Shown here: in pieces, positions 1 to 64,000 of the stretch
Layout: each line of letters opens with the position of its first letter
Numbering within the stretch: the first letter of the stretch is position 1
Origin: Brachybacterium fresconis
Lineage (GTDB): Bacteria > Actinomycetota > Actinomycetes > Actinomycetales > Dermabacteraceae
Length of the DNA: 64,000 bases
Reading direction: 5' to 3'
Assembly: GCF_017876515.1 (NCBI RefSeq)
Contig: NZ_JAGIOC010000001.1
Coordinates: 186,001 to 250,000, forward strand
Program-made: the position numbers and the translations under genes
The notes under the pieces: model-generated
Seen by the model: the letters and a program-made list of their open reading frames with translations, nothing else
The model's database searches: none
What the model was told of the DNA's origin: nothing

Positions 1-401
1 CGGGCCATCTCCACCAGCATGGTCTCGTCGACGCGCCCGACGACGCGGGTGATCTCTCGGACCTTGGAGTAGGACAGCCGACCGGCCCGGAACTCCTCGA
101 CGGTCAGCGGCATCTCCGGCAGGGCCCGGGACACCCGCACGTGCTCGCGAGAGGTGCCCGGGGTCATCGAGCACGCCCAGGCGAGCCAGTGGGCCGTGGA
201 CTTCAGGCCCACGAAGCACCTCGTCCCATCGCGAGCGTCGAAGTCGGCGACCATCAGCAGCAGTTCGCAGGTGGCTTCGGCGATCAGAGCCGCCTGCTGC
301 TGGATCTGCTGCCCCAGTTCCTCGGCCTCCGGCCGGGCGAGACGGTGGGGACGGGGTGAATCCGACTGATCGGGTCTCGGGGGCAGCGGGGTGAGGGTCA
401 T
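1..401 (-). CDS. DUF222/HNH endonuclease family protein, N-terminal part
   Basis: The reverse strand is open from an ATG at 401 to the window edge, about 133 residues, so the C-terminus (where an HNH nuclease domain would lie) is not visible. The translation has a Pro/Arg-rich start and then a helical stretch with the pattern ...[25 protein letters not shown], followed by [12 protein letters not shown] and [12 protein letters not shown]. This arrangement is typical of the DUF222 domain found in the very numerous actinobacterial DUF222-HNH proteins, which are often linked to mobile retroelement-like or homing sequences. The role is not established for most members. The family call rests on the pattern alone; the HNH part is inferred. 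Confidence 0.7.
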
Positions 402-516
402 GACGGTCTCCAACCGGCGGGGGTTCTGGACTGCAGTCCCAGTGCACCAGAGGGCACCGACATCCGAGACAGGAGACCGAGCGCTGTGGACCGACGCGGG
501 GTGGGGAGGATGGTGT

Positions 517-615
517 CTGGGAGCTGGGAGCTGGGAGCTGGGAGCTGGGAGCTGGGAGCTGGGAGCTGGGAGCTGGGAGCTGGGAGCTGGGAGCTGGGAG
601 CTGGGAGCTGGGAGC
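517..615. repeat. 7-bp tandem repeat (GGGAGCT)n
   Basis: About fourteen head-to-tail copies of GGGAGCT run without interruption from 517 to 615 (13 full units from 519 to 609, partial units at both ends). The array lies between the stop of the polymerase gene at 630 and the start of the DUF222 gene at 401, both read leftward, so it sits in the promoter-side gap of the latter. Seven is not a multiple of three, so copy-number change would shift any frame crossing it. The forward open frames through the array are a by-product of the repeat. Confidence 0.95.
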
Positions 616-629
616 CGGCCCCGATGGGC

Positions 630-2369
630 TCACTTCGCCGGCGAGCGCTCCGTGATCGTCAGGTCCAGCGGGAAATCGACGACGCTGCCGGGGAACAGCA
701 GACGTCCGGCCGCTTCGGCGGAAGTCAGGATCGCCGAGGCGGCGGCGTCGGCCTGCGCGGCCGGGGCATGAACGATCACCTCGTCGTGCAGGAAGAAGAC
801 GAGGTGGGCCCGTCGGGCGAACACCGGGCCCGAGGGCGTCGCCTGCTCCGCCTCCGGGACCGGATCGAAACCGGCCAGGGACAGCCGCAGCGCCGCGAGC
901 CAGGACAGCGCCCATTCCGCGGCCGTGCCCTGGACGACGAAGTTGCGGGTGAACCGGCCCCGGTCGCGGGCCGCACGCCGTGCGCGCTCCTGCTCTCCCG
1001 AGGCGGCATCGGGGAGGTTCGCGGTGGTCTGCGCGCGGGTCCACTCGGCCTCCGGGGCGGGGGAGGAGCGGCCCAGCCAGGTCGAGACGGTCCCGCCCCG
1101 CTCCCCGGTGGCGGCGGCCTCGTCGACCAGGCGCATCGCCGCGGGGAAGTTCCGCCGCAGCCGCGGCACCACCCGGCCGCTGTCCCCCGTGGTGCCGCCG
1201 TACAGCGCGCCGAGCACTCCTACCTTGGCCTCCTGGCGGGTCTCGACCACGCCGGCGTCGACGATGCCCGCATAGAGGTCGCGATCCGCGCCCGCGGCCG
1301 CCATCGCGCTGTCGCCGGACATCGCGGCCAGCACGCGCGGTTCCAGCTGGGACACGTCGGCACTGACCAGACGCCAGCCCTCGTCGGCCCGCAGTGCGGG
1401 GCGCAGCTGGCGCGGGATCTGCAGCGCCCCGCCGCCACTGGCCGCCCAGCGGCCCGTGACCACGCCGCCGGGGACGTAGACGGGCCGGTATCGGCCGTCG
1501 TCGACCCACTCGTCCAGCCAGGTCCAGCCGTTGGCGGTCAGCAGGCGGGACATCTTCTTGTAGCGCAGCAGCGGCTCGATCGCCGGGTGGTCGTGCTCCA
1601 GCAGCTCCCACTGCGAAGTGGACTCGACGTCGATCTCCGCCCGGTGCAGGGCGCGCAGGAGCTTCGGCGGGGAGTCGATGCTCAGCGTCGGGTCACCGAG
1701 CGCGCTGCGCACCTCCGCGGCGGCCTCGACCATCCGCGCCGGCGCCTGCCCGGTGCCCGGGCGGGGGCCGAGCGCCTCGGCGAGGATGCGGTCGTGCTCG
1801 GCGACGTCCCAGGGGACCCCTGCGGCGTGGAGCTCGGCGGCCACCAGCGCCCCGGCCGATTCGGCCGCCACCAGCAGTCGCAGCCGGCCCGGATCGGCGG
1901 AGCCATCGGTCGCCGCGCGGTGCCGGGCGAACTCGGCGAGCGACTCCTCGAGGTCGTGCGGGACTCCACCGCTGCTCGCCGAGGCGTCCAGGTCGAACAG
2001 CGTCGCGCCCTGGTCCGGGGCCGCCTCGAGGCCCTGGTCGATGGGGGCGTCCCATGCCGTCGCCGCGCGCACCGGCCCAGGATCCTCCACGAGCTGCGAG
2101 TGACGCAGGATCACGTGGATCAGACGCAGGTCGTGGCAGCGGGAGACAGTCACCCCGGCCGCCAGGAGCTGCGGATACCAGGAGGCCGTGTCGCTGAAGA
2201 CCCAGCGCGGTCGATGCGCGCCCTCGTGGTGCCGGGCGTGCTCGGGCCACTGCTCGGCGGTGAGGTGCGCGGTCTGCAGCTCGCCGCCGTCGGCGTCGAG
2301 GTCGACCACCGTCACCGCACCGCGGGCCCCGCGGCCCACGACGGACCAGACCGGGGCCTGCTGGCTCAC
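630..2369 (-). CDS. Family A DNA polymerase with degenerate 3'-5' exonuclease region
   Basis: Template-directed DNA synthesis, probably in repair. The protein is 579 residues from the GTG at 2369, much shorter than a full PolA, and has no 5'-3' exonuclease domain. The first ~190 residues correspond to the exonuclease-like domain annotated as bifunctional 3'-5' exonuclease/DNA polymerase in actinobacteria. Polymerase motif A is DVSQLEPR (about residue 340), the O-helix is [14 protein letters not shown] (about 380) and motif C is [11 protein letters not shown] with the catalytic HDE (about 530). The GTG at 2369 overlaps the upstream gene's TGA by 4 bp, which suggests translational coupling; another in-frame GTG at 2387 is possible. 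It is downstream of the hydrolase gene in a two-gene operon. Confidence 0.88.
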
Positions 2370-3055
2370 CAGCCCCGCTCGCGCCACTCGGGCAGCGACG
2401 GGCGCTCCGCGCCGAGGGTGGTGTCGTCCCCGTGCCCGGGGTAGACCCAGGTGGCGTCGGGAAGACGGTCGAACACGCGGCGCTCGACGTCCTCGATCAG
2501 CTGCGTGAAGCGCTCGGGATCCGAGTCGGTGTTGCCCACGCCGCCGGGGAACAGCGAATCGCCCGTGAAGAGGTGGTGCGTCTCGGTGCCCTCCTCATCG
2601 GCGCCGCGCCACAGCACGGCGACCGAGCCCGGCGTGTGGCCGCGCAGCGCGATGATCTCGACCTGCTGCTCGCCGACCTCGAGCACGTCCCCGTGGGAGA
2701 GCGGGTGATCGGTGGCGGTCATGATCCGTTCGGCGTCCGGGCCGCCGGCCGCCGTGCGCGCGCCGGTGGCGGCGGACAGCTCGGCGAGCGCCCCGATGTG
2801 GTCGTGATGGCTGTGGGTGGTGACGATCAGGTCCAGCTGCTCCTGCTCGGACCCCTCGGCGACCAGACGGCGCAGCCGCTCCGGCTCGGCGGCCGCATCG
2901 ATCAGCAGCTGCGCGCCGGTCGACCGGCAGGTCAGCAGATAGGTGTTGTTGTTCATCGACCCCACCGAGGCCTTGCGGATCTGCAGCCCGGGAAGGGTGC
3001 GCAGAGCGCTGTCACCATGGGGTTCGACGTGTCCGGTGTACTCGTTGGCGACCAT
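2366..3055 (-). CDS. MBL-fold metallo-hydrolase (glyoxalase II-like)
   Basis: A 229-residue cytoplasmic metallo-beta-lactamase-fold hydrolase. The zinc motif THSHHDHIG is at about residue 80, a later metal-binding His is in [10 protein letters not shown], then [10 protein letters not shown] and the C-terminal VYPGHGDDT. This is the full set of ligands for a binuclear zinc hydrolase of the glyoxalase II/YcbL group. The substrate cannot be read from sequence; a thioester such as S-lactoylglutathione-like compounds (mycothiol adducts in actinobacteria) is only a family-based guess. The gene diverges from uvrA and heads the polymerase operon. CATACT lies six bases before the ATG on its strand, which could be a weak -10 element of a leaderless transcript. 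Confidence 0.9.
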
Positions 3056-3083
3056 GCCCCCAGTATGTCGCGTCTCTCCCCGG

Positions 3084-3120
3084 CGAACAACTGTTCGAAC
3101 GTCGGTGACGCTCGTAGGAT
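3084..3120 (+). promoter_or_regulatory. LexA (SOS) box and uvrA promoter, probably leaderless
   Basis: A perfect palindrome CGAAC-AACT-GTTCG occupies 3084-3097 and fits the actinobacterial LexA consensus. A -10-like TAGGAT lies at 3115-3120, with exactly six bases before the GTG start of uvrA at 3127, so transcription would begin at or next to the start codon. The LexA box overlaps the expected -35 position, so bound LexA would block the promoter until DNA damage. Confidence 0.85.
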
Positions 3121-3126
3121 GTCCGG

Positions 3127-6039
<2,913 letters not shown>

Positions 6040-6051
6040 GGTCCGCTCTCC

Positions 6052-7992
6052 ATGGCTGATCCCTCCACCTATCGCCCCGCCACCGGCTCCATCCCGACGA
6101 AGCCGGGGGTGTACCGCTTCCGTGACGAGCACGGGCGCGTCATCTACGTCGGCAAGGCGAAGAACCTCCGCCAGCGCCTGGTCAACTACTTCCAGGACCT
6201 CGCGGTGCTGCACGAGCGCACCCGGCGCATGGTCACCACGGCGGCGAGCGTGCAGTGGACGGTGGTGGGCACCGAGGTCGAGGCCCTCACCCTCGAGTAC
6301 ACCTGGATCAAGGAGTTCGACCCGCGGTTCAACGTCAAGTTCCGCGACGACAAGTCCTACCCCTATCTCGTGATCACGATGGGGGAGGCGGTGCCTCGGG
6401 TGCACATCACCCGTCGGCCCCGTGCCAAGGGCGATCTGATCTTCGGGCCCTACCCGCAGGTGGGGGCGATCCGGGAGACCCTCGACCTGATGCTGCGGGT
6501 GTTCTCGATCCGGTCCTGCACCCCGGGTGTCTACCGTCGGGCCGAGCGCTCCGGTCGCCCCTGCCTGCTGGGTTTCATCGGCAAGTGCGCCGCGCCCTGC
6601 GTCGGCGACATCTCGATCGAGGACCACCGGCGCCTCGCCGAGCAGTTCGCGGACTTCATGGCCGGCAACACGGCCACCTACACCCGCCGCATCGAGCGGC
6701 AGATGCGCGATGCCGCCGCGGCGATGGACTACGAGACCGCCGCCGGGCTGCGCGACGACCTCGCGGCGCTGGACAAGGTCATGGAGAAGAACTCGGTGGT
6801 GCTCTCGGATGCCACCGACGCCGACCTCGTGGGCCTGGCCCAGGACGAGCTCGAGGCCTCCATCCAGGTCTTCCACGTGCGCGGCGGCCGGATCCGCGGC
6901 CAGCGTGGGTGGACCGCCGAGATCCTCGACGAATCCACCGCCCCCGATCTCGTCGAGCGGGCCCTGACCACCCTGTACGCCGAGGGCACCGCCCCCAAGG
7001 AGGTGCTGGTCCCCGTCCAGCCCACCAACCGCGATCAGGTGCTCGAGCTGATCGGCCGCCCCGTCGACCTGCGGATCCCGCAGCGCGGCGAGAAGAAGGA
7101 CCTCCTGGCCACGGTCACCGAGAACGCGACCGACGCGCTGCGCCTGCACCGGCTGAAGCGCACCGGGGACCTCACGGCCCGCACCAAGGCGCTCGAGGAC
7201 CTGGGGGAGGCGCTGGAGCTGGCCGAGCCCCCGCTGCGCATCGAGTGCTTCGACATCTCCCACTCCTCGGGCACCAATGTGGTCGGCTCCCAGGTGGTCT
7301 TCGAGGACGGGCTGCCCAAGAAGAGCGAGTACCGCCGCTACTCGGTGACCGGCTCCGCCGCGCGCGACGACACCGCCTCGATGCACGACGTGCTCACCCG
7401 GCGTCTGAAGCATCACCTGGACCCGCCCGAGAAGACCGAGGAGGAGTCGCGGCGCTTCGCCTATCCGCCCTCCCTGATCCTGGTCGACGGCGGACCTCCG
7501 CAGGTCGCCGCCGCCCAGCGCGTCCTCGACGAGCTCGGCATCACGGACATCGCCCTGGCCGGCATCGCCAAGCGGCTCGAGGAGATCTGGCTGCCCGGGG
7601 ACGAGTACCCGGTGATCCTGCCGCGCACCAGCGAGGCCCTGTTCCTCGTCCAGCGCCTGCGTGATGAAGCCCACCGCTTCGCGATCACGTACCACCGCTC
7701 CAAGCGGGGTCGGGCCATGCAGGCCAGCGCCCTGGACGGCATCCCGGGCCTGGGCCCGGCCCGGCGCCGCGCTCTGCTGGACCGCTTCGTGACGGTCTCC
7801 GCGATCCGGGATGCGAGCCAGGACCAGCTCCAGGAGGTGGACGGGATCGGTCCCGCGTTGGCCGCGCAGTTGCTGGCCGCGCTACGATCCGAGCAGGCGA
7901 CGGACTCCGACGCCGTGAGGGACGACAGCACGGACGAGGACTCTCTCGACGTCGCGGTGGACATGGCCACCGGCGAGATCCTCGACCGCTGA
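6052..7992 (+). CDS. uvrC: Excinuclease ABC subunit UvrC
   Basis: Dual-incision nuclease of nucleotide excision repair, making the 3' and then the 5' cut around a UvrB-marked lesion. The 646 residues carry the N-terminal GIY-YIG nuclease ([11 protein letters not shown] and [11 protein letters not shown], about 13-45) and a UVR motif that contacts UvrB (about 210-245). The RNase H-like 5'-incision domain follows (FDISHSSG at about 400, LVDGGPPQV at about 478), with paired helix-hairpin-helix motifs at the C-terminus ([16 protein letters not shown] and [12 protein letters not shown]). It sits 12 bp after uvrA and 40 bp before rapZ, the usual actinobacterial order. Confidence 0.98.
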
Positions 7993-8032
7993 ACCGGCCC
8001 CGCGCAGCCCACGACCCGGGAAGGAATCTCCC

Positions 8033-8929
8033 ATGCAGGACGATCCCTCGACGGCGCCCCCCTCCGATGCGACCGGGGACATCGTCATCATCACCGGGCT
8101 CGCCGGTGCAGGGCGGGAGACCGCCGCGCACGCCCTCGAGGACATGGGGTGGTATGTCGTCTACAACATCGCCCCCCAGCTGATCATCACCCTGTACGAG
8201 CTGCGCGCCAGCGCCGTCGGCCGCGAGAACCGCTTCGCGGTGGTGGTCGACCCCCGCTCCGGTCCGTTCTTCTCCGAGCTCTCCGACGTGGTCGCCGACC
8301 TGCGCCGCTCCGACCTCCGCCTGCGCCTGCTTTTCCTCACCGCCGACGAGTCCACGCTGGTGCGCCGCTTCGACTCCGTGCGCCGCCCGCATCCGCTGCA
8401 GGGCGAGGAGGGGGTGCTCGAGGGGATCCGTCGCGAGCGCGAGATGCTCGCGCCCTACCGGCGCATGGCCGATCTGGTCATCGACACCTCCCCGCTGAAC
8501 GTGCACCAGCTGACGATGAAGATGCGCTCCGTCTTCGGCACCAGCGAGGAGCAGCGCCTGACGGTGACCATGCTGTCCTTCGGCTTCAAGTACGGGATCC
8601 CGCTGGAGGCCGACCACGTCAGCGACGTGCGCTTCATCCCCAATCCGTACTGGGTGCCCGAGCTCAAACCCCTGCGCGGGACCGACCGCGAGGTCTCAGA
8701 CTTCGTCCTCGGCGACGCCAACGCGGGGGAGTTCGTCGGCAAGTACCTCGAGATGATCACCCCCGTGCTGCGCGGGTACAGCGCCGAGAACAAGCACTTC
8801 ACGACCCTCGCGATCGGCTGCACCGGCGGCAAGCACCGCTCCGTCGCCGTGGCCGAGAACCTCGGGGACCAGCTGCGCTCGGCCGGGTACGCGGTCCGGA
8901 TCCGCCATCGCGATCTGGGGCGCGAATGA
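8033..8929 (+). CDS. rapZ: RapZ/YvcJ-family nucleotide-binding protein
   Basis: P-loop protein of the RapZ (YvcJ) family. In enterobacteria RapZ steers RNase E to the small RNA GlmZ; in actinobacteria the family is conserved beside yvcK and whiA but its target is unclear. The 298 residues have the N-terminal kinase-like domain and the conserved C-terminal IGCTGGKHRSVAVAENL. The P-loop is unusual: GLAGAGRETA has Glu where Ser/Thr normally follows the Lys/Arg, and the downstream VVDNLPP-type motif reads VVYNIAPQ. A good Shine-Dalgarno (GGGAAGGAA) precedes the ATG, and the stop overlaps the yvcK start as ATGA. Confidence 0.93.
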   Translation: MQDDPSTAPPSDATGDIVIITGLAGAGRETAAHALEDMGWYVVYNIAPQLIITLYELRASAVGRENRFAVVVDPRSGPFFSELSDVVADLRRSDLRLRLLFLTADESTLVRRFDSVRRPHPLQGEEGVLEGIRREREMLAPYRRMADLVIDTSPLNVHQLTMKMRSVFGTSEEQRLTVTMLSFGFKYGIPLEADHVSDVRFIPNPYWVPELKPLRGTDREVSDFVLGDANAGEFVGKYLEMITPVLRGYSAENKHFTTLAIGCTGGKHRSVAVAENLGDQLRSAGYAVRIRHRDLGRE

Positions 8930-10056
8930 ACACCATCGCCTCCCGCTCCGGCGGGCATCGTCTGCGCACCGCCGACCGCTCCGCCAGCGCCCGCCGCGGC
9001 CGGCGCGGCGATCCGCAGCGACCGCTGCGCGTGGTCGCGCTCGGCGGCGGCCACGGCCTGGCGGCGAACCTGCGCGCCCTGCGCCTGCTGACCGACGACA
9101 TCACCGCAGTGGTCACCGTCGCCGACAACGGCGGTTCCTCCGGCCGGATCCGCACCGAGATGCCCGTGCTGCCCCCGGGCGATCTGCGGATGGCGCTGGC
9201 GGCGCTGTGCGAGGACTCCGACTGGGGATCCATCTGGGGCGATGTGATCCAGCACCGCTTCGCAACCGACGGGGAGCTGGACGGGCACGCCCTGGGCAAT
9301 CTCCTGATCGTCTCGCTGTGGCAGATCCTCGAGGACCCCATCGAGGGCCTCGACCAGATGGCGGAGCTGCTCGGCGCGCGCGGGCGCGTGCTGCCCATGG
9401 CGCTGGAGCCGCTGGACATCGAGGCCCGCGTGCGCGGCACCGACGGCACGGTGCGCTCCATCAGCGGCCAGTGGCAGGTCGCCACCGCCGAGGGCCGCGT
9501 CGAGCAGGTGCGTCTGGTCCCGCCGCGGCCCCGGGTGCCCGAGGCGGTGCTGGAGGCCATCGGCCGTGCCGACTGGATCATCGTCGGTCCCGGCTCCTGG
9601 TACACCTCGGTGCTGCCGCACCTGATGATCCCCGAGATCGCCGAGGCGATCCGCACCAGCCCGGCCCGGCGCTGCATCACCACCAATCTGACGGTGGGGG
9701 CGCAGGAGGCCGAGGGGATGACCAGCCTGGACATGCTCGACGTGCTGCTGGAGCGGGCCGACGGCTGTCGTTTCGACGCCCTGGTCGCCGACCCCACGAC
9801 CCTGGACGACGCCCTGATGCTGGCCCAGGCCGCGGAAGCCCGCGGGATCCGGGCGCTGCTGCGTCAGGTCAGCGTCGGCGACGGTCGCCCTCATCATGAC
9901 CCGGTGCGGCTGGCCGCGGCCTATCGGGACCTGTTCGACGACGCCTACGGCGACGTCGAACCCACCCGTGGCACCACCGCCCCGGGCACGACCTACGGCA
10001 CGGCGACGGCCGAAGACCCATCGAACGAGGAGGACCTGCATGGCGCTGACGGGTGA
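8926..10056 (+). CDS. yvcK: YvcK/CuvA-family gluconeogenesis factor
   Basis: Member of the YvcK/CofD-like family. In Bacillus and Mycobacterium it is needed for growth on gluconeogenic carbon and for cell-wall homeostasis, and it binds UDP-sugars. The 376 residues begin with a basic ~35-residue leader, then the glycine-rich binding loop [17 protein letters not shown] (about 38) and [11 protein letters not shown] (about 67). DLRMALAAL and [13 protein letters not shown] follow, both family hallmarks. The ATG at 8926 forms an ATGA overlap with the rapZ stop, fixing the start. The end overlaps whiA by 17 bp, so rapZ-yvcK-whiA are translated as a coupled trio. Confidence 0.94.
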
Positions 10057-11038
10057 GGCCAAGGAGGAGCTGAGCCACCTCGAGGTGACCCGGCCCTCGG
10101 CCCGCAAGGCGGAAGCGGCGGCGATGCTGCGCTTCGCCGGCGGGCTGCACCTGGTCGCCGGACGGGTCGTGGTCGAGGCGGAGCTCGACTCCGCGGCGGT
10201 CGCGCGGCGGCTGCACGCGATCATCGGGGACATGTACGGCCACCGTGCCGATCTCGCGGTGCTCGCCCCGGCCGGGATCCGCCGCACCACCCGCTATCTC
10301 GTGCGGGTGGACCGCGAGGGCGGGATGCTGGCACGCCAGACCGGACTGCTGGACGCCCGCGGGCGCCCCGTGCGCGGCATGCCGCCGTTCGTCGTCGGCG
10401 GGGCCGCGGTCGATGCGGAGGCCGCCTGGCGCGGCGCGTTCCTCGCCCGCGGCACCCTGACCGAACCGGGACGCTCCTCGGCGCTCGAGCTGTCCTGCCC
10501 GGGCCCGGAGGTCGCCCTGGCGATGGTCGGCGCCGCACGGCGCCTCGGGGCGGCCTCCAAGGCGCGCGAGGCCCGGGGCGCGGACCGGGTGGTGCTGCGT
10601 GACGGGGACGCCATCTCGACGCTGCTGTCCCGCATGGGTGCTCGGGCCACCGTGCGGACCTGGGAGGAACGCCGCACCAAGCGCGAGGTCAAGGCCACGG
10701 CCCACCGCCTGGCGAACTTCGACGACGCGAATCTGCGCCGCAGCGCCCGGGCGGCGGTGGCCGCGGGCCAGCGCGTCCAGCGGGCCCTGGAGATCCTCGG
10801 CGACGAGGTCCCCGAGCATCTGCAGTCCGCGGGGCGGCTCCGGCTGGAGCACCGCCAGGCCAGCCTCGAGGAGCTCGGGCGCCTCGCCGATCCGCCGCTG
10901 ACCAAGGACGCCGTCGCCGGACGGATCCGTCGGCTGCTGGCGATGGCCGACAAACGGGCGGAGGATCTGGGACTGCCGGGGACCGATGAGGAGGTCGACG
11001 AGAGGCAGCTGCCGACGTCTCCGGATCCCGGGACGTGA
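10040..11038 (+). CDS. whiA: Sporulation/division regulator WhiA
   Basis: DNA-binding protein combining a LAGLIDADG-like N-terminal fold with a C-terminal helix-turn-helix. In Streptomyces it works with WhiB to start sporulation septation; in non-sporulating actinobacteria it affects growth and division. The 332 residues start at the ATG at 10040, preceded by [20 protein letters not shown] marks the N-terminal domain, and the C-terminal part (about 215-315) has [18 protein letters not shown] and [22 protein letters not shown], the HTH region. The frame also opens further upstream inside yvcK, but only this start has a ribosome site and matches the family's N-terminus. Confidence 0.95.
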
Positions 11039-12184
<1,146 letters not shown>

Positions 12185-12220
12185 TCCTCGCTGTCCCGTC
12201 CTGACCACCAGGACATCCCC

Positions 12221-12267
12221 GGAGCCCGCCGGTCGCCACCCCGAGGGGTCGGTGTCCGGCGGGCTCC
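12221..12267 (+). terminator. Hairpin between gap and pgk
   Basis: A perfect 12-bp stem, GGAGCCCGCCGG (12221-12232) with CCGGCGGGCTCC (12256-12267), encloses a 23-base loop that can itself fold (CACC/GGTG and CCCC/GGGG). Only a short pyrimidine-rich tail follows, so it may attenuate rather than fully terminate. Confidence 0.65.
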
Positions 12268-12331
12268 GTTCGTCCGACGGCCTCGTGCGCACCCCGTTGC
12301 CGCACGACCACGACCCGAAGGAACCACCACC

Positions 12332-13530
12332 GTGCTGAAGACCATCGATGCGCTCGGAGAGCTGCGCGGCACCCGCGTGCTCGTCCGTGCCGATCTCAAC
12401 GTCCCGCTGGACGGGACCACCATCACCGACGACGGCCGCATCCAGGCCGCCCTGCCCACCCTCACCCGCCTCGTCGAGGCCGGTGCCCGCGTCGTGGTGA
12501 TCTCCCACCTCGGCCGCCCGAAGGGCGCCCCGGAGGACAAGTACTCCCTGCAGCCCGTCGTCGGCCGCCTCGGCGAGCTGCTGGGCCAGGAGGTCGCCTT
12601 CGCGACCGACACCGTCGGCGAGTCCGCGCGAGCGGCCGTCGACTCCCTCGCCGACGGCCGTGTCGCCGTGCTCGAGAACCTCCGCTTCCACCCCGGCGAG
12701 ACCGCGAAGGACGAGGGCGAGCGGCTCGCCTTCGCGAAGGAGCTGGCCGCCCTCGGGGACGCCTTCGTCTCCGACGGCTTCGGCGTCGTCCACCGCAAGC
12801 AGGCCTCGGTCTACGAGCTGGCGACCCTGCTGCCGGCGGCCGCCGGCGACCTGGTGCTGAGCGAGGTGGAGGCCCTCCGGAAGGTCACCGACGAGCCGCA
12901 GCGACCCTTCGTGGTCGTCCTCGGCGGCGCGAAGATCGCCGACAAGCTCGGGGTCATCGACGCGCTGCTGGGCAAGGCCGACCGCCTCCTGATCGGCGGC
13001 GGCATGGCCTACACCTTCCAGAAGGCGAAGGGCTACGAGGTCGGCGACTCGCTGCTGGATACGAGCAAGCTCGACGTCGTGCGCGAGTACATGGAGCGGG
13101 CAGAGCGCAACGGGGTCGAGCTGGTGCTGCCGGTCGACACCGTCGTGGCCCCCGAGTTCTCGGCCGACGCGCCCGCCACCGTGGTCGCCGCCGACGCCAT
13201 GCCGGCCGACCAGGAGGGCATGGACATCGGTCCGGAGACGGCGAGGCTGTTCGGCGAGAAGATCGCCGACGCCGCCACCGTCTTCTGGAACGGCCCCATG
13301 GGGGTCTTCGAGTTCGAGAGCTTCGCCGGCGGCACCAAGGCCGTCGCCGACGTCCTGGCCTCGGCCGACGGCTACACCGTGGTCGGCGGTGGCGACTCCG
13401 CCGCCGCGGTCCGCACCCTCGGATTCGACGAATCCCTCTTCTCGCACATCTCCACCGGCGGCGGCGCGAGCCTCGAACTCATCGAGGGCAAGGACCTGCC
13501 GGGCATCTCGATCCTTCAGGAGGACACCAA

Positions 13531-13534
<4 letters not shown>
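12332..13534 (+). CDS. pgk: Phosphoglycerate kinase
   Basis: Transfers phosphate from 1,3-bisphosphoglycerate to ADP in glycolysis. The 400 residues show the N-domain substrate motif [12 protein letters not shown] (about 18-30), [12 protein letters not shown] (about 55), [10 protein letters not shown] (about 113) and, in the nucleotide domain, [16 protein letters not shown] plus [10 protein letters not shown] and [11 protein letters not shown] near the C-terminus. The GTG start follows GAAGGA. Its stop overlaps the tpiA start as GTGA, so the two are translationally coupled. Confidence 0.98.
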
Positions 13535-14304
<770 letters not shown>

Positions 14305-14322
14305 GCGAGAGCTGTCCCACGC

Positions 14323-14349
14323 GGGCCGGATCCCTGAGGGGTCCGGCCC
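14323..14349 (+). terminator. Terminator after tpiA
   Basis: GGGCCGGA (14323-14330) pairs perfectly with TCCGGCCC (14342-14349); the loop TCCCTGAGGGG can add further pairs. It ends the glycolytic operon ahead of the secG promoter. Confidence 0.7.
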
Positions 14350-14400
14350 GTGGCGTATGCTGTATCGGTCATCCTGTCGTCGTGGAAGGTGCTCCTCCCC

Positions 14401-14649
14401 GTGGATCTGTCCCTGCTGAAGCTCATCCTTCAGATCCTGCTGGCCGTGTTCGGCCTCCTGGCCATCATGCTCGTGCTCCTGCACAAGGGACGTGGCGGCG
14501 GCCTGTCCGACATGTTCGGCGGCGGCGTGTCCTCCTCGGCCAGCGCCTCGGGCGTGGCCGAGCGCAACCTCAACCGGCTGACGGTGTCGATCTGCGTGCT
14601 GTGGGGGCTGACCTGCGTCGGGCTCGGCGTGCTGGAGCGCTTCCTCTGA
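14401..14649 (+). CDS. secG: Preprotein translocase subunit SecG
   Basis: Small membrane subunit of the SecYEG channel. The 82 residues have two transmembrane helices (about 3-26 and 57-79) separated by the Gly-rich cytoplasmic loop LHKGRGGGLSDMFGGG, diagnostic of SecG. The frame extends up to a GTG at 14350, but that codon lies before a likely -10 (TATGCT, 14356-14361), which supports the GTG at 14401. secG next to tpiA is the standard actinobacterial order. Confidence 0.93.
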   Translation: MDLSLLKLILQILLAVFGLLAIMLVLLHKGRGGGLSDMFGGGVSSSASASGVAERNLNRLTVSICVLWGLTCVGLGVLERFL

Positions 14650-14670
14650 GCGCGAGCTCCTGAATCCCGG

Positions 14671-14709
14671 ACGAAGGGCCGGTCACCGCGAGGGTGACCG
14701 GCCCTTCGT
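14671..14709. terminator. Strong bidirectional terminator between secG and opcA-pgl
   Basis: A perfect 17-bp stem (14671-14687 pairing with 14693-14709) with a five-base loop. It lies between the convergent secG and opcA-pgl genes and can serve both strands: it is followed by T-containing sequence (TCGTCCGTTCT) on the plus strand and preceded by A-rich bases serving the minus strand poorly. Confidence 0.85.
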
Positions 14710-14754
14710 CCGTTCTGCCGCGGCGGGTGGGGACCGCCGGCCGGGGCGTCCGGC

Positions 14755-16470
14755 TCAGCGGCCGTGCTGCGAGGCGGCCGCCCGGTCGAGGAACCAGGTG
14801 GTCGAGTGCAGGCCCCGCACGGCGGAGGCCGGGACCGTCCAGGGCTCGATGGGCCCGTGCGCCGCGGCGACCGCTGCGGCCTTCTCCTCGCCGGCGACCA
14901 GCAGCGCCACGTGACGAGCCGAGTTCAGCACCGGCCAGGTCAGCGAGATGCGCTCGGGCGGAGGCTTCGGGGAGCCGGTCACCGCGACGGCGGTGGCCCC
15001 GACCTGTCGCTGGTCCGGGTGCTCGGGGAACAGGGAGGCGATGTGCCCGTCCGGGCCCACCCCCAGCATGAGCACGTCGAAGAACGCCCGGCCGCGGGTG
15101 CGGAACGGCTCGTCGCCGCCGGACTGGTCGAGCTGCTGGCCGTACCAGGCGGCGGCTTCCTCCAGGGACATGCCGTCGGCGGGGGAGGGCATCACGTGGA
15201 TGTTCCGCGGCGGCATCCCCGCCTGCTGCAGCGGTTCCAGCAGCCCGGACCGCACGGCGACCTCGTTGCGGTCGCTCGAGTCCGGATCCACGTAGCGCTC
15301 GTCGCCCCACCAGATGTGCAGACGGGAGACGTCGACGTCCGCGGCGGCCAGAGCCGCCGGGAGCGCCTGGGCCGTCGCCGTGCCGACCGTGCCGCCGGTG
15401 ACCACGAGGTGGGCGAGGTTGCGCTTGTCCAGAGCCGTGGCCAGCTGGGCCGCGGCGGCCTCGGCGGCAGCGGTGGCGACCTCCGCCCCGTCGGCGAGCA
15501 CCGTGTCGGTGGCGTCGGGCTTGCCGCTGGCGTAGGTGCCGGAGTCGTCGATCGCGCTGAAGGCCGTGGCGAGGACCTCGCCGTAGACCTCGTCGGGATC
15601 CAGCCGGCGCAGCTCCTCGGCGAGCAGCTCGTCGAGCGACCGGCGCGGCATGGTGACGTGCTGGCCGCTGTCGTCGCCGGGCAGCGTCATCACGATCGAC
15701 TCGTCGCTGACACGGGTGAGGTCGATGACGCCGTCCTCCCGGATCAGCCGCACCCCGTGCACCCCGGCCGTGCCGGTCGGGCCCGAGGAGTCCTCGACGA
15801 TCTCGGTGTCGACCCCGAGGCTGTGCGAGAGCCAGGCGGCCATCAGGACCACCGAGGGGTTCCCGGGCGCGCCGGAGACCTCCACCCGCTGCGGCACGGT
15901 CACCGGCGGGACCTCGAAGGCGCTGGCGACCAGCCCGCGCCAGCGGGTCAGCCGCGCCCAGGCCAGATCCGAGTCGCCGCTGGTGTATCCGCGGCGCAGC
16001 CGCTTGAGCGTCTCGAGCGGCCCCTCGCACGCGGCGGAATCGGTGATGCGCCGCTGCGACATGGAGCCCAGCACGTCGTGGACGGGAGAGGACGGGGCGC
16101 TCTCCGGCCACCAGGTGACGATCGGGGCGTCGGGCAGAAGCAGCGCCATGACCAGGGTGTCCAGCGAGGCCATCAGGTCCCCGCGGGTCCGCAGAATGAC
16201 GATCTCGCCGGCACCCGCGTCGCGCCCGACACGGATCTCGGCGTCGAGCCCCGAGGTCTCGGCCTCCGGATCGGCGTCGACCACCAGCACCCGGGCGGGA
16301 TGCTCGTGGCTCGCGCTGATGGCGGCCTGGAGGGGCTCCTCGATGTCGCCGGTGGCGATGATGATGAGCGTCAGGACCCGGCCGATGGTGTTCGCGCCGA
16401 AGGTCTCCCGCATCTCGATCATCTTCTTGTCGATCGATGATGCGGTGGTGTCGGTCAGGGTGGTGATCAC
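14755..16470 (-). CDS. OpcA-Pgl fusion: G6PDH assembly protein plus 6-phosphogluconolactonase
   Basis: One uninterrupted 571-residue frame carries two functions usually found in separate adjacent genes. Residues 1 to about 315 match OpcA, the factor needed for assembly and redox activation of actinobacterial glucose-6-phosphate dehydrogenase (LIIIATGDIEEPLQAAI, PDAPIVTWWPESAP). Residues about 323-571 are 6-phosphogluconolactonase: VVTGGTVG (357), WWGDERYVDPDSSDRNE (387), the active-site LGVGPDGHIASLFP (469) and SPKPPPERISL (500). It overlaps the upstream zwf stop by 4 bp (GTGA), so oxidation of glucose 6-phosphate and hydrolysis of the lactone are coupled genetically as well as physically. 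A low-complexity Ala-rich stretch (about 325-345) joins the halves. Confidence 0.93.
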   Translation of the reverse strand: MITTLTDTTASSIDKKMIEMRETFGANTIGRVLTLIIIATGDIEEPLQAAISASHEHPARVLVVDADPEAETSGLDAEIRVGRDAGAGEIVILRTRGDLMASLDTLVMALLLPDAPIVTWWPESAPSSPVHDVLGSMSQRRITDSAACEGPLETLKRLRRGYTSGDSDLAWARLTRWRGLVASAFEVPPVTVPQRVEVSGAPGNPSVVLMAAWLSHSLGVDTEIVEDSSGPTGTAGVHGVRLIREDGVIDLTRVSDESIVMTLPGDDSGQHVTMPRRSLDELLAEELRRLDPDEVYGEVLATAFSAIDDSGTYASGKPDATDTVLADGAEVATAAAEAAAAQLATALDKRNLAHLVVTGGTVGTATAQALPAALAAADVDVSRLHIWWGDERYVDPDSSDRNEVAVRSGLLEPLQQAGMPPRNIHVMPSPADGMSLEEAAAWYGQQLDQSGGDEPFRTRGRAFFDVLMLGVGPDGHIASLFPEHPDQRQVGATAVAVTGSPKPPPERISLTWPVLNSARHVALLVAGEEKAAAVAAAHGPIEPWTVPASAVRGLHSTTWFLDRAAASQHGR

Positions 16471-18023
16471 GGTCGCCTCCAGGTACGTCCGTCACGAGCG
16501 AGCATCTCGTGGGCGGTGTCGGGGCCCCAGCTGCCGGGGCGGTAGGGCGCCGGCTTCAGGTTCTCGGCCCAGAACTCGGTGATGGGGTCGAGGATCTTCC
16601 AGCTGAGCTCGACCTCCTTCTGCCGCGGGAACAGCGGCGGATCGCCCAGGAGCATGTCCAGGATCAGCCGCTCGTAGGCCTCGGGGGACTCCTCGGTGAA
16701 GTTCATGCCGTAGGCGAAGTCCATGGTCACGTCCCGCACCTCCATCTGGGTGCCGGGCACCTTGGAGCCGAAGCGCATGGTGACGCCCTCGTCGGGCTGG
16801 ACGCGGATGACGATCGCGTTCTGGCCCAGGTCCGCCGTGTCGGTGGAGCGGAAGGGCAGGAACGGGGCCCGCTTGAACACCAGGGCGATCTCGGTGACCC
16901 GTCGACCCAGCCGCTTGCCGGCGCGCAGATAGAACGGCACGCCCGCCCAGCGGCGGGTGGCGATGTCCAGCCGCAGAGCGGCGAAGGTCTCCGTCACCGA
17001 GTCGTCGGGGATGCCGTCCTCCTCGAGGTAGGGACGGACCTCCTCGCCGCCCTGCCAGCCGCCCACGTACTGGCCCCGGGCGGTGTGCGCCCCGAGGTCC
17101 TCGGGCAGCTCGAGCGCGGAGAGCACCTTCTCCTTCTCCGCGCGCAGATCGGAGGCGCGGAAGGAGACCGGCTCCTCCATCGCGGTCAGGGCGAGCAGCT
17201 GCAGCAGGTGGTTCTGGATGACGTCCCGCGCGGTGCCGATGCCGTCGTAGTACCCGGCGCGCGAGCCGATGCCGATGTCCTCGGCCATCGTGATCTGCAC
17301 GTGGTCGACGTACCCGGCGTTCCAGACCGGCTCGAACATCTGGTTGGCGAAGCGGAGCGCCAGGATGTTCTGGACGGTCTCCTTGCCCAGATAGTGGTCG
17401 ATCCGGAAGACGTCCTCGGGGCGGAAGGCCTTCTCGACGACGTCGTTGAGCTCCCGGGCGGAGTCGAGGTCGTGGCCGAAGGGCTTCTCGATCACCACGC
17501 GCCGCCAGGAGCCGTCCCGCGGGGTGTTCAGCCCGGAGTTCGCCAGCTGCTCGCAGACCTGCGGGAACGCGTCCGGCGGGATCGAGAGGTAGAAGGCGTG
17601 GTTGCCGCCGGTGCCGCGGGTGCGGTCGAGCTCGCCGACGACCTCGGTCAGCCGCTCGAAGGCGGCGGTGTCGTCGAAGGTGCCCGTGACGAAGCGCAGA
17701 CCCCCGCGGAGCTGTTCGAAGACGCTCTCGGAGAACCCGGTGCGGGAATGCTCGGCCACGGACGTGCGCACGTAGTCGGCGAAGTCGTCGTCGGACCAGT
17801 CGCGGCGCCCGTAGCCGACCAGGCCGAAGCTGGGCGGCAGCAGACCGCGGTGGGTGAGGTCGTAGATCGCCGGCAGGAGCTTCTTGCGGGCGAGATCGCC
17901 GGTGACCCCGAACATCACCATGGAGCTGGGGCCGGCGATGAGGGGGAGGCGGCGGTCGCGAGGATCGCGCAGCGGGTTGGCGACGTCCTCCGCTCCGACC
18001 GGGGGAGTGCTGGTATCGGTCAC
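16467..18023 (-). CDS. zwf: Glucose-6-phosphate dehydrogenase
   Basis: First step of the oxidative pentose-phosphate pathway, giving 6-phosphogluconolactone and NADPH. The 518 residues include the nucleotide-binding FGVTGDLARKKLLPAIYDL (about 38), VIEKPFGHDLDSA (about 175) and the substrate/catalytic motif RIDHYLGKETVQNILALRF (about 210). The start ATG lies behind a GAAAGGA-type ribosome site. It belongs to a leftward group tkt, tal, zwf, opcA-pgl; a hairpin separates it from tal. Confidence 0.98.
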   Translation of the reverse strand: MTDTSTPPVGAEDVANPLRDPRDRRLPLIAGPSSMVMFGVTGDLARKKLLPAIYDLTHRGLLPPSFGLVGYGRRDWSDDDFADYVRTSVAEHSRTGFSESVFEQLRGGLRFVTGTFDDTAAFERLTEVVGELDRTRGTGGNHAFYLSIPPDAFPQVCEQLANSGLNTPRDGSWRRVVIEKPFGHDLDSARELNDVVEKAFRPEDVFRIDHYLGKETVQNILALRFANQMFEPVWNAGYVDHVQITMAEDIGIGSRAGYYDGIGTARDVIQNHLLQLLALTAMEEPVSFRASDLRAEKEKVLSALELPEDLGAHTARGQYVGGWQGGEEVRPYLEEDGIPDDSVTETFAALRLDIATRRWAGVPFYLRAGKRLGRRVTEIALVFKRAPFLPFRSTDTADLGQNAIVIRVQPDEGVTMRFGSKVPGTQMEVRDVTMDFAYGMNFTEESPEAYERLILDMLLGDPPLFPRQKEVELSWKILDPITEFWAENLKPAPYRPGSWGPDTAHEMLARDGRTWRRP

Positions 18024-18053
18024 GATCGTCCTTTCTCGGACACGGACTCACGA

Positions 18054-18088
18054 GAGCACGGCCCGCCCCGGAGGGCAGGACCGTGCTC
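18054..18088 (-). terminator. Hairpin between tal and zwf
   Basis: GAGCACGG (18054-18061) pairs with CCGTGCTC (18081-18088), with GCCC/GGGC pairing inside. On the minus strand it follows the tal stop and precedes zwf. No clear T-run is seen, so it may be an attenuator or processing site. Confidence 0.5.
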
Positions 18089-18099
18089 GCCGCGAACTC

Positions 18100-19212
18100 T
18101 CAGGCGCTGACGTCGTCGATCGACGCCGAGACGGTCTCCAGGAGACCCTCCCAGGCCTTCTCGAACTTCTCGACGCCCTCGCGCTCGAGGACGGCGTAGA
18201 CGTCGGCCAGATCGACGCCGGCGGCCTCGACCCGATCGAGCACGGCCTTGGCGGAGACGGCCTTCTCGGCGGTCAGGGCCGGGGCGGGCTCGGAGTGGTC
18301 GGCGACCGCGTCGAGAGTCTTCTCCGGCATGGTGTTCACGCTCGGGGACGAGACAAGCTCGTCGACGTAGAGCGTATCGGGGTAGTCCGGGTTCTTCACG
18401 CCGGTGGACGCCCACAGGGTCCGCTGGGTGTTGGCGCCCTTCTCGGCCAGCGCCGCGAAGCGCTCGGAGTCGAAGGCCTCGAGGTACCGACCGAAGGCGA
18501 CCTGGGCGTTGGCCAGCGCAGCGCTGCCGCGCAGCGTCTCCGCCTCGCCGCCGAGCGCCGCGAGGCGGTCGTCGATCTCGGCGTCGACGCGGGAGACGAA
18601 GAACGAGGCCACCGAGTGGATCCTGGAGAGGTCCTTGCCGGCCGCGGCAGCCTGTTCGAGGCCGCTGAGGTAGGCGTCGATGACCTCGAGGTAGCGATCC
18701 ACGGAGAAGATCAGGGTCACGTTGACGCTGATCCCTTCGGCGATCGTCGCGGTGATGGCGGGCAGACCCTCCTTCGTCGCGGGGATCTTGATGAAGACGT
18801 TCTCGCGGCCGACGACCTCGTGCAGGTGCTTCGCCTGGGCGACGGTCTTCTCGGTCTCGTGCGCCAGACGCGGGTCGACCTCGATGCTCACCCGGCCGTC
18901 GACGCCCTGGGTGGAGGCGTGCAGATCGGAGAAGAGATCGGCGGCGCTGCGGACGTCATCGGTGGTGAGCACCTCGACGACGGCGTCGACGTCCTTGCCC
19001 TCGCCGGCGAGGCGGGCGATGTCGTCGCCGTACTCCGAGCGGCCGGAGATCGCGGACTGGAAGATCGAGGGGTTGGTGGTCACCCCGACGATGTTGCGGG
19101 TGTCGATGAGCTCCTGCAGGTTGCCCGAGGACATCCGCTGGCGGGAGAGATCGTCCAGCCAGATGGAGACTCCGGCGTCGGAGAGGGCCTGGGTGCGGGG
19201 ATTCTGGGTCAT
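18100..19212 (-). CDS. tal: Transaldolase
   Basis: Non-oxidative pentose-phosphate enzyme moving a dihydroxyacetone unit between sugars. The 370 residues match the longer actinobacterial form. [21 protein letters not shown] begins the protein, [12 protein letters not shown] follows, and the Schiff-base Lys is in [15 protein letters not shown] (about residue 150). The open frame continues upstream into the tkt gap, but the ATG at 19212 behind GGAAGGA matches the family N-terminus. Confidence 0.97.
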
Positions 19213-19342
19213 ATGCGTTCCTTCCGGGCGCGGCGCGCCCTGCGTCGAACTGCGGTCACCCTCGTCAACGTACGAGACGCGGATCCTCTTCCACGTCGTG
19301 GCGGAGGGAACCCGGTCGCTCGCGCGAGAGAGTGGGGGAGAG

Positions 19343-19374
19343 GACGCGGGGCGGGGCCCGGAGGACCCGCCCCG
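19343..19374 (-). terminator. Terminator after tkt
   Basis: A GC-rich stem just beyond the tkt stop on the minus strand: GCGGGGCGGG pairs with CCCGCCCCGC around a short loop. It separates tkt from tal. Confidence 0.6.
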
Positions 19375-19381
19375 CGACCGA

Positions 19382-21490
<2,109 letters not shown>

Positions 21491-21825
21491 GAGGAGTGCT
21501 TCCTTTCACCGGAGTGCGGCCGCTGCGGCCGCTCGGACGGACTGCTCCGCTCGGCGCGGCCCGACCTGCGTCCTGCGAGGTCGGGGCCGAGCGCGGAGCG
21601 ACGTGCCCACCTTAATGCGAGCCGGCCTCCGGCACATCTTGGTCCAGCCTGTTGCCCCGGGGCCCCGGGGCCCGGACCGCCCGAAGCGCAGGCGCGGGTC
21701 GCGCCCGGGGCGGCGACGGTGCCGGGGCTCACCCCCGTGGTGACTGGGACCTCAGGGGGCGAGCGACTAGACTGGCCGGGTTCATGCGACGGCTGCGTCG
21801 CGCTCAGGAGGAAGGACGGTGGGCG
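21491..21825. promoter_or_regulatory. Divergent intergenic region tkt/ctaB
   Basis: Gap of 335 bp without a gene. On the plus side TAGACT (21768-21773) is a plausible -10 for ctaB, giving a leader of about 45 bases that includes the ribosome site AGGAGGAAGG (21806-21815). On the minus side TTAAGG near 21613 could serve tkt. Between them are several GC palindromes (for example CCCCGGGGCCCCGGGG around 21655) with no assigned role. Confidence 0.4.
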
Positions 21826-22788
21826 GTGTCCGCCACCCAGGGAGCTTCGGTCCGGGACTCGGGTCAGGGCGGTGATCGGCCCCCTCGCCCCCATGACCGG
21901 ACGGCGCGTTCGGTGCTCCGGGCGTATGTGGCGCTGACGAAACCGCGCATCATCGAGCTGCTGCTGATCACCACCATCCCCACCATGTTCCTGGCGGCGG
22001 GCGGCTTCCCGTCCCTGTGGCTGATCATCGCCACGGTCGTCGGCGGCTATCTGGCCGCGGGCGGCGCGAACACGCTGAACATGTACCTCGAGCGCGACAT
22101 CGACGCGATGATGAAGCGCACCCGCCATCGGCCGATCCCCTCGGGGGCGGTCTCGCCCCGTGCGGCCCTCGTCTTCGGGCTGTCCCTCTCGGTGATCTCG
22201 ACGGTGTGGCTGGGCGTGCTCGTGAACTGGGCCTCGGCCGCCTTCGCGGTCGGCGCGATCCTGCTGTACGTCGTCTTCTACACGATGATCCTCAAGCGCC
22301 GCACGAGCCAGAACATCGTCTGGGGCGGCGTGGCCGGCTGCATGCCGGTGCTGATCGGCTGGTCGGCCGTCACCGGCACGATCTCCTGGACGGCGGTGCT
22401 GCTGTTCCTGGTGATCTTCTTCTGGACCCCTCCGCACTACTGGCCGCTGGCCGAGAAGTTCAACCGCGACTACGCGGCCGCCGGGGTGCCGATGCTCCCC
22501 GTGGTCGCCTCCCGCAGCACCGTCGCCCGCCAGATGGTCATGCACACGCTGGCGATGATCACGGCCAGCCTCGCGATCATCCCGCTGGGCCACACGGGAT
22601 GGGTCTATGCCGTCAGCGCCGTCGCCGTGGGCGCCTGGTTCGCCTTCCTGGTCATCCGCTACGCCGTGCGCGTCGGCAAGGGACTCAGCGGGAAGGCTCT
22701 CGGCCCCATGGCGGTCTTCCACGGATCGATCACCTACCTCACGCTGCTGTTCGTCGCCCTCGCGGTCGATCCCTTCGTGCACCTGTGA
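21826..22788 (+). CDS. ctaB: Protoheme IX farnesyltransferase (heme O synthase)
   Basis: Integral membrane prenyltransferase converting heme B to heme O for cytochrome oxidase. The 320 residues have a polar ~30-residue N-terminus and about eight or nine membrane helices. The metal/diphosphate motif is [19 protein letters not shown] (about residue 85) and [10 protein letters not shown] (about 202) is the second conserved loop. An ATG at 21784 is in frame, but the GTG at 21826 has AGGAGGAAGG ten bases before it. The stop overlaps xerD as GTGA. Confidence 0.94.
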
Positions 22789-23783
22789 GCCCCCGCGGCG
22801 GTCCGAATCCCCCCGGGGAGCCGTCGCTGCGCCCCGGGGACCGGCGGATCCTGGAGCAGTACCTCAGCCATCTGCGCATCGAGCGCGGGCTGGCCGCCAA
22901 CACGCTGGCCGCCTATCGGCGCGACCTCGAGCGCTACCTGCGTCATCTCGCCTGCGAGGACGTCGACCCCGCGGCGGTCGAGCCGGAACGGCTGACGGCC
23001 TGGCTGCAGGCCCTGCGCACCGGGGCCGACGGGGGCACCGTGCTGTCGGCCGCCTCGGCGGCCCGCTCGCTGGCCGCCGTGCGGGGGCTGCACGCTTTCC
23101 TCGACGACGAGCGGGTCTCGAGCACCGGGGATCCTTCGCGCGCGGTGCCCACCCCCTCGTTGCCCGGCCGGTTGCCGCACCCGCTGGCCCTCGACCAGGT
23201 CGAGGCGCTGCTGGAGGCGGCCGGACGCCCCGGCACCGGGCGGGACGCCGCCGAGCGGGCGCTGCGGGACCGCGCGCTGCTGGAGATCCTCTACGGGCTC
23301 GGGGCTCGCATCTCCGAGGCGACCGGCCTCGATCTCGACGACGTCGACCGCGACCAGCGCTCCGCGATCCTGCGGGGCAAGGGGGACAAGCAGCGGGTGG
23401 TGCCGGTGGGCCGGTACGCCCTCGAGGCGCTGGATGCCTATGTCACCCGCGGTCGGCCGGTGCTCGCGCGCCACGGCACCGGGACTCCCGCCGTCTTCCT
23501 CGGCTCCCGCGGCACCCGGCTGACCCGCCAGGCTGCCTGGCAGGTGGTCCAGCGGGCGGCCGAGGAGGCCGATCTCGCGGATCTTCCCGAGCCGATCAGT
23601 CCTCACACGCTGCGCCATTCCTACGCCACGCACCTGCTGCACGGGGGAGCGGACGTCCGCAGCGTGCAGGAGCTGCTGGGGCATGCATCGGTCACCACGA
23701 CCCAGCTGTACACGCAGGTCACCGTCGATTCCCTGCGCGAGACCCACGCCGGCGCCCACCCTCGGGCCCGCCGGGGGGCTTAG
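22785..23783 (+). CDS. xerD: Tyrosine site-specific recombinase XerD
   Basis: Chromosome-dimer resolution recombinase acting with XerC at dif. The 332 residues have an N-terminal SAM-like DNA-binding domain ([21 protein letters not shown]) and a complete catalytic set: Arg in [12 protein letters not shown], Lys in [37 protein letters not shown] with the nucleophilic Tyr. The GTG start overlaps the ctaB stop by 4 bp. Position upstream of parA and rluB is the conserved actinobacterial context, favouring XerD over a mobile-element integrase. Confidence 0.95.
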
Positions 23784-23947
23784 ACTTGTCCCTCACGACG
23801 ACCTCGCCCCGCGACGGCCGCCGTCCCCATGACGCCGACGACTGCTCGCAGCCGTCGCTCCCCGGTCTGGGGCCCGTCCCGTACCGTGCACGGGGCGGCA
23901 CCTCCCGGCCGCGCACCAGACCACGAAGCCGACGACAGGACACCGAC

Positions 23948-24820
23948 GTGAGCTCGACCTCCAACCAGCAGCTGGACATCGACCTCGGCCCCACCGGCCG
24001 TCCGATGCCGGAGCTGCCGGAGCCAGCCCCGCTCGACGACCACGGACCGGCCCGGATCATCTCGATGGTCAACCAGAAGGGCGGGGTGGGCAAGACCACC
24101 AGCGTCATCAACCTCGGCGCCGCGCTCGCGGAGATGGGTCGCAAGGTGCTGCTGGTGGATCTCGATCCGCAGGGCGCGCTGAGCGCCGGGATGGGCGTGA
24201 ACCCCTACGACCTCGACGTGACCGTCTACAACCTGCTCATGGAGCGCGGTCACGATGTGCACGAGGTGATCCGCTCCACCAGCACCGACGACCTCGACGT
24301 GCTGCCGGCGAACATCGACCTCTCCGCCGCGGAGGTGACCCTGGTCAACGAGGTCGCCCGCGAGATGGCCCTGGCGCGGGTGCTGCGCCCGGTCGCCGAC
24401 GACTACGACGTGATCCTCATCGACTGCCAGCCGTCCCTGGGCCTGCTGACCGTCAACGCCCTGGCCGCCAGCCACGGCGTGATGATCCCGCTGGAAGCGG
24501 AGTACTTCGCCCTGCGCGGCGTGGCCCTGCTGGTGGAGACCATCGAGAAGGTCCAGGACCGCATCAACCCGCGCCTGGAGATGGACGGCATCGTCATCAC
24601 CATGTTCGACCCCCGGACCCTGCACGCCCGCGAGGTCTGTCAGCGCGTCGTGGAGGCCTTCCCCGACAAGGTCTTCCACACCACCATCAACCGCACCGTG
24701 AAGTTCCCCGACGCCTCCGTCGCCGCCGAGCCCATCATCTCCTTCGCCGGTTCGACGAAGGGCGCCGATGCCTATCGGCAGCTGGCCCGGGAGCTGATCT
24801 CCCGCGGCGCGGCCGCCTGA
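23948..24820 (+). CDS. ParA-family ATPase (Soj-like)
   Basis: Walker-type partition ATPase of the kind coded beside scpA/scpB in many actinobacteria (Rv1708-like), distinct from the parAB pair near the origin. The 290 residues have MVNQKGGVGKTTSVINLG with the deviant Walker A Lys (about 40), LLVDLDPQGALSAGMG (about 70), the Walker B VILIDCQPSLGLLT (about 157) and a ParA C-terminus. The GTG at 23948 is the first good start after a 164-bp gap from xerD; the frame is open further upstream. Its TGA overlaps the rluB ATG (TGATG), so no scpA/scpB lies between. Confidence 0.9.
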   Translation: MSSTSNQQLDIDLGPTGRPMPELPEPAPLDDHGPARIISMVNQKGGVGKTTSVINLGAALAEMGRKVLLVDLDPQGALSAGMGVNPYDLDVTVYNLLMERGHDVHEVIRSTSTDDLDVLPANIDLSAAEVTLVNEVAREMALARVLRPVADDYDVILIDCQPSLGLLTVNALAASHGVMIPLEAEYFALRGVALLVETIEKVQDRINPRLEMDGIVITMFDPRTLHAREVCQRVVEAFPDKVFHTTINRTVKFPDASVAAEPIISFAGSTKGADAYRQLARELISRGAAA

Positions 24821-25707
24821 TGGCGACGAAGGGCTCCGACGGCCGCTCCGGGGCTGCCGGGCGACGTCGTCGCAGCGCCTTCACCCCGCCCCGCACCGTG
24901 CGCCTGCGCGACGACCAGGGTGCTCGCGTGGCCCCGGCCGCCGACGAGCAGGGCGCGGACGGCGACCTCCACCGCGAGGACGGGGAACGGCTCCAGAAGG
25001 TCCTGGCGCGCGCCGGCTTCGGGTCCCGCCGGGCCTGCGAGACGCTGATCTCGACCGGGCGGGTCGCGGTCGACGGGGCGACGGTGCGGGAACAGGGTGT
25101 GCGGATCGACGCCGGGACCCAGGTGGTCCACGTCGACGGCCGGCGCCTCCAGCTCGACACCGCGAAGCGGACCGTCGTGCTGCACAAGCCGCGGCACGTG
25201 GTCTCCGCGATGAGCGACCCCGAGGGGCGTCGCGACCTCACCGAGTTCTCCTCCCGGTTCCCCGAGCGGCTCTACCACGTGGGCCGCCTGGACTACGAGA
25301 CCGAGGGGTTGCTGCTGCTGACGAACGACGGCGAGCTCGCCCACCGCCTGACCCACCCCAGCTTCCTGGTCGAGAAGACCTACGTCTGCCGCTTCGACGC
25401 CCCCGGCGGGCCGCCCCGATCCCTGGTGCGGGCGCTGCGCGACGGGGTCGAGCTCGGCGATGGTCCGGCCCGCGCCGATTCCGCCCGGGTGCTCGCCCAG
25501 GACGGCCGGGAGGCCGTCGTCGAGGTCACCCTCCATGAGGGTCGCAACCGGATCGTGCGACGCATGTTCGCCTCCCAGGGATTCGAGCTGACCACTCTGG
25601 TGCGCACCCGGATCGGCCCCGTGCTGCTCGGCGACCTCGGCGCGGGGGAGACCCGCGAGCTGAGCGGACGGGAGCTGGGCACCCTGATGGCCGAGGTCGG
25701 ACTGTGA
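24820..25707 (+). CDS. rluB: 23S rRNA pseudouridine synthase, RluB/RsuA type
   Basis: Isomerises a uridine to pseudouridine in rRNA. After a basic, disordered ~50-residue N-terminus, the S4 RNA-binding domain (RLQKVLARAGFGSRRACETLI, split about 56-76) is followed by the catalytic domain with VGRLDYETEGLLLLTNDGEL, where the Asp is catalytic (about 158), and later EGRNRIVRRMF. The 295-residue length is normal for actinobacterial RluB with its extension. It overlaps parA by one base and tyrA by four. Confidence 0.94.
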   Translation: MATKGSDGRSGAAGRRRRSAFTPPRTVRLRDDQGARVAPAADEQGADGDLHREDGERLQKVLARAGFGSRRACETLISTGRVAVDGATVREQGVRIDAGTQVVHVDGRRLQLDTAKRTVVLHKPRHVVSAMSDPEGRRDLTEFSSRFPERLYHVGRLDYETEGLLLLTNDGELAHRLTHPSFLVEKTYVCRFDAPGGPPRSLVRALRDGVELGDGPARADSARVLAQDGREAVVEVTLHEGRNRIVRRMFASQGFELTTLVRTRIGPVLLGDLGAGETRELSGRELGTLMAEVGL

Positions 25708-26813
25708 GCGCCCTGGTGCCGTCCCCGGTGCGGATCATCGGCACGGGGCTGATCGGTGGATCCCTCGGGATGGCGCTGCGGCGCTCCGGCGCCGAGGTGC
25801 AGGTCGAGGACGTCTCCCCGGGCACCACCGCGCTGGCCGTCGAGCTCGGCGTGGGCACCGCGACCACCGCGCAGGACCCCGCCCCGGCCCTCGTGGTCGT
25901 CGCCGCCCCGCCGGACGTGACCGCGCGGATCGTCGCGGACTCCCTGGGACGCTGGCCCCGGGCCCTGGTCACCGACGTCGCCAGCGTCAAGCAGATCGTG
26001 CTCGAGGGCGTGCGCCACCACGCGGATCCCGAGGATCTCCCGCGCTACATCGGGGCGCACCCCATGGCCGGCCGCGAGGTCTCCGGGGTGATCGCCGCCC
26101 GCGGGGACCTGTTCCAGGGACGGCCCTTCGTGGTCGCCCCGCACGAAGACACCCGGCCGGAGGCCGTCAGCGTGCTCAAGGGGCTGGCCGCCGAGATCGG
26201 CTCGGTCCCGGTCGTGATGCGGCCGGCGGCCCACGACCTCGCCGTCGCCCACGTCTCCCACGCTCCGCAGGTGATGTCCAGCCTGCTCGCCACGAGCCTG
26301 CTCGCTCCCGACGAGGCGGCCCTCGGCCTGGCCGGTCAGGGGCTGCGGGACACCACCCGGATCGCCGACTCCGATCCGCGGCTGTGGGTCGAGATCCTCG
26401 GCGCGAACGCCGCGGCCGTCTCGACGGTGCTCGAGGAGGTGCGCGCACGGCTGGACGATGTGCTCGCGGCCCTGGGGACCATGCCGGGCGATCCGGACCC
26501 GTCCGTCGGCTCCCGGCGCGCCCTGGCCGAGCTGATCGCCGACGGCAACCGAGGGGTGCGCCGCATCCCCGGCAAGCACGGCGGGGCCACCGACGCCTTC
26601 GCGACGCTGACCGTCCTGGTGCCGGACCGCCCCGGGGAGCTGGCCCGCCTGCTGACCGAGATCGGCGAGATCGGCGTGAACCTCGAGGACCTCCGCCTGG
26701 AGCACGAGCTGGGACGGGAGGTGGGCCTCGCCCACGTCGCCGTGGACGCCGCCCGTGAGGACCTGCTCACGAGATCCCTCACGGAACGCGGCTGGAGGGT
26801 CGCCGACGCCTGA
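25704..26813 (+). CDS. tyrA: Prephenate dehydrogenase with ACT domain
   Basis: NAD(P)-dependent oxidative decarboxylation of prephenate to 4-hydroxyphenylpyruvate in tyrosine synthesis. The 369 residues open with the Rossmann motif [15 protein letters not shown] (about 10-24), then [14 protein letters not shown] (about 115) with the catalytic His and a helical dimer domain. The C-terminal ACT-like domain, [17 protein letters not shown] (about 293), probably binds tyrosine for feedback control. The GTG start overlaps rluB (GTGA). Confidence 0.93.
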
Positions 26814-26821
26814 GCGCCCCG

Positions 26822-26827
26822 TATCCT
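26822..26827 (+). promoter_or_regulatory. Leaderless-type promoter -10 of cmk-der
   Basis: TATCCT lies exactly six bases before the ATG at 26834, the spacing expected when transcription starts at the start codon. No Shine-Dalgarno is present before that ATG. Confidence 0.55.
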
Positions 26828-26833
26828 TGCCGG

Positions 26834-29089
26834 ATGCACACCAGCGCGCCGCACGACTCCTCCGCCCCCGCGAGAGCGGGCTTCGACCAGGGCATCACCA
26901 TCGCGATCGACGGCCCGGCCGGCTCGGGCAAGTCGACCGTCTCCCGGCTCGTCGCCGAGGCGCTGGACGGCGGCATCCTGGACACCGGGGCGATGTACCG
27001 CGCCGTCACCTGGAGCTGCCTGGCCGACGGCGTCGACCTGGCGGACCGCGAAGCCGTCGCCGCGGTGGCCGAGGCGATCGACCTGGACCTCGGCACGGAT
27101 CCCGCCGGTGCGACCGTCGCCGTCGGGGGCACCGACATCACCGCCGAGATCCGCACCGAGCGCATCTCCCAGCGGGTCAGCGACGTCGCCACCAACACGC
27201 TGGTGCGCGCCATTCTGCAGCGCCGCCAGCGCGAGGTCCTGTTCGCCACCGCCGGCGCCCGCGGCTTCTGCGTGGCCGAGGGTCGGGACATCACCACCGT
27301 CGTCGCCCCCGATGCCCATGTGCGCGTGCTGCTGACCGCCTCCGACGAGGAGCGCATGCGTCGCCGCGCCGCCGAACTGGACCTCGAGGACACCGAGGAC
27401 ACCCGCGCCCGGATGGCCGACCAGGTGCTGCGCCGGGATCGGGACGACTCCACCGTCTCCGAGTTCCTCACCGCCGCCGAGGGGGTCGACGAGGTCGACA
27501 CCACCGGGCTCGGGATCGAGGACGTCGTCGAGCAGGTGCTGATGCTCGTCGCCGCCGCCGAGACCGCCCAGGAGGAACGGCTGCACGGGACCGCGGAGGC
27601 GCCCGTCGCACCGGCACCCGCGCACCCCGGACCTGCCGCGGCAGATCCTCACGGCACCTCCGATCACGACCTCGAATCCGCTCTGCGGGTCGGTCTCGAG
27701 GACTACGAGCTGGACGAGGCGGACCGGGAGCTGCTCGAGGGGGAGCACGGCGAGGCCGCGGTGGCCGCCGCGCCGCGGAACCTGCCGGTCGTCGCCGTCG
27801 TGGGTCGGCCGAACGTCGGCAAGTCCACCTTGGTCAACCGCATCCTGGGCCGCCGCGAGGCCGTGGTCGAGGACCAGCCCGGAGTCACTCGCGACCGCGT
27901 GTTCTACGAGGCCGAATGGGTCGGCAGAGACTTCTGGCTGGTCGACACCGGAGGCTGGGAGGACCGGGTCCAGGGCATGGCGCACCGGGTCGCCGAGCAG
28001 GCCGAGGTCGCGGTCTCCCTGGCCGACGTCGTGCTGTTCATCGTCGATGCGAACGTCGGCATCACCACCACCGACGAGCAGCTGCTGCGCGTGCTGCGCC
28101 GCGCGGACCGTCCGGTGGTGCTGGTGGCCAACAAGGTCGACGACCAGCGCGGCGAGCTCGAGGCCGCCGCCCTGTGGAACCTCGGCCTGGGGGAGCCGCA
28201 CCCCGTCTCGGCGCTGCACGGCCGCGGCTCCGGCGACCTGCTGGACGCGGTCCTCGAGGCGATGCCCGAGGAGGGCCGGGGCGGGGCCGTCGACCGCGGC
28301 CCGCGCCGCATCGCCCTGCTGGGTCGCCCCAACGTCGGCAAGTCCTCCCTGCTGAACCGCCTCGCGCGGGAGCGCCGGGTGGTCGTCGACGAGGTCGCCG
28401 GCACCACCCGCGACCCGGTCGACGAGAGGATCACCCTCGGCGGCAGGGACTGGACGTTCGTGGACACCGCGGGGATCCGCCGTCGCGTGCTGCAGTCGCA
28501 GGGCGCGGACTACTACGCCTCCCTGCGCACGCGCGCCGCGCTGGACCGGGCCGAGGTCGCCGTGGTGCTGCTGGAGGCGAACGAGCCGATCTCCACCCAG
28601 GACCTCAAGATCATCGACCTGGTGCTCGAGTCGGGCCGGGCACTGGTGCTGGCCTTCAACAAGTGGGACCTGCTGGACGAGGAGCGCCACGCCCAGCTGG
28701 AGCGGGAGATCGAGCAGAACCTCGGCCATGTCGCCTGGGCGCCCCGGGTCAACATCTCCGCGCAGACCGGGCGCCACGCCGACCGCCTCGTCCCGGCCCT
28801 GGACGAGGCGCTGGAGTCCTGGGACCGTCGCATCCCGACCGGCCGTCTGAACGCCTTCCTCGGCACGCTGGTCGCCGCGCACCCGCATCCGCTGCGGGGC
28901 GGCAAGCAGTCGCGGATCCTGTTCGCGACGCAGGCCCGCACCCGGCCGCCCCGGTTCGTCATCTTCGCCAGCGGATTCCTCGAGCACGGTTACCGCCGCT
29001 TCATCGAGCGGCGCCTGCGGGAGGACTTCGAGTTCACCGGCTCCCCGATCGTCATCGGCGTCCGGATCCGGGAGAAGAGGCGACGCTGA
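26834..29089 (+). CDS. cmk-der: Bifunctional cytidylate kinase / GTPase Der
   Basis: A single 751-residue frame fuses CMP kinase with the double-GTPase Der (EngA) needed for 50S ribosome assembly. The kinase part (about 1-245) has [15 protein letters not shown] (about 26), [12 protein letters not shown] and [13 protein letters not shown] Pro/Ala/acidic linker (about 250-310) leads to the first G domain [17 protein letters not shown] (about 317) and the second [17 protein letters not shown] (about 493), each with switch and NKxD motifs (NKVD, NKWD), then the KH-like C-terminal domain. Such cmk-der fusions are known in a subset of actinobacteria. Promoter appears leaderless. Confidence 0.96.
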
Positions 29090-29186
29090 TCAGCGGCACA
29101 GCCGCCGCGCGGCCGTCGCACGGCCGCCGTCGGCGGACCGACTCCGCACCCCCGCACCCCACGCGGCCCCCGTCCCGAGGAGAAGC

Positions 29187-29660
29187 ATGGCCACCCCCGA
29201 CTTCGTGCTCGCCCTGCGCGAGAAGCTCGGACACGAGCTGCTGTGGCTGCCGGGCGTCACCGCGATCGTGCTCGACCGCGAGCGCGCCCGCATGCTCGCG
29301 GTGCGTCGGGCGGACAACGGCGCCTGGACCCCCGTGACGGGCATCATCGACCCGGGCGAGGAGCCGGCCACGGCCGCGGTCCGCGAGGTCGCCGAGGAGG
29401 CCGGGGTCGACTGCACGCCGCTGCGCCTGCTCGACGTGCGCACCCTCCCGCCGGTCACCTATCCCAATGAGGACCGCGCCCAGTACCTGGACCTGTGCTT
29501 CCTGTGCGAGCACACCGGCGGCGAGCCCTTCCCGGCCGACGGGGAGAACACCGAGGCTCGCTGGTTCCCGATCAGCGAACCGCCCGCGCTGAACACCCGC
29601 TTCACCCAGCAGCTCCAGCTCGCCCTCGCCGGCGACCTCTCGGCGCGCTTCCGCGCATGA
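29187..29660 (+). CDS. NUDIX hydrolase
   Basis: Pyrophosphatase of the NUDIX superfamily, 157 residues. The NUDIX box is complete: GIIDPGEEPATAAVREV followed by AEEAGV (about residues 52-74), with the catalytic REVAEEAG core. The substrate (a nucleoside diphosphate derivative, NADH-like or other) cannot be told from sequence. The ATG follows GAGGAGAAGC. Its stop overlaps the next gene as ATGA. Confidence 0.92.
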   Translation: MATPDFVLALREKLGHELLWLPGVTAIVLDRERARMLAVRRADNGAWTPVTGIIDPGEEPATAAVREVAEEAGVDCTPLRLLDVRTLPPVTYPNEDRAQYLDLCFLCEHTGGEPFPADGENTEARWFPISEPPALNTRFTQQLQLALAGDLSARFRA

Positions 29661-30274
29661 GCGCCGGCGAGCCGCTGCCCGGGACCCGGGTCACGATCCC
29701 GCTCACCCCGCGCGAGGGGGACATGGCCGTGGTGCGGGTGATCGCCGCGCCGCGACGCGACATGGTCCGCGCCGGCACGCTCGGCGATCCGCTGAGGCCC
29801 TTCGCCGACGCCCTGCTGGTCGACGTGGCCGTCGATGACCGGATCGTGCTGCCCGGGGCGTGGGTCGAGCCGGAGGTGCTCCGGCGCGGCACCGCGCTGG
29901 AACCGGTGCCGGTCGCCGCCGGCGACCTGCGCCCCCCGGCCGTCATCGCCGGCACCCCGGAGCGCGCCGCCCTGCACTGGGGAGAGACGGTCTGGCCCCT
30001 CGAGCTCGGGGGAGCGGTCGCGATCCCGTCGGCCGGCCGTGCCGCGCCGCATCCGCTCGCCCGGCTGCGTCGCCTGGTGCTGGTGGCGCTCGGCCGACGC
30101 AGGGAGATCGCGCTGACCCTCTGGCAGGCGCCGGACTTCGAGATCCCCTGGCACGACGTGCGACTGCTGCCGCACGCGGCCCGCTGGTTCGAGCTCGCGC
30201 AGGTCCCGCCGGGGACCCGCTACGCCGACGCCGAGCGGCTCCAGGGCGTCGGCCGCGCCCGCTCCCGGTCCTGA
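29657..30274 (+). CDS. Protein of unknown function
   Basis: A 205-residue protein that I do not recognise. It has no signal peptide, transmembrane helix or cysteine motif. The sequence alternates short hydrophobic strands with Pro/Gly/Arg-rich turns (DALLVDVAVDDRIVLPGAW, then RLRRLVLVALGRRREIALTLW), suggesting a soluble beta-rich fold. The ATG forms an ATGA overlap with the NUDIX stop, so the two are translationally coupled and may work together. GC3 bias is like its neighbours, so it is a real native gene. Confidence 0.75.
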   Translation: MSAGEPLPGTRVTIPLTPREGDMAVVRVIAAPRRDMVRAGTLGDPLRPFADALLVDVAVDDRIVLPGAWVEPEVLRRGTALEPVPVAAGDLRPPAVIAGTPERAALHWGETVWPLELGGAVAIPSAGRAAPHPLARLRRLVLVALGRRREIALTLWQAPDFEIPWHDVRLLPHAARWFELAQVPPGTRYADAERLQGVGRARSRS

Positions 30275-30386
30275 GGGGGCGCTGCGACGGCAGATCCGCG
30301 TCCGACGCGCCGGGACGGTGATGGTGTGACGCGCGTCGCAGAGGCTAAGGTCGAGCATCGTGCCCGATGTCGACGAGGAGGTCTTC

Positions 30387-31781
30387 GTGGCTCCAGGACC
30401 GCTCACCCGGTCGTCCCCCGACCGCCGCACCTTCCTGCGCCTGAGCGCCGGAGTCGCGACGGTCGTTCCGCTGGCGGCCCTGGCCGGCTGCGCCGGCACC
30501 AACGGTGACCCCACGGTCATCCGGATCGCCTTCCAGCAGTTCGGCTCCGGAACCATCAAGGAGCAATGGATCACCACCGCCGCCGAGGAGTTCTCCGCCG
30601 AGAACCCGGAGCTGACGGTGGAGCTGGTCCCGATCGTCGCCTCCGAAGGGGACTACTTCACCAAGAACGAGCTGCTGATGAGCTCGCCGCGCACCAGCCC
30701 GGATCTGGTGTACGAGGACTCGTTCATCCTGCTCTCCGACGTCGGGGCGGGCTATCTGCAGCCGATCACCGATCTGGCCGAGGGCTTCGAGCACTGGGAC
30801 GACATCGCCGACGCCTCGAAGGTCGCCGTCACCGGGGAGGACGGGGAGATCTACGGGATCCCCATCACCACGGACACCCGCGCCATCTGGTTCCACCAGG
30901 AGGTCTTCGCGGAGGCCGGACTGCCCGAGGACTGGCAGCCCGGCAGCTGGGAGGACATCCTCGAGGCAGCCCGCGCGATCCGCGACTCCGACAGCGAGGC
31001 GACCCCGTTCTTCATGTTCGCGGGGACGCCGCAGGGCGAGAAGGCCTCGATGCAGGGCTTCGAGATGCTGCTGTACGGCACATCGTCCGACAGCTGGCTG
31101 TACGACCGCGAGACGAAGAAGTGGATCATCGGCTCGAGCGGATTCATCGACTCCCTCGCCTTCCTGCAGACGATCTTCGAGGAGGACCTGACCCTGCCGC
31201 CGGCCCAGCTGCTGGACCCGAACATCTCCGAGTCGATCTACACCACCCTGCTGCCGGAGAAGAAGCTCGGCATGCTCGTGGACGGCTCCTGGATCTCCCA
31301 GAACTGGACCGAGTCCGCGGCCCGGCCCTGGCCCGAGTGGCCGGACGTGATCTCTCTGGCGGACATGCCCACCCAGGACGGCGGCGGCAACGGCACCGTG
31401 ACCCTCGCCGGCGGCTGGGGCCTGTCGATCCCGCGGCACGTCACCGATCGCGAGGTCGCCTTCGCCTTCCTCGAGAAGCTGGTCTCCACCGAGACCCTGG
31501 TGGACTACGCGATCGCCGACAACCACATCACCGTGCGCGAGGACGTCGCGGCCGACGAGCGCTACCAGGGCTACTCGCCGGCGGTCGGCTACTTCACCGA
31601 CCTCCTGGAGACCGCCTACTACCGCCCGGCGCTCCCGGCGTATCCCGAGGTGTCCTCGGCCATCCAGGAAGCGATGGAGGCCGTGATGACGGGAGTCGGC
31701 CCCGAGTCGGCGGCCGCCGCGTACGACGCCACCGTCACCGACATCGTCGGCCCCGAGAACGTGCAGGAGGCCAGCGCATGA
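30387..31781 (+). CDS. ABC transporter substrate-binding lipoprotein, sugar (family 1) type
   Basis: Extracellular solute-binding protein that captures a sugar-like ligand for the two permeases that follow. The N-terminus has a twin-arginine motif (SPDRRTFLRL), a hydrophobic segment and a lipobox LAGC with the lipidated Cys at about residue 35, so it is probably a Tat-exported lipoprotein. ENPELTVELVPI, YGIPITTDTRAIWFH and LAGGWGLSIPRH are typical of the family. The GTG at 30387 has AGGAGG five bases upstream; a GTG at 30360, eight bases after a -10-like TAAGGT (30346-30351), could instead give a leaderless start with nine extra residues. The ligand is unknown. Confidence 0.9.
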   Translation: MAPGPLTRSSPDRRTFLRLSAGVATVVPLAALAGCAGTNGDPTVIRIAFQQFGSGTIKEQWITTAAEEFSAENPELTVELVPIVASEGDYFTKNELLMSSPRTSPDLVYEDSFILLSDVGAGYLQPITDLAEGFEHWDDIADASKVAVTGEDGEIYGIPITTDTRAIWFHQEVFAEAGLPEDWQPGSWEDILEAARAIRDSDSEATPFFMFAGTPQGEKASMQGFEMLLYGTSSDSWLYDRETKKWIIGSSGFIDSLAFLQTIFEEDLTLPPAQLLDPNISESIYTTLLPEKKLGMLVDGSWISQNWTESAARPWPEWPDVISLADMPTQDGGGNGTVTLAGGWGLSIPRHVTDREVAFAFLEKLVSTETLVDYAIADNHITVREDVAADERYQGYSPAVGYFTDLLETAYYRPALPAYPEVSSAIQEAMEAVMTGVGPESAAAAYDATVTDIVGPENVQEASA

Positions 31782-32731
31782 GCACCAGCGCCCCCACGAG
31801 GGAGCACGAACCGCCCCCCGCTGCGGCGTCCTCGACGCCGCCGAAGCGCGGAAGGCTGGGCAACCGCCTGACCACGACCCGGGCGGTGCCGATGGTTCCG
31901 GCCTTCCTGCTGCTGATCGCGTTCATGCTGGGACCGATCGTGTACTCCGTGTACCTCGCGTTCACCGACAAGGCCATCCGCGGCAAGGGAGCCGAGGACG
32001 CCGAGTTCGTCGGCTTCCAGAACTTCACCGACGCGTTCACCGACGGCGACTTCTGGAACTCGGTGATCCTGACCCTGATCTTCACGGTGGTCTCCGCCGT
32101 GATCGGCCAGAACATCATGGGCATGCTGCTGGCCCTGCTGCTGGAGCGCGCCCACCGGGTGATCTCCTCCGTGGTGACCGCGATCGTGATCGCCGCCTGG
32201 ATCCTCCCGGAGGTGGTCGCCGGCTACCTGCTGTACACGTTCTTCTCCCCCGAAGGGTCGCTGAACGCGATCATCACGGCGATCGGACTGCCGCCGCAGC
32301 AGCTGCTGTTCAGCGCGCCCATCATCGCGGTCTCCTTCGCGAACATCTGGCGCGGCACCGCGTTCTCGATGCTCGTGTACTCGGCGGCGCTGAGCTCCGT
32401 GCCCGGCGACGTCTACGAGTCCGCGTCCCTGGACGGGGCCGGCCCGGTGCGCCGGTTCGTCTCCGTGACGCTGCCGCTGATGCGACCCGCGATCGCCACC
32501 AACCTGATGCTGACCACCCTGCAGACGCTGTCGGTGTTCGGGCTGATCTTCATCATGACCGGCGGCGGTCCGTCCCGGCAGAGCCAGACGCTGCCGCTGT
32601 ACATGTACGAGCAGGCGTTCTCCTACGGCCAGCTCGGCTACGGCACCGCCGTGGCCCTGCTGCTGCTCCTGATCGGAGCCGTGGCCTCCTTGGTGTACCT
32701 GCGTCTGCTCCCGGAGGAGGACAAGCGATGA
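31778..32731 (+). CDS. ABC transporter permease (MalF/UgpA type)
   Basis: Membrane channel subunit of the sugar importer, 317 residues with a polar ~35-residue N-terminus and six transmembrane helices. The EAA loop that docks the ATPase is SVPGDVYESASLDGAGPVRR (about residue 208). It starts with an ATGA overlap with the binding-protein gene and ends with an ATGA overlap with the second permease, so the three are one operon. Confidence 0.93.
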   Translation: MSTSAPTREHEPPPAAASSTPPKRGRLGNRLTTTRAVPMVPAFLLLIAFMLGPIVYSVYLAFTDKAIRGKGAEDAEFVGFQNFTDAFTDGDFWNSVILTLIFTVVSAVIGQNIMGMLLALLLERAHRVISSVVTAIVIAAWILPEVVAGYLLYTFFSPEGSLNAIITAIGLPPQQLLFSAPIIAVSFANIWRGTAFSMLVYSAALSSVPGDVYESASLDGAGPVRRFVSVTLPLMRPAIATNLMLTTLQTLSVFGLIFIMTGGGPSRQSQTLPLYMYEQAFSYGQLGYGTAVALLLLLIGAVASLVYLRLLPEEDKR

Positions 32732-33654
32732 CCGCGATCGACGAGACCACGGATCCCGCGACGCGGGAGGACCGCGGCGGTGCCGGATCCGGCGGCGGCT
32801 CGCGGCTGCGACCGCGCCGTTCCGGCATGGGACCGCGCGAGCGCAGCAGCACGATCGCCAGCACGGTGGTGATGCTGGTGATCGGCGCGGCCTTCCTGGT
32901 CCCGCTGCTGTGGGTGGTGCTGGCCTCCTTCAACACCGAGGCGTCGCTGTCCATCGCCTGGCCGGAGAACTGGTCCCTGGGCAACTTCGCCGCGATCTGG
33001 AACATGGAGACCACCTTCCGGCCGCTGCTGAACTCCCTGATCCTGTGCGGCGGGGCGACGATCGTCACCATGGTCACGGCCGTGCTGTGCGCCTACCCGA
33101 TGTCGCGGTACCGGTTCCGTGCCAAGCGTCCGCTGCTGCTGGGGATCATCTTCTCCACGGGGCTGCCGATCACCGCGATCATGATCCCGGTCTACTCGCT
33201 GTTCGTGCAGGTGAACCTGATCGACTCGATGGGCGGGGCGATCCTGTTCCTCGGCGCCAGCTCCCTGCCGTACGCGATCTTCCTGACCAAGGGGTTCATG
33301 GACGGGGTCCCGGTGGAGATCGAGGAGTCCGCCTGGACCGAGGGCGCCGGGGTGTATCGGGCCCTGTGGTCCGTGGTGCTGCCCCTGATGCGTCCCGGCC
33401 TGGCCGTGGCGACCATCTTCACCTTCGTGATGATGTGGGGGAACTTCTTCGTCCCGTTCATGCTGCTGCTGAGCCCGGAGAACCTTCCCGCCGCGGTGAC
33501 GCTGTACACCTTCTCCTCGCAGTACGGGCAGGTCGCCTACGGGCAGCTGGCCGCCTTCTCGATCTTCTACTCGCTGCCGGTGGTGGTGCTGTACCTGTTC
33601 CTGGGCCGCAGCCTGGGTCAGGGCTTCGCCGCGGCGGGCGGCGTCAAGGGATGA
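32728..33654 (+). CDS. ABC transporter permease (MalG/UgpE type)
   Basis: Second channel subunit, 308 residues, six transmembrane helices after a basic N-terminus. The EAA loop is VPVEIEESAWTEGAGVYRAL (about residue 193). The operon stops here with no ATP-binding subunit; in actinobacteria a shared MsiK-type ATPase coded elsewhere often serves such systems. No LacI/ROK regulator or glycosidase is adjacent, so the substrate stays open. Confidence 0.93.
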   Translation: MTAIDETTDPATREDRGGAGSGGGSRLRPRRSGMGPRERSSTIASTVVMLVIGAAFLVPLLWVVLASFNTEASLSIAWPENWSLGNFAAIWNMETTFRPLLNSLILCGGATIVTMVTAVLCAYPMSRYRFRAKRPLLLGIIFSTGLPITAIMIPVYSLFVQVNLIDSMGGAILFLGASSLPYAIFLTKGFMDGVPVEIEESAWTEGAGVYRALWSVVLPLMRPGLAVATIFTFVMMWGNFFVPFMLLLSPENLPAAVTLYTFSSQYGQVAYGQLAAFSIFYSLPVVVLYLFLGRSLGQGFAAAGGVKG

Positions 33655-33667
33655 GCACGACGGGCTC

Positions 33668-34870
33668 TCACGCCGCGGCCCGGCGCCGCCGCAGCGCCCG
33701 GGGCCGGCGGTGCCCGTTCAGCCACTTCCCGAGCCAGGTGGAGCGCACCAGGAGGTCGTAGCTCACCAGCAGCACCGCCATCACGAGCGTGAGCGCGACG
33801 GCGAGCTTGACCAGGATCGGCGCGCCGAGATCCGCCAGGGGCACTTCCACCAGCAGCAGCAGCGGGAAATGGATGAGATAGACCCAGTAGGAGGAATCGG
33901 CCAGGTACCGCACCCAGCGGATCTCCTGATTCACGAGTCGGCCCATGAGCCCGAGCAGCCCGTAGACCCAGGCCCATCCGGCGAGCGCCGCGACGATCGC
34001 CACCAGGACCGGCGGCGTGGACGACGGTGCCAGCAGGGCGAGCGGGCTGAGGACGACGGCGGTCACCAGCTGCGGGATCCACTGCCGCTCCACCCGGCCC
34101 AGCGCCTCGGGGTGCGCGCGCAGGAACCAGCCGGCCAGGAAGGCGCCGGAGTAGGCGATGCTCGCGCCCGCGACCGGCATGAGTGTCGTGGGTTCGGTGA
34201 TGGACGCGACGTTCCCGCCCTGGACCACCAGGGCCACGGCGTACGGCGCTGCGACCAGCACGAGGCCGAACGGGGAGGCCAGCGCCGAGGCGATGCGGCG
34301 GGAGGCCCGCTCCGCCCGGGCCGGTCCCAGGAGGCGCACGAGCACGGCGCGCACGAGGACCACCACGAGCACGATCTCGAGCAGCAGCAGCAGGAACCAC
34401 AGGTGCAGCGTCGGCAGGGCGAGGATTCCTGTCGGTGCCCCGGGCGCAGGCGGCGGGGGAGTGAAGGGCCCCAGGTCACGGACGACGGTGTTCAGCACCG
34501 CTGCGCCGATCACCAGCAGGAACAATCCCGGCAGGAAGACGACCAGCGGCAGACCGATCCGCTTCAGGCGGTCCCGCACGTAGGCGCCGGCCCCGCGCCG
34601 GTGCAGCACCATGTGCCCGAAGTAGCCGGCCAGCATCATGAACAGGTTCATGCGGAAGAGGTGGATCACCCCCACCGCGGCGGCCGCATCCGGGGAGTCG
34701 TGCGTGTCGTCGATGAGCCAGACATCGCCGGGGAAGAAGGGCATCAGGGCGTGCAGCAGCACGCCGAGCAGGAGCGCCCCGCCGCGCAGCGCGTCGAGGT
34801 GGTGCAGGCGGGCCGGGGCGGCGGACGGAGGGGACGTCGTCGACGTGCTGGGGGCGAGGGGCTGTGACAT
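33668..34870 (-). CDS. Acyltransferase 3 family membrane protein
   Basis: Integral membrane O-acyltransferase (OafA/OpgC-like family) that would acylate a surface sugar or lipid headgroup. The 400 residues have about ten transmembrane helices. LHHLDALRGGALLLGVLLHA near the N-terminus carries the family's conserved Arg and His, and SYWVYLIHFPLLLLVE (about 345) is the conserved late segment. The ATG at 34870 is preferred because the longer open frame upstream is a Pro/Ser-rich run antisense to the histidine kinase gene. It is convergent with the permease gene (13 bp apart). Confidence 0.85.
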   Translation of the reverse strand: MSQPLAPSTSTTSPPSAAPARLHHLDALRGGALLLGVLLHALMPFFPGDVWLIDDTHDSPDAAAAVGVIHLFRMNLFMMLAGYFGHMVLHRRGAGAYVRDRLKRIGLPLVVFLPGLFLLVIGAAVLNTVVRDLGPFTPPPPAPGAPTGILALPTLHLWFLLLLLEIVLVVVLVRAVLVRLLGPARAERASRRIASALASPFGLVLVAAPYAVALVVQGGNVASITEPTTLMPVAGASIAYSGAFLAGWFLRAHPEALGRVERQWIPQLVTAVVLSPLALLAPSSTPPVLVAIVAALAGWAWVYGLLGLMGRLVNQEIRWVRYLADSSYWVYLIHFPLLLLVEVPLADLGAPILVKLAVALTLVMAVLLVSYDLLVRSTWLGKWLNGHRRPRALRRRRAAA

Positions 34871-34991
34871 GTCCTCGACGCTAGGGGCGCGGGAGCCCGG
34901 CCCGCCTCGCCCGATCGGTCGCCGGGGGATCCACCGATCAGAGGATGCCCGGGCCCTGGTGGGTTCGACCGGGACGGGGAACACTGGGTCC

Positions 34992-36269
34992 ATGGCCATG
35001 CTCCCTGCCCCGGCGGTCCCGCGGACCGGCCCCGGACCGGGCCCCGAGCCCGATCTCGGGCCCGGGACCGGTGCGTCGTCCGTGCGCCCCGCCCCGGAGC
35101 AGGGCCCGCTGGGCGAGAAGCTCGAGGTGTGGATGCCCCCGGTGCTGCTGCTGGTGTCCTGGTCCGTGGGGTGGATCGCCTCGCGCACCTGGATGACCGG
35201 CGACCTCATCCTGTGGGCGCTGGGACCGACGCTGCTGCTCCTTGCGCTCCGGGCAGCGCTGGAGAGGACCCGGCGAGCCGGCGGGCCGGGATCGCGCCCG
35301 CTGGAGCTGCTCTACGCCCTCCACCTGGTCCTGGTCGCCGTCGCGATCCTGCTGAACCCGATGAGCTGCATCTACGCCTTCGTCGGCTATCTCGATTCGG
35401 GACGCTTCCTCAGCGGGGGTCGCGCCCGCGCCGTGGTCGTGGCGACGGCGCTGCTGAGCGCCGTCGGGCAGGTGGGCGGGATCGGGGTCGTGGCCGCGGA
35501 GACGTGGTTCTTCGTGGGGCTGGCCGCGGTGAACCTGCTGATCGCTCTGGGGATGATGCACCTGGCGGGGGAGCGGGAGCGGATCCTGGACGAGCGCGAG
35601 CAGGCGCTGGCCGAGAACGACCGGGTCCACCGGGAGAACTTCCGTCTGCACGAGCAGCTGATGGCCGGAGCGCGCCGGGCCGGGGCCGGCGAGGAGCGGG
35701 ACCGGCTCTCGCGGGAGATCCACGACACCGTCGCCCAGGGCCTGGTCGGGGTCATCCGCCAGCTGGAGGCGGTCGGGCCCGTGGACGATGCGCCCTCGCG
35801 GCAGCGCCTCGAGATCGCCGAGGAGGCCGCCCGCGACTGTCTGCTCGAGGCCCGACGGGCGGTCGAGGCGCTCGGGCCCCACCAGCTGCACGACGCCGAC
35901 CTCGTCGAGGCGCTGTCCGCGCTGGTGGCCCGCTGGGCCCGGACCCACCGCGTGGTCGCGACCCTCGATGCCGACGACGCGCCGCGGGAGGCGCGCCACG
36001 GGGACGTGCTGGTGCGCGTCGCCCAGGAGGCGCTGGCGAACGTGGCCCGTCACGCCGGGGCGCGGACGGTCACGGCGACCCTCTCCGTCGAGGAGCGCAT
36101 GGTCCTCCTGCGCATCGCCGACGACGGCCGCGGCGTCGATCTGGACGCCGTCGAACGCGGCCACGGCCTGGCCAACATGGCCGAGCGCACCCGCCGGGTC
36201 GGCGGGGATCTCGACGTCACCTCGGCCGTCGGCCGGGGCACCACGGTGACGGCGAGGGTGCCGCGATGA
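34992..36269 (+). CDS. Two-component sensor histidine kinase (NarX/DesK type)
   Basis: Membrane sensor kinase that pairs with the response regulator immediately downstream. The 425 residues start with a disordered Pro/Gly-rich stretch, then about five transmembrane helices (about 50-190), a short coiled-coil and the HisKA_3 dimerisation motif LSREIHDTVAQGLVGVIRQL with the phospho-accepting His at about 244. The HATPase domain follows with the N-box (QEALANVARHAGA), DDGRGVD and GHGLANMAERTRRVGG. No extracellular sensory domain is evident; the signal may be membrane state. The start is uncertain upstream of the ATG at 34992. The stop overlaps the regulator (ATGA). Confidence 0.9.
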   Translation: MAMLPAPAVPRTGPGPGPEPDLGPGTGASSVRPAPEQGPLGEKLEVWMPPVLLLVSWSVGWIASRTWMTGDLILWALGPTLLLLALRAALERTRRAGGPGSRPLELLYALHLVLVAVAILLNPMSCIYAFVGYLDSGRFLSGGRARAVVVATALLSAVGQVGGIGVVAAETWFFVGLAAVNLLIALGMMHLAGERERILDEREQALAENDRVHRENFRLHEQLMAGARRAGAGEERDRLSREIHDTVAQGLVGVIRQLEAVGPVDDAPSRQRLEIAEEAARDCLLEARRAVEALGPHQLHDADLVEALSALVARWARTHRVVATLDADDAPREARHGDVLVRVAQEALANVARHAGARTVTATLSVEERMVLLRIADDGRGVDLDAVERGHGLANMAERTRRVGGDLDVTSAVGRGTTVTARVPR

Positions 36270-36886
36270 GCCCGGTGCGGGTGGTGGTGGTCGATGATCA
36301 TCCGGTGGTGCGCGACGGACTGGTCGCGATGCTCGGGTCCGAGGAGGACATCGAGGTGGTCGGCACCGCCGGGGACGGCGCCGAGGCGATCACGGTGAGC
36401 GATTCGGCCGGCCCGGACGTGGTGCTGATGGATCTGCGGATGCCGGGGACCAGCGGGATCGAGGCGATCCGGACCCTGCGCCTGCACGGGCGCACGACCC
36501 CACGGATCCTGGTGCTGACCACGTACGACACCGACCGTGACATCCACGGTGCGCTCGAGGCGGGGGCCGACGGCTACCTGCTCAAGGACACGCCCCGCCA
36601 GGAGGTGGTCCGGGCCGTGCACGATCTCGCCGCAGGCCGTGCGGTGCTGGCGCCCGCAGCGCTCGCGGCTCTGACCGGGAGCCGCGCCGGACGCATCGTC
36701 CTCAGCGCGCGGGAGGCCGAGGTGCTGCGCCTGGTGGCCGACGGCTGCACGAACCGTGCGGTCGCCTCCCGGCTCGGGATCGGCGAGGCCACGGTGAAGA
36801 CGCACCTGATGCACATCTACGACAAGCTCGGGGTCGGCGACCGGGCCTCGGCGGTGCGCACGGCGTGGGAGCTCGCTCTGGTCTGA
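36266..36886 (+). CDS. LuxR/NarL-family response regulator
   Basis: A 206-residue response regulator. The receiver domain has VVVVDDHPVVRDGL with the acidic pocket, the phosphorylation site at D56 in VVLMDLRMPGT, Thr in LVLTTY and Lys in YLLKDT. The C-terminal LuxR helix-turn-helix (about 142-206) has LSAREAEVLRLVADGCTNRA and GIGEATVKTHLMHIYDKLG. It overlaps the kinase gene by 4 bp and is clearly its cognate partner. Targets are unknown. Confidence 0.94.
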   Translation: MSPVRVVVVDDHPVVRDGLVAMLGSEEDIEVVGTAGDGAEAITVSDSAGPDVVLMDLRMPGTSGIEAIRTLRLHGRTTPRILVLTTYDTDRDIHGALEAGADGYLLKDTPRQEVVRAVHDLAAGRAVLAPAALAALTGSRAGRIVLSAREAEVLRLVADGCTNRAVASRLGIGEATVKTHLMHIYDKLGVGDRASAVRTAWELALV

Positions 36887-36895
36887 GCGGGCGGA

Positions 36896-36918
36896 GACCG
36901 CGGAGACGGAGCGCGGTC
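36896..36918. terminator. Hairpin between convergent regulator and purU genes
   Basis: GACCGCG (36896-36902) pairs perfectly with CGCGGTC (36912-36918) over a nine-base loop in the 30-bp gap. It could terminate transcription on both strands; it touches the purU stop codon. Confidence 0.5.
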
Positions 36919-37798
36919 AGCGGAAGATGACGGTGCGAGCCCCGTCCAGCAGCACCCGCGACTGCGCGAACCAGGCGACCGCCTGGCGCAGCGTGCGCAC
37001 CTCGGCGTCCTGGCCGATCGCCATCAGCTCCTGCGGGGAGCGGGTGTGGTCCACCCGGATCACGTCCTGCTCGATGATCGGGCCCTCGTCGAGATCGCTG
37101 GTGACGAAGTGCGCGGTGGCCCCGATCTGCTTGACGCCGCGGGCATGTGCCTGGCGATAGGGATTGGCGCCCTTGAAGCCCGGCAGGAACGAGTGGTGGA
37201 TGTTGATGCAGCGCCCGGACAGCTCCGCGCACAGCTCGGGGGAGAGGATCTGCATGTACCGCGCCAGGACCACGAGCTCGATGTCGTGCTCGTCGATCGC
37301 CGTGCGCACCCGATCCTCGAAGGCCGCCTTGGCCCCGTCGCCCTGGGTGGACAGGTGCTCGAAGGGGATCTCGTGGAATCTCGCCAGGGGCTCGAGGGTG
37401 GGATGATTGGCCAGGATCAGCGGCACCTCGATGGGGAGGTGGCCCGCGTCGACCTGGAACAGCAGGTCGTTCAGGCAGTGCTTGGCGGTGGAGCCGAGCA
37501 CGAGGGTGCGGACGGGGCGTCCCACCACATCCAGCCGGTGCTCGATGCCGAAGCGCTCGATGACCGGCGCGAGGGCCGCGGCGATCTCCTGCGTCGAGGC
37601 GCCGGTGGTCAGCTGCAGACGCATGTAGAAGCGGTGGGTGCTGCCGCTCTCGAACTGGCGCGACTCCGTGATGTTCCCGCCCACCTCGACGATCGCGCCG
37701 GTGACCGCGTGGACGATCCCGGGGCGGTCCTCGCACACGAAGGTGAGGACGTACTCGACGGCGGGGGCGGGGGTACCGGTGGGGCTCGGACTGCTCAT
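36917..37798 (-). CDS. purU: Formyltetrahydrofolate deformylase
   Basis: Hydrolyses 10-formyltetrahydrofolate to formate and tetrahydrofolate, balancing one-carbon pools. The 293 residues have an N-terminal ACT domain (LTFVCEDRPGIVHAVTGAI, about 18-36) and a formyltransferase-like catalytic domain: LANHPTLEPLA, NIHHSFLPGFKGANPY with the catalytic Asn/His (about 200) and GATAHFVTSDLDEGPII with the catalytic Asp (about 230). It stands alone, with its own leaderless-type promoter. Confidence 0.96.
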   Translation of the reverse strand: MSSPSPTGTPAPAVEYVLTFVCEDRPGIVHAVTGAIVEVGGNITESRQFESGSTHRFYMRLQLTTGASTQEIAAALAPVIERFGIEHRLDVVGRPVRTLVLGSTAKHCLNDLLFQVDAGHLPIEVPLILANHPTLEPLARFHEIPFEHLSTQGDGAKAAFEDRVRTAIDEHDIELVVLARYMQILSPELCAELSGRCINIHHSFLPGFKGANPYRQAHARGVKQIGATAHFVTSDLDEGPIIEQDVIRVDHTRSPQELMAIGQDAEVRTLRQAVAWFAQSRVLLDGARTVIFR

Positions 37799-37804
37799 GC
37801 CGGG

Positions 37805-37810
37805 ATTCTA
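37805..37810 (-). promoter_or_regulatory. Leaderless-type promoter -10 of purU
   Basis: On the minus strand TAGAAT is followed by exactly six bases and then the purU ATG (37798). This is the spacing of a leaderless message; there is no ribosome site before the ATG. Confidence 0.6.
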
Positions 37811-37824
37811 GGAGCCTCCGGGGC

Positions 37825-37844
37825 GCGGGCACCGATCTGCCCGC
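37825..37844 (-). terminator. Terminator after the MMPL gene
   Basis: GCGGGCA (37825-37831) pairs with TGCCCGC (37838-37844) around a six-base loop, about 40 bases past the MMPL stop on the minus strand and just before the purU promoter. Confidence 0.5.
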
Positions 37845-37885
37845 ATACCGGGGCCGGGCGGAGGGCGCACATCACGTCGGCACCC

Positions 37886-40081
37886 TCACGGCGAGCCTGT
37901 GCGCCACAGTCGGGAGGGCCACCAGATGGCCTTGCCGACATCGAGAGCGAGCGCCGGGACCAGCAGGGTGCGCACCACGAAGGTGTCCAGCAGCACTCCG
38001 AAGGCGACGATGAACGCGATCTGGGCGAGGAACAGGATGGGGATCACCGCCAGCGCGGCGAAGGTGGCGGCCAGCACCAGTCCGGCGGAGGTGATCACCC
38101 CGCCCGTGACGGCCAGCCCGCGCACGACGCCCGCTCGGGTCCCGTGCCGCCGAGATTCCTCGCGCACCCGGGTCATGAGGAAGATGTTGTAGTCGATCCC
38201 GAGCGCGACCAGGAAGACGAATCCGTACAGCGGCACCGCCGGATCGGCCCCGGGGAAGTCCAGGACGTGCTCGAAGACCAGCGCCGCGACCCCGAGCGCG
38301 GTGCCGAAGGACAGCACGGTGGTCGCCACCAGCAGCACAGGGGCGAGCAGCGAGCGCAGCAGCAGCATGAGGATCACGAGGATCACCGCCAGCACCACGG
38401 GGATGATCAGCGTGCGGTCGTGGACGGAGGCATCGTTGGTGTCGATCGAGGTGGCGGTCACTCCGCCCACGATCTCCTCGAACCCCTCCTGGTCCAGAGC
38501 CGCGCGCAGGTCGCGGACCGTCCGTTCGGCCGCGGCCGAATCGGGCGCATCGGTGAGGGTCCCCTGGACCAGGACCCTCCCCTCGACGACGGTCGGGTCC
38601 GCGGCGGGCGTCCCCGGCGGGCCCTGCGCGCCGATGCCGTCGGCGGTCACCGGGGCGGAGCCGCTGGGGGAGTCCGCCGCGACCACGGAGACGGAGGCGA
38701 TGCCGTCCTCGGCCAGCAGCACGTCGGCCGTGGCCTGGAGGTCCTCCTGATCGACGATGACCTGCACGGGGCTGCCGGCTCCGGCCGGGAAGTGCTCGCC
38801 GAGCGCCTCCTGCCCGGCACGGGCGGAGGAGGAGCCGAGCACCAGATCCGACTGCGGGACCCCGTCGGCGTCCAGCGAGAGGGCACCGACGCAGCCGGCC
38901 GCGAGCACCAGCGCGGTGAGGATCCACAGCGGTCGCGGACGACGGGAGACCGCTGCGGCGACCCTGCCCCACCCGCCGCCGTCCGTCCCGGAGGCGTCCT
39001 CGGCGGCCGGTGCGGGGTCGTACCGCGGGCGGCGCGGCCAGAAGGCGGCGCGACCCGCGGCGTACAGCAGGGCGGGCAGGAACGTCAGCGCCGCGAGCAT
39101 CGCGAAGGCGATCCCGATGGCCGCGACCGGCCCGAGGGTGCTGTTGGACTTCAGCTCGGACAGCAGCAGGCACAGCAGGCCCGCGATCACCGTCCCTCCG
39201 GAGGCCAGCACCGGCTCGACGGTGCCGCGCAGGGCGGAGACGGTGGCGGCCCACGTGCTCTCCCGGTGACGCAGCTCGTCGCGGTAGCGGGCGACGTACA
39301 GCAACGAGTAGTCGGTGGCCGCGCCGATGACCAGGATGAACAGGATTCCCTGGGTCTGCCCGCTCAGCAGCAGGATCCCGGCGCTGGCGAGGTGCCAGAT
39401 CACCAGCAGCGCCGCACACAGGGCGAACAGGGAGGTGGACAGCACCATCAGCGGCAGCAGCAGGGAGCGGTAGACGATGATCAGGATGACCAGCACGGCG
39501 GCCAGCGCCACCCCCAGCAGCAGGAAGTCGATCCCGGCGAAGGCCGCGGCGAGGTCGGCCGAGAACCCGGCGGGTCCGGTCACGGACGAGGTCAGGCCCT
39601 CCGGCAGGTCGGTGGCCAGCTCCTGCTCGAGCTGCTCCACGACGGCGCCGATGTCGGCGTCGGCGTCGATCGGGACGAACACCTGGGCCGCCCGGGAGTC
39701 CTCGGAGACGATCGGCGGGGAGACCTCCTCGATCACCGCCTCGAGCGCGGAGAGCTCCTCGGCGGCGTCGGTGAGCGCCGTGACGTCCTCGTCGGAGAGC
39801 TCGCTCTCGGAGGTGACCACGATGATCGCGGGGATCGCCTCGGAGCCCGTGAACTCCTCGGCCAGCGCCTGGACCTCCGTCGCCTCGGCCGAGTCCGGCA
39901 GGTAGGCGGTGCGGTCGTTGGAGGAGACCTCGTCGACCCGCCCGAAGTACGGCCCGCCGATGCCGGCGGCACCCAGCCAGATCAGGATCAGCAGCGCGGG
40001 CAGGATGATGCGCAGAGCCCGCGGCACGCGGGGCACGGGCCGGCGATGGGTGGGGCCGGATGACCCTGCGTGGTCGGTCAT
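37886..40081 (-). CDS. MMPL-family (RND) membrane transporter
   Basis: Large membrane exporter of the MMPL family, 731 residues, about twelve transmembrane helices in two halves each with an extracytoplasmic domain. PYFGRVDEVSSNDRTAYLPD near the N-terminus, GAATDYSLLYVARYRDELR (about 270) and ALGIDYNIFLMTRVREESR (about 635) carry the conserved intramembrane Asp/Tyr proton-relay pairs. Homologues move lipids or drugs; the substrate here is unknown. The frame extends 15 residues upstream, but the ATG at 40081 has GAAGGAT before it. A divergent marR gene sits 108 bp away, so drug- or metabolite-induced control is likely. Confidence 0.92.
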   Translation of the reverse strand: MTDHAGSSGPTHRRPVPRVPRALRIILPALLILIWLGAAGIGGPYFGRVDEVSSNDRTAYLPDSAEATEVQALAEEFTGSEAIPAIIVVTSESELSDEDVTALTDAAEELSALEAVIEEVSPPIVSEDSRAAQVFVPIDADADIGAVVEQLEQELATDLPEGLTSSVTGPAGFSADLAAAFAGIDFLLLGVALAAVLVILIIVYRSLLLPLMVLSTSLFALCAALLVIWHLASAGILLLSGQTQGILFILVIGAATDYSLLYVARYRDELRHRESTWAATVSALRGTVEPVLASGGTVIAGLLCLLLSELKSNSTLGPVAAIGIAFAMLAALTFLPALLYAAGRAAFWPRRPRYDPAPAAEDASGTDGGGWGRVAAAVSRRPRPLWILTALVLAAGCVGALSLDADGVPQSDLVLGSSSARAGQEALGEHFPAGAGSPVQVIVDQEDLQATADVLLAEDGIASVSVVAADSPSGSAPVTADGIGAQGPPGTPAADPTVVEGRVLVQGTLTDAPDSAAAERTVRDLRAALDQEGFEEIVGGVTATSIDTNDASVHDRTLIIPVVLAVILVILMLLLRSLLAPVLLVATTVLSFGTALGVAALVFEHVLDFPGADPAVPLYGFVFLVALGIDYNIFLMTRVREESRRHGTRAGVVRGLAVTGGVITSAGLVLAATFAALAVIPILFLAQIAFIVAFGVLLDTFVVRTLLVPALALDVGKAIWWPSRLWRTGSP

Positions 40082-40122
40082 GGAGGGATCCTTCGGGCGA
40101 GGGGTGCGTCGCGGACAGTCTG

Positions 40123-40153
40123 CCATACATTGCTAGCTTGGCGAGATATATGG
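40123..40153. promoter_or_regulatory. Candidate MarR operator between MMPL and marR genes
   Basis: An AT-rich imperfect inverted repeat with arms CCATACATTGC and GAGATATATGG (8 of 11 positions pair) stands out in the GC-rich divergent gap, with GCTAGC inside. Its place between the transporter and the marR start fits an autoregulatory operator; this is inference from position and symmetry. Confidence 0.45.
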
Positions 40154-40176
40154 ACGGTGTGATGCTTCCGGGCGGC

Positions 40177-40182
40177 TATCAT
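40177..40182 (+). promoter_or_regulatory. Leaderless-type promoter -10 of marR
   Basis: TATCAT followed by seven bases and then the ATG at 40190. The spacing suggests that transcription and translation start at the same place. Confidence 0.5.
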
Positions 40183-40189
40183 CGCTCCC

Positions 40190-40792
40190 ATGAGCCACCA
40201 GGAGCAGGAGCAGCCCGCGGAGCCCCCCTCGCTGCCGGCGGTGTACAGCCTCGCCGCGAGTGACCCCGAGGCCGTCCTGGTGGACCGGACGGGTCTCTCG
40301 GAGCGGGACCTCCTCCAGATCGACGCCCTGATGGCCGCCCTGGGGCAGCTGCGCACGGCGGAGAAGGAGCTCGCCGGCGCCTCGCTGCGGTACATGGATC
40401 TCGGGGAGACCGACATGCGGGCCCTGCACTTCCTCATCGCCTGCGAGAGCACCGGGGCCCTCGCCACCCCCAGCGCGATCTCGCAGGCGCTGGAGATCTC
40501 CACCGCCTCGACCACCAAGCTCCTGGACCGCCTCGAACGGGCCGGGCACATCCGGCGCCGTCGGCACCCCTCGGACCGCCGCGCCCTCGTGATCGACATC
40601 GAGCCCGTCACGCGCGAGGCGGCGATGCGCACCGTCGGCGCGCAGCAGGCGCGCCGCGTGCTCGCCGTCCGCCGGCTGAGTCCGGCGCAGCGCGATGTCG
40701 TCATCGGCTTCCTTCAGGACATGGCCGCGGAGATCTCGGTCGCCGGGGTGGACTGGGCCGCGCAGCCGGGGGAGTCCGATGGCCCGATCTGA
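40190..40792 (+). CDS. MarR-family transcriptional regulator
   Basis: Winged-helix regulator of 200 residues, longer than the typical ~150 because of a 45-residue N-terminal extension. The DNA-binding core is ATPSAISQALEISTASTTKL (recognition helix, about 88-107) followed by the wing GHIRRRRHPSDRRALVIDI with the conserved DRR. It is divergent from the MMPL transporter, its probable target. Confidence 0.9.
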   Translation: MSHQEQEQPAEPPSLPAVYSLAASDPEAVLVDRTGLSERDLLQIDALMAALGQLRTAEKELAGASLRYMDLGETDMRALHFLIACESTGALATPSAISQALEISTASTTKLLDRLERAGHIRRRRHPSDRRALVIDIEPVTREAAMRTVGAQQARRVLAVRRLSPAQRDVVIGFLQDMAAEISVAGVDWAAQPGESDGPI

Positions 40793-40881
40793 GCGTCGTC
40801 CGCGCGGGGGGAGGCGTCTCCGGCCCGCGCTCGCACGGGCGTGCGGGCAGGCCGTCCAGAGGCTGCACAGAGCGGTGACCT

Positions 40882-40891
40882 ACCGATCGGT
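40882..40891. promoter_or_regulatory. Palindrome upstream of the doe-like operon
   Basis: ACCGATCGGT is a perfect 10-bp palindrome in the 277-bp gap between marR and the aminotransferase gene, about 180 bp before the latter. It could be a TetR/GntR-type operator for the operon. Nothing else in the gap is recognisable. Confidence 0.25.
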
Positions 40892-41069
40892 CGGATACGT
40901 GACCTGCATCGGGACACGTGTCCAGACCTCCCGGCGATGGGGATCTTGACGGAGTGCGACACGGAAGGTGAAAGTCGGCATAACGGCTCACTCTTGCCAG
41001 ACGAGGCGATCTTCGCTATGAGGGCCGGGCATGGAGATCGGGTCGCCTTCCACCGTAGAGAGGTCTCCC

Positions 41070-42329
41070 ATGGACACCACTGTTTTCGAAGCACACGAAT
41101 CCGAGATCCGCGGCTACTGCCGCAACTACCCCACGGTGTTCGCCTCGGCCTCCAACGCGCGGCAGGTCGATGAGGACGGCCGCTCGTTCATCGACTTCTT
41201 CGCCGGCGCCGGCGTGCTGAACTTCGGGCACAACAACCCCCGGATGAAGGAGGCCCTGATCGACTTCATCCAGGCCGACGGCATCACGCACAGCCTGGAC
41301 ACCTACACCACCACCAAGCGGGACTTCGTCTCCCGCTTCCACGAGGTGGTCCTGGCCCCGCGCGGCATGGATCACCGGATGCAGTTCATGGGCCCGACGG
41401 GGTCCAACGCGGTCGAGGCGGCGATGAAGCTCGCACGCAAGGCCACCGGCCGGCGACAGATCGTGGCCTTCAGCCACGGGTTCCACGGCATGACGCTGGG
41501 TTCGCTCGCGGCCACCGCCAACGACGCCTTCCGGCAGTGGTCCGGGGTGCCGCTGGAGAACATCCACCGGCTGCCGTTCGAGACCGCTCCGGGCGGGGAC
41601 ACGGCGCTGGCGGAGTACCGGGAGGCGCTGGCGGACCCCTCGAGCGGGCTGCTGGCCCCGGCGGCGTTCCTGATCGAGCCGATCCAGGCCGAGGGCGGCG
41701 TCAACGTCGCCAGCAAGGAATGGCTGCACGAGGTCCAGGACCTCGCCCGCGAGGTCGGAGCCCTGGTGATCTTCGACGACATCCAGGCCGGCATCGGCCG
41801 CACCGGCAGCTACTTCTCCTTCGACGGGATGGGTCTGGACCCGGACATCATCACGCTGGCCAAGGGCCTGGGCGGCTTCGGCACCCCGATCGCCATGAAC
41901 CTCAACAAGCCCGAGATCGACGATCACTGGTCGCCCGGCGCGCACACCGGCACCTTCCGCGGACCGGGCCTGTCCTTCGTCGCCGGTGTCGTGGCGCTGG
42001 ACTATTTCACCGATGACTCCTTCCTCGACGACGTCCGGGCCAAGGGCGAGCGGCTGCGTGAGCGTCTGGTGAAGATCGTGGAGGCGAACCCCGATCGGGG
42101 CTGGGAGGTCCGCGGCCGCGGCATGATCCAGGCCCTGGACACGGGCGACGGGGCCTTCGCCAAGCGCGTCCAGAAGGAGGCCTTCGACGCCGGGCTGCTG
42201 ATCGGCCCCTGCGGGAGCGGGGGGCGGGTGATCAAGCTGATCCCGCCGCTGACCATCCCCGAGGGCGATCTCACCGAGGGACTGGACCTGCTCGAGCAGG
42301 CCATCGACGCGGCCACGAGGGCTCTCTGA
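41070..42329 (+). CDS. doeD: Diaminobutyrate--2-oxoglutarate aminotransferase-like (EctB/DoeD)
   Basis: PLP-dependent class III aminotransferase, 419 residues, of the EctB/DoeD group that interconverts 2,4-diaminobutyrate and aspartate semialdehyde. FFAGAGVLNFGHNNPRMKEA, MGPTGSNAVEAAMKLARKAT and the PLP motifs VIFDDIQAGIGRTG and ITLAKGLGGFGTP (Schiff-base Lys about 267) are typical. EctB makes diaminobutyrate for ectoine synthesis while DoeD removes it during ectoine breakdown; the neighbours (ectoine-hydrolase-like and semialdehyde dehydrogenase, no ectA or ectC) favour the catabolic role. ATG chosen at 41070 behind GAGAGG. TGATG couples it to the next gene. Confidence 0.85.
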   Translation: MDTTVFEAHESEIRGYCRNYPTVFASASNARQVDEDGRSFIDFFAGAGVLNFGHNNPRMKEALIDFIQADGITHSLDTYTTTKRDFVSRFHEVVLAPRGMDHRMQFMGPTGSNAVEAAMKLARKATGRRQIVAFSHGFHGMTLGSLAATANDAFRQWSGVPLENIHRLPFETAPGGDTALAEYREALADPSSGLLAPAAFLIEPIQAEGGVNVASKEWLHEVQDLAREVGALVIFDDIQAGIGRTGSYFSFDGMGLDPDIITLAKGLGGFGTPIAMNLNKPEIDDHWSPGAHTGTFRGPGLSFVAGVVALDYFTDDSFLDDVRAKGERLRERLVKIVEANPDRGWEVRGRGMIQALDTGDGAFAKRVQKEAFDAGLLIGPCGSGGRVIKLIPPLTIPEGDLTEGLDLLEQAIDAATRAL

Positions 42330-43537
42330 TGCGCCGCCGGTCCGATATGACGTTCGAGCCCGAGGAGTACGAACGTCGTGTGCGGGAGCTGCGGGAGCGC
42401 ATGGTCCAGCGCGAGCTGGACGCCGTGATCATCACCGATCCCGAGAACCTGATGTACCTCACGGACCACCAGACCACCGGGTACTCCTTCTTCCAGGCCC
42501 TGATCGTGCCGCTGGAGGCGGACGCGGTGATGATCACCCGTGCGCTCGAGGAGTCCAACGTGATCGCGCGGACCTGGGTGGAGCACTCCCGGCCCTATCC
42601 GGATACCGGGGACGCGATCCTCGAGCTGGTCAGCACCCTGCGGGATCTGCGGCTCAGCGACTCCCGGGTGGGCTATGAGCGCAACAGCTACTACTTCCCC
42701 GCCTATCAGCAGGATCGCTTCCACGACGCCTTCGGCGAAGGCCTGGTGGACTGCTTCGGCATCGTCGAGGAGGGGCGGATCCGCAAATCGCCCGCCGAGA
42801 TCGACGTGATGCAGCTCGCGGCGTACGCCGGTGAGGCCGGGATGGCCACGGGGCTGCAGGCGGCGGTGGCCGGGGCCACCGAGAACGAGGTGGCCGCCGC
42901 CATCACCGCCGCGATGTTCCGCTCCGGCGGGGAGTTCCCGGCGGTGCTGCCGTATGTCGCCTCCGGTCCTCGCTCGATGATCGGCCATTCCACCTGGGAG
43001 GGCCGCATGATCCGTCCCGGAGAGCACGTGTATCTCGAGGTGGGCGGGTGCTACCGCAGGTACCACACCGCCCTGATGCGCACCGCGGTCAACGGGGCGC
43101 TCTCGGACTCGATGTACTCCGCGCAGGAGCTGATGAAGCACACGCTGGCGGAGCTGCGCAGCCTCATGAAACCGGGGGTGACCGTCGCCGAGGTCGACCG
43201 GCTCGCCCGGTCGATGATCGAGAGCAACGACGTGGGCGCCCAGCTGGTGACCCGCGCGGGCTACTCGATCGGCATCGCGTTCCCACCCTCCTGGGACGAG
43301 GGCTACATCCTCTCCCTGATGGACGGGGACGACCGTCCGCTCCAGGAGGGCATGACCCTCCATGTCCTCCCGTGGATGTGGGGTGTGGACGGCAACAAGA
43401 CCGTCGGCATCTCGGACACCGTCCGCATCACCGAGGACGGCTGTAAGTCGTTCTTCACGTTGCCCGAGGACTTCACCGTCCACGAGAGCTCCGCCCGTTC
43501 GTTCCCGACCCCCGCCGCCGTCCCGCACGGCTTCTGA
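42329..43537 (+). CDS. doeA: M24-family hydrolase, ectoine hydrolase-like (DoeA)
   Basis: A pita-bread-fold (M24) enzyme of 402 residues with an N-terminal creatinase-like domain. PENLMYLTDHQTTGYSFFQ and VGYERNSYYFP fit the ectoine hydrolase DoeA/EutD branch, which opens the ectoine ring to an N-acetyl-diaminobutyrate. In the C-terminal domain the usual five metal ligands of M24 peptidases appear incomplete (the HYLEVGG and GYSIGIAFPPSW regions lack some Asp/His), as in creatinase-type members. Starts in a TGATG overlap with the aminotransferase gene and ends 13 bp before the dehydrogenase gene. Confidence 0.8.
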   Translation: MRRRSDMTFEPEEYERRVRELRERMVQRELDAVIITDPENLMYLTDHQTTGYSFFQALIVPLEADAVMITRALEESNVIARTWVEHSRPYPDTGDAILELVSTLRDLRLSDSRVGYERNSYYFPAYQQDRFHDAFGEGLVDCFGIVEEGRIRKSPAEIDVMQLAAYAGEAGMATGLQAAVAGATENEVAAAITAAMFRSGGEFPAVLPYVASGPRSMIGHSTWEGRMIRPGEHVYLEVGGCYRRYHTALMRTAVNGALSDSMYSAQELMKHTLAELRSLMKPGVTVAEVDRLARSMIESNDVGAQLVTRAGYSIGIAFPPSWDEGYILSLMDGDDRPLQEGMTLHVLPWMWGVDGNKTVGISDTVRITEDGCKSFFTLPEDFTVHESSARSFPTPAAVPHGF

Positions 43538-43550
43538 GAGGAGCGGCCTC

Positions 43551-44927
43551 ATGACCATGCTGACCGCCATCGACCCCACCACCGGCGCCGTCGTGCGCGA
43601 GGTGCCCGCCGCGACGCCCGCGGAGATCACCGAGATCATCGACCGCGCCGAGGTCGCCTACACCTCCTGGAAGGAGCACACCCTCGCCGAGCGCGCCGAG
43701 GTGCTGCGTCGCGTCGCCACCTATATGCGCGAGCACACCGAGGAGCTGGCGCCGCTGATGACCGAGGAGATGGGCAAACCCATCGGCGAGGCGCGGGGGG
43801 AGGTGGGCAAGGCCGCCTGGGCCGCCGAGCACTACGCCGAGCACGCCCCCGCGTACCTGGCCGACGAGCATCTCGACTCCGACGCGACCTCCTCCTACGT
43901 CCAGTACCTTCCCCTGGGCCCGGTGCTCGGGATCCTGCCCTGGAACGCCCCGTTCTGGGTCGCGTTCCGCTTCTGCGCCCCGGCGCTCATGGCCGGGAAC
44001 ACCTGCGTCATGAAGCACGACCCCCACGTGCCGGGCTGCGCCGCCGCGCTCGAGGAGGTGTTCCGGGCCGTCGGCGCCCCCGAGGGAGTGTTCCAGACCC
44101 TGCTGGCCCGGACCGAGGACGTCGAGCAGGCGATCCGCGATCCCCGGATCCGGGCGGTCTCCTTCACCGGCTCCGACCGGGCCGGGGCCCAGGTCGCCGC
44201 GATCGCGGGCAGCGAGATCAAGCCCGCGGTGCTCGAGCTCGGCGGCTCCGACCCCTGCATCGTGCTGGCCGATGCCGATCTGCCCAAGGCCGCGGAGGTC
44301 TCGGCCCTGTCGCGGATCATCAACGCCGGCCAGTCCTGCATCGCCGCGAAGCGGGTGATCGTGGAGCGCTCCGTGCACGATACGTTCGTGGAGCTGCTGG
44401 CCGCGCAGCTGCGGGACCTGGTGGTCGGCGATCCCCGCGATCCGGCCACGAAGGTGGGGCCGATCGCCCGCGAGGAGCTGCGCGAGAGCCTCCACCGGCA
44501 GGTCACCTCGAGCGTCGAGGCCGGGGCCACCTGCGTGCTGGGAGGCGAGATGCCTCAGGGCGAGGGCCTCTTCTATCCGGTGACCCTGCTGACCGGCGTG
44601 GAGCCGGGGATGGCCGCCTGCACCGAGGAGACCTTCGGGCCGATCGCCGTGGTGATGGTGGCGGAGGACGCGGAGCACGCCCTGGCGCTGGCCAACGACA
44701 CCCCCTACGGTCTCGGCGCCGCGATCTGGACGGACACCGAGCGCGGGGTGGAGATGGCCCGACGCATCGAAGCGGGACAGGTCTCGGTCAACGGGATCGT
44801 GAAGTCGGATCCGCGGTTGCCCTCGGGCGGGATCAAGCGCTCCGGCTACGGCCGGGAGCTGGGGCCGCACGGCATCCGGGAGTTCACCAACGCCCAGCAG
44901 ATCTGGGTGGGGCCCGCCAAGGCCTGA
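43551..44927 (+). CDS. NAD(P)-dependent aldehyde dehydrogenase (SSADH/DoeC-like)
   Basis: Aldehyde dehydrogenase of 458 residues, closest in style to succinate-semialdehyde dehydrogenase. LGPVLGILPWNAPFWVAFR (about 128), FTGSDRAGAQVA (about 205), catalytic Glu in LELGGSDPC (about 228) and catalytic Cys in NAGQSCIAAKRVIVE (about 263) are intact. In ectoine catabolism DoeC oxidises aspartate semialdehyde to aspartate, which would complete the path from the upstream aminotransferase; a plain succinate-semialdehyde role is the alternative. GAGAGGAG precedes the ATG at 43551. It ends the operon before a strong hairpin. Confidence 0.88.
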   Translation: MTMLTAIDPTTGAVVREVPAATPAEITEIIDRAEVAYTSWKEHTLAERAEVLRRVATYMREHTEELAPLMTEEMGKPIGEARGEVGKAAWAAEHYAEHAPAYLADEHLDSDATSSYVQYLPLGPVLGILPWNAPFWVAFRFCAPALMAGNTCVMKHDPHVPGCAAALEEVFRAVGAPEGVFQTLLARTEDVEQAIRDPRIRAVSFTGSDRAGAQVAAIAGSEIKPAVLELGGSDPCIVLADADLPKAAEVSALSRIINAGQSCIAAKRVIVERSVHDTFVELLAAQLRDLVVGDPRDPATKVGPIAREELRESLHRQVTSSVEAGATCVLGGEMPQGEGLFYPVTLLTGVEPGMAACTEETFGPIAVVMVAEDAEHALALANDTPYGLGAAIWTDTERGVEMARRIEAGQVSVNGIVKSDPRLPSGGIKRSGYGRELGPHGIREFTNAQQIWVGPAKA

Positions 44928-44955
44928 CTCGCGCCGACCCGGAGGACGGGGAACG

Positions 44956-44999
44956 CGAAGCACCCTCCCGCCTGGTGCTCCAGGTGGGGGGGTGCTTCG
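44956..44999 (+). terminator. Terminator after the doe-like operon
   Basis: CGAAGCACCC (44956-44965) pairs with GGGTGCTTCG (44990-44999), with additional CCTGG/CCAGG pairing inside the loop. It marks the right end of the conserved chromosomal genes, a few bases before the attachment site. Confidence 0.75.
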
Positions 45000-45003
45000 T
45001 CTC

Positions 45004-45036
45004 GGTCGGGCTGACAGGATTTGAACCTGCGACCCC
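45004..45036 (-). other. Attachment-site remnant: 3' end of a tRNA-Pro-like gene
   Basis: On the minus strand the T-arm GCAGG-TTCAAAT-CCTGT, the 3' acceptor strand CAGCCCG and the discriminator A plus CC are present, as in actinobacterial tRNA-Pro (5' acceptor would be CGGGCTG). The sequence 5' of the T-arm does not form an anticodon arm, so only the last ~33 bases of a tRNA are here. This is what is left at one side of an element that integrated into the tRNA 3' end. An intact tRNA should lie at the other side, beyond this window. The adjacent integrase supports this. Confidence 0.75.
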
Positions 45037-45137
45037 ATGACTCTGCGCCAATCAAGGTTTGATGTCCTGGTAGTGCGGAGAACGTGCAGGCAGTTGACGG
45101 TTGTGTGCGCTCGGAGACTTCACGGAGACTCCCGGAT

Positions 45138-45180
45138 GTGACCGCCAAATCCCGCCCCTTGCGGTCACCTTAGCGGTCAC
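45138..45180. repeat. GCGGTCAC repeats next to the attachment site
   Basis: GTGACCGC at 45138-45145 is inverted to GCGGTCAC at 45161-45168, and a second direct copy lies at 45173-45180, overlapping the integrase stop. The inverted pair could form a terminator for the integrase gene; the three copies beside the attachment site also look like integrase arm-binding sites. Confidence 0.5.
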
Positions 45181-46415
45181 TTCTCGAAGATTCCGGCCGC
45201 CGCAGAGACCACAGCCTCGGTGCTCGTCACGGCCGTGTACCGCTGCCGGTTGACCGCCGCCGTGTGGCCGAAGAGCCGGGTGCGGGTCGCCTCGGGAAGC
45301 ACGTCGTACAGCAGCGTGTTGTTCGTGGTGCGCCAGGAGTGCCCCCGCTCGTACTCGAACATCTCGATGTGGAGCTGCTCGGCGAGCTCCCGGTAGAGCG
45401 CCGCGAGCTTCCGATCACGGTTGCGGGGGTCCCAGACCTTCGCTTGGTCAGTCGGCGAAGGGAAGAGCCACGGACTCCCAGAATCCAGCCGCGTCGCGAG
45501 ACGCTTACTGACCGCGGGAGCAAGGACAGGTACTGGACGGCCCGTACGCGTCTTCGTGGCATCCGGGGGCAGTTCGACGATGAAGGTGCCGGAGGCGTCC
45601 ACGTGGCAGTCCTCCGTGGGCCTCATGCACAGCTCGGAGGTGCGGAGCCCCGTCGTCGCTTGCGCGAGCACGATGTCGATGCATGCGGCCCGCTCGATCA
45701 CCCGTTGCTCCCGCGTCCACCGTCCGCGCTTCGGCGCTTCCACATCCTCCGGGTCGGCGGCGAGTAGGTACTCGATGGCCGCGCGGTACTGCTCCGCGGT
45801 CAGCGCCCGCCCGCCCCGCGAGTATGCCGGCCTCTTGGCCCCGGACAGGTCGAGGTCCAGATCCATGAGGGGGTTGTACTCGATCACCTCGTCCACGCGC
45901 AGCGGTGCCGCCAGGTACTTCTTCGCCACCGTCTTCGCATGCTTCGCGTTGACCGCACCGTGCAGTCTCCCGATCTCCTCCAGACACGAGGTCAGGGCCC
46001 GGGGCCGCATCGCCTCTCGCAGCGAGAGACCGGCCAACGCATGGGCGTGCTTGCATGCCTCGTCTCCGCACTCGCCGCGCAGTAGCCGGTAGGCCAGCTC
46101 GTAACGTCTCGTGGTGCTGTCGGCGAGACGCTCAGCACGAATAGCCGGGAGGGTGACCGTGTCCAGATAGTCGAGGGTCTTGCTGGTGCCCTTCCATCCA
46201 CCGTCGCCGGAACCACTCAATAGGTCTGCAGCCCTCGCCCTCGCTCGAGCCCTGACCTTGCCCTTCGCCGGCCCCTGGGTGAGCGGGCGCATGAGCCGTC
46301 CGCTATGAAGCCGAATCGACCAACGCATAGCGAAACCGTCGCGGTACGGGAATACCTGAGCCCTGTCGATGCTGTGTTCCCCGGGTTCCAACCTGGTGGT
46401 CGCGGCTCGGGACAT
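45177..46415 (-). CDS. Tyrosine integrase of the tRNA-Pro element
   Basis: Site-specific recombinase of 412 residues that probably integrated the element at the tRNA 3' end 140 bp away. The C-terminal catalytic domain has Arg in TTGLRTSELC (about 265), HSWRTTNNTL (His-x-x-Arg, about 358), GHTAAVNRQRY with the second His and the nucleophilic Tyr (about 385). The middle part is a core-binding domain (about 85-190). The frame opens 27 bases earlier, but the ATG at 46415 is preceded by AGAGGAGATGGGAGC. Orientation toward the attachment site is standard for integrative elements. Confidence 0.93.
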   Translation of the reverse strand: MSRAATTRLEPGEHSIDRAQVFPYRDGFAMRWSIRLHSGRLMRPLTQGPAKGKVRARARARAADLLSGSGDGGWKGTSKTLDYLDTVTLPAIRAERLADSTTRRYELAYRLLRGECGDEACKHAHALAGLSLREAMRPRALTSCLEEIGRLHGAVNAKHAKTVAKKYLAAPLRVDEVIEYNPLMDLDLDLSGAKRPAYSRGGRALTAEQYRAAIEYLLAADPEDVEAPKRGRWTREQRVIERAACIDIVLAQATTGLRTSELCMRPTEDCHVDASGTFIVELPPDATKTRTGRPVPVLAPAVSKRLATRLDSGSPWLFPSPTDQAKVWDPRNRDRKLAALYRELAEQLHIEMFEYERGHSWRTTNNTLLYDVLPEATRTRLFGHTAAVNRQRYTAVTSTEAVVSAAAGIFEK

Positions 46416-46493
46416 GCTCCCATCTCCTCTCGTCGTCCACATCAGCCTAAGCCGCGATCGTCGTCGGCGTAGTCCCCCTGTACTGAACCCGCC

Positions 46494-46585
46494 GGGAGAT
46501 CAGCAGTCCGCGAGCAGGGAGATGAACGGTCCGCTGACGAGGAGATCAACTGCCCGACCACAGGGAGATCACTCCATCCCGTCAC
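46494..46585. repeat. Four direct repeats with exact 23-bp period
   Basis: Copies of GGGAGAT or AGGAGAT end at 46500, 46523, 46546 and 46569, exactly 23 bases apart; each continues with a related tail (CA-C/GTCC-like). They fill part of the 315-bp gap between the integrase and the excisionase-like gene, both of which start outward from it. They may be iteron-like protein-binding sites or the repeated terminal sites of a lost IS21-type element. The rest of the gap shows no gene. Confidence 0.8.
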
Positions 46586-46757
46586 ATGGCACTCCGCACG
46601 GGTCCGGAGCAGCTTGCACCAGGAGGACTTCGCGTTAAGCACCATGATCCCTGCTGTGCCCGCCGTTACCTCTGCGACATGTCCCGTGAGTCCTCGCCCC
46701 CGCCCACTGATGGGAGCACGAGGGGCCGAGTCGCGGCCCCAGTAAGATCCGGAGGAC

Positions 46758-46979
46758 ATGATGCCCCGCAAGACACAGCCCCGCGAGGGTGCGACGATCG
46801 ACGACCTGCTCACCGCCCGCGAAGTGGGAGAGATACTCGGGCTCTCCGCAGGCACACTTGCGAACTGGCGGAGCCTCGGGATCGGCCCCACCAACTTCAA
46901 GGTCGGCGGGCGCGTCAGGTACCGTGCTTCAAGCGTCAACGACTGGATCGCAGAGCAGGAGCACGACGCCGTCGGCTGA
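46758..46979 (+). CDS. Excisionase-like helix-turn-helix protein
   Basis: A 73-residue DNA-binding protein of the MerR/excisionase (HTH_17) type. LLTAREVGEILGLSAGTLANW is the helix-turn-helix (split about 17-37) and GPTNFKVGGRVRYRASSVNDW is the wing, ending in an acidic tail. Such proteins act as directionality factors that help the integrase excise an element. GGAGGAC precedes the ATG. It lies divergent from the integrase across the 23-bp repeat array. Confidence 0.85.
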   Translation: MMPRKTQPREGATIDDLLTAREVGEILGLSAGTLANWRSLGIGPTNFKVGGRVRYRASSVNDWIAEQEHDAVG

Positions 46980-47128
46980 GCGCCACCCGTCGGGCCGGTA
47001 CTCAGTGGCGAACTGGACCCCCTTGGACGTCCCGGCGGCACTGATCGATGAAGGCCTGGGTCGTGTGGGGCCGAGGGGCAGGATGCGTGCTCTGCTCGCT
47101 CCGGCCCGAGGACTCGGAGGGAGATGCC

Positions 47129-47324
47129 GTGGGTGCAGAGCTCGAAACCACGTCCCCGTATATCCCTGCGATCAGCCCCGAGGACGTCCAAAGCGTCGGG
47201 AACCTCCTGACATCCAGTAGGTCCGCAGAGACGCGCCGCTCCTACGCCTCCGCCATCCGCACCTTCACCACCTGGTGCCGCGAGCGCGGATACCGTAGCT
47301 TCCCGGCCTCACCTGAAGTTATCG
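47129..47324 (+). pseudogene. Truncated tyrosine recombinase, N-terminal fragment
   Basis: The GTG at 47129, preceded by GGAGGGAG, starts a frame of about 65 residues containing LLTSSRSAETRRSYASAIRT followed by a Trp/Cys-Arg motif and FPASPEVI, the core-binding domain of XerC/D-like phage integrases. It stops exactly where the left end of the ISL3 element begins (47325). The rest of the gene is not found to the right of the element, so the insertion was accompanied or followed by a deletion. Confidence 0.75.
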
Positions 47325-48769
47325 GGCTCTTCCCGGTTCGTGGTGATGGGGAGCGTCGCGTCGTTGGCGTAGAACGGCTCGTGGTCCTGCTGTGATGGGT
47401 GTTGTCAAGACATCCACATTCCAGAGGACCACGAGCCTGTGCACGAGAATACTGGTTCGCAGCGGGATGCTGCGAGCACGATCTTCAACCTGCCCAACTA
47501 CCGCGTCATCGATGCCGTCGACCTGCCCGATGGCAGCCGGCGGGTGGTGATCGCCTCGACCGTCCCGCCGGGCTGTCCGTCCTGCGGGGCGCTCGCGACG
47601 CAGGTCCACTCCCGCCGGATGCAGCAAGTCAGGGACGTTCCCGTCGCCGGGGCGACGGTGGTGGTGTGGGCCAAGCGGCGCTGGTTCTGTCTCGAGCCGG
47701 CCTGCGCCCGGGGCACGTTCGCTGAGGCCACCGAGCAGATCCCCCGATACGCCCGCTCGACCACCAGGCTGCGCGATCAAGTCGTCTCGGCCGTGATCAC
47801 CTCCGGCCGGGCAGCTTCCGAGGTCGCCCGGGCCCACGGCGTCTCGTGGTGGCTGGTCCAGGCCGCCCTCAGCGCCGCTGCCGTGGTCCTGACCGACGTC
47901 GAGAAGACGTGCGTGACCCGGCTGGGCATCGATGAGCACCGCTACCGGTCAGTGCGCTGGTTCCGCACCGATCAGGGCTCCTGGAGGCGGTTCGAGCCGT
48001 GGATGACGACACTGGTCGACCTGGCCACCGGGCAGGTCCTGGGCATCGTCGACGGCCGCGACAGCGCCACCGTCGGGGACTGGCTCGCCCAGCGCTCCGA
48101 GGCCTGGCGGGAGCGGATCGAGATCGTCGCGATCGACCCCTCGGCCGCGTTCCGCAAAGCACTACGGACCTACCTGCCCCGCGCCGCGGTCTCGGTCGAC
48201 AAGTTCCACCTCGTAAAGCTCGGCAACGACATGGTCACCACCATCAGGCAGCGCCTGGCCCGCACCCACCGCGGTCGCCGGGGCCGCAAGGACGACCCGG
48301 CCTGGGCCCACCGGATGCTGCTGCTACGCGGCGGCGACACCCTCACCCCGCGAGCCTGGGAGCGGCTCGAGGACGTGTTCCGCACCGATGACCCCACCGA
48401 CGAGCTCTCCGCCGCCTGGGGCATCAAGGAGCAACTCCGCCGCCTGCTGGCCACCGACACCCTCGCCCAGGCCTGGGACGAACGGATGCGGATGGGCTAC
48501 TTCGCCCAGATCGCGAACATGCCCGAGGCGACAAAGCTCTACGACACCGTCGTGGCCTGGTGGGACGCGATCGAGGTCCTCATCGTCACCGGCGCGACCA
48601 CCGCCCGCGTCGAGGCCGCGAACACCGGCATCAAGAACATCAAACGCACCGGCCGCGGATTCCGCAACGCGGAGAACTACCGGATGCGTATCCTGCTGAC
48701 CAGCGCCGCGAGAACCGTAGCGTGAACACCCTCCACAGCAGGGTCATTCACCACGAACCGCGAAGAGCC
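47325..48769 (+). mobile_element. ISL3-family insertion sequence
   Basis: About 1.45 kb bounded by inverted repeats: GGCTCTTCCCGGTTCGTGGT at the left and, on the reverse strand of the right end, GGCTCTTCGCGGTTCGTGGT (19 of 20 identical). It holds one complete transposase gene. The flanking octamers differ (AGTTATCG left, GTCTACGG right), so the usual 8-bp target duplication is absent, pointing to a rearrangement after insertion. Confidence 0.9.
47439..48725 (+). CDS. ISL3-family transposase
   Basis: DDE transposase of 428 residues. The N-terminal zinc-ribbon has CPSCGALATQVH and FCLEPAC, then a helix-turn-helix (GRAASEVARAHGVSWWLVQ). The catalytic acidic residues are in RLGIDEHRYRS (about 165), IEIVAIDPSAAFRKAL (about 228) and RVEAANTGIKNIKR (about 400). 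The frame is intact with a GTG start, so the copy may be active. Confidence 0.95.
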   Translation: MHENTGSQRDAASTIFNLPNYRVIDAVDLPDGSRRVVIASTVPPGCPSCGALATQVHSRRMQQVRDVPVAGATVVVWAKRRWFCLEPACARGTFAEATEQIPRYARSTTRLRDQVVSAVITSGRAASEVARAHGVSWWLVQAALSAAAVVLTDVEKTCVTRLGIDEHRYRSVRWFRTDQGSWRRFEPWMTTLVDLATGQVLGIVDGRDSATVGDWLAQRSEAWRERIEIVAIDPSAAFRKALRTYLPRAAVSVDKFHLVKLGNDMVTTIRQRLARTHRGRRGRKDDPAWAHRMLLLRGGDTLTPRAWERLEDVFRTDDPTDELSAAWGIKEQLRRLLATDTLAQAWDERMRMGYFAQIANMPEATKLYDTVVAWWDAIEVLIVTGATTARVEAANTGIKNIKRTGRGFRNAENYRMRILLTSAARTVA

Positions 48770-48883
48770 GTCTACGGCAGGCGAGGGTGCGTTCGATCCC
48801 CAGTGGCAGACGTTTCGTGCTCCCGCTAACTGGGCAACGCCTGAACTGCCACCGGAATACTCGGTGATGGGATCCGCCTGGAG

Positions 48884-49303
48884 ATGGTCGCGAGAAGAGA
48901 AGTGCTGATCGAGAGAATGCGAGACCCGGACCGACCCATGGGCGGCGATCGGCAAAACTCCGGCGTGGCCCGTGGGCGTGCCGCGCAGCTCTTGTCGCGT
49001 CGGCGCGAGGTGGAGTCGCGGCTGCAGGAGATCGAGGACGAGCTCACGGCGCTGCGTCGCACCCGTGAGGGCGCGGCGGACGACGACGAGCACGATCCCG
49101 ACGGGGTGCCGCTGTCGGAGCAGTGGTCCCGCCTGGAGGGCCTGCGGCGTGCGCGGGCCGGCGTGCTCGCCGGGGTCGACCAGGCGGAGGCGCGCCTGGA
49201 ACGCGGTGAGGACGGCCGCTGCCGACGCTGCGGAGGCGCGATCTCCCCGGCGCGGCTCGCGGCCCGCCCCGAGGCCACGACCTGCATCGACTGCGCCTTC
49301 TGA
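48884..49303 (+). CDS. TraR/DksA-type zinc-finger protein
   Basis: A 139-residue protein with a coiled-coil (RRREVESRLQEIEDELTALR, about 40-60) and a C-terminal four-Cys zinc finger CRRCGGAISPARLAARPEAT ending in CIDC. This is the TraR/DksA layout; family members bind RNA polymerase in its secondary channel. The finger is complete. The first ~30 residues are doubtful, since an ATG at 48917 is also possible. Confidence 0.85.
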   Translation: MVARREVLIERMRDPDRPMGGDRQNSGVARGRAAQLLSRRREVESRLQEIEDELTALRRTREGAADDDEHDPDGVPLSEQWSRLEGLRRARAGVLAGVDQAEARLERGEDGRCRRCGGAISPARLAARPEATTCIDCAF

Positions 49304-49317
49304 AGGAGCGCTGAGGA

Positions 49318-50286
49318 TCAGTCGGACGGTGGATGTCTCCGATGCAGCGTCCCCGCGTAGCGCGTCGCTTCGCGCAGTCGCTCGATGTTCTCCGGATCGC
49401 CCTGGTGCTGCGACTCCCAGTAGAAGGAGGCGACGAACCGTGCGTACGAGATGTCGAGGGCGAGCGCCGGATCGGCGTCTGCAGCAGTGCAGAATGCGCG
49501 CACGACCTCCGTCATCGCCGCACCGGGATCCGGTGCCCCCACGATCTTCGGCAGCAGGCTCCGCAGGACGGTGTGGGCCTCGTGCTCGACCGGACCGGCG
49601 ACGAAGAGGGGATCGATGGCGATCCAGGTTCCGTCGCCGGGGCGCATGATGTTCTCGAAGCTGAGATCGCCGTGGGTCAGCGTCCCGGACCGGGTTCGGC
49701 CCAGTCGCTCCACGGCCCCGACGGCGGCGGCGAAGGTCCTCCCGTCCACGGCGATGCCGAGGCGGTGGGCGGCCTCGTGCTGTTCCTCGAGCTGTTCGAG
49801 CCAGGGCCCGGCCCCCTCGGCGAGCTGGGGTGCATCGCGCGGAGCCGGGACCTCCGCGATGCGGCCCGCGACACGTCCCGCGATCGATACAGCCTCGAGG
49901 GAGCGCATCCGCTTGCTCACCTCGGCGAGCGTCGGGCCGTCCATGAACTCCAGGAGCAGCGCGCTGCGCTCGAGATCGGCGTCGTGGACCTCGACGGTGC
50001 CGTGCCCATGGAGCGCGGACAGCGCGCGGTGCTCAGCGTGGACGTCGGCGATCGGGGAGAGCAGCTTCAGGGCAGCCGGGCGGGTCCCCCGCACGGTCAC
50101 GGGCAGGACGATGCCGGTGCCGCCGAAGGACGGCGGTCCTGCCTGCTCGAGCTCCCAGCGACGGGCGACGTCGTCGCAGACGCCCGAGATGGAGTCCAGC
50201 CAGGCGCGGCACGCCTCGTCGTCCTGGCCCAGGACCCGATGGCGGAAGGCTTCGTCCACGGTGGGGAGCCAGCGCATTGTCATCAC
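49318..50286 (-). CDS. Aminoglycoside/hydroxyurea phosphotransferase-like kinase, APH(6) family
   Basis: Small-molecule kinase of 322 residues resembling the streptomycin 6-phosphotransferase/hydroxyurea kinase family. The catalytic loop is LTHGDLSFENIMRPGDG (Asp about 206), followed by WIAIDPLFVAGPVEHEA, where IDP carries the metal-binding Asp. ALKLLSPIADVHAEHRAL holds the ATP-binding Lys and Glu. Whether it confers resistance or acts on another substrate cannot be said from sequence. It is convergent with the DksA-like gene and 17 bp after the SDR stop region on the same strand. Confidence 0.88.
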   Translation of the reverse strand: MMTMRWLPTVDEAFRHRVLGQDDEACRAWLDSISGVCDDVARRWELEQAGPPSFGGTGIVLPVTVRGTRPAALKLLSPIADVHAEHRALSALHGHGTVEVHDADLERSALLLEFMDGPTLAEVSKRMRSLEAVSIAGRVAGRIAEVPAPRDAPQLAEGAGPWLEQLEEQHEAAHRLGIAVDGRTFAAAVGAVERLGRTRSGTLTHGDLSFENIMRPGDGTWIAIDPLFVAGPVEHEAHTVLRSLLPKIVGAPDPGAAMTEVVRAFCTAADADPALALDISYARFVASFYWESQHQGDPENIERLREATRYAGTLHRRHPPSD

Positions 50287-50303
50287 GAGGCGCCTCGGAC
50301 CTC

Positions 50304-50897
50304 TCAGACGGAGATCGTTCGTCCTGTGCCCACCCCGTCGACCGCACGGACGAAGGCGCGGGCCACCTCGGCGTCGGAGACGGGGCGGTGGCCGGGGAAC
50401 GTCGCGTGGTGGTGCGGGGAGTTCTCGAGCACGTCGGGGGAGACGACGTTCAGGCGGATGCCGCGCGGTGCCTCGGTCGCCGCCGTGGTCACGAAGGACT
50501 CGATCGCCCCGTTCGCCGCTGCGGCGGCCGAGGCGGTCGCGATCGGCTCCCGGGAGAGCACGCCGGAGGTCAGCGTGACCGAGCCACCGTCCCTCAGGTG
50601 CTCGAAGGCGTGACGGACCACGTCGAGCTGCCCGAGGGTCTTCACGGCGAAGGCGTCGGCGTAGTCCTCACGGGTGAGCTCGGTGACCGGCTTGAAGGGC
50701 ACCTCGCCGGCGGCGACGACCACGGCGTCCAGCGCGTCGAGCGACGCGAACAGTGCTGCGATCGAGGCGGTGTCGGCGAGATCCACCGACGGGTCGCTCG
50801 AGCGGGAGGCTCGGACGACCTCATGCCCCTGCTCCTCGAGCGCTGACGCTGCGACGCGGCCGATGTTCCCGGTCGCTCCGATGACGAGCACCTTCAT
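50304..50897 (-). CDS. Short-chain dehydrogenase/reductase
   Basis: Atypical short SDR of 197 residues. MKVLVIGATGNIGRVAASAL is a Rossmann motif of the NAD(P)-binding type and VVVAAGEVPF replaces the usual NNAG. VTLTSGVLSREP holds the catalytic Ser, but the Tyr-x-x-x-Lys pair is not evident (SAAAAANGAIESF takes its place), as in the YwnB/short SDR branch. GGAAGGAG precedes the ATG at 50897; the frame opens further upstream without a ribosome site. Likely cotranscribed with the kinase gene. Confidence 0.82.
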   Translation of the reverse strand: MKVLVIGATGNIGRVAASALEEQGHEVVRASRSSDPSVDLADTASIAALFASLDALDAVVVAAGEVPFKPVTELTREDYADAFAVKTLGQLDVVRHAFEHLRDGGSVTLTSGVLSREPIATASAAAAANGAIESFVTTAATEAPRGIRLNVVSPDVLENSPHHHATFPGHRPVSDAEVARAFVRAVDGVGTGRTISV

Positions 50898-51233
50898 GAC
50901 GAGCTCCTTCCGGCGGTCTGAGCGCACGGGTGGCGGCGCGCGTTCGCGAACGTACCACCGGGACGTCGTGCGCCACCGTGCTGGTCCCGGATCGACACGG
51001 CAGAGCACGCCCCGCACTCGCCGCGTTCGATCTCCGTGGCACCCGGGACCGGTGACGCCACCCAGGATTCGTCTGCCGCCCTCTCCCCTCGAGGGCTTCG
51101 GCAGTGCTGCGATCCTCTTGCGGTGGACCGACCGCACGTGGTCGCTGGTCTCGTCGATCCCGCGAACAGCTGGTCCGGGAGGCCTCGCGCGATGCCTTGT
51201 CGCGCTCAGTGCATCGAGTGAGAGCGTCACTTT

Positions 51234-51412
51234 CTACAGTGAGGGCATCAGTTTCGACAGGGAGAGCCATGCGCCCGGCGGCGAATCCGTCAGGCAGCGG
51301 GCCAGGGTCGATTTTCCGGAGCCGGCGTATCCGGAGATGCCGACGACGAGGGGATGTCGCGACGCGGCGCGGCGGGGGAGGCGAGGTGCTCGAGAACGCT
51401 CTCACGGTCCAT
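51234..51412 (-). pseudogene. Decayed uridine-kinase-like P-loop protein
   Basis: From the ATG at 51412 the minus strand reads MDRESVLEHLASPAAPRRD, then a one-base shift leads into HPLVVGISGYAGSGKSTLAR, a good Walker A of the uridine/nucleoside kinase type, which soon ends at a TAG (51234-51236). A normal protein would be about 200 residues. The 563-bp gap 50898-51460 holds nothing else that I can recognise. Confidence 0.7.
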
Positions 51413-51460
51413 TCGGCGAGTGCGGCGCCCATAGCCGGGTCGCCTTCTTGCGCGGACGTA

Positions 51461-51955
51461 TCAGCCCGTCGTGCCGATGAGCCGTTCGAAGATGACGCGC
51501 GACGCCGCGAATCCCTGGGCTTCGAAGAAGCGGTGAGCCTCCTCGTTGAGCGACCATGAGTCCAGGCGGATGGTGTCTGCGGATGCCTGCTGTGCCCTGT
51601 CGAGGATTTCCGCCATGAGGAGCGCGCCGACGTGCTGACGGCGGGCATCCTGATCCACGGCGATGTGGTGCACGTACAGGGACGTGTGGGGGCACAGGAA
51701 GGGCGATTCCGGTCGCGACGCCGCGTCCGCCAGAAGGTACCCGAGGGCCCTCCCGTCATCGGCCTCCGCGATGAGGACGGTGACGCCGGCTGCGAGGCGG
51801 TCGATGAGGAAATCGCGCAGCGCTCCCTCGTGGGCCGGGCGGAAGAGATCCGGGCGTCCCTCGGCATGGAGCGTCTGCACCTGTATCGCGAGGTTGGTCA
51901 GTGCGTCGGCATCATCGCTCGTGGCATCGCGGACGCGGCACTTGGGGTTCGGCAT
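51461..51955 (-). CDS. GNAT-family N-acetyltransferase
   Basis: Acetyl-CoA-dependent transferase of 164 residues. RVRDATSDDADALTNLAI begins the fold, LYVHHIAVDQDARRQHVGAL is the acetyl-CoA-binding motif A (a variant of Q/RxxGxG/A, about 95-114) and WSLNEEAHRFFEAQGFAAS is motif B. The substrate is unknown. A short ribosome site precedes the start; to its right the ISL3 end fragment begins. Confidence 0.87.
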   Translation of the reverse strand: MPNPKCRVRDATSDDADALTNLAIQVQTLHAEGRPDLFRPAHEGALRDFLIDRLAAGVTVLIAEADDGRALGYLLADAASRPESPFLCPHTSLYVHHIAVDQDARRQHVGALLMAEILDRAQQASADTIRLDSWSLNEEAHRFFEAQGFAASRVIFERLIGTTG

Positions 51956-52010
51956 GGGCAGAGCGTAGCGACGGCTCAGCGCGGGGAACGAGTCCCGTCA
52001 GGGCCGGCGG

Positions 52011-52178
52011 GGCTCTTCCCAGATGAGGGTGTAGGTCGGCCGGGCGCGTCGGTCCGCAGATAGACGTCGAGGTCTCCCGACGATGGAGGTTCCTACGCCA
52101 TCCATCCGAAAGACCTCGACGTGACCGACGCTACCCCGCCGGCCGGCCTCGGCCGCCCTGACCTGACCGCCTTCGCGT
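52011..52178 (+). mobile_element. Solitary left end of an ISL3 element
   Basis: These ~168 bases match the left end of the complete ISL3 copy at 54647 with about five differences, including the inverted repeat, the promoter-side hairpin and the first 19 codons of the transposase. Homology stops abruptly at 52178. A 13-base match to the other IS end (CTCATCCCAATCG) follows in inverted orientation. The remaining 226 bp up to 52404 show nothing recognisable. Confidence 0.88.
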
Positions 52179-52404
52179 CTCATCCCAATCGACCCTGATC
52201 GGGTCTGCTGACCCCCTCGACGAGAACGCAGCGACATCACAGCCACCCAACCCCGACCGGCCGGGAAGCCGGGGCACGTCACATGGCCTGTGCTGCTGGC
52301 GTGTCGAGTGGGTCGTCCAGGGGCGACGCAGGAGCGTCGACGCGACGTGCTGAGAGGTGGTTCCAACCGGGCGCTAGGACACCGGCTACAGGCATGGCGA
52401 TAGG

Positions 52405-53346
52405 TCAGGAACGGCGTCGCTCCCTGCGCAGGAGGGAGCGCAGAGTCTCGGCGTTCGCGTAGCCGACCCGTAGCGCGATCTCGGCGGAGGTGAGGTCCGT
52501 GGTTGCTGAGAGGTGCCGAGCTCGTTCGATGCGAAGCCGTTGGACGAAGCCGAGCGGAGTGAGGTTGAGCGCCGCACGGACTCGTCGTTCGAGGGTGCGC
52601 CGGCTGGTGCCGAGCGACTGCGCGACGAAGGCGACGTTGAACGGTTCGTCCAGGCGGGCGCGCACGAAGCGTTCGAACTCGACGACGATCGGGTCCTCGT
52701 GCCGGAGATGTTCGTAGGCGACGAAGGCCGCCTGCGACGGACGCTCGTCGATGATGAGGAGCTTGGCGACATGTTGGGCCAGGTCGGGGCTGATCGATCG
52801 CACGAGTGAGAGCGCGAGGTCGATGTGGGCGAACGCGGCGCCGGCGGTGACGAGGTTCCCGTCGACCACGACCATGGTGTCGAGATCGAGGGCGACGGTC
52901 GGATAGCGCTTCAGGAACTCCGGCCCCAGGAACCAGCTGGTCGTCGCCCGCCGATGATGCATCCGTCCGGTCTCGGCGACGGCGAACACGCCGGTGCACG
53001 CCGCGGCGATACGGGTGGTCGCGTCGTCGAGGCGCCCGAGCGAGGCGATGACCGAACGAGCATCTCGGCTCTGGAGGGCGTCGTTGGTAGCGGCGGCCGT
53101 GAGGGTTCCAAGCGCAGGGACGACGACCACGTCGAACTCTCCGGACTCCGACAGCGGGTGGTCAACCGACAGGGTCATCGATGCCGTCGTGGTCACTCGC
53201 CGTTTCGGTCCGAGGATGGCGAGTTCGATCGGGTCGATCCGCGGGTCGATATCGCCGCGGGCTCCGTCGGCCACCCGCACGATGTCGATGACCGACGCGA
53301 TAGCCGAACCGAAGCAGCCGTCGATCGCGATCAGTCCGATACGCAT
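52405..53346 (-). CDS. GlxA-family AraC-type transcriptional regulator
   Basis: Regulator of 313 residues joining a DJ-1/PfpI-like N-terminal domain (RIGLIAIDGCFGSAIASVID; AACTGVFAVAETG at the nucleophile-elbow position, Cys about 120) to a C-terminal AraC helix-turn-helix pair (FVAQSLGTSRRTLERRVRA and SAEIALRVGYANAETLRSLL). The ATG at 53346 is preferred over an upstream frame start. It diverges from the small monooxygenase gene across a 107-bp AT-richer gap and probably controls it. Confidence 0.9.
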   Translation of the reverse strand: MRIGLIAIDGCFGSAIASVIDIVRVADGARGDIDPRIDPIELAILGPKRRVTTTASMTLSVDHPLSESGEFDVVVVPALGTLTAAATNDALQSRDARSVIASLGRLDDATTRIAAACTGVFAVAETGRMHHRRATTSWFLGPEFLKRYPTVALDLDTMVVVDGNLVTAGAAFAHIDLALSLVRSISPDLAQHVAKLLIIDERPSQAAFVAYEHLRHEDPIVVEFERFVRARLDEPFNVAFVAQSLGTSRRTLERRVRAALNLTPLGFVQRLRIERARHLSATTDLTSAEIALRVGYANAETLRSLLRRERRRS

Positions 53347-53453
53347 GACGTAAACAATAGCAATACTGCCGTATACGCCACTCCCCACCGGCCCTCGCTC
53401 GTCATACGCTGAACTCGTCCCACGAAGAACCCCGACGTCAAGGAGAGTCCCTC

Positions 53454-53765
53454 ATGTCCACACCCGCATCACTTCCGTATGCCTTCGTCGCCAAGATCGT
53501 CGCGGCCGATGGACAGCACGACGCGGTCGCCGATCTGCTCGCCGGCGCTGTCGCACTCGCCAACGAAGAAGTAGGAACGATTGTCTGGTTCGCGGTCAGG
53601 ACCCACGCCGACACCTTCTGGATCTTCGATGCATTCCCCGACGAAGCCGCTCGCGACGCCCACGCCAACGGCGCCATCGTCGCAGCCCTGATGGCCAACC
53701 GGCACCTCCTCGGCGCAGCACCCGAGATCCTGGCGGCCGACGTCCTCGCGTCCAAGCTCCCGTAG
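53454..53765 (+). CDS. Antibiotic-biosynthesis-monooxygenase-domain protein
   Basis: A 103-residue dimeric ferredoxin-like protein of the ABM/YgiN quinol-monooxygenase family. ANEEVGTIVWFAVR and FWIFDAFPDEAARDAHANG are the hallmark strands and helix. Small ABM proteins modify or protect against quinones and similar oxidised aromatics; the actual substrate is not known. Likely regulated by the divergent GlxA-type protein. CAAGGAGAG precedes the ATG. Confidence 0.88.
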   Translation: MSTPASLPYAFVAKIVAADGQHDAVADLLAGAVALANEEVGTIVWFAVRTHADTFWIFDAFPDEAARDAHANGAIVAALMANRHLLGAAPEILAADVLASKLP

Positions 53766-54343
53766 TCCGCCAACGCACGAGACGATCGCGCCCCGCCGAG
53801 CCGTCGGACCCGACCGCCTCGACACCCGCACCACGTTGACGATCCCCGACGGGCCGATCACGAGGGGGGCCAGGCAACACCAGGCGCAAGCCTGGAGCGG
53901 CACTGGTTCACCGGTGGTCATCGAGAGAGCCAGCGCGGTTCCATGGCAGCGCAACTGTGTCAACTTGCCCTCCGTCCCGCTAGGCGCCGTGGGCGGGTCT
54001 TGGTTGCGATCCGTTGCCGTGACGGGAGACGCGTTGCGCGTCGCAGCGATGACGGGTCGTTGGCGTTCCGGGGCGTTGCGTTCGTGCGCGTCGCCCGTGC
54101 GGCATGGAACATCTCGCTGCGCACACAACGATCGCTGCGCCGACGCACCGTTGACACCTCGCACGTCCAGGTCGCGACACAACGCCACGCCGCGTTGCCG
54201 AGCGGAGCGAGGCCTATCGGCACACGGACAGGATGCCGGCCGCGAGCGCTCAGCCGGCGAGGGGTCCGTCGCAGAGGAGAGCGACGTCGGTGTCGGGCAG
54301 AGCCGTGAGGCCAGCGCATCGCGCGACCACCAGAACCGAACCG
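53766..54343. other. Non-coding or decayed stretch between monooxygenase gene and tRNA remnant
   Basis: Several frames stay open here, but none has a ribosome site, codon bias or recognisable motif; the products are Arg/Ser-rich and look like frame by-products of GC-rich DNA. I see no gene, RNA or repeat of note. Confidence 0.5.
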
Positions 54344-54373
54344 CCCCTGCCCTGCGTTTCCGCAGGTCAGGGG
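54344..54373 (-). terminator. Hairpin downstream of the tRNA-Thr-like remnant
   Basis: CCCCTGCCCTGCG (54344-54356) pairs at 12 of 13 positions with CGCAGGTCAGGGG (54361-54373) around a TTTC loop. On the minus strand it follows the tRNA 3' end by about ten bases and looks like that gene's terminator. Confidence 0.6.
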
Positions 54374-54382
54374 CTGTTCGCC

Positions 54383-54415
54383 AGAGCCGCCTGTCGGAAT
54401 TGAACCGACGACCTA
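54383..54415 (-). other. Second attachment-site remnant: 3' end of a tRNA (tRNA-Thr-like)
   Basis: The minus strand has the variable-loop bases AGGTC, T-arm GTCGG-TTCAATT-CCGAC and acceptor strand AGGCGGC followed by TCT, the typical end of an actinobacterial tRNA with 5' GCCGCCT (I read it as tRNA-Thr). No matching D-arm, anticodon arm or 5' acceptor is found upstream (higher coordinates), so only the 3' part is present. It marks another integration junction, with the element to the right. Confidence 0.65.
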
Positions 54416-54699
54416 ATCACGTCGGCTTTGCGTCTATCGCTTGATGCGCCCACTGGGCGAACGAGCCGCTGACCTGCGCAAACGCCGAGAGTGGGGGCGC
54501 CGCCATCCGGTGGTGACCGACGACGACCGACCAGTACCGACCGTTTCACCGGAGCTTGCGGCGGCGTCGAAGCCGAGCAAGCTCCATTCTTTTAGCTCAC
54601 CGCGCCCTCCTCCTAGCCGGTCCCGTCGTCGTCGAAGACGTTTCAGGGGTCTTCCCAGATGACGGTGTAGGTCGGCCGGGCGCGTCGGTCCGCAGATAG

Positions 54700-54758
54700 A
54701 CGTCGAGGTCTCCCGACGACGGAGGTTCCTACGCCATCCATCCGAAAGACCTCGACGT
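54700..54758 (+). promoter_or_regulatory. Inverted repeat over the transposase start
   Basis: ACGTCGAGGTCT (54700-54711) is perfectly complementary to AGACCTCGACGT (54747-54758), whose end includes the GTG start (54757). In an mRNA reading in from outside, the hairpin would hide the start codon; the same structure is kept in the end fragment at 52011. Confidence 0.75.
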
Positions 54759-56082
54759 GTCCGACGCTACCCCGCCGGCCGGCTTCGGCCGCCCTGACCT
54801 GACCGCCTTCGCTCGACTCGACGGCCTCGGTCTGAGCGTGACCGGGCAACGACTTGAACCGGATCGTGCGGTCCTCGCGTGCCGCGTGGTGGAACCAGAT
54901 CAGTGGTGCCGACGGTGCGGCAGCGAAGGCGCTGCTCGTGACACCGTGATCCGGCGGTTGGCCCACGAGCCGCTGGGCTGGCGACCGACCGTGCTGGAAG
55001 TTGTAGTGCGCCGCTACCGCTGTGCCGACTGCGGACACGTGTGGCGCCAAGACACCAGCGCCGCGGCGGAGCCACGCGCGAAGCTCTCGCGCACCGGGCT
55101 GCGGTGGGCGCTGGAAGGGATCGTGGTCGCACACCTCACCGTCGCCCGTGTCGCCGAGGGACTCGGGGTCGCGTGGGACACCGCCAACAACGCGGTCCTG
55201 GCCGAAGGCAAGCGGCTGCTGATCAACGACCCCACGCGGTTCGAGTGCGTGAAGGTCATTGGCGTCGATGAGCACGTCTGGCGCCACACCAGGCGTGGCG
55301 ACAAGTACGTCACCGTGATCATCGACCTCACCCCGGTCCGCGATGGCGCCGGCCCAGCAAGGCTGCTGGACATGGTCGAGGGCCGGTCGAAGGCGGCGTT
55401 CAAGACCTGGCTCGCCGACCGCGACGACGCCTTCCGTGACGCGGTCGAGGTGGTCGCGATGGACGGCTTCACCGGGTTCAAGACCGCCGCTGCAGAGGAG
55501 ATCCCGGACGCGGTCACGGTGATGGATCCCTTCCACGTCGTGCGCTTGGCCGGTGACGCCCTCGACAGGTGCCGGCGCCGGGTCCAACTCGCGATCCACG
55601 GGCACCGTGAGTTCAGGGACGACCCGCTCTACAAGTCGCGGCGCACGCTGCACACCGGCGCGGACCTGCTCACTGACAAGCAGAGCGACAGGCTACGCGC
55701 GCTGTTCGTTGATGACGCTCACGTCGAGGTCGAGGCGACCTGGGGTGTCTACCAGCGCATGATCGCCGCCTATCGCCACGAGGACCGGCAACGTGGCCGC
55801 GAGCTCATGGAGAAGCTGATCACCGACCTCAGCGCCGGCGTCCCCAAGGTGCTCACCGAGCTCACCACCCTGGGCCGGACCCTGAAGAAGCGAGCCGCTG
55901 ACGTGCTCGCCTACTTCGAACGACCCGGCACCAGCAACGGGCCGACCGAGGCGCTCAACGGACGGCTCGAACACCTGCGCGGCTCCGCACTCGGGTTCCG
56001 CAACCTGACCAACTACATCGCCCGAAGCCTGCTCGAGACCGGCGGCTTCAGACCCCAACTTCTACACCCCCGATTGGGATGA
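54757..56082 (+). CDS. ISL3-family transposase
   Basis: DDE transposase of 441 residues, a different subgroup from the copy at 47439. The zinc ribbon is CRRCGSEG with a second pair CADCGHVW; the catalytic acids are in VIGVDEHVWRH (about 170), VEVVAMDGFTGFKTAA (about 232) and GPTEALNGRLEHLR (about 395). It is intact. Translation is probably limited by the hairpin over its GTG start. Confidence 0.95.
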   Translation: MSDATPPAGFGRPDLTAFARLDGLGLSVTGQRLEPDRAVLACRVVEPDQWCRRCGSEGAARDTVIRRLAHEPLGWRPTVLEVVVRRYRCADCGHVWRQDTSAAAEPRAKLSRTGLRWALEGIVVAHLTVARVAEGLGVAWDTANNAVLAEGKRLLINDPTRFECVKVIGVDEHVWRHTRRGDKYVTVIIDLTPVRDGAGPARLLDMVEGRSKAAFKTWLADRDDAFRDAVEVVAMDGFTGFKTAAAEEIPDAVTVMDPFHVVRLAGDALDRCRRRVQLAIHGHREFRDDPLYKSRRTLHTGADLLTDKQSDRLRALFVDDAHVEVEATWGVYQRMIAAYRHEDRQRGRELMEKLITDLSAGVPKVLTELTTLGRTLKKRAADVLAYFERPGTSNGPTEALNGRLEHLRGSALGFRNLTNYIARSLLETGGFRPQLLHPRLG

Positions 56083-56137
56083 GCCGCTTTGAGGTGGAGC
56101 CTGGGTGGGTCACTAATCCTGGGTAGGATCGGGGGTT

Positions 56138-57697
56138 GTGAGCCCGTTTCTGAGGAAGGTGACCACGGCGTCCGGTGCGACGGCCGTGCAGGTCGTCGCG
56201 AAGCAGGGCCGGCGCAACAAGGTCCTCGAGCATCTGGGATCCGCGCACTCCAAAGCGGAACTGGCAGCGTTGATGGAAGCAGGCAAGGCCAAACTTCACG
56301 CAGGTCAGGGTGAACTTGCCCTGGACTTTCCCGCGGAGTCGGACCCGGCAGCGGTGGTCCAATCCAGCGCTTCGCGGTTGCTGATCGAAGCGATCACGAT
56401 GGCGTGGGAAGCTCTCGGCTTCGATGACCTCGATGACAAGGCGTTCTTCCAACTCATCGCCGCCAGGCTGATCGAGCCGACCTCGATGCTCGACACCTCT
56501 CGCGTGTTGGACGACATCGGGATCCAACCCGTGCACCGATCGACGATGAAGCGCTGCCTGGCCCGGATCAAGCAGCGCGACTACCGCGACCAGATCGCGA
56601 CGAAGTGCTTCACCCATGCCTGGACCAGCGGTGACGTCTCACTGGTGCTCTACGACGTCACCACCCTCTACTTCGAAGCTCCGAAGGAAGACGAGCTGCG
56701 GAAAGTTGGTTTCAGCAAGGAGCGGAGGGTGGATCCTCAAATTGTGGTCGGGCTACTGGTGGACCGAAACGGGTTCCCGCTGGAGATCGGCTGCTACGAG
56801 GGCAACAAGGCCGAAACCCTCACGATCGTGCCGATCGTCAAACAGTTCCAGGCCCGCCACGGCCTGGCAGACATGGTCGTCGTCGCCGACGCCGGAATGC
56901 TCTCCATGAACAACCTGACCGCCCTCGACGAAGCGGGCCTGAAGGTCATCGTCGGCTCGCGACCAGTCAAAGCCCCCGGTGACCTGGCCAATCACTTCCA
57001 CTGGAACGGGGATGCGTTCCAGGACGGGCAGCTGATCGACACGGTCACCCCGCGCCACGGCAACACCAAGACCGTCTCGAAGCAGCGTCGGAAGGAGCCG
57101 GTCTGGGATCCCGAGACGCATCCCGGGCACTGGCGCGCGATCTGGTCCTACTCCCGCAAACGCGCCGTCCACGACAACTACACGCTCACGCAGCAAGAGA
57201 ACAAGGCGCGAGCCGTGATCGCCGGGGACGCCCCGGTCAAGGGCACCCGGTTCGTGAAGACCACCGCCGCCGGCCGGGCACTCGATATCGCGTCGCTGGA
57301 ACGGTCCCAGCAGCTGGCCGGACTGAAGGGCTACGTCACCAACATCCCCGCCAGCATCATGCCAGCGGCGGAGGTGCTCGCCAGCTACCACGACCTCTGG
57401 CACGTGGAGCAGTCATTCCGGATGAGCAGAACCGACCTGCAGGCCAGACCCATGTTTCACCGCACACGCGACGCCATCGAAGCCCACCTCACCATCGTCT
57501 TCACCGCGCTCGCGATCGCCCGCTACCTGCAAGACAGGACCGGGTTCAGCATCCGCAAGATCATCCGCACCCTGCGACCCCTCCAGGACGTCACGATCAG
57601 CGTCGCCGGCCAACGGATCACCGCCAAGCCCCAGCTCACCGACAACGCTCGAGCGATCACCGATGCCCTTGGCATCGGCCAGAGCCTGGGTCACTAA
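56138..57697 (+). CDS. IS1634-family transposase
   Basis: DDE transposase of 519 residues of the IS1634 group (IS4 superfamily). The catalytic acids are in LVLYDVTTLYFEA (about 174), VVVADAGMLSMNN (about 250) and the YREK-like YHDLWHVEQSFRMSRTDLQ (Glu about 425). TAGGAT (56124-56129) lies eight bases before the GTG, suggesting a leaderless message. The inverted ends of the element could not be fixed; AGCCTGGGT...CACTAA occurs in the same orientation just before the gene and at its end. It abuts both the ISL3 copy and the lipoprotein gene. Confidence 0.93.
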   Translation: MSPFLRKVTTASGATAVQVVAKQGRRNKVLEHLGSAHSKAELAALMEAGKAKLHAGQGELALDFPAESDPAAVVQSSASRLLIEAITMAWEALGFDDLDDKAFFQLIAARLIEPTSMLDTSRVLDDIGIQPVHRSTMKRCLARIKQRDYRDQIATKCFTHAWTSGDVSLVLYDVTTLYFEAPKEDELRKVGFSKERRVDPQIVVGLLVDRNGFPLEIGCYEGNKAETLTIVPIVKQFQARHGLADMVVVADAGMLSMNNLTALDEAGLKVIVGSRPVKAPGDLANHFHWNGDAFQDGQLIDTVTPRHGNTKTVSKQRRKEPVWDPETHPGHWRAIWSYSRKRAVHDNYTLTQQENKARAVIAGDAPVKGTRFVKTTAAGRALDIASLERSQQLAGLKGYVTNIPASIMPAAEVLASYHDLWHVEQSFRMSRTDLQARPMFHRTRDAIEAHLTIVFTALAIARYLQDRTGFSIRKIIRTLRPLQDVTISVAGQRITAKPQLTDNARAITDALGIGQSLGH

Positions 57698-57735
57698 AGA
57701 GGTCCAAGTCAGGTGCGGTAGCAGCCGCCCCGCGG

Positions 57736-58293
57736 TCAGTCGGTGAAATAGGCTTCGCATGAAGTTCCCTCGTCGTAGTAGCCCTTCTTCTGGATCATCC
57801 AGGGTTCTGAAGTTGGATCCCGAGTCAACTTGAATCCGGCGATCAGCTTGGGGCTTTCATCGGAAAGACCGACCGGCTTCCCCGCTTTCGACGCTTCAAG
57901 CCTGGTGGCATCATCGCAAAACTCGATTTCTGCAGCGGTACCCGATTCGTTGACGATCTTCCATTCCGACAGCTTGCGGTCGCCGGTGATCACAGTGCCG
58001 GTCTCGGCTCGCTCGGCGTCGTCCGCCTTCTGTTTCTCCGCTAGTTCGGGCACGAGGTAGTCGTCGGCGTAGCTGGAGTCTTTCCAACCCTCTGCGGCTG
58101 CGGCGTCGGAGGCTTCGAAGTACGCTTCGATCCGTTCCTGCGGGGTGGCGTCCGCGGGATCCTGGGACGGTGGCGCTTCCTGCGTGGCGGCCTCGGTGGG
58201 CTTCTCTTCGCCTTCGTTGCCGCAGGCGGCGAGGGGGAAGGCGACGAGGCTGGCCATTGCGAGGGCGGTCAATGCTCGGTGGCGGGTGCGCAC
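57736..58293 (-). CDS. Small lipoprotein, copy A of three paralogues
   Basis: A 185-residue exported protein. The N-terminus has a basic n-region, a hydrophobic stretch and a lipobox ending at Cys 24 (PLAAC), then an acidic/Thr/Pro linker to about residue 50. The mature domain begins ATPQERIEAYFEASDAAAAE, contains EKQKADDAERAETGTV, an FCDD Cys and a second Cys near the end (TSCEAYF), which could form a disulfide. The fold may be NTF2-like, but that is inference. It shares most of its length with the copies at 62504 and 63410. The GTG start is supported by near-identity of the upstream region with that of copy C. Confidence 0.82.
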   Translation of the reverse strand: MRTRHRALTALAMASLVAFPLAACGNEGEEKPTEAATQEAPPSQDPADATPQERIEAYFEASDAAAAEGWKDSSYADDYLVPELAEKQKADDAERAETGTVITGDRKLSEWKIVNESGTAAEIEFCDDATRLEASKAGKPVGLSDESPKLIAGFKLTRDPTSEPWMIQKKGYYDEGTSCEAYFTD

Positions 58294-58656
58294 GGGGCTC
58301 CTCAGAGCGCGATCCGGTGGGACGCGGGGGTGGTGGACATCAGGGACTCAGTCTCGGGCGGAAGATCGTAGCCGTCATCGATCTCGTCGATCAGGGCTTC
58401 CAGCTGGTGAGTGAAGCGCGAGTGGGGGCTCAGGTGACATCGGTGACGACGCTTTGGTAACTGCCGATGCGGAGCTGTTTGTCCGTGGTCAGGTCGAGGG
58501 GGATCTGTCCGCCTTCTCCGGTGTTGGAGTCCCAGTCGACGGCCCAGTGTGCGGTGATGTTGAGGGTGTAGAGCCCGCCGGGCTGGTCATCGCTCATCTG
58601 CTCGTAGACATGGCCGCAGTCAGGGGATTCCTCGATCCCGGTGCCTGGGTACTCAG

Positions 58657-60285
58657 CCTCGATGCGCCGATCGGGTTTCCGGGGTGCTTTTCGATGGTTG
58701 CGGTCGAGCAGTGACCCTGATGCCGGCGTGAGGGCGTGCGGGTGCTGCCGGTCTGCCCGGCATTTCCACTTCGGTTCCTTCTCGTAGGGACAGATCGCTG
58801 CTGGTCAGGTCATCATCACCCGGGTGGTGTCGAAGAGGTTCTCCCAGGCCGTGTGCCAGGGCCAGTTCCGCGGTAGGTGCAGTCGCCAGGAGCGGGCGCG
58901 GTTCGCGATCCGGGCGGGCACCGCGATCAGATGATCGACCAGGGTCTGCCAGCGGGCGCGGGCATGGAAGCTCGAGGCCAGCACCCCGGCAGCGCGGGCG
59001 AGGTTGAACGCGATCGCGGCCAGCACGGTCCAGGCACTGTTGGCGGTGAACACCCCGGAGGGGCAGTGAGCCAGCGGCCCGCCCTTGAGGTCGGCGATGA
59101 CCTGCTCGACGATCGCGTGGTCTCGGTGGGAGGCCTCCGCGGCCAGCATCGAAAGCGGTGAGTCGGTGAACACCGCGTGGTGGCGATACGCATCCAGCAG
59201 CCCGCCCTGCTCACTGTGCCCGTGGCGTGGGTTCAGGCGTTTCACGCGACGCACGATCAACCGGGCCGTGACGTGCTCGGCCTGCTTGCGGGAGGTGAAC
59301 GCGGTGTACTCGACCTCGGCGACCTCGGCATCGGAGATCCACCGCTGCTCGGCCTCCTCCCAGATCGCCTGCGGATACTTGATCGGCGTCCATGCGTCCT
59401 CGGGGATGCGAGAGATCGCCCCGACCACGGACGGGTTCATCCTCGCGGTGAGCGAGAAGTGGGCCCCGCCCCGGCGGGCCGCGGCCACCGTGGCGTGCTG
59501 GAAGTAGGCCGAATCCGCACGCACGGTCACCATCCCGGAGACGCCGGCGCGCTTCGCAGTGGCCAACGCGCTGCCGATCATCGCCGCGGTGCCGTGGGCC
59601 GAGGCCGCCGCGCCCCGACGCAGCCGGATCCCGGCGATCACCGGCACGGCCTGCAGCGTGGAGAGGGTCGCGACCTGGGCGTTCAAACCCTTCACCCCGC
59701 TGTAGCCGTAGCCGGCGCCCTGCTTCGCGTAGCCGTGGGTGGCCCGGATCGTGTCATCGATATCGACGAACGCGACCCGGTCGCCACCGCTCAACAGGCC
59801 CGGCACCCGGGCCGCCAGCCCGGTCAGGACCCTGGAGGCGACTGCGTCGAGCTGGCGCACGTGCCCGAAGGTGTATCCGCGCAGGTGGGTGCCCAGCGTC
59901 GTGGGTGCCCGCCGCGCGGTAAACGCCCGGCCCATCCCGCCATGACGCAGAACGTCCATGTCCGAGATGCTGTCGGCGCCAGCGAGCATTCCCGCGACCA
60001 GGGAGGGGACCTTCACATCGGCGTTGGAACCGATGCTGCCCGGCACCGTGACGTGCTCGGCGACCAGGCCCGGCAGGCCCGCCGACTCCGCGAGCGCCAT
60101 CACCGGCACCAGCCCCGCCCGACCAACCAGATTGTCATCATCGAACTCGGCAGAGAAATCATGGGATACTCGCACTACCAGTGCTCCTGTTGCTCAGCGT
60201 CATGGAACCTTCGAACAGTCCCATTATCGCTGGCCACAGGAGCATTTGGCTGTCACGACCCGCCTACCCGACCGGCGGATCCAGG
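58657..60285 (-). mobile_element. IS1380-family insertion sequence
   Basis: 1,629 bp with ~20-bp inverted ends CCTCGATGCGCCGATCGGGT (left) and, reversed on the right, CCTGGATCCGCCGGTCGGGT (17 of 20 identical). It is flanked by a perfect 5-bp target duplication CTCAG (58652-58656 and 60286-60290). It interrupts the secreted-protein gene near its 3' end and reads in the same direction as that gene. Confidence 0.93.
58805..60175 (-). CDS. IS1380-family transposase
   Basis: DDE transposase of 456 residues. VAFVDIDDTIRATHGYAKQG (first Asp, about 140), VTVRADSAYFQHATV (second Asp, about 218) and HAIVEQVIADLKGG (Glu, about 365) are the catalytic signatures of the IS1380 group. The frame is intact, so the element could still move. 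Confidence 0.95.
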   Translation of the reverse strand: MRVSHDFSAEFDDDNLVGRAGLVPVMALAESAGLPGLVAEHVTVPGSIGSNADVKVPSLVAGMLAGADSISDMDVLRHGGMGRAFTARRAPTTLGTHLRGYTFGHVRQLDAVASRVLTGLAARVPGLLSGGDRVAFVDIDDTIRATHGYAKQGAGYGYSGVKGLNAQVATLSTLQAVPVIAGIRLRRGAAASAHGTAAMIGSALATAKRAGVSGMVTVRADSAYFQHATVAAARRGGAHFSLTARMNPSVVGAISRIPEDAWTPIKYPQAIWEEAEQRWISDAEVAEVEYTAFTSRKQAEHVTARLIVRRVKRLNPRHGHSEQGGLLDAYRHHAVFTDSPLSMLAAEASHRDHAIVEQVIADLKGGPLAHCPSGVFTANSAWTVLAAIAFNLARAAGVLASSFHARARWQTLVDHLIAVPARIANRARSWRLHLPRNWPWHTAWENLFDTTRVMMT

Positions 60286-60954
60286 CTCAGTGCCGGACCC
60301 GGTGCACTCGATCGTGGTGCCATCGCCCATGCCGATCGTCATCCCGGAGAACGTTGCGGTCGCGGTGACGGTGACGTCGCCCGCTGTGGCGCTGGTGGAG
60401 TTCGGCCCGGTCGTGGTCGGCCCGGGGTTGGCCACCCACAGCCACACGGGCAGCCCGACCGCGCCGAGTGTGTCCGGGTCATTTGGCGTCGAGGCGACCT
60501 CTGGTGCCTCGAGGTGCATCTCGGAGATTGCGGTCTGTGCGAGCTCGGCTGGGTTGACCTGCGGAGCAGCAGGTTGTGGAGGGGCCGGCTGTTGTGGCTC
60601 GGCAGGCGCCTGCGGGTCGGCTGGCTCAGCCTGGGGTCGAGTCATTCCGTCGACGTATGCGGTGGGGCCGCCGTTCCGTCCCTGAATGTACGCGCCCTCA
60701 GAAGTGTATGTGGCCGTAGATCCGTCGGGGAGAGTGGCGGTGTTGTCAGGAGGCTTCGAAGACGCCGAAGCCGGCGTTCCACGACTGTAGCCCTCCACAG
60801 ATTCGGGCTTCGCATTGTCTACGGGTTCAGTCCGAGGTTCGGACGAACCTTCGGCGGGCGGGCTCCCGTCACCGCCTGCGCTGCTTCCGGAGGACTCGTC
60901 TTTGCCGTCGGACGAGTCGCTACCTCCGCCTGAATCGGCCCAGGTTCTCTGCCG

Positions 60955-61971
60955 CTACTTTGCGGGTTCGGGCTCTCGGTCGAGGGCCTCGTAGTGGAGC
61001 GTCTCGAACTCTACCGGGGTGAGCATCCCGAGGGAGCCGTGGAGACGCCGGTTGTTGTACCAGTCGACCCAGCCGGCGGTCGCGAACTCGACGTCCGAGA
61101 GCGTCCGGAAGGGGCCGGCGTGGAAGACCGTGGTGCGGATGCACTCGGTCTTGTACAGGCCGTTCACGCCCTCCATGAGGGCGTTGTCATACGCGTCGCC
61201 GACGGTCCCGATCGACGGGGCAATGCCCTCGAGGTCGAGGTGCTCGGTGTACCGGACCGAGGTGTACTGGGACCCGGCATCGCTGTGCGCTACCAAAGAT
61301 CCTGGTGGGACCGGGTTTCCGTCGCGGTCGCGCTGCCACAGTGCGATCCGCAGCGGAGTCATCACCAGGTCGGTGCGCATGCTGGAGCTGGCGTGCCAGC
61401 CCACGATCCGCTGGGCGAACACGTCCACGACGAACGCGACATAGACGAACCCCGCCCACGTCCGGACATACGTGAAATCGGTGACCCAGACCCGGTCCGG
61501 AGCCGGAGCCGTGAAGTCACGACTCAGCAGGTCACCGGCACGTTTCCCATCCGGATTAGGGATGGTGGTGCGCAGCTTCTTCACCCGCCGCACGCCCTCG
61601 AGGCCAAGGGTCCGCATGGCCCGGTCGACCGCGCCGCGGGAGGTGCCGGCGAGGCCTTCTTGGCGGCGGAGCAAGGCAACCCACTTCCGTCGCCCGTACA
61701 AGCCCTCCGGCGTCATCTGCACCTGCCCGGTGACCGGGTTGAACTTCCATGCAAGCTCGCGGACCTTGTCCTCGACCAGAGCGTCTGTGACGGTGCGAGC
61801 AGCGATGCGGGCCGGCCGTTTCCAGGCCCGGTAGGTGCGTGCAGCGATCTCCAGGCCCTGCTGGCGCAGGACGCGGAGGATCGACTCGACTGCATAGCCC
61901 TCGGCGCGCATCTCGTCGATGAAGGCGAGGATCAGCGGTTGCGGGGGTCGAGCTCCCCCGCGAAGAAAATT
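60955..61971 (-). CDS. IS3-family transposase OrfB (made by -1 frameshift)
   Basis: Catalytic DDE integrase-like domain of the IS3 element. VWVTDFTYVRTWAG (Asp), VAHSDAGSQYTSVRY (Asp) and GDAYDNALMEGVNGLYKTE (Glu) form the active site, and the end is WYNNRRLHGSLGMLTPVEFE, typical of the rve domain. The frame enters from orfA at about 61971, where CTCAATTTTC allows a -1 slip; independent initiation would only be possible from the ATG at 61911. Confidence 0.9.
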   Translation of the reverse strand, partial: NFLRGGARPPQPLILAFIDEMRAEGYAVESILRVLRQQGLEIAARTYRAWKRPARIAARTVTDALVEDKVRELAWKFNPVTGQVQMTPEGLYGRRKWVALLRRQEGLAGTSRGAVDRAMRTLGLEGVRRVKKLRTTIPNPDGKRAGDLLSRDFTAPAPDRVWVTDFTYVRTWAGFVYVAFVVDVFAQRIVGWHASSSMRTDLVMTPLRIALWQRDRDGNPVPPGSLVAHSDAGSQYTSVRYTEHLDLEGIAPSIGTVGDAYDNALMEGVNGLYKTECIRTTVFHAGPFRTLSDVEFATAGWVDWYNNRRLHGSLGMLTPVEFETLHYEALDREPEPAK

Positions 61972-62243
61972 GAGGCCCGGCGGAGGATCTCGTTGTCCTC
62001 CCGCAATCGCTTGACCTCGGCCTTCAGTCGTTTGACCTCGGCGGATTCTTCGGTCGTGGTGCCGGGACGGGACCCGTCGTCGACCTCGGCCTGGGCCAGC
62101 CAGCGCCGCACGGACTCCCGCGAGACGCCCTCTTGGCGGGCGACCGCGGCCGTCGCCGCGGTCAGGGTGGGGTACTCCTGGGCGTGCTCGCGCACGAGCC
62201 GCACGCACCTCGCGCGCAGCTGGGGATCGATCTTCTTCGGCAT
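61932..62243 (-). CDS. IS3-family transposase OrfA
   Basis: DNA-binding helix-turn-helix subunit of 103 residues: MPKKIDPQLRARCVRLVREH, then AVARQEGVSRESVRRWLAQ and a leucine-zipper-like coiled coil (EVKRLKAEVKRLREDNEILR). The coding frame ends soon after the slip site shared with orfB. The ATG at 62243 is chosen over an ATG at 62282 in the IS end because it matches the usual OrfA N-terminus. Confidence 0.9.
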   Translation of the reverse strand: MPKKIDPQLRARCVRLVREHAQEYPTLTAATAAVARQEGVSRESVRRWLAQAEVDDGSRPGTTTEESAEVKRLKAEVKRLREDNEILRRASIFFAGELDPRNR

Positions 62244-62503
62244 GCTGTCCATCCTCTCGGACTCAAACAGCAGCGGCATCAAACCTGGGCCGATTCAGCC
62301 TGTATTGGCGTCAACCCCGACTAGTGCATCACCGCCCTCTAGGCCATAGATACTCAGGCCACTCTCTCCTTCTTCTTCTGCCTCCCCCTCTTCCTGTCCT
62401 TCTCCCTCTTCTTGTCCTTGTCCCTCTTCCTGTCCTTGTCCCTCGCCTGTTGCCCATGCGGGTGCTGTGGCGAGGAGGACCCCGGTCGTCGTGCCTACGG
62501 CGA

Positions 62504-63061
62504 TCAGTCTCCGAAGTGTTCGTCGCATGTCGTCCCCTCCTCGTAGTACCCCTGCTTCTGGATCATCCATGGTTCATCATTGGACTCTCGCACGAGCGTG
62601 AATTGACCGACGCTCTGGCCGTACTTGTTCGCGATCTCGACGGGTTCTCCGTCCCTTGTGGCTTGTAGCGCACTAGTGTCGTCACAGAACTCGACGACCG
62701 CGGACGTATTGGTTTCCTCGACGACCGTCCAGTGCGAGAGTTTGCGTTCGCCAGTGACGATCGCCCCGGATTCGGCACGCTTAGCATCGTCAGCCCGCTG
62801 CTTCTCCGCCAGCTCCGGGACGAAGAACTCGTCGATGTAGCTGGTGTCCTCCCACCCTTCTGCCGCTGCCGCATCTGATGCGTCGAATGAAGCTTTGACG
62901 CGTTCCTGCGGCGTCGCGTCGGCGGGGTCGGTGGTGGGTGCTTCCTGGGTGGCGGTCTCGGCGGTGGGAGGATCGTTCTCGCCGTTGCTGGTGCACGCGG
63001 CGAGTGGGGCGGCGAGGAGGGTGGCCATCGCGATCGTGGTGAGTGCTCGGTGTCGGATCAC
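62504..63061 (-). CDS. Small lipoprotein, copy B of three paralogues
   Basis: A 185-residue exported lipoprotein, lipobox Cys at 23 (PLAAC). The mature region keeps the family pattern ATPQERVKASFDASDAAAAE, EKQRADDAKRAESGAIVTGE, the FCDD cysteine and the C-terminal TTCDEHF cysteine. It is the most diverged of the three. The GTG start overlaps the stop of the decayed frame upstream as GTGA, and its 3' end overlaps the start of the split secreted-protein gene by 25 bp, so lipoprotein and partner were translated together. Confidence 0.82.
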   Translation of the reverse strand: MIRHRALTTIAMATLLAAPLAACTSNGENDPPTAETATQEAPTTDPADATPQERVKASFDASDAAAAEGWEDTSYIDEFFVPELAEKQRADDAKRAESGAIVTGERKLSHWTVVEETNTSAVVEFCDDTSALQATRDGEPVEIANKYGQSVGQFTLVRESNDEPWMIQKQGYYEEGTTCDEHFGD

Positions 63062-63409
63062 GGGGTCTCCTCGGAGTCGGTGGTTGTCGCGGGCGCTCGG
63101 TAGGTGCTCGGTGGCGGGTGCGCAGGGGGCTTCGCCGAGTGCGATCCGGGGGGTACTTCTCTCTGTTGCTGGTGCTGGCGTCGCCGCCCCCGCCCCGTCA
63201 GGTCGTTCTTCGGCAGTGTCCGATGGCTTGCCGGGCTGGCCTGGACTGGAGATTTCACCTCTACGGTGCCGCTACCGTCCTCGCCCGTGTCGACCTCTAC
63301 CGGGCTTTGTGTGGGTGGAGGCGTGGGCTCGGGCGTGGGTGTAGGGGTGGGTTTTGCCGAAGATGGGCCACAATTAGAGCCAAAGCGTGGAATCCGGTGA
63401 TGTCGACCA
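63062..63409 (-). pseudogene. Decayed secreted partner gene with a vestigial lipoprotein start
   Basis: Downstream of lipoprotein copy C the position equivalent to the partner start (GTG CGG AGC ACA TTT CGC) runs into TAA at codon 7. Another frame then reads a Pro/Thr-rich stretch (PTPTPTPEPTPPPTQSPVEV) and stays open to a TGA that overlaps the copy B start. Within it, 63105-63155 matches the start region of lipoprotein copy A (58273 onward) at about 43 of 52 bases, beginning with TGCTCGGTGGCGGGTGCGCA. This is the relic of a former unit boundary. Confidence 0.6.
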
Positions 63410-63964
63410 TCAATTAGCGAAATGTGCTCCGCACGTAATCGCTGCGTCGTAGTATCCCTTCTGTTCGATCAGCCATATTCCGGATTCAGATTCGCGGACC
63501 AACTTGAACTGGGCGACAAGTTTGCCGGAGTTTGAAATGTCAGTGGTCTCGCCGTTCGTCGTCGCGGTTAGTTCGGTGGTGTCGTCACAAAACTCGACGG
63601 TGGCCCCCGTGTCCGTCTGCTCAACGGAGATCCAATTGGTTAGGCGCCGTTCACCCGATATAGTCGCCCCCGATTCAGCGCGCTTTTTGCCGTCCGCTTG
63701 CGCTTTCTCGGACAATTCGGGGACGAGGTACCGTTCGTGAAAACTCACGTCTTTCCAGCCCTCTGCGGCCGCGGCGTCGGAGGCTTCGAAGTACGCTTCG
63801 ATCCGCTCCTGCGGCGTGGCGTCGGCGGGGTCCGGGGACGGTAGCGCTTCCTGCGCGGCGGCCTCGGTGGGCTTTTCCTCGGTCTCGCCGCTGCAGGCGG
63901 CGAGGGGGAGGGCGACGAGGCTGGTCATTGCGAGGGCGGTCAGGGCACGGTGGCGGGTGCGCAT
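63410..63964 (-). CDS. Small lipoprotein, copy C of three paralogues
   Basis: A 184-residue exported lipoprotein, lipobox Cys at 24 (PLAAC). Its signal peptide and linker are nearly identical to copy A (MRTRHRALTALAM, EEKPTEAA, DPADATPQERIEAYFEASDA), whereas the middle and C-terminus differ (FCDD and ITCGAHF cysteines kept). The upstream ~35 bases match those of copy A almost exactly, so the two are recent duplicates or were homogenised by recombination. Third-position GC is visibly lower in the mature part than in core genes. The gene is intact; its own promoter lies beyond the window. Confidence 0.82.
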   Translation of the reverse strand: MRTRHRALTALAMTSLVALPLAACSGETEEKPTEAAAQEALPSPDPADATPQERIEAYFEASDAAAAEGWKDVSFHERYLVPELSEKAQADGKKRAESGATISGERRLTNWISVEQTDTGATVEFCDDTTELTATTNGETTDISNSGKLVAQFKLVRESESGIWLIEQKGYYDAAITCGAHFAN

Positions 63965-64000
63965 GGGGCTCCTCAGCGCGCGACCCGGTGGGACGCGGGG

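Follow-up and report, generated by a model that had tools for sequence, protein, structure and literature searches.

A complete insertion sequence of the IS21 family has, at either end, multiple binding sites for its transposase IstA, repeated in direct orientation; the outermost of these terminates in CA, and it is there that IstA links the element to the target DNA. Int arm-type, RDF, or operator arrays of integrative elements likewise consist of short direct repeats beside an integrase gene (int) and an excisionase-like gene. Published work on IS21, in the portions drawn upon here, describes ends that are built of direct repeats (R1/R2), integration by IstA that requires two complete repeats, an IstA tetramer that joins two IS21 ends, and insertions that give 5-bp duplications (PMC10122671). 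The actinobacterial IS21-family element ISMyo2 from Mycobacterium yongonense has, according to an excerpt of its description, three end repeats on the left and two on the right (PMC4608216). The locus described here resembles ISMyo2 in possessing several end repeats and differs from it in that ISMyo2, in the same excerpt, is a complete element with another repeat sequence (ATGGGACCACC...) (PMC4608216).

The window, i.e., the whole stretch of 64,000 nucleotides that was analysed, contains an array that is organized like the right ends of IS21 elements encoding istA and istB: four 23-bp repeats with a GGAGAT core begin 7-8 bases past an istB stop codon, and the outermost of them ends in CA. With a probability of roughly 96%, this array represents the right end of an insertion sequence of the IS21 family, a truncated relic of about 140 bp that persists in the spacer between an int gene and an HTH gene. 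Unlike a complete IS21 element, the window keeps only the right end together with an istB tail of about 40 bp, and the lack of istA, of a left end, and of a target duplication weighs against this interpretation. The four GGAGAT copies and their exact 23-bp period, to which a sequence-only reading had drawn attention, are found as described, with all four cores intact, starting at 46495, 46518, 46541, and 46564 and ending at 46500, 46523, 46546, and 46569. The feature is broader than it had first been described, extending from the istB tail, which starts near 46445-46450, to the CA terminus at 46586. On the forward strand it comprises a decayed 3' tail of istB (46445-46486), recognized by ungapped alignment to IS21 right ends and by its translation A*AAIVVGVVPLY*, and then four right-end repeats, which in our own numbering are R4 (46495-46517, innermost), R3 (46518-46540), R2 (46541-46563), and R1 (46564-46586, outermost, with the terminal CA at 46585-46586). 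R4, R3, and R2 are placed by core scan and alignment, and R1 by its gap-free alignment with ...TTGACA, the sequence in which complete IS21 copies with 5-bp target duplications terminate.

When the whole window was scanned for any 6-mer occurring four times at one constant spacing of 10-60 bp, just two such arrays were obtained: the GGAGAT array and, at 517-615, a perfect tandem repeat of the 7-bp unit CTGGGAG in 14.1 copies. Among 100 sequences of 64 kb simulated with a first-order Markov model, none contained a four-fold 6-mer with fixed spacing, and the periodicity of the GGAGAT array is far above chance.

The neighbors of the array are an integrase gene and an excisionase-like gene, as had been read from the sequence, and both belong to the context outside the IS21 relic. 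The tyrosine recombinase (integrase) gene P0001 (45177-46442, reverse strand) matches Phage_integrase of Pfam with an E value of 1.1e-5 and 25.8 bits, slightly below the curated cutoff of 27.1, and the small excisionase-like gene (46758-46979, forward strand) codes for a protein of 73 amino acids that matches HTH_17 of Pfam with an E value of 6.2e-10. The two genes are divergent, and the array lies in the spacer between them, directly upstream of int. NCBIfam matched no family to the integrase, the HTH protein, or the ORF at 47048-47395. This last frame of 115 amino acids, starting at 47048 and equally without a Pfam match, looks by eye like the start of a recombinase, and its end adjoins an ISL3 transposase gene (47439-48725). 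Since the similarity to L010, a relative of the int locus, ends at 47332, an ISL3 element was probably inserted at about this position; a second ISL3-family transposase gene is situated at 54757-56082 (NCBIfam, 362 bits). Downstream of int, at about 45002-45045, there is a stretch resembling the 3' half of a tRNA, TCGGTCGGGCTGACAGGATTTGAACCTGCGACCCC, which is common to four of the five int relatives compared (L010, L012, L013, and L014), with differing DNA on its far side, while L011 has just its first part. This stretch is probably an attachment site. ARAGORN detected no whole tRNA in the window, nor beside int in any of six loci.

Complete IS21 elements carrying arrays of the same type exist in the same genome. 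A search of this genome with the pattern GGAGAT-N17-GGAGAT-N17-GGAGAT, allowing up to two mismatches, gives six matches, which fall at three places. One is the window; at each of the other two, the array lies directly behind an IstB frame of 260 amino acids, beginning 7-8 bases past its stop codon. Profile scans with the protein of one of the latter two places assign it to PF01695 IstB_IS21 (E value 4.8e-48) and to IS21_help_AAA of NCBIfam (217.7 bits, cutoff 200). An alignment of the two copies spans 2,629 bases with 99.8% identity, their left ends possess repeats of the same type as the right-end array, and with the ends set at TG and CA their flanks show target duplications of 5 bp, GTCTA in one case and GACGG in the other. 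The copy at L007 measures 2,628 bp, begins with TGCTAG, and ends with TTGACA (TG...CA). The long frame upstream of its istB contains a Mu transposase C-terminal domain (E value 1.4e-8) and an rve integrase core slightly below cutoff, domains that would be expected of IstA.

The relationship of the window array to such right ends extends well beyond the repeat cores. Window positions 46445-46593 align without gaps, over 149 positions, to the right end of G037's IS21 copy with a score of 146, the maximum among 300 Markov nulls being 38. G037 belongs to the same genus; its IstB shows 93% identity, and its IS21 copy is flanked by the target duplication CCGCG. Five more IS21 right ends, aligned to the window array with or without gaps, score 75-125 against null maxima of 31-39. 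The terminal CA of complete copies lies in register with window positions 46585-46586, and leftward of the array the alignment carries on across the istB stop codon and into the gene itself. There, the window frame A*AAIVVGVVPLY* corresponds to ...ATAGHGVVPLT* of an intact IstB, and because of its internal stop the istB tail is a decayed remnant. The earlier statement that no IS21 transposase is visible stands for the window itself, where tblastn searches gave best E values of 0.65 for IstA and 0.017 for IstB; its cause, however, is truncation, and a decayed istB tail persists. By the same tblastn search, istA is absent from the window, and the tail is missed when the whole IstB is the query, the best match lying at 26774-27022. 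Among the matches listed by blastn of complete IS21 copies on the window, the array is the best (E value 1.7e-19) and the next has an E value of 0.001 or worse. A left end was not found in the window beyond the array, as left-end repeats match the array only, on the other strand and with E values of at least 0.04 among the matches listed. A target duplication cannot be shown at the window locus.

Surveys of other genomes place such arrays mainly at the ends of istA/istB elements. Among 47 genomes of the family, the three-core pattern with one mismatch allowed occurs ten times, in three genomes and at seven places, four of which lie behind istB or its remains, two at int loci, and one at neither. 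The four istB-linked places comprise two in G000 and two in G037, one with an intact and one with a truncated, frameshifted istB; the two int loci are the window and its relative in G037. The remaining place (L017 in G039, with one mismatch) speaks against the IS21 interpretation inasmuch as it is near neither istB nor int; it is probably due to chance and has been kept in the count. Apart from the int loci, therefore, four of the five family places are behind istB or remains of it. Across the order (396 genomes), the four-core pattern with one mismatch allowed is found at four places in three genomes, namely the window, two IS21 copies whose istB is intact (G000 and G037), and one broken istB (G316), so that three of the four are behind istB and the fourth is the window. 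Window positions 46436-46640 match 13 plasmid records, all from Rhodococcus, and in each of the seven that were opened (best place each) the match starts at most 35 bases from the end of istB or of an istB remnant. Viral contigs contain no match to the exact four-core pattern with zero mismatches. The search for the repeats in related elements that the sequence-only reading had proposed thus leads, outside int loci, mostly to element ends behind istB, and its alternative suggestion of an IS21-type terminus is borne out by same-type arrays directly behind istB in this and other genomes. On plasmid pR1CP1 of Rhodococcus opacus (L023, 450-3084), a further truncated copy of istB (residues 174-260), together with its right-end array, sits close to three annotated tyrosine recombinase genes, a trio which we take to resemble a recombinase-in-trio element.

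Relatives of the int gene, defined by matches with an E value of 1e-20 or better, occur in 7 of the 47 family genomes, that of the window included. The array is present in L010 (int 99% identical) and L011 (96%), which together with the window makes three int loci, and it is absent from L012 (90%, int with one in-frame stop) and L013 (89%). No array was seen in L015, where int is only 35% identical, and the spacer of L014 could not be scored for the array, as int is cut short there by other DNA. The DNA interrupting int in L014 (2594-3860) is by eye presumably an IS3-type transposase pair. A search of further genome contigs for int gave two loci (L021 and L022), which are not counted again beside G036 and G013. 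Among named records, B. tyrofermentans and B. massiliense have the closest int genes.

An alternative, though an improbable one, is that the relic was co-opted secondarily and now either contributes to the int promoter region or is still bound by IstA from the resident copies. The array does lie immediately upstream of int, the two IS21 copies resident in the genome are nearly identical and have similar repeats, and the window retains the four cores intact; against this, a scan of 46350-46800 for promoters and terminators found none, although it is limited to sigma-70-like promoters and blind to other types, and there is no sign of conservation in L010 or L011. Between the window and L010, 10 of 100 array positions differ, compared with 10 of 171 in the rest of the spacer (46587-46757); for L011 the corresponding numbers are 16 of 99 and 28 of 171. 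Three of the 24 core bases are changed in each of the two relatives, and in L011 one base is gone from the first repeat, which breaks the 23-bp spacing. Differences in int amount to 22 (L010) and 68 (L011) of 1,239 positions, and those in the HTH gene to 7 and 16 of 222. As modest evidence, in keeping with the other findings, these two comparisons suggest that the array changes about as fast as, or faster than, the adjoining non-coding DNA. It is quite doubtful that the truncated IS21 end in the int upstream region might be bound by resident IstA and might in this way affect int expression or act in trans on the integrative element.

It is very unlikely that the array, flanked as it is by the divergent int and HTH genes, represents a genuine control region of the integrative element, whether with arm-type Int sites, RDF (Xis) sites, or operators for a repressor. 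Its location between int and the HTH_17 gene, its strict 23-bp spacing, and its occurrence at three int loci would suit such a role, but int relatives with 89-90% identity do without it, the cores are altered where it is shared, the spacing is broken in L011, and same-type arrays elsewhere sit behind istB. The array is missing at L012 and L013, and the element-control array (iterons, RDF or repressor sites) that the earlier interpretation offered beside the IS21 one is rejected in view of this absence, of the unconserved cores, and of the IS21 homology. Unlike Int arm-type, RDF, or operator arrays, the window array is not conserved with int and is derived from an insertion sequence. Chance periodicity or simple tandem duplication has a negligible probability, since, even if exact sharing across the four units is limited to six bases, none of the 100 simulated windows yielded such an array and the ungapped match across 149 positions to an IS21 right end refutes it.

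Returning to the IS21 relic, an IS21 copy would have entered the int-HTH spacer at a locus ancestral to those of the window, G037, and G023, and everything except the last 40 bp or so of istB and the right-end array would have been lost later, insertion presumably preceding loss. By analogy with published work on IS21, the four window repeats would be former IstA binding sites, and R1 (46564-46586) would hold the terminus that was once cleaved and joined by IstA. The istB tail is nearly unchanged among the three int loci, differing at 1 of 37 positions in L010 and 3 of 36 in L011, which weighs against the IS21 reading. A further difficulty arises from L013, whose similarity to the window ends at 46449, near the istB junction, and resumes at 46589, three bases beyond the IS21 terminus. 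Between these breakpoints, L013 holds 140 bp of DNA where the window has 139 bp, and scored over 145 bp this stretch reaches 21 with the window and 28 with the IS21 end, the maximum of 300 letter shuffles being 42; it resembles neither of them. As L013 contains unrelated DNA of nearly equal length, a simple insertion into an otherwise matching spacer is not shown, and an insertion with a neighboring deletion, or a replacement, must be assumed.

The array is the truncated end of an already known kind of element. Lacking istA, the left end, and all but the tail of istB, the relic cannot move by itself, and it is presumably without function now. A tempting false lead is thereby removed, as a regular array between int and an excisionase-like gene turns out to be a scar left by an insertion sequence. 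In practice, direct repeats of 23 bp that contain GGAGAT and are met in actinobacterial DNA should be compared with IS21 ends first.
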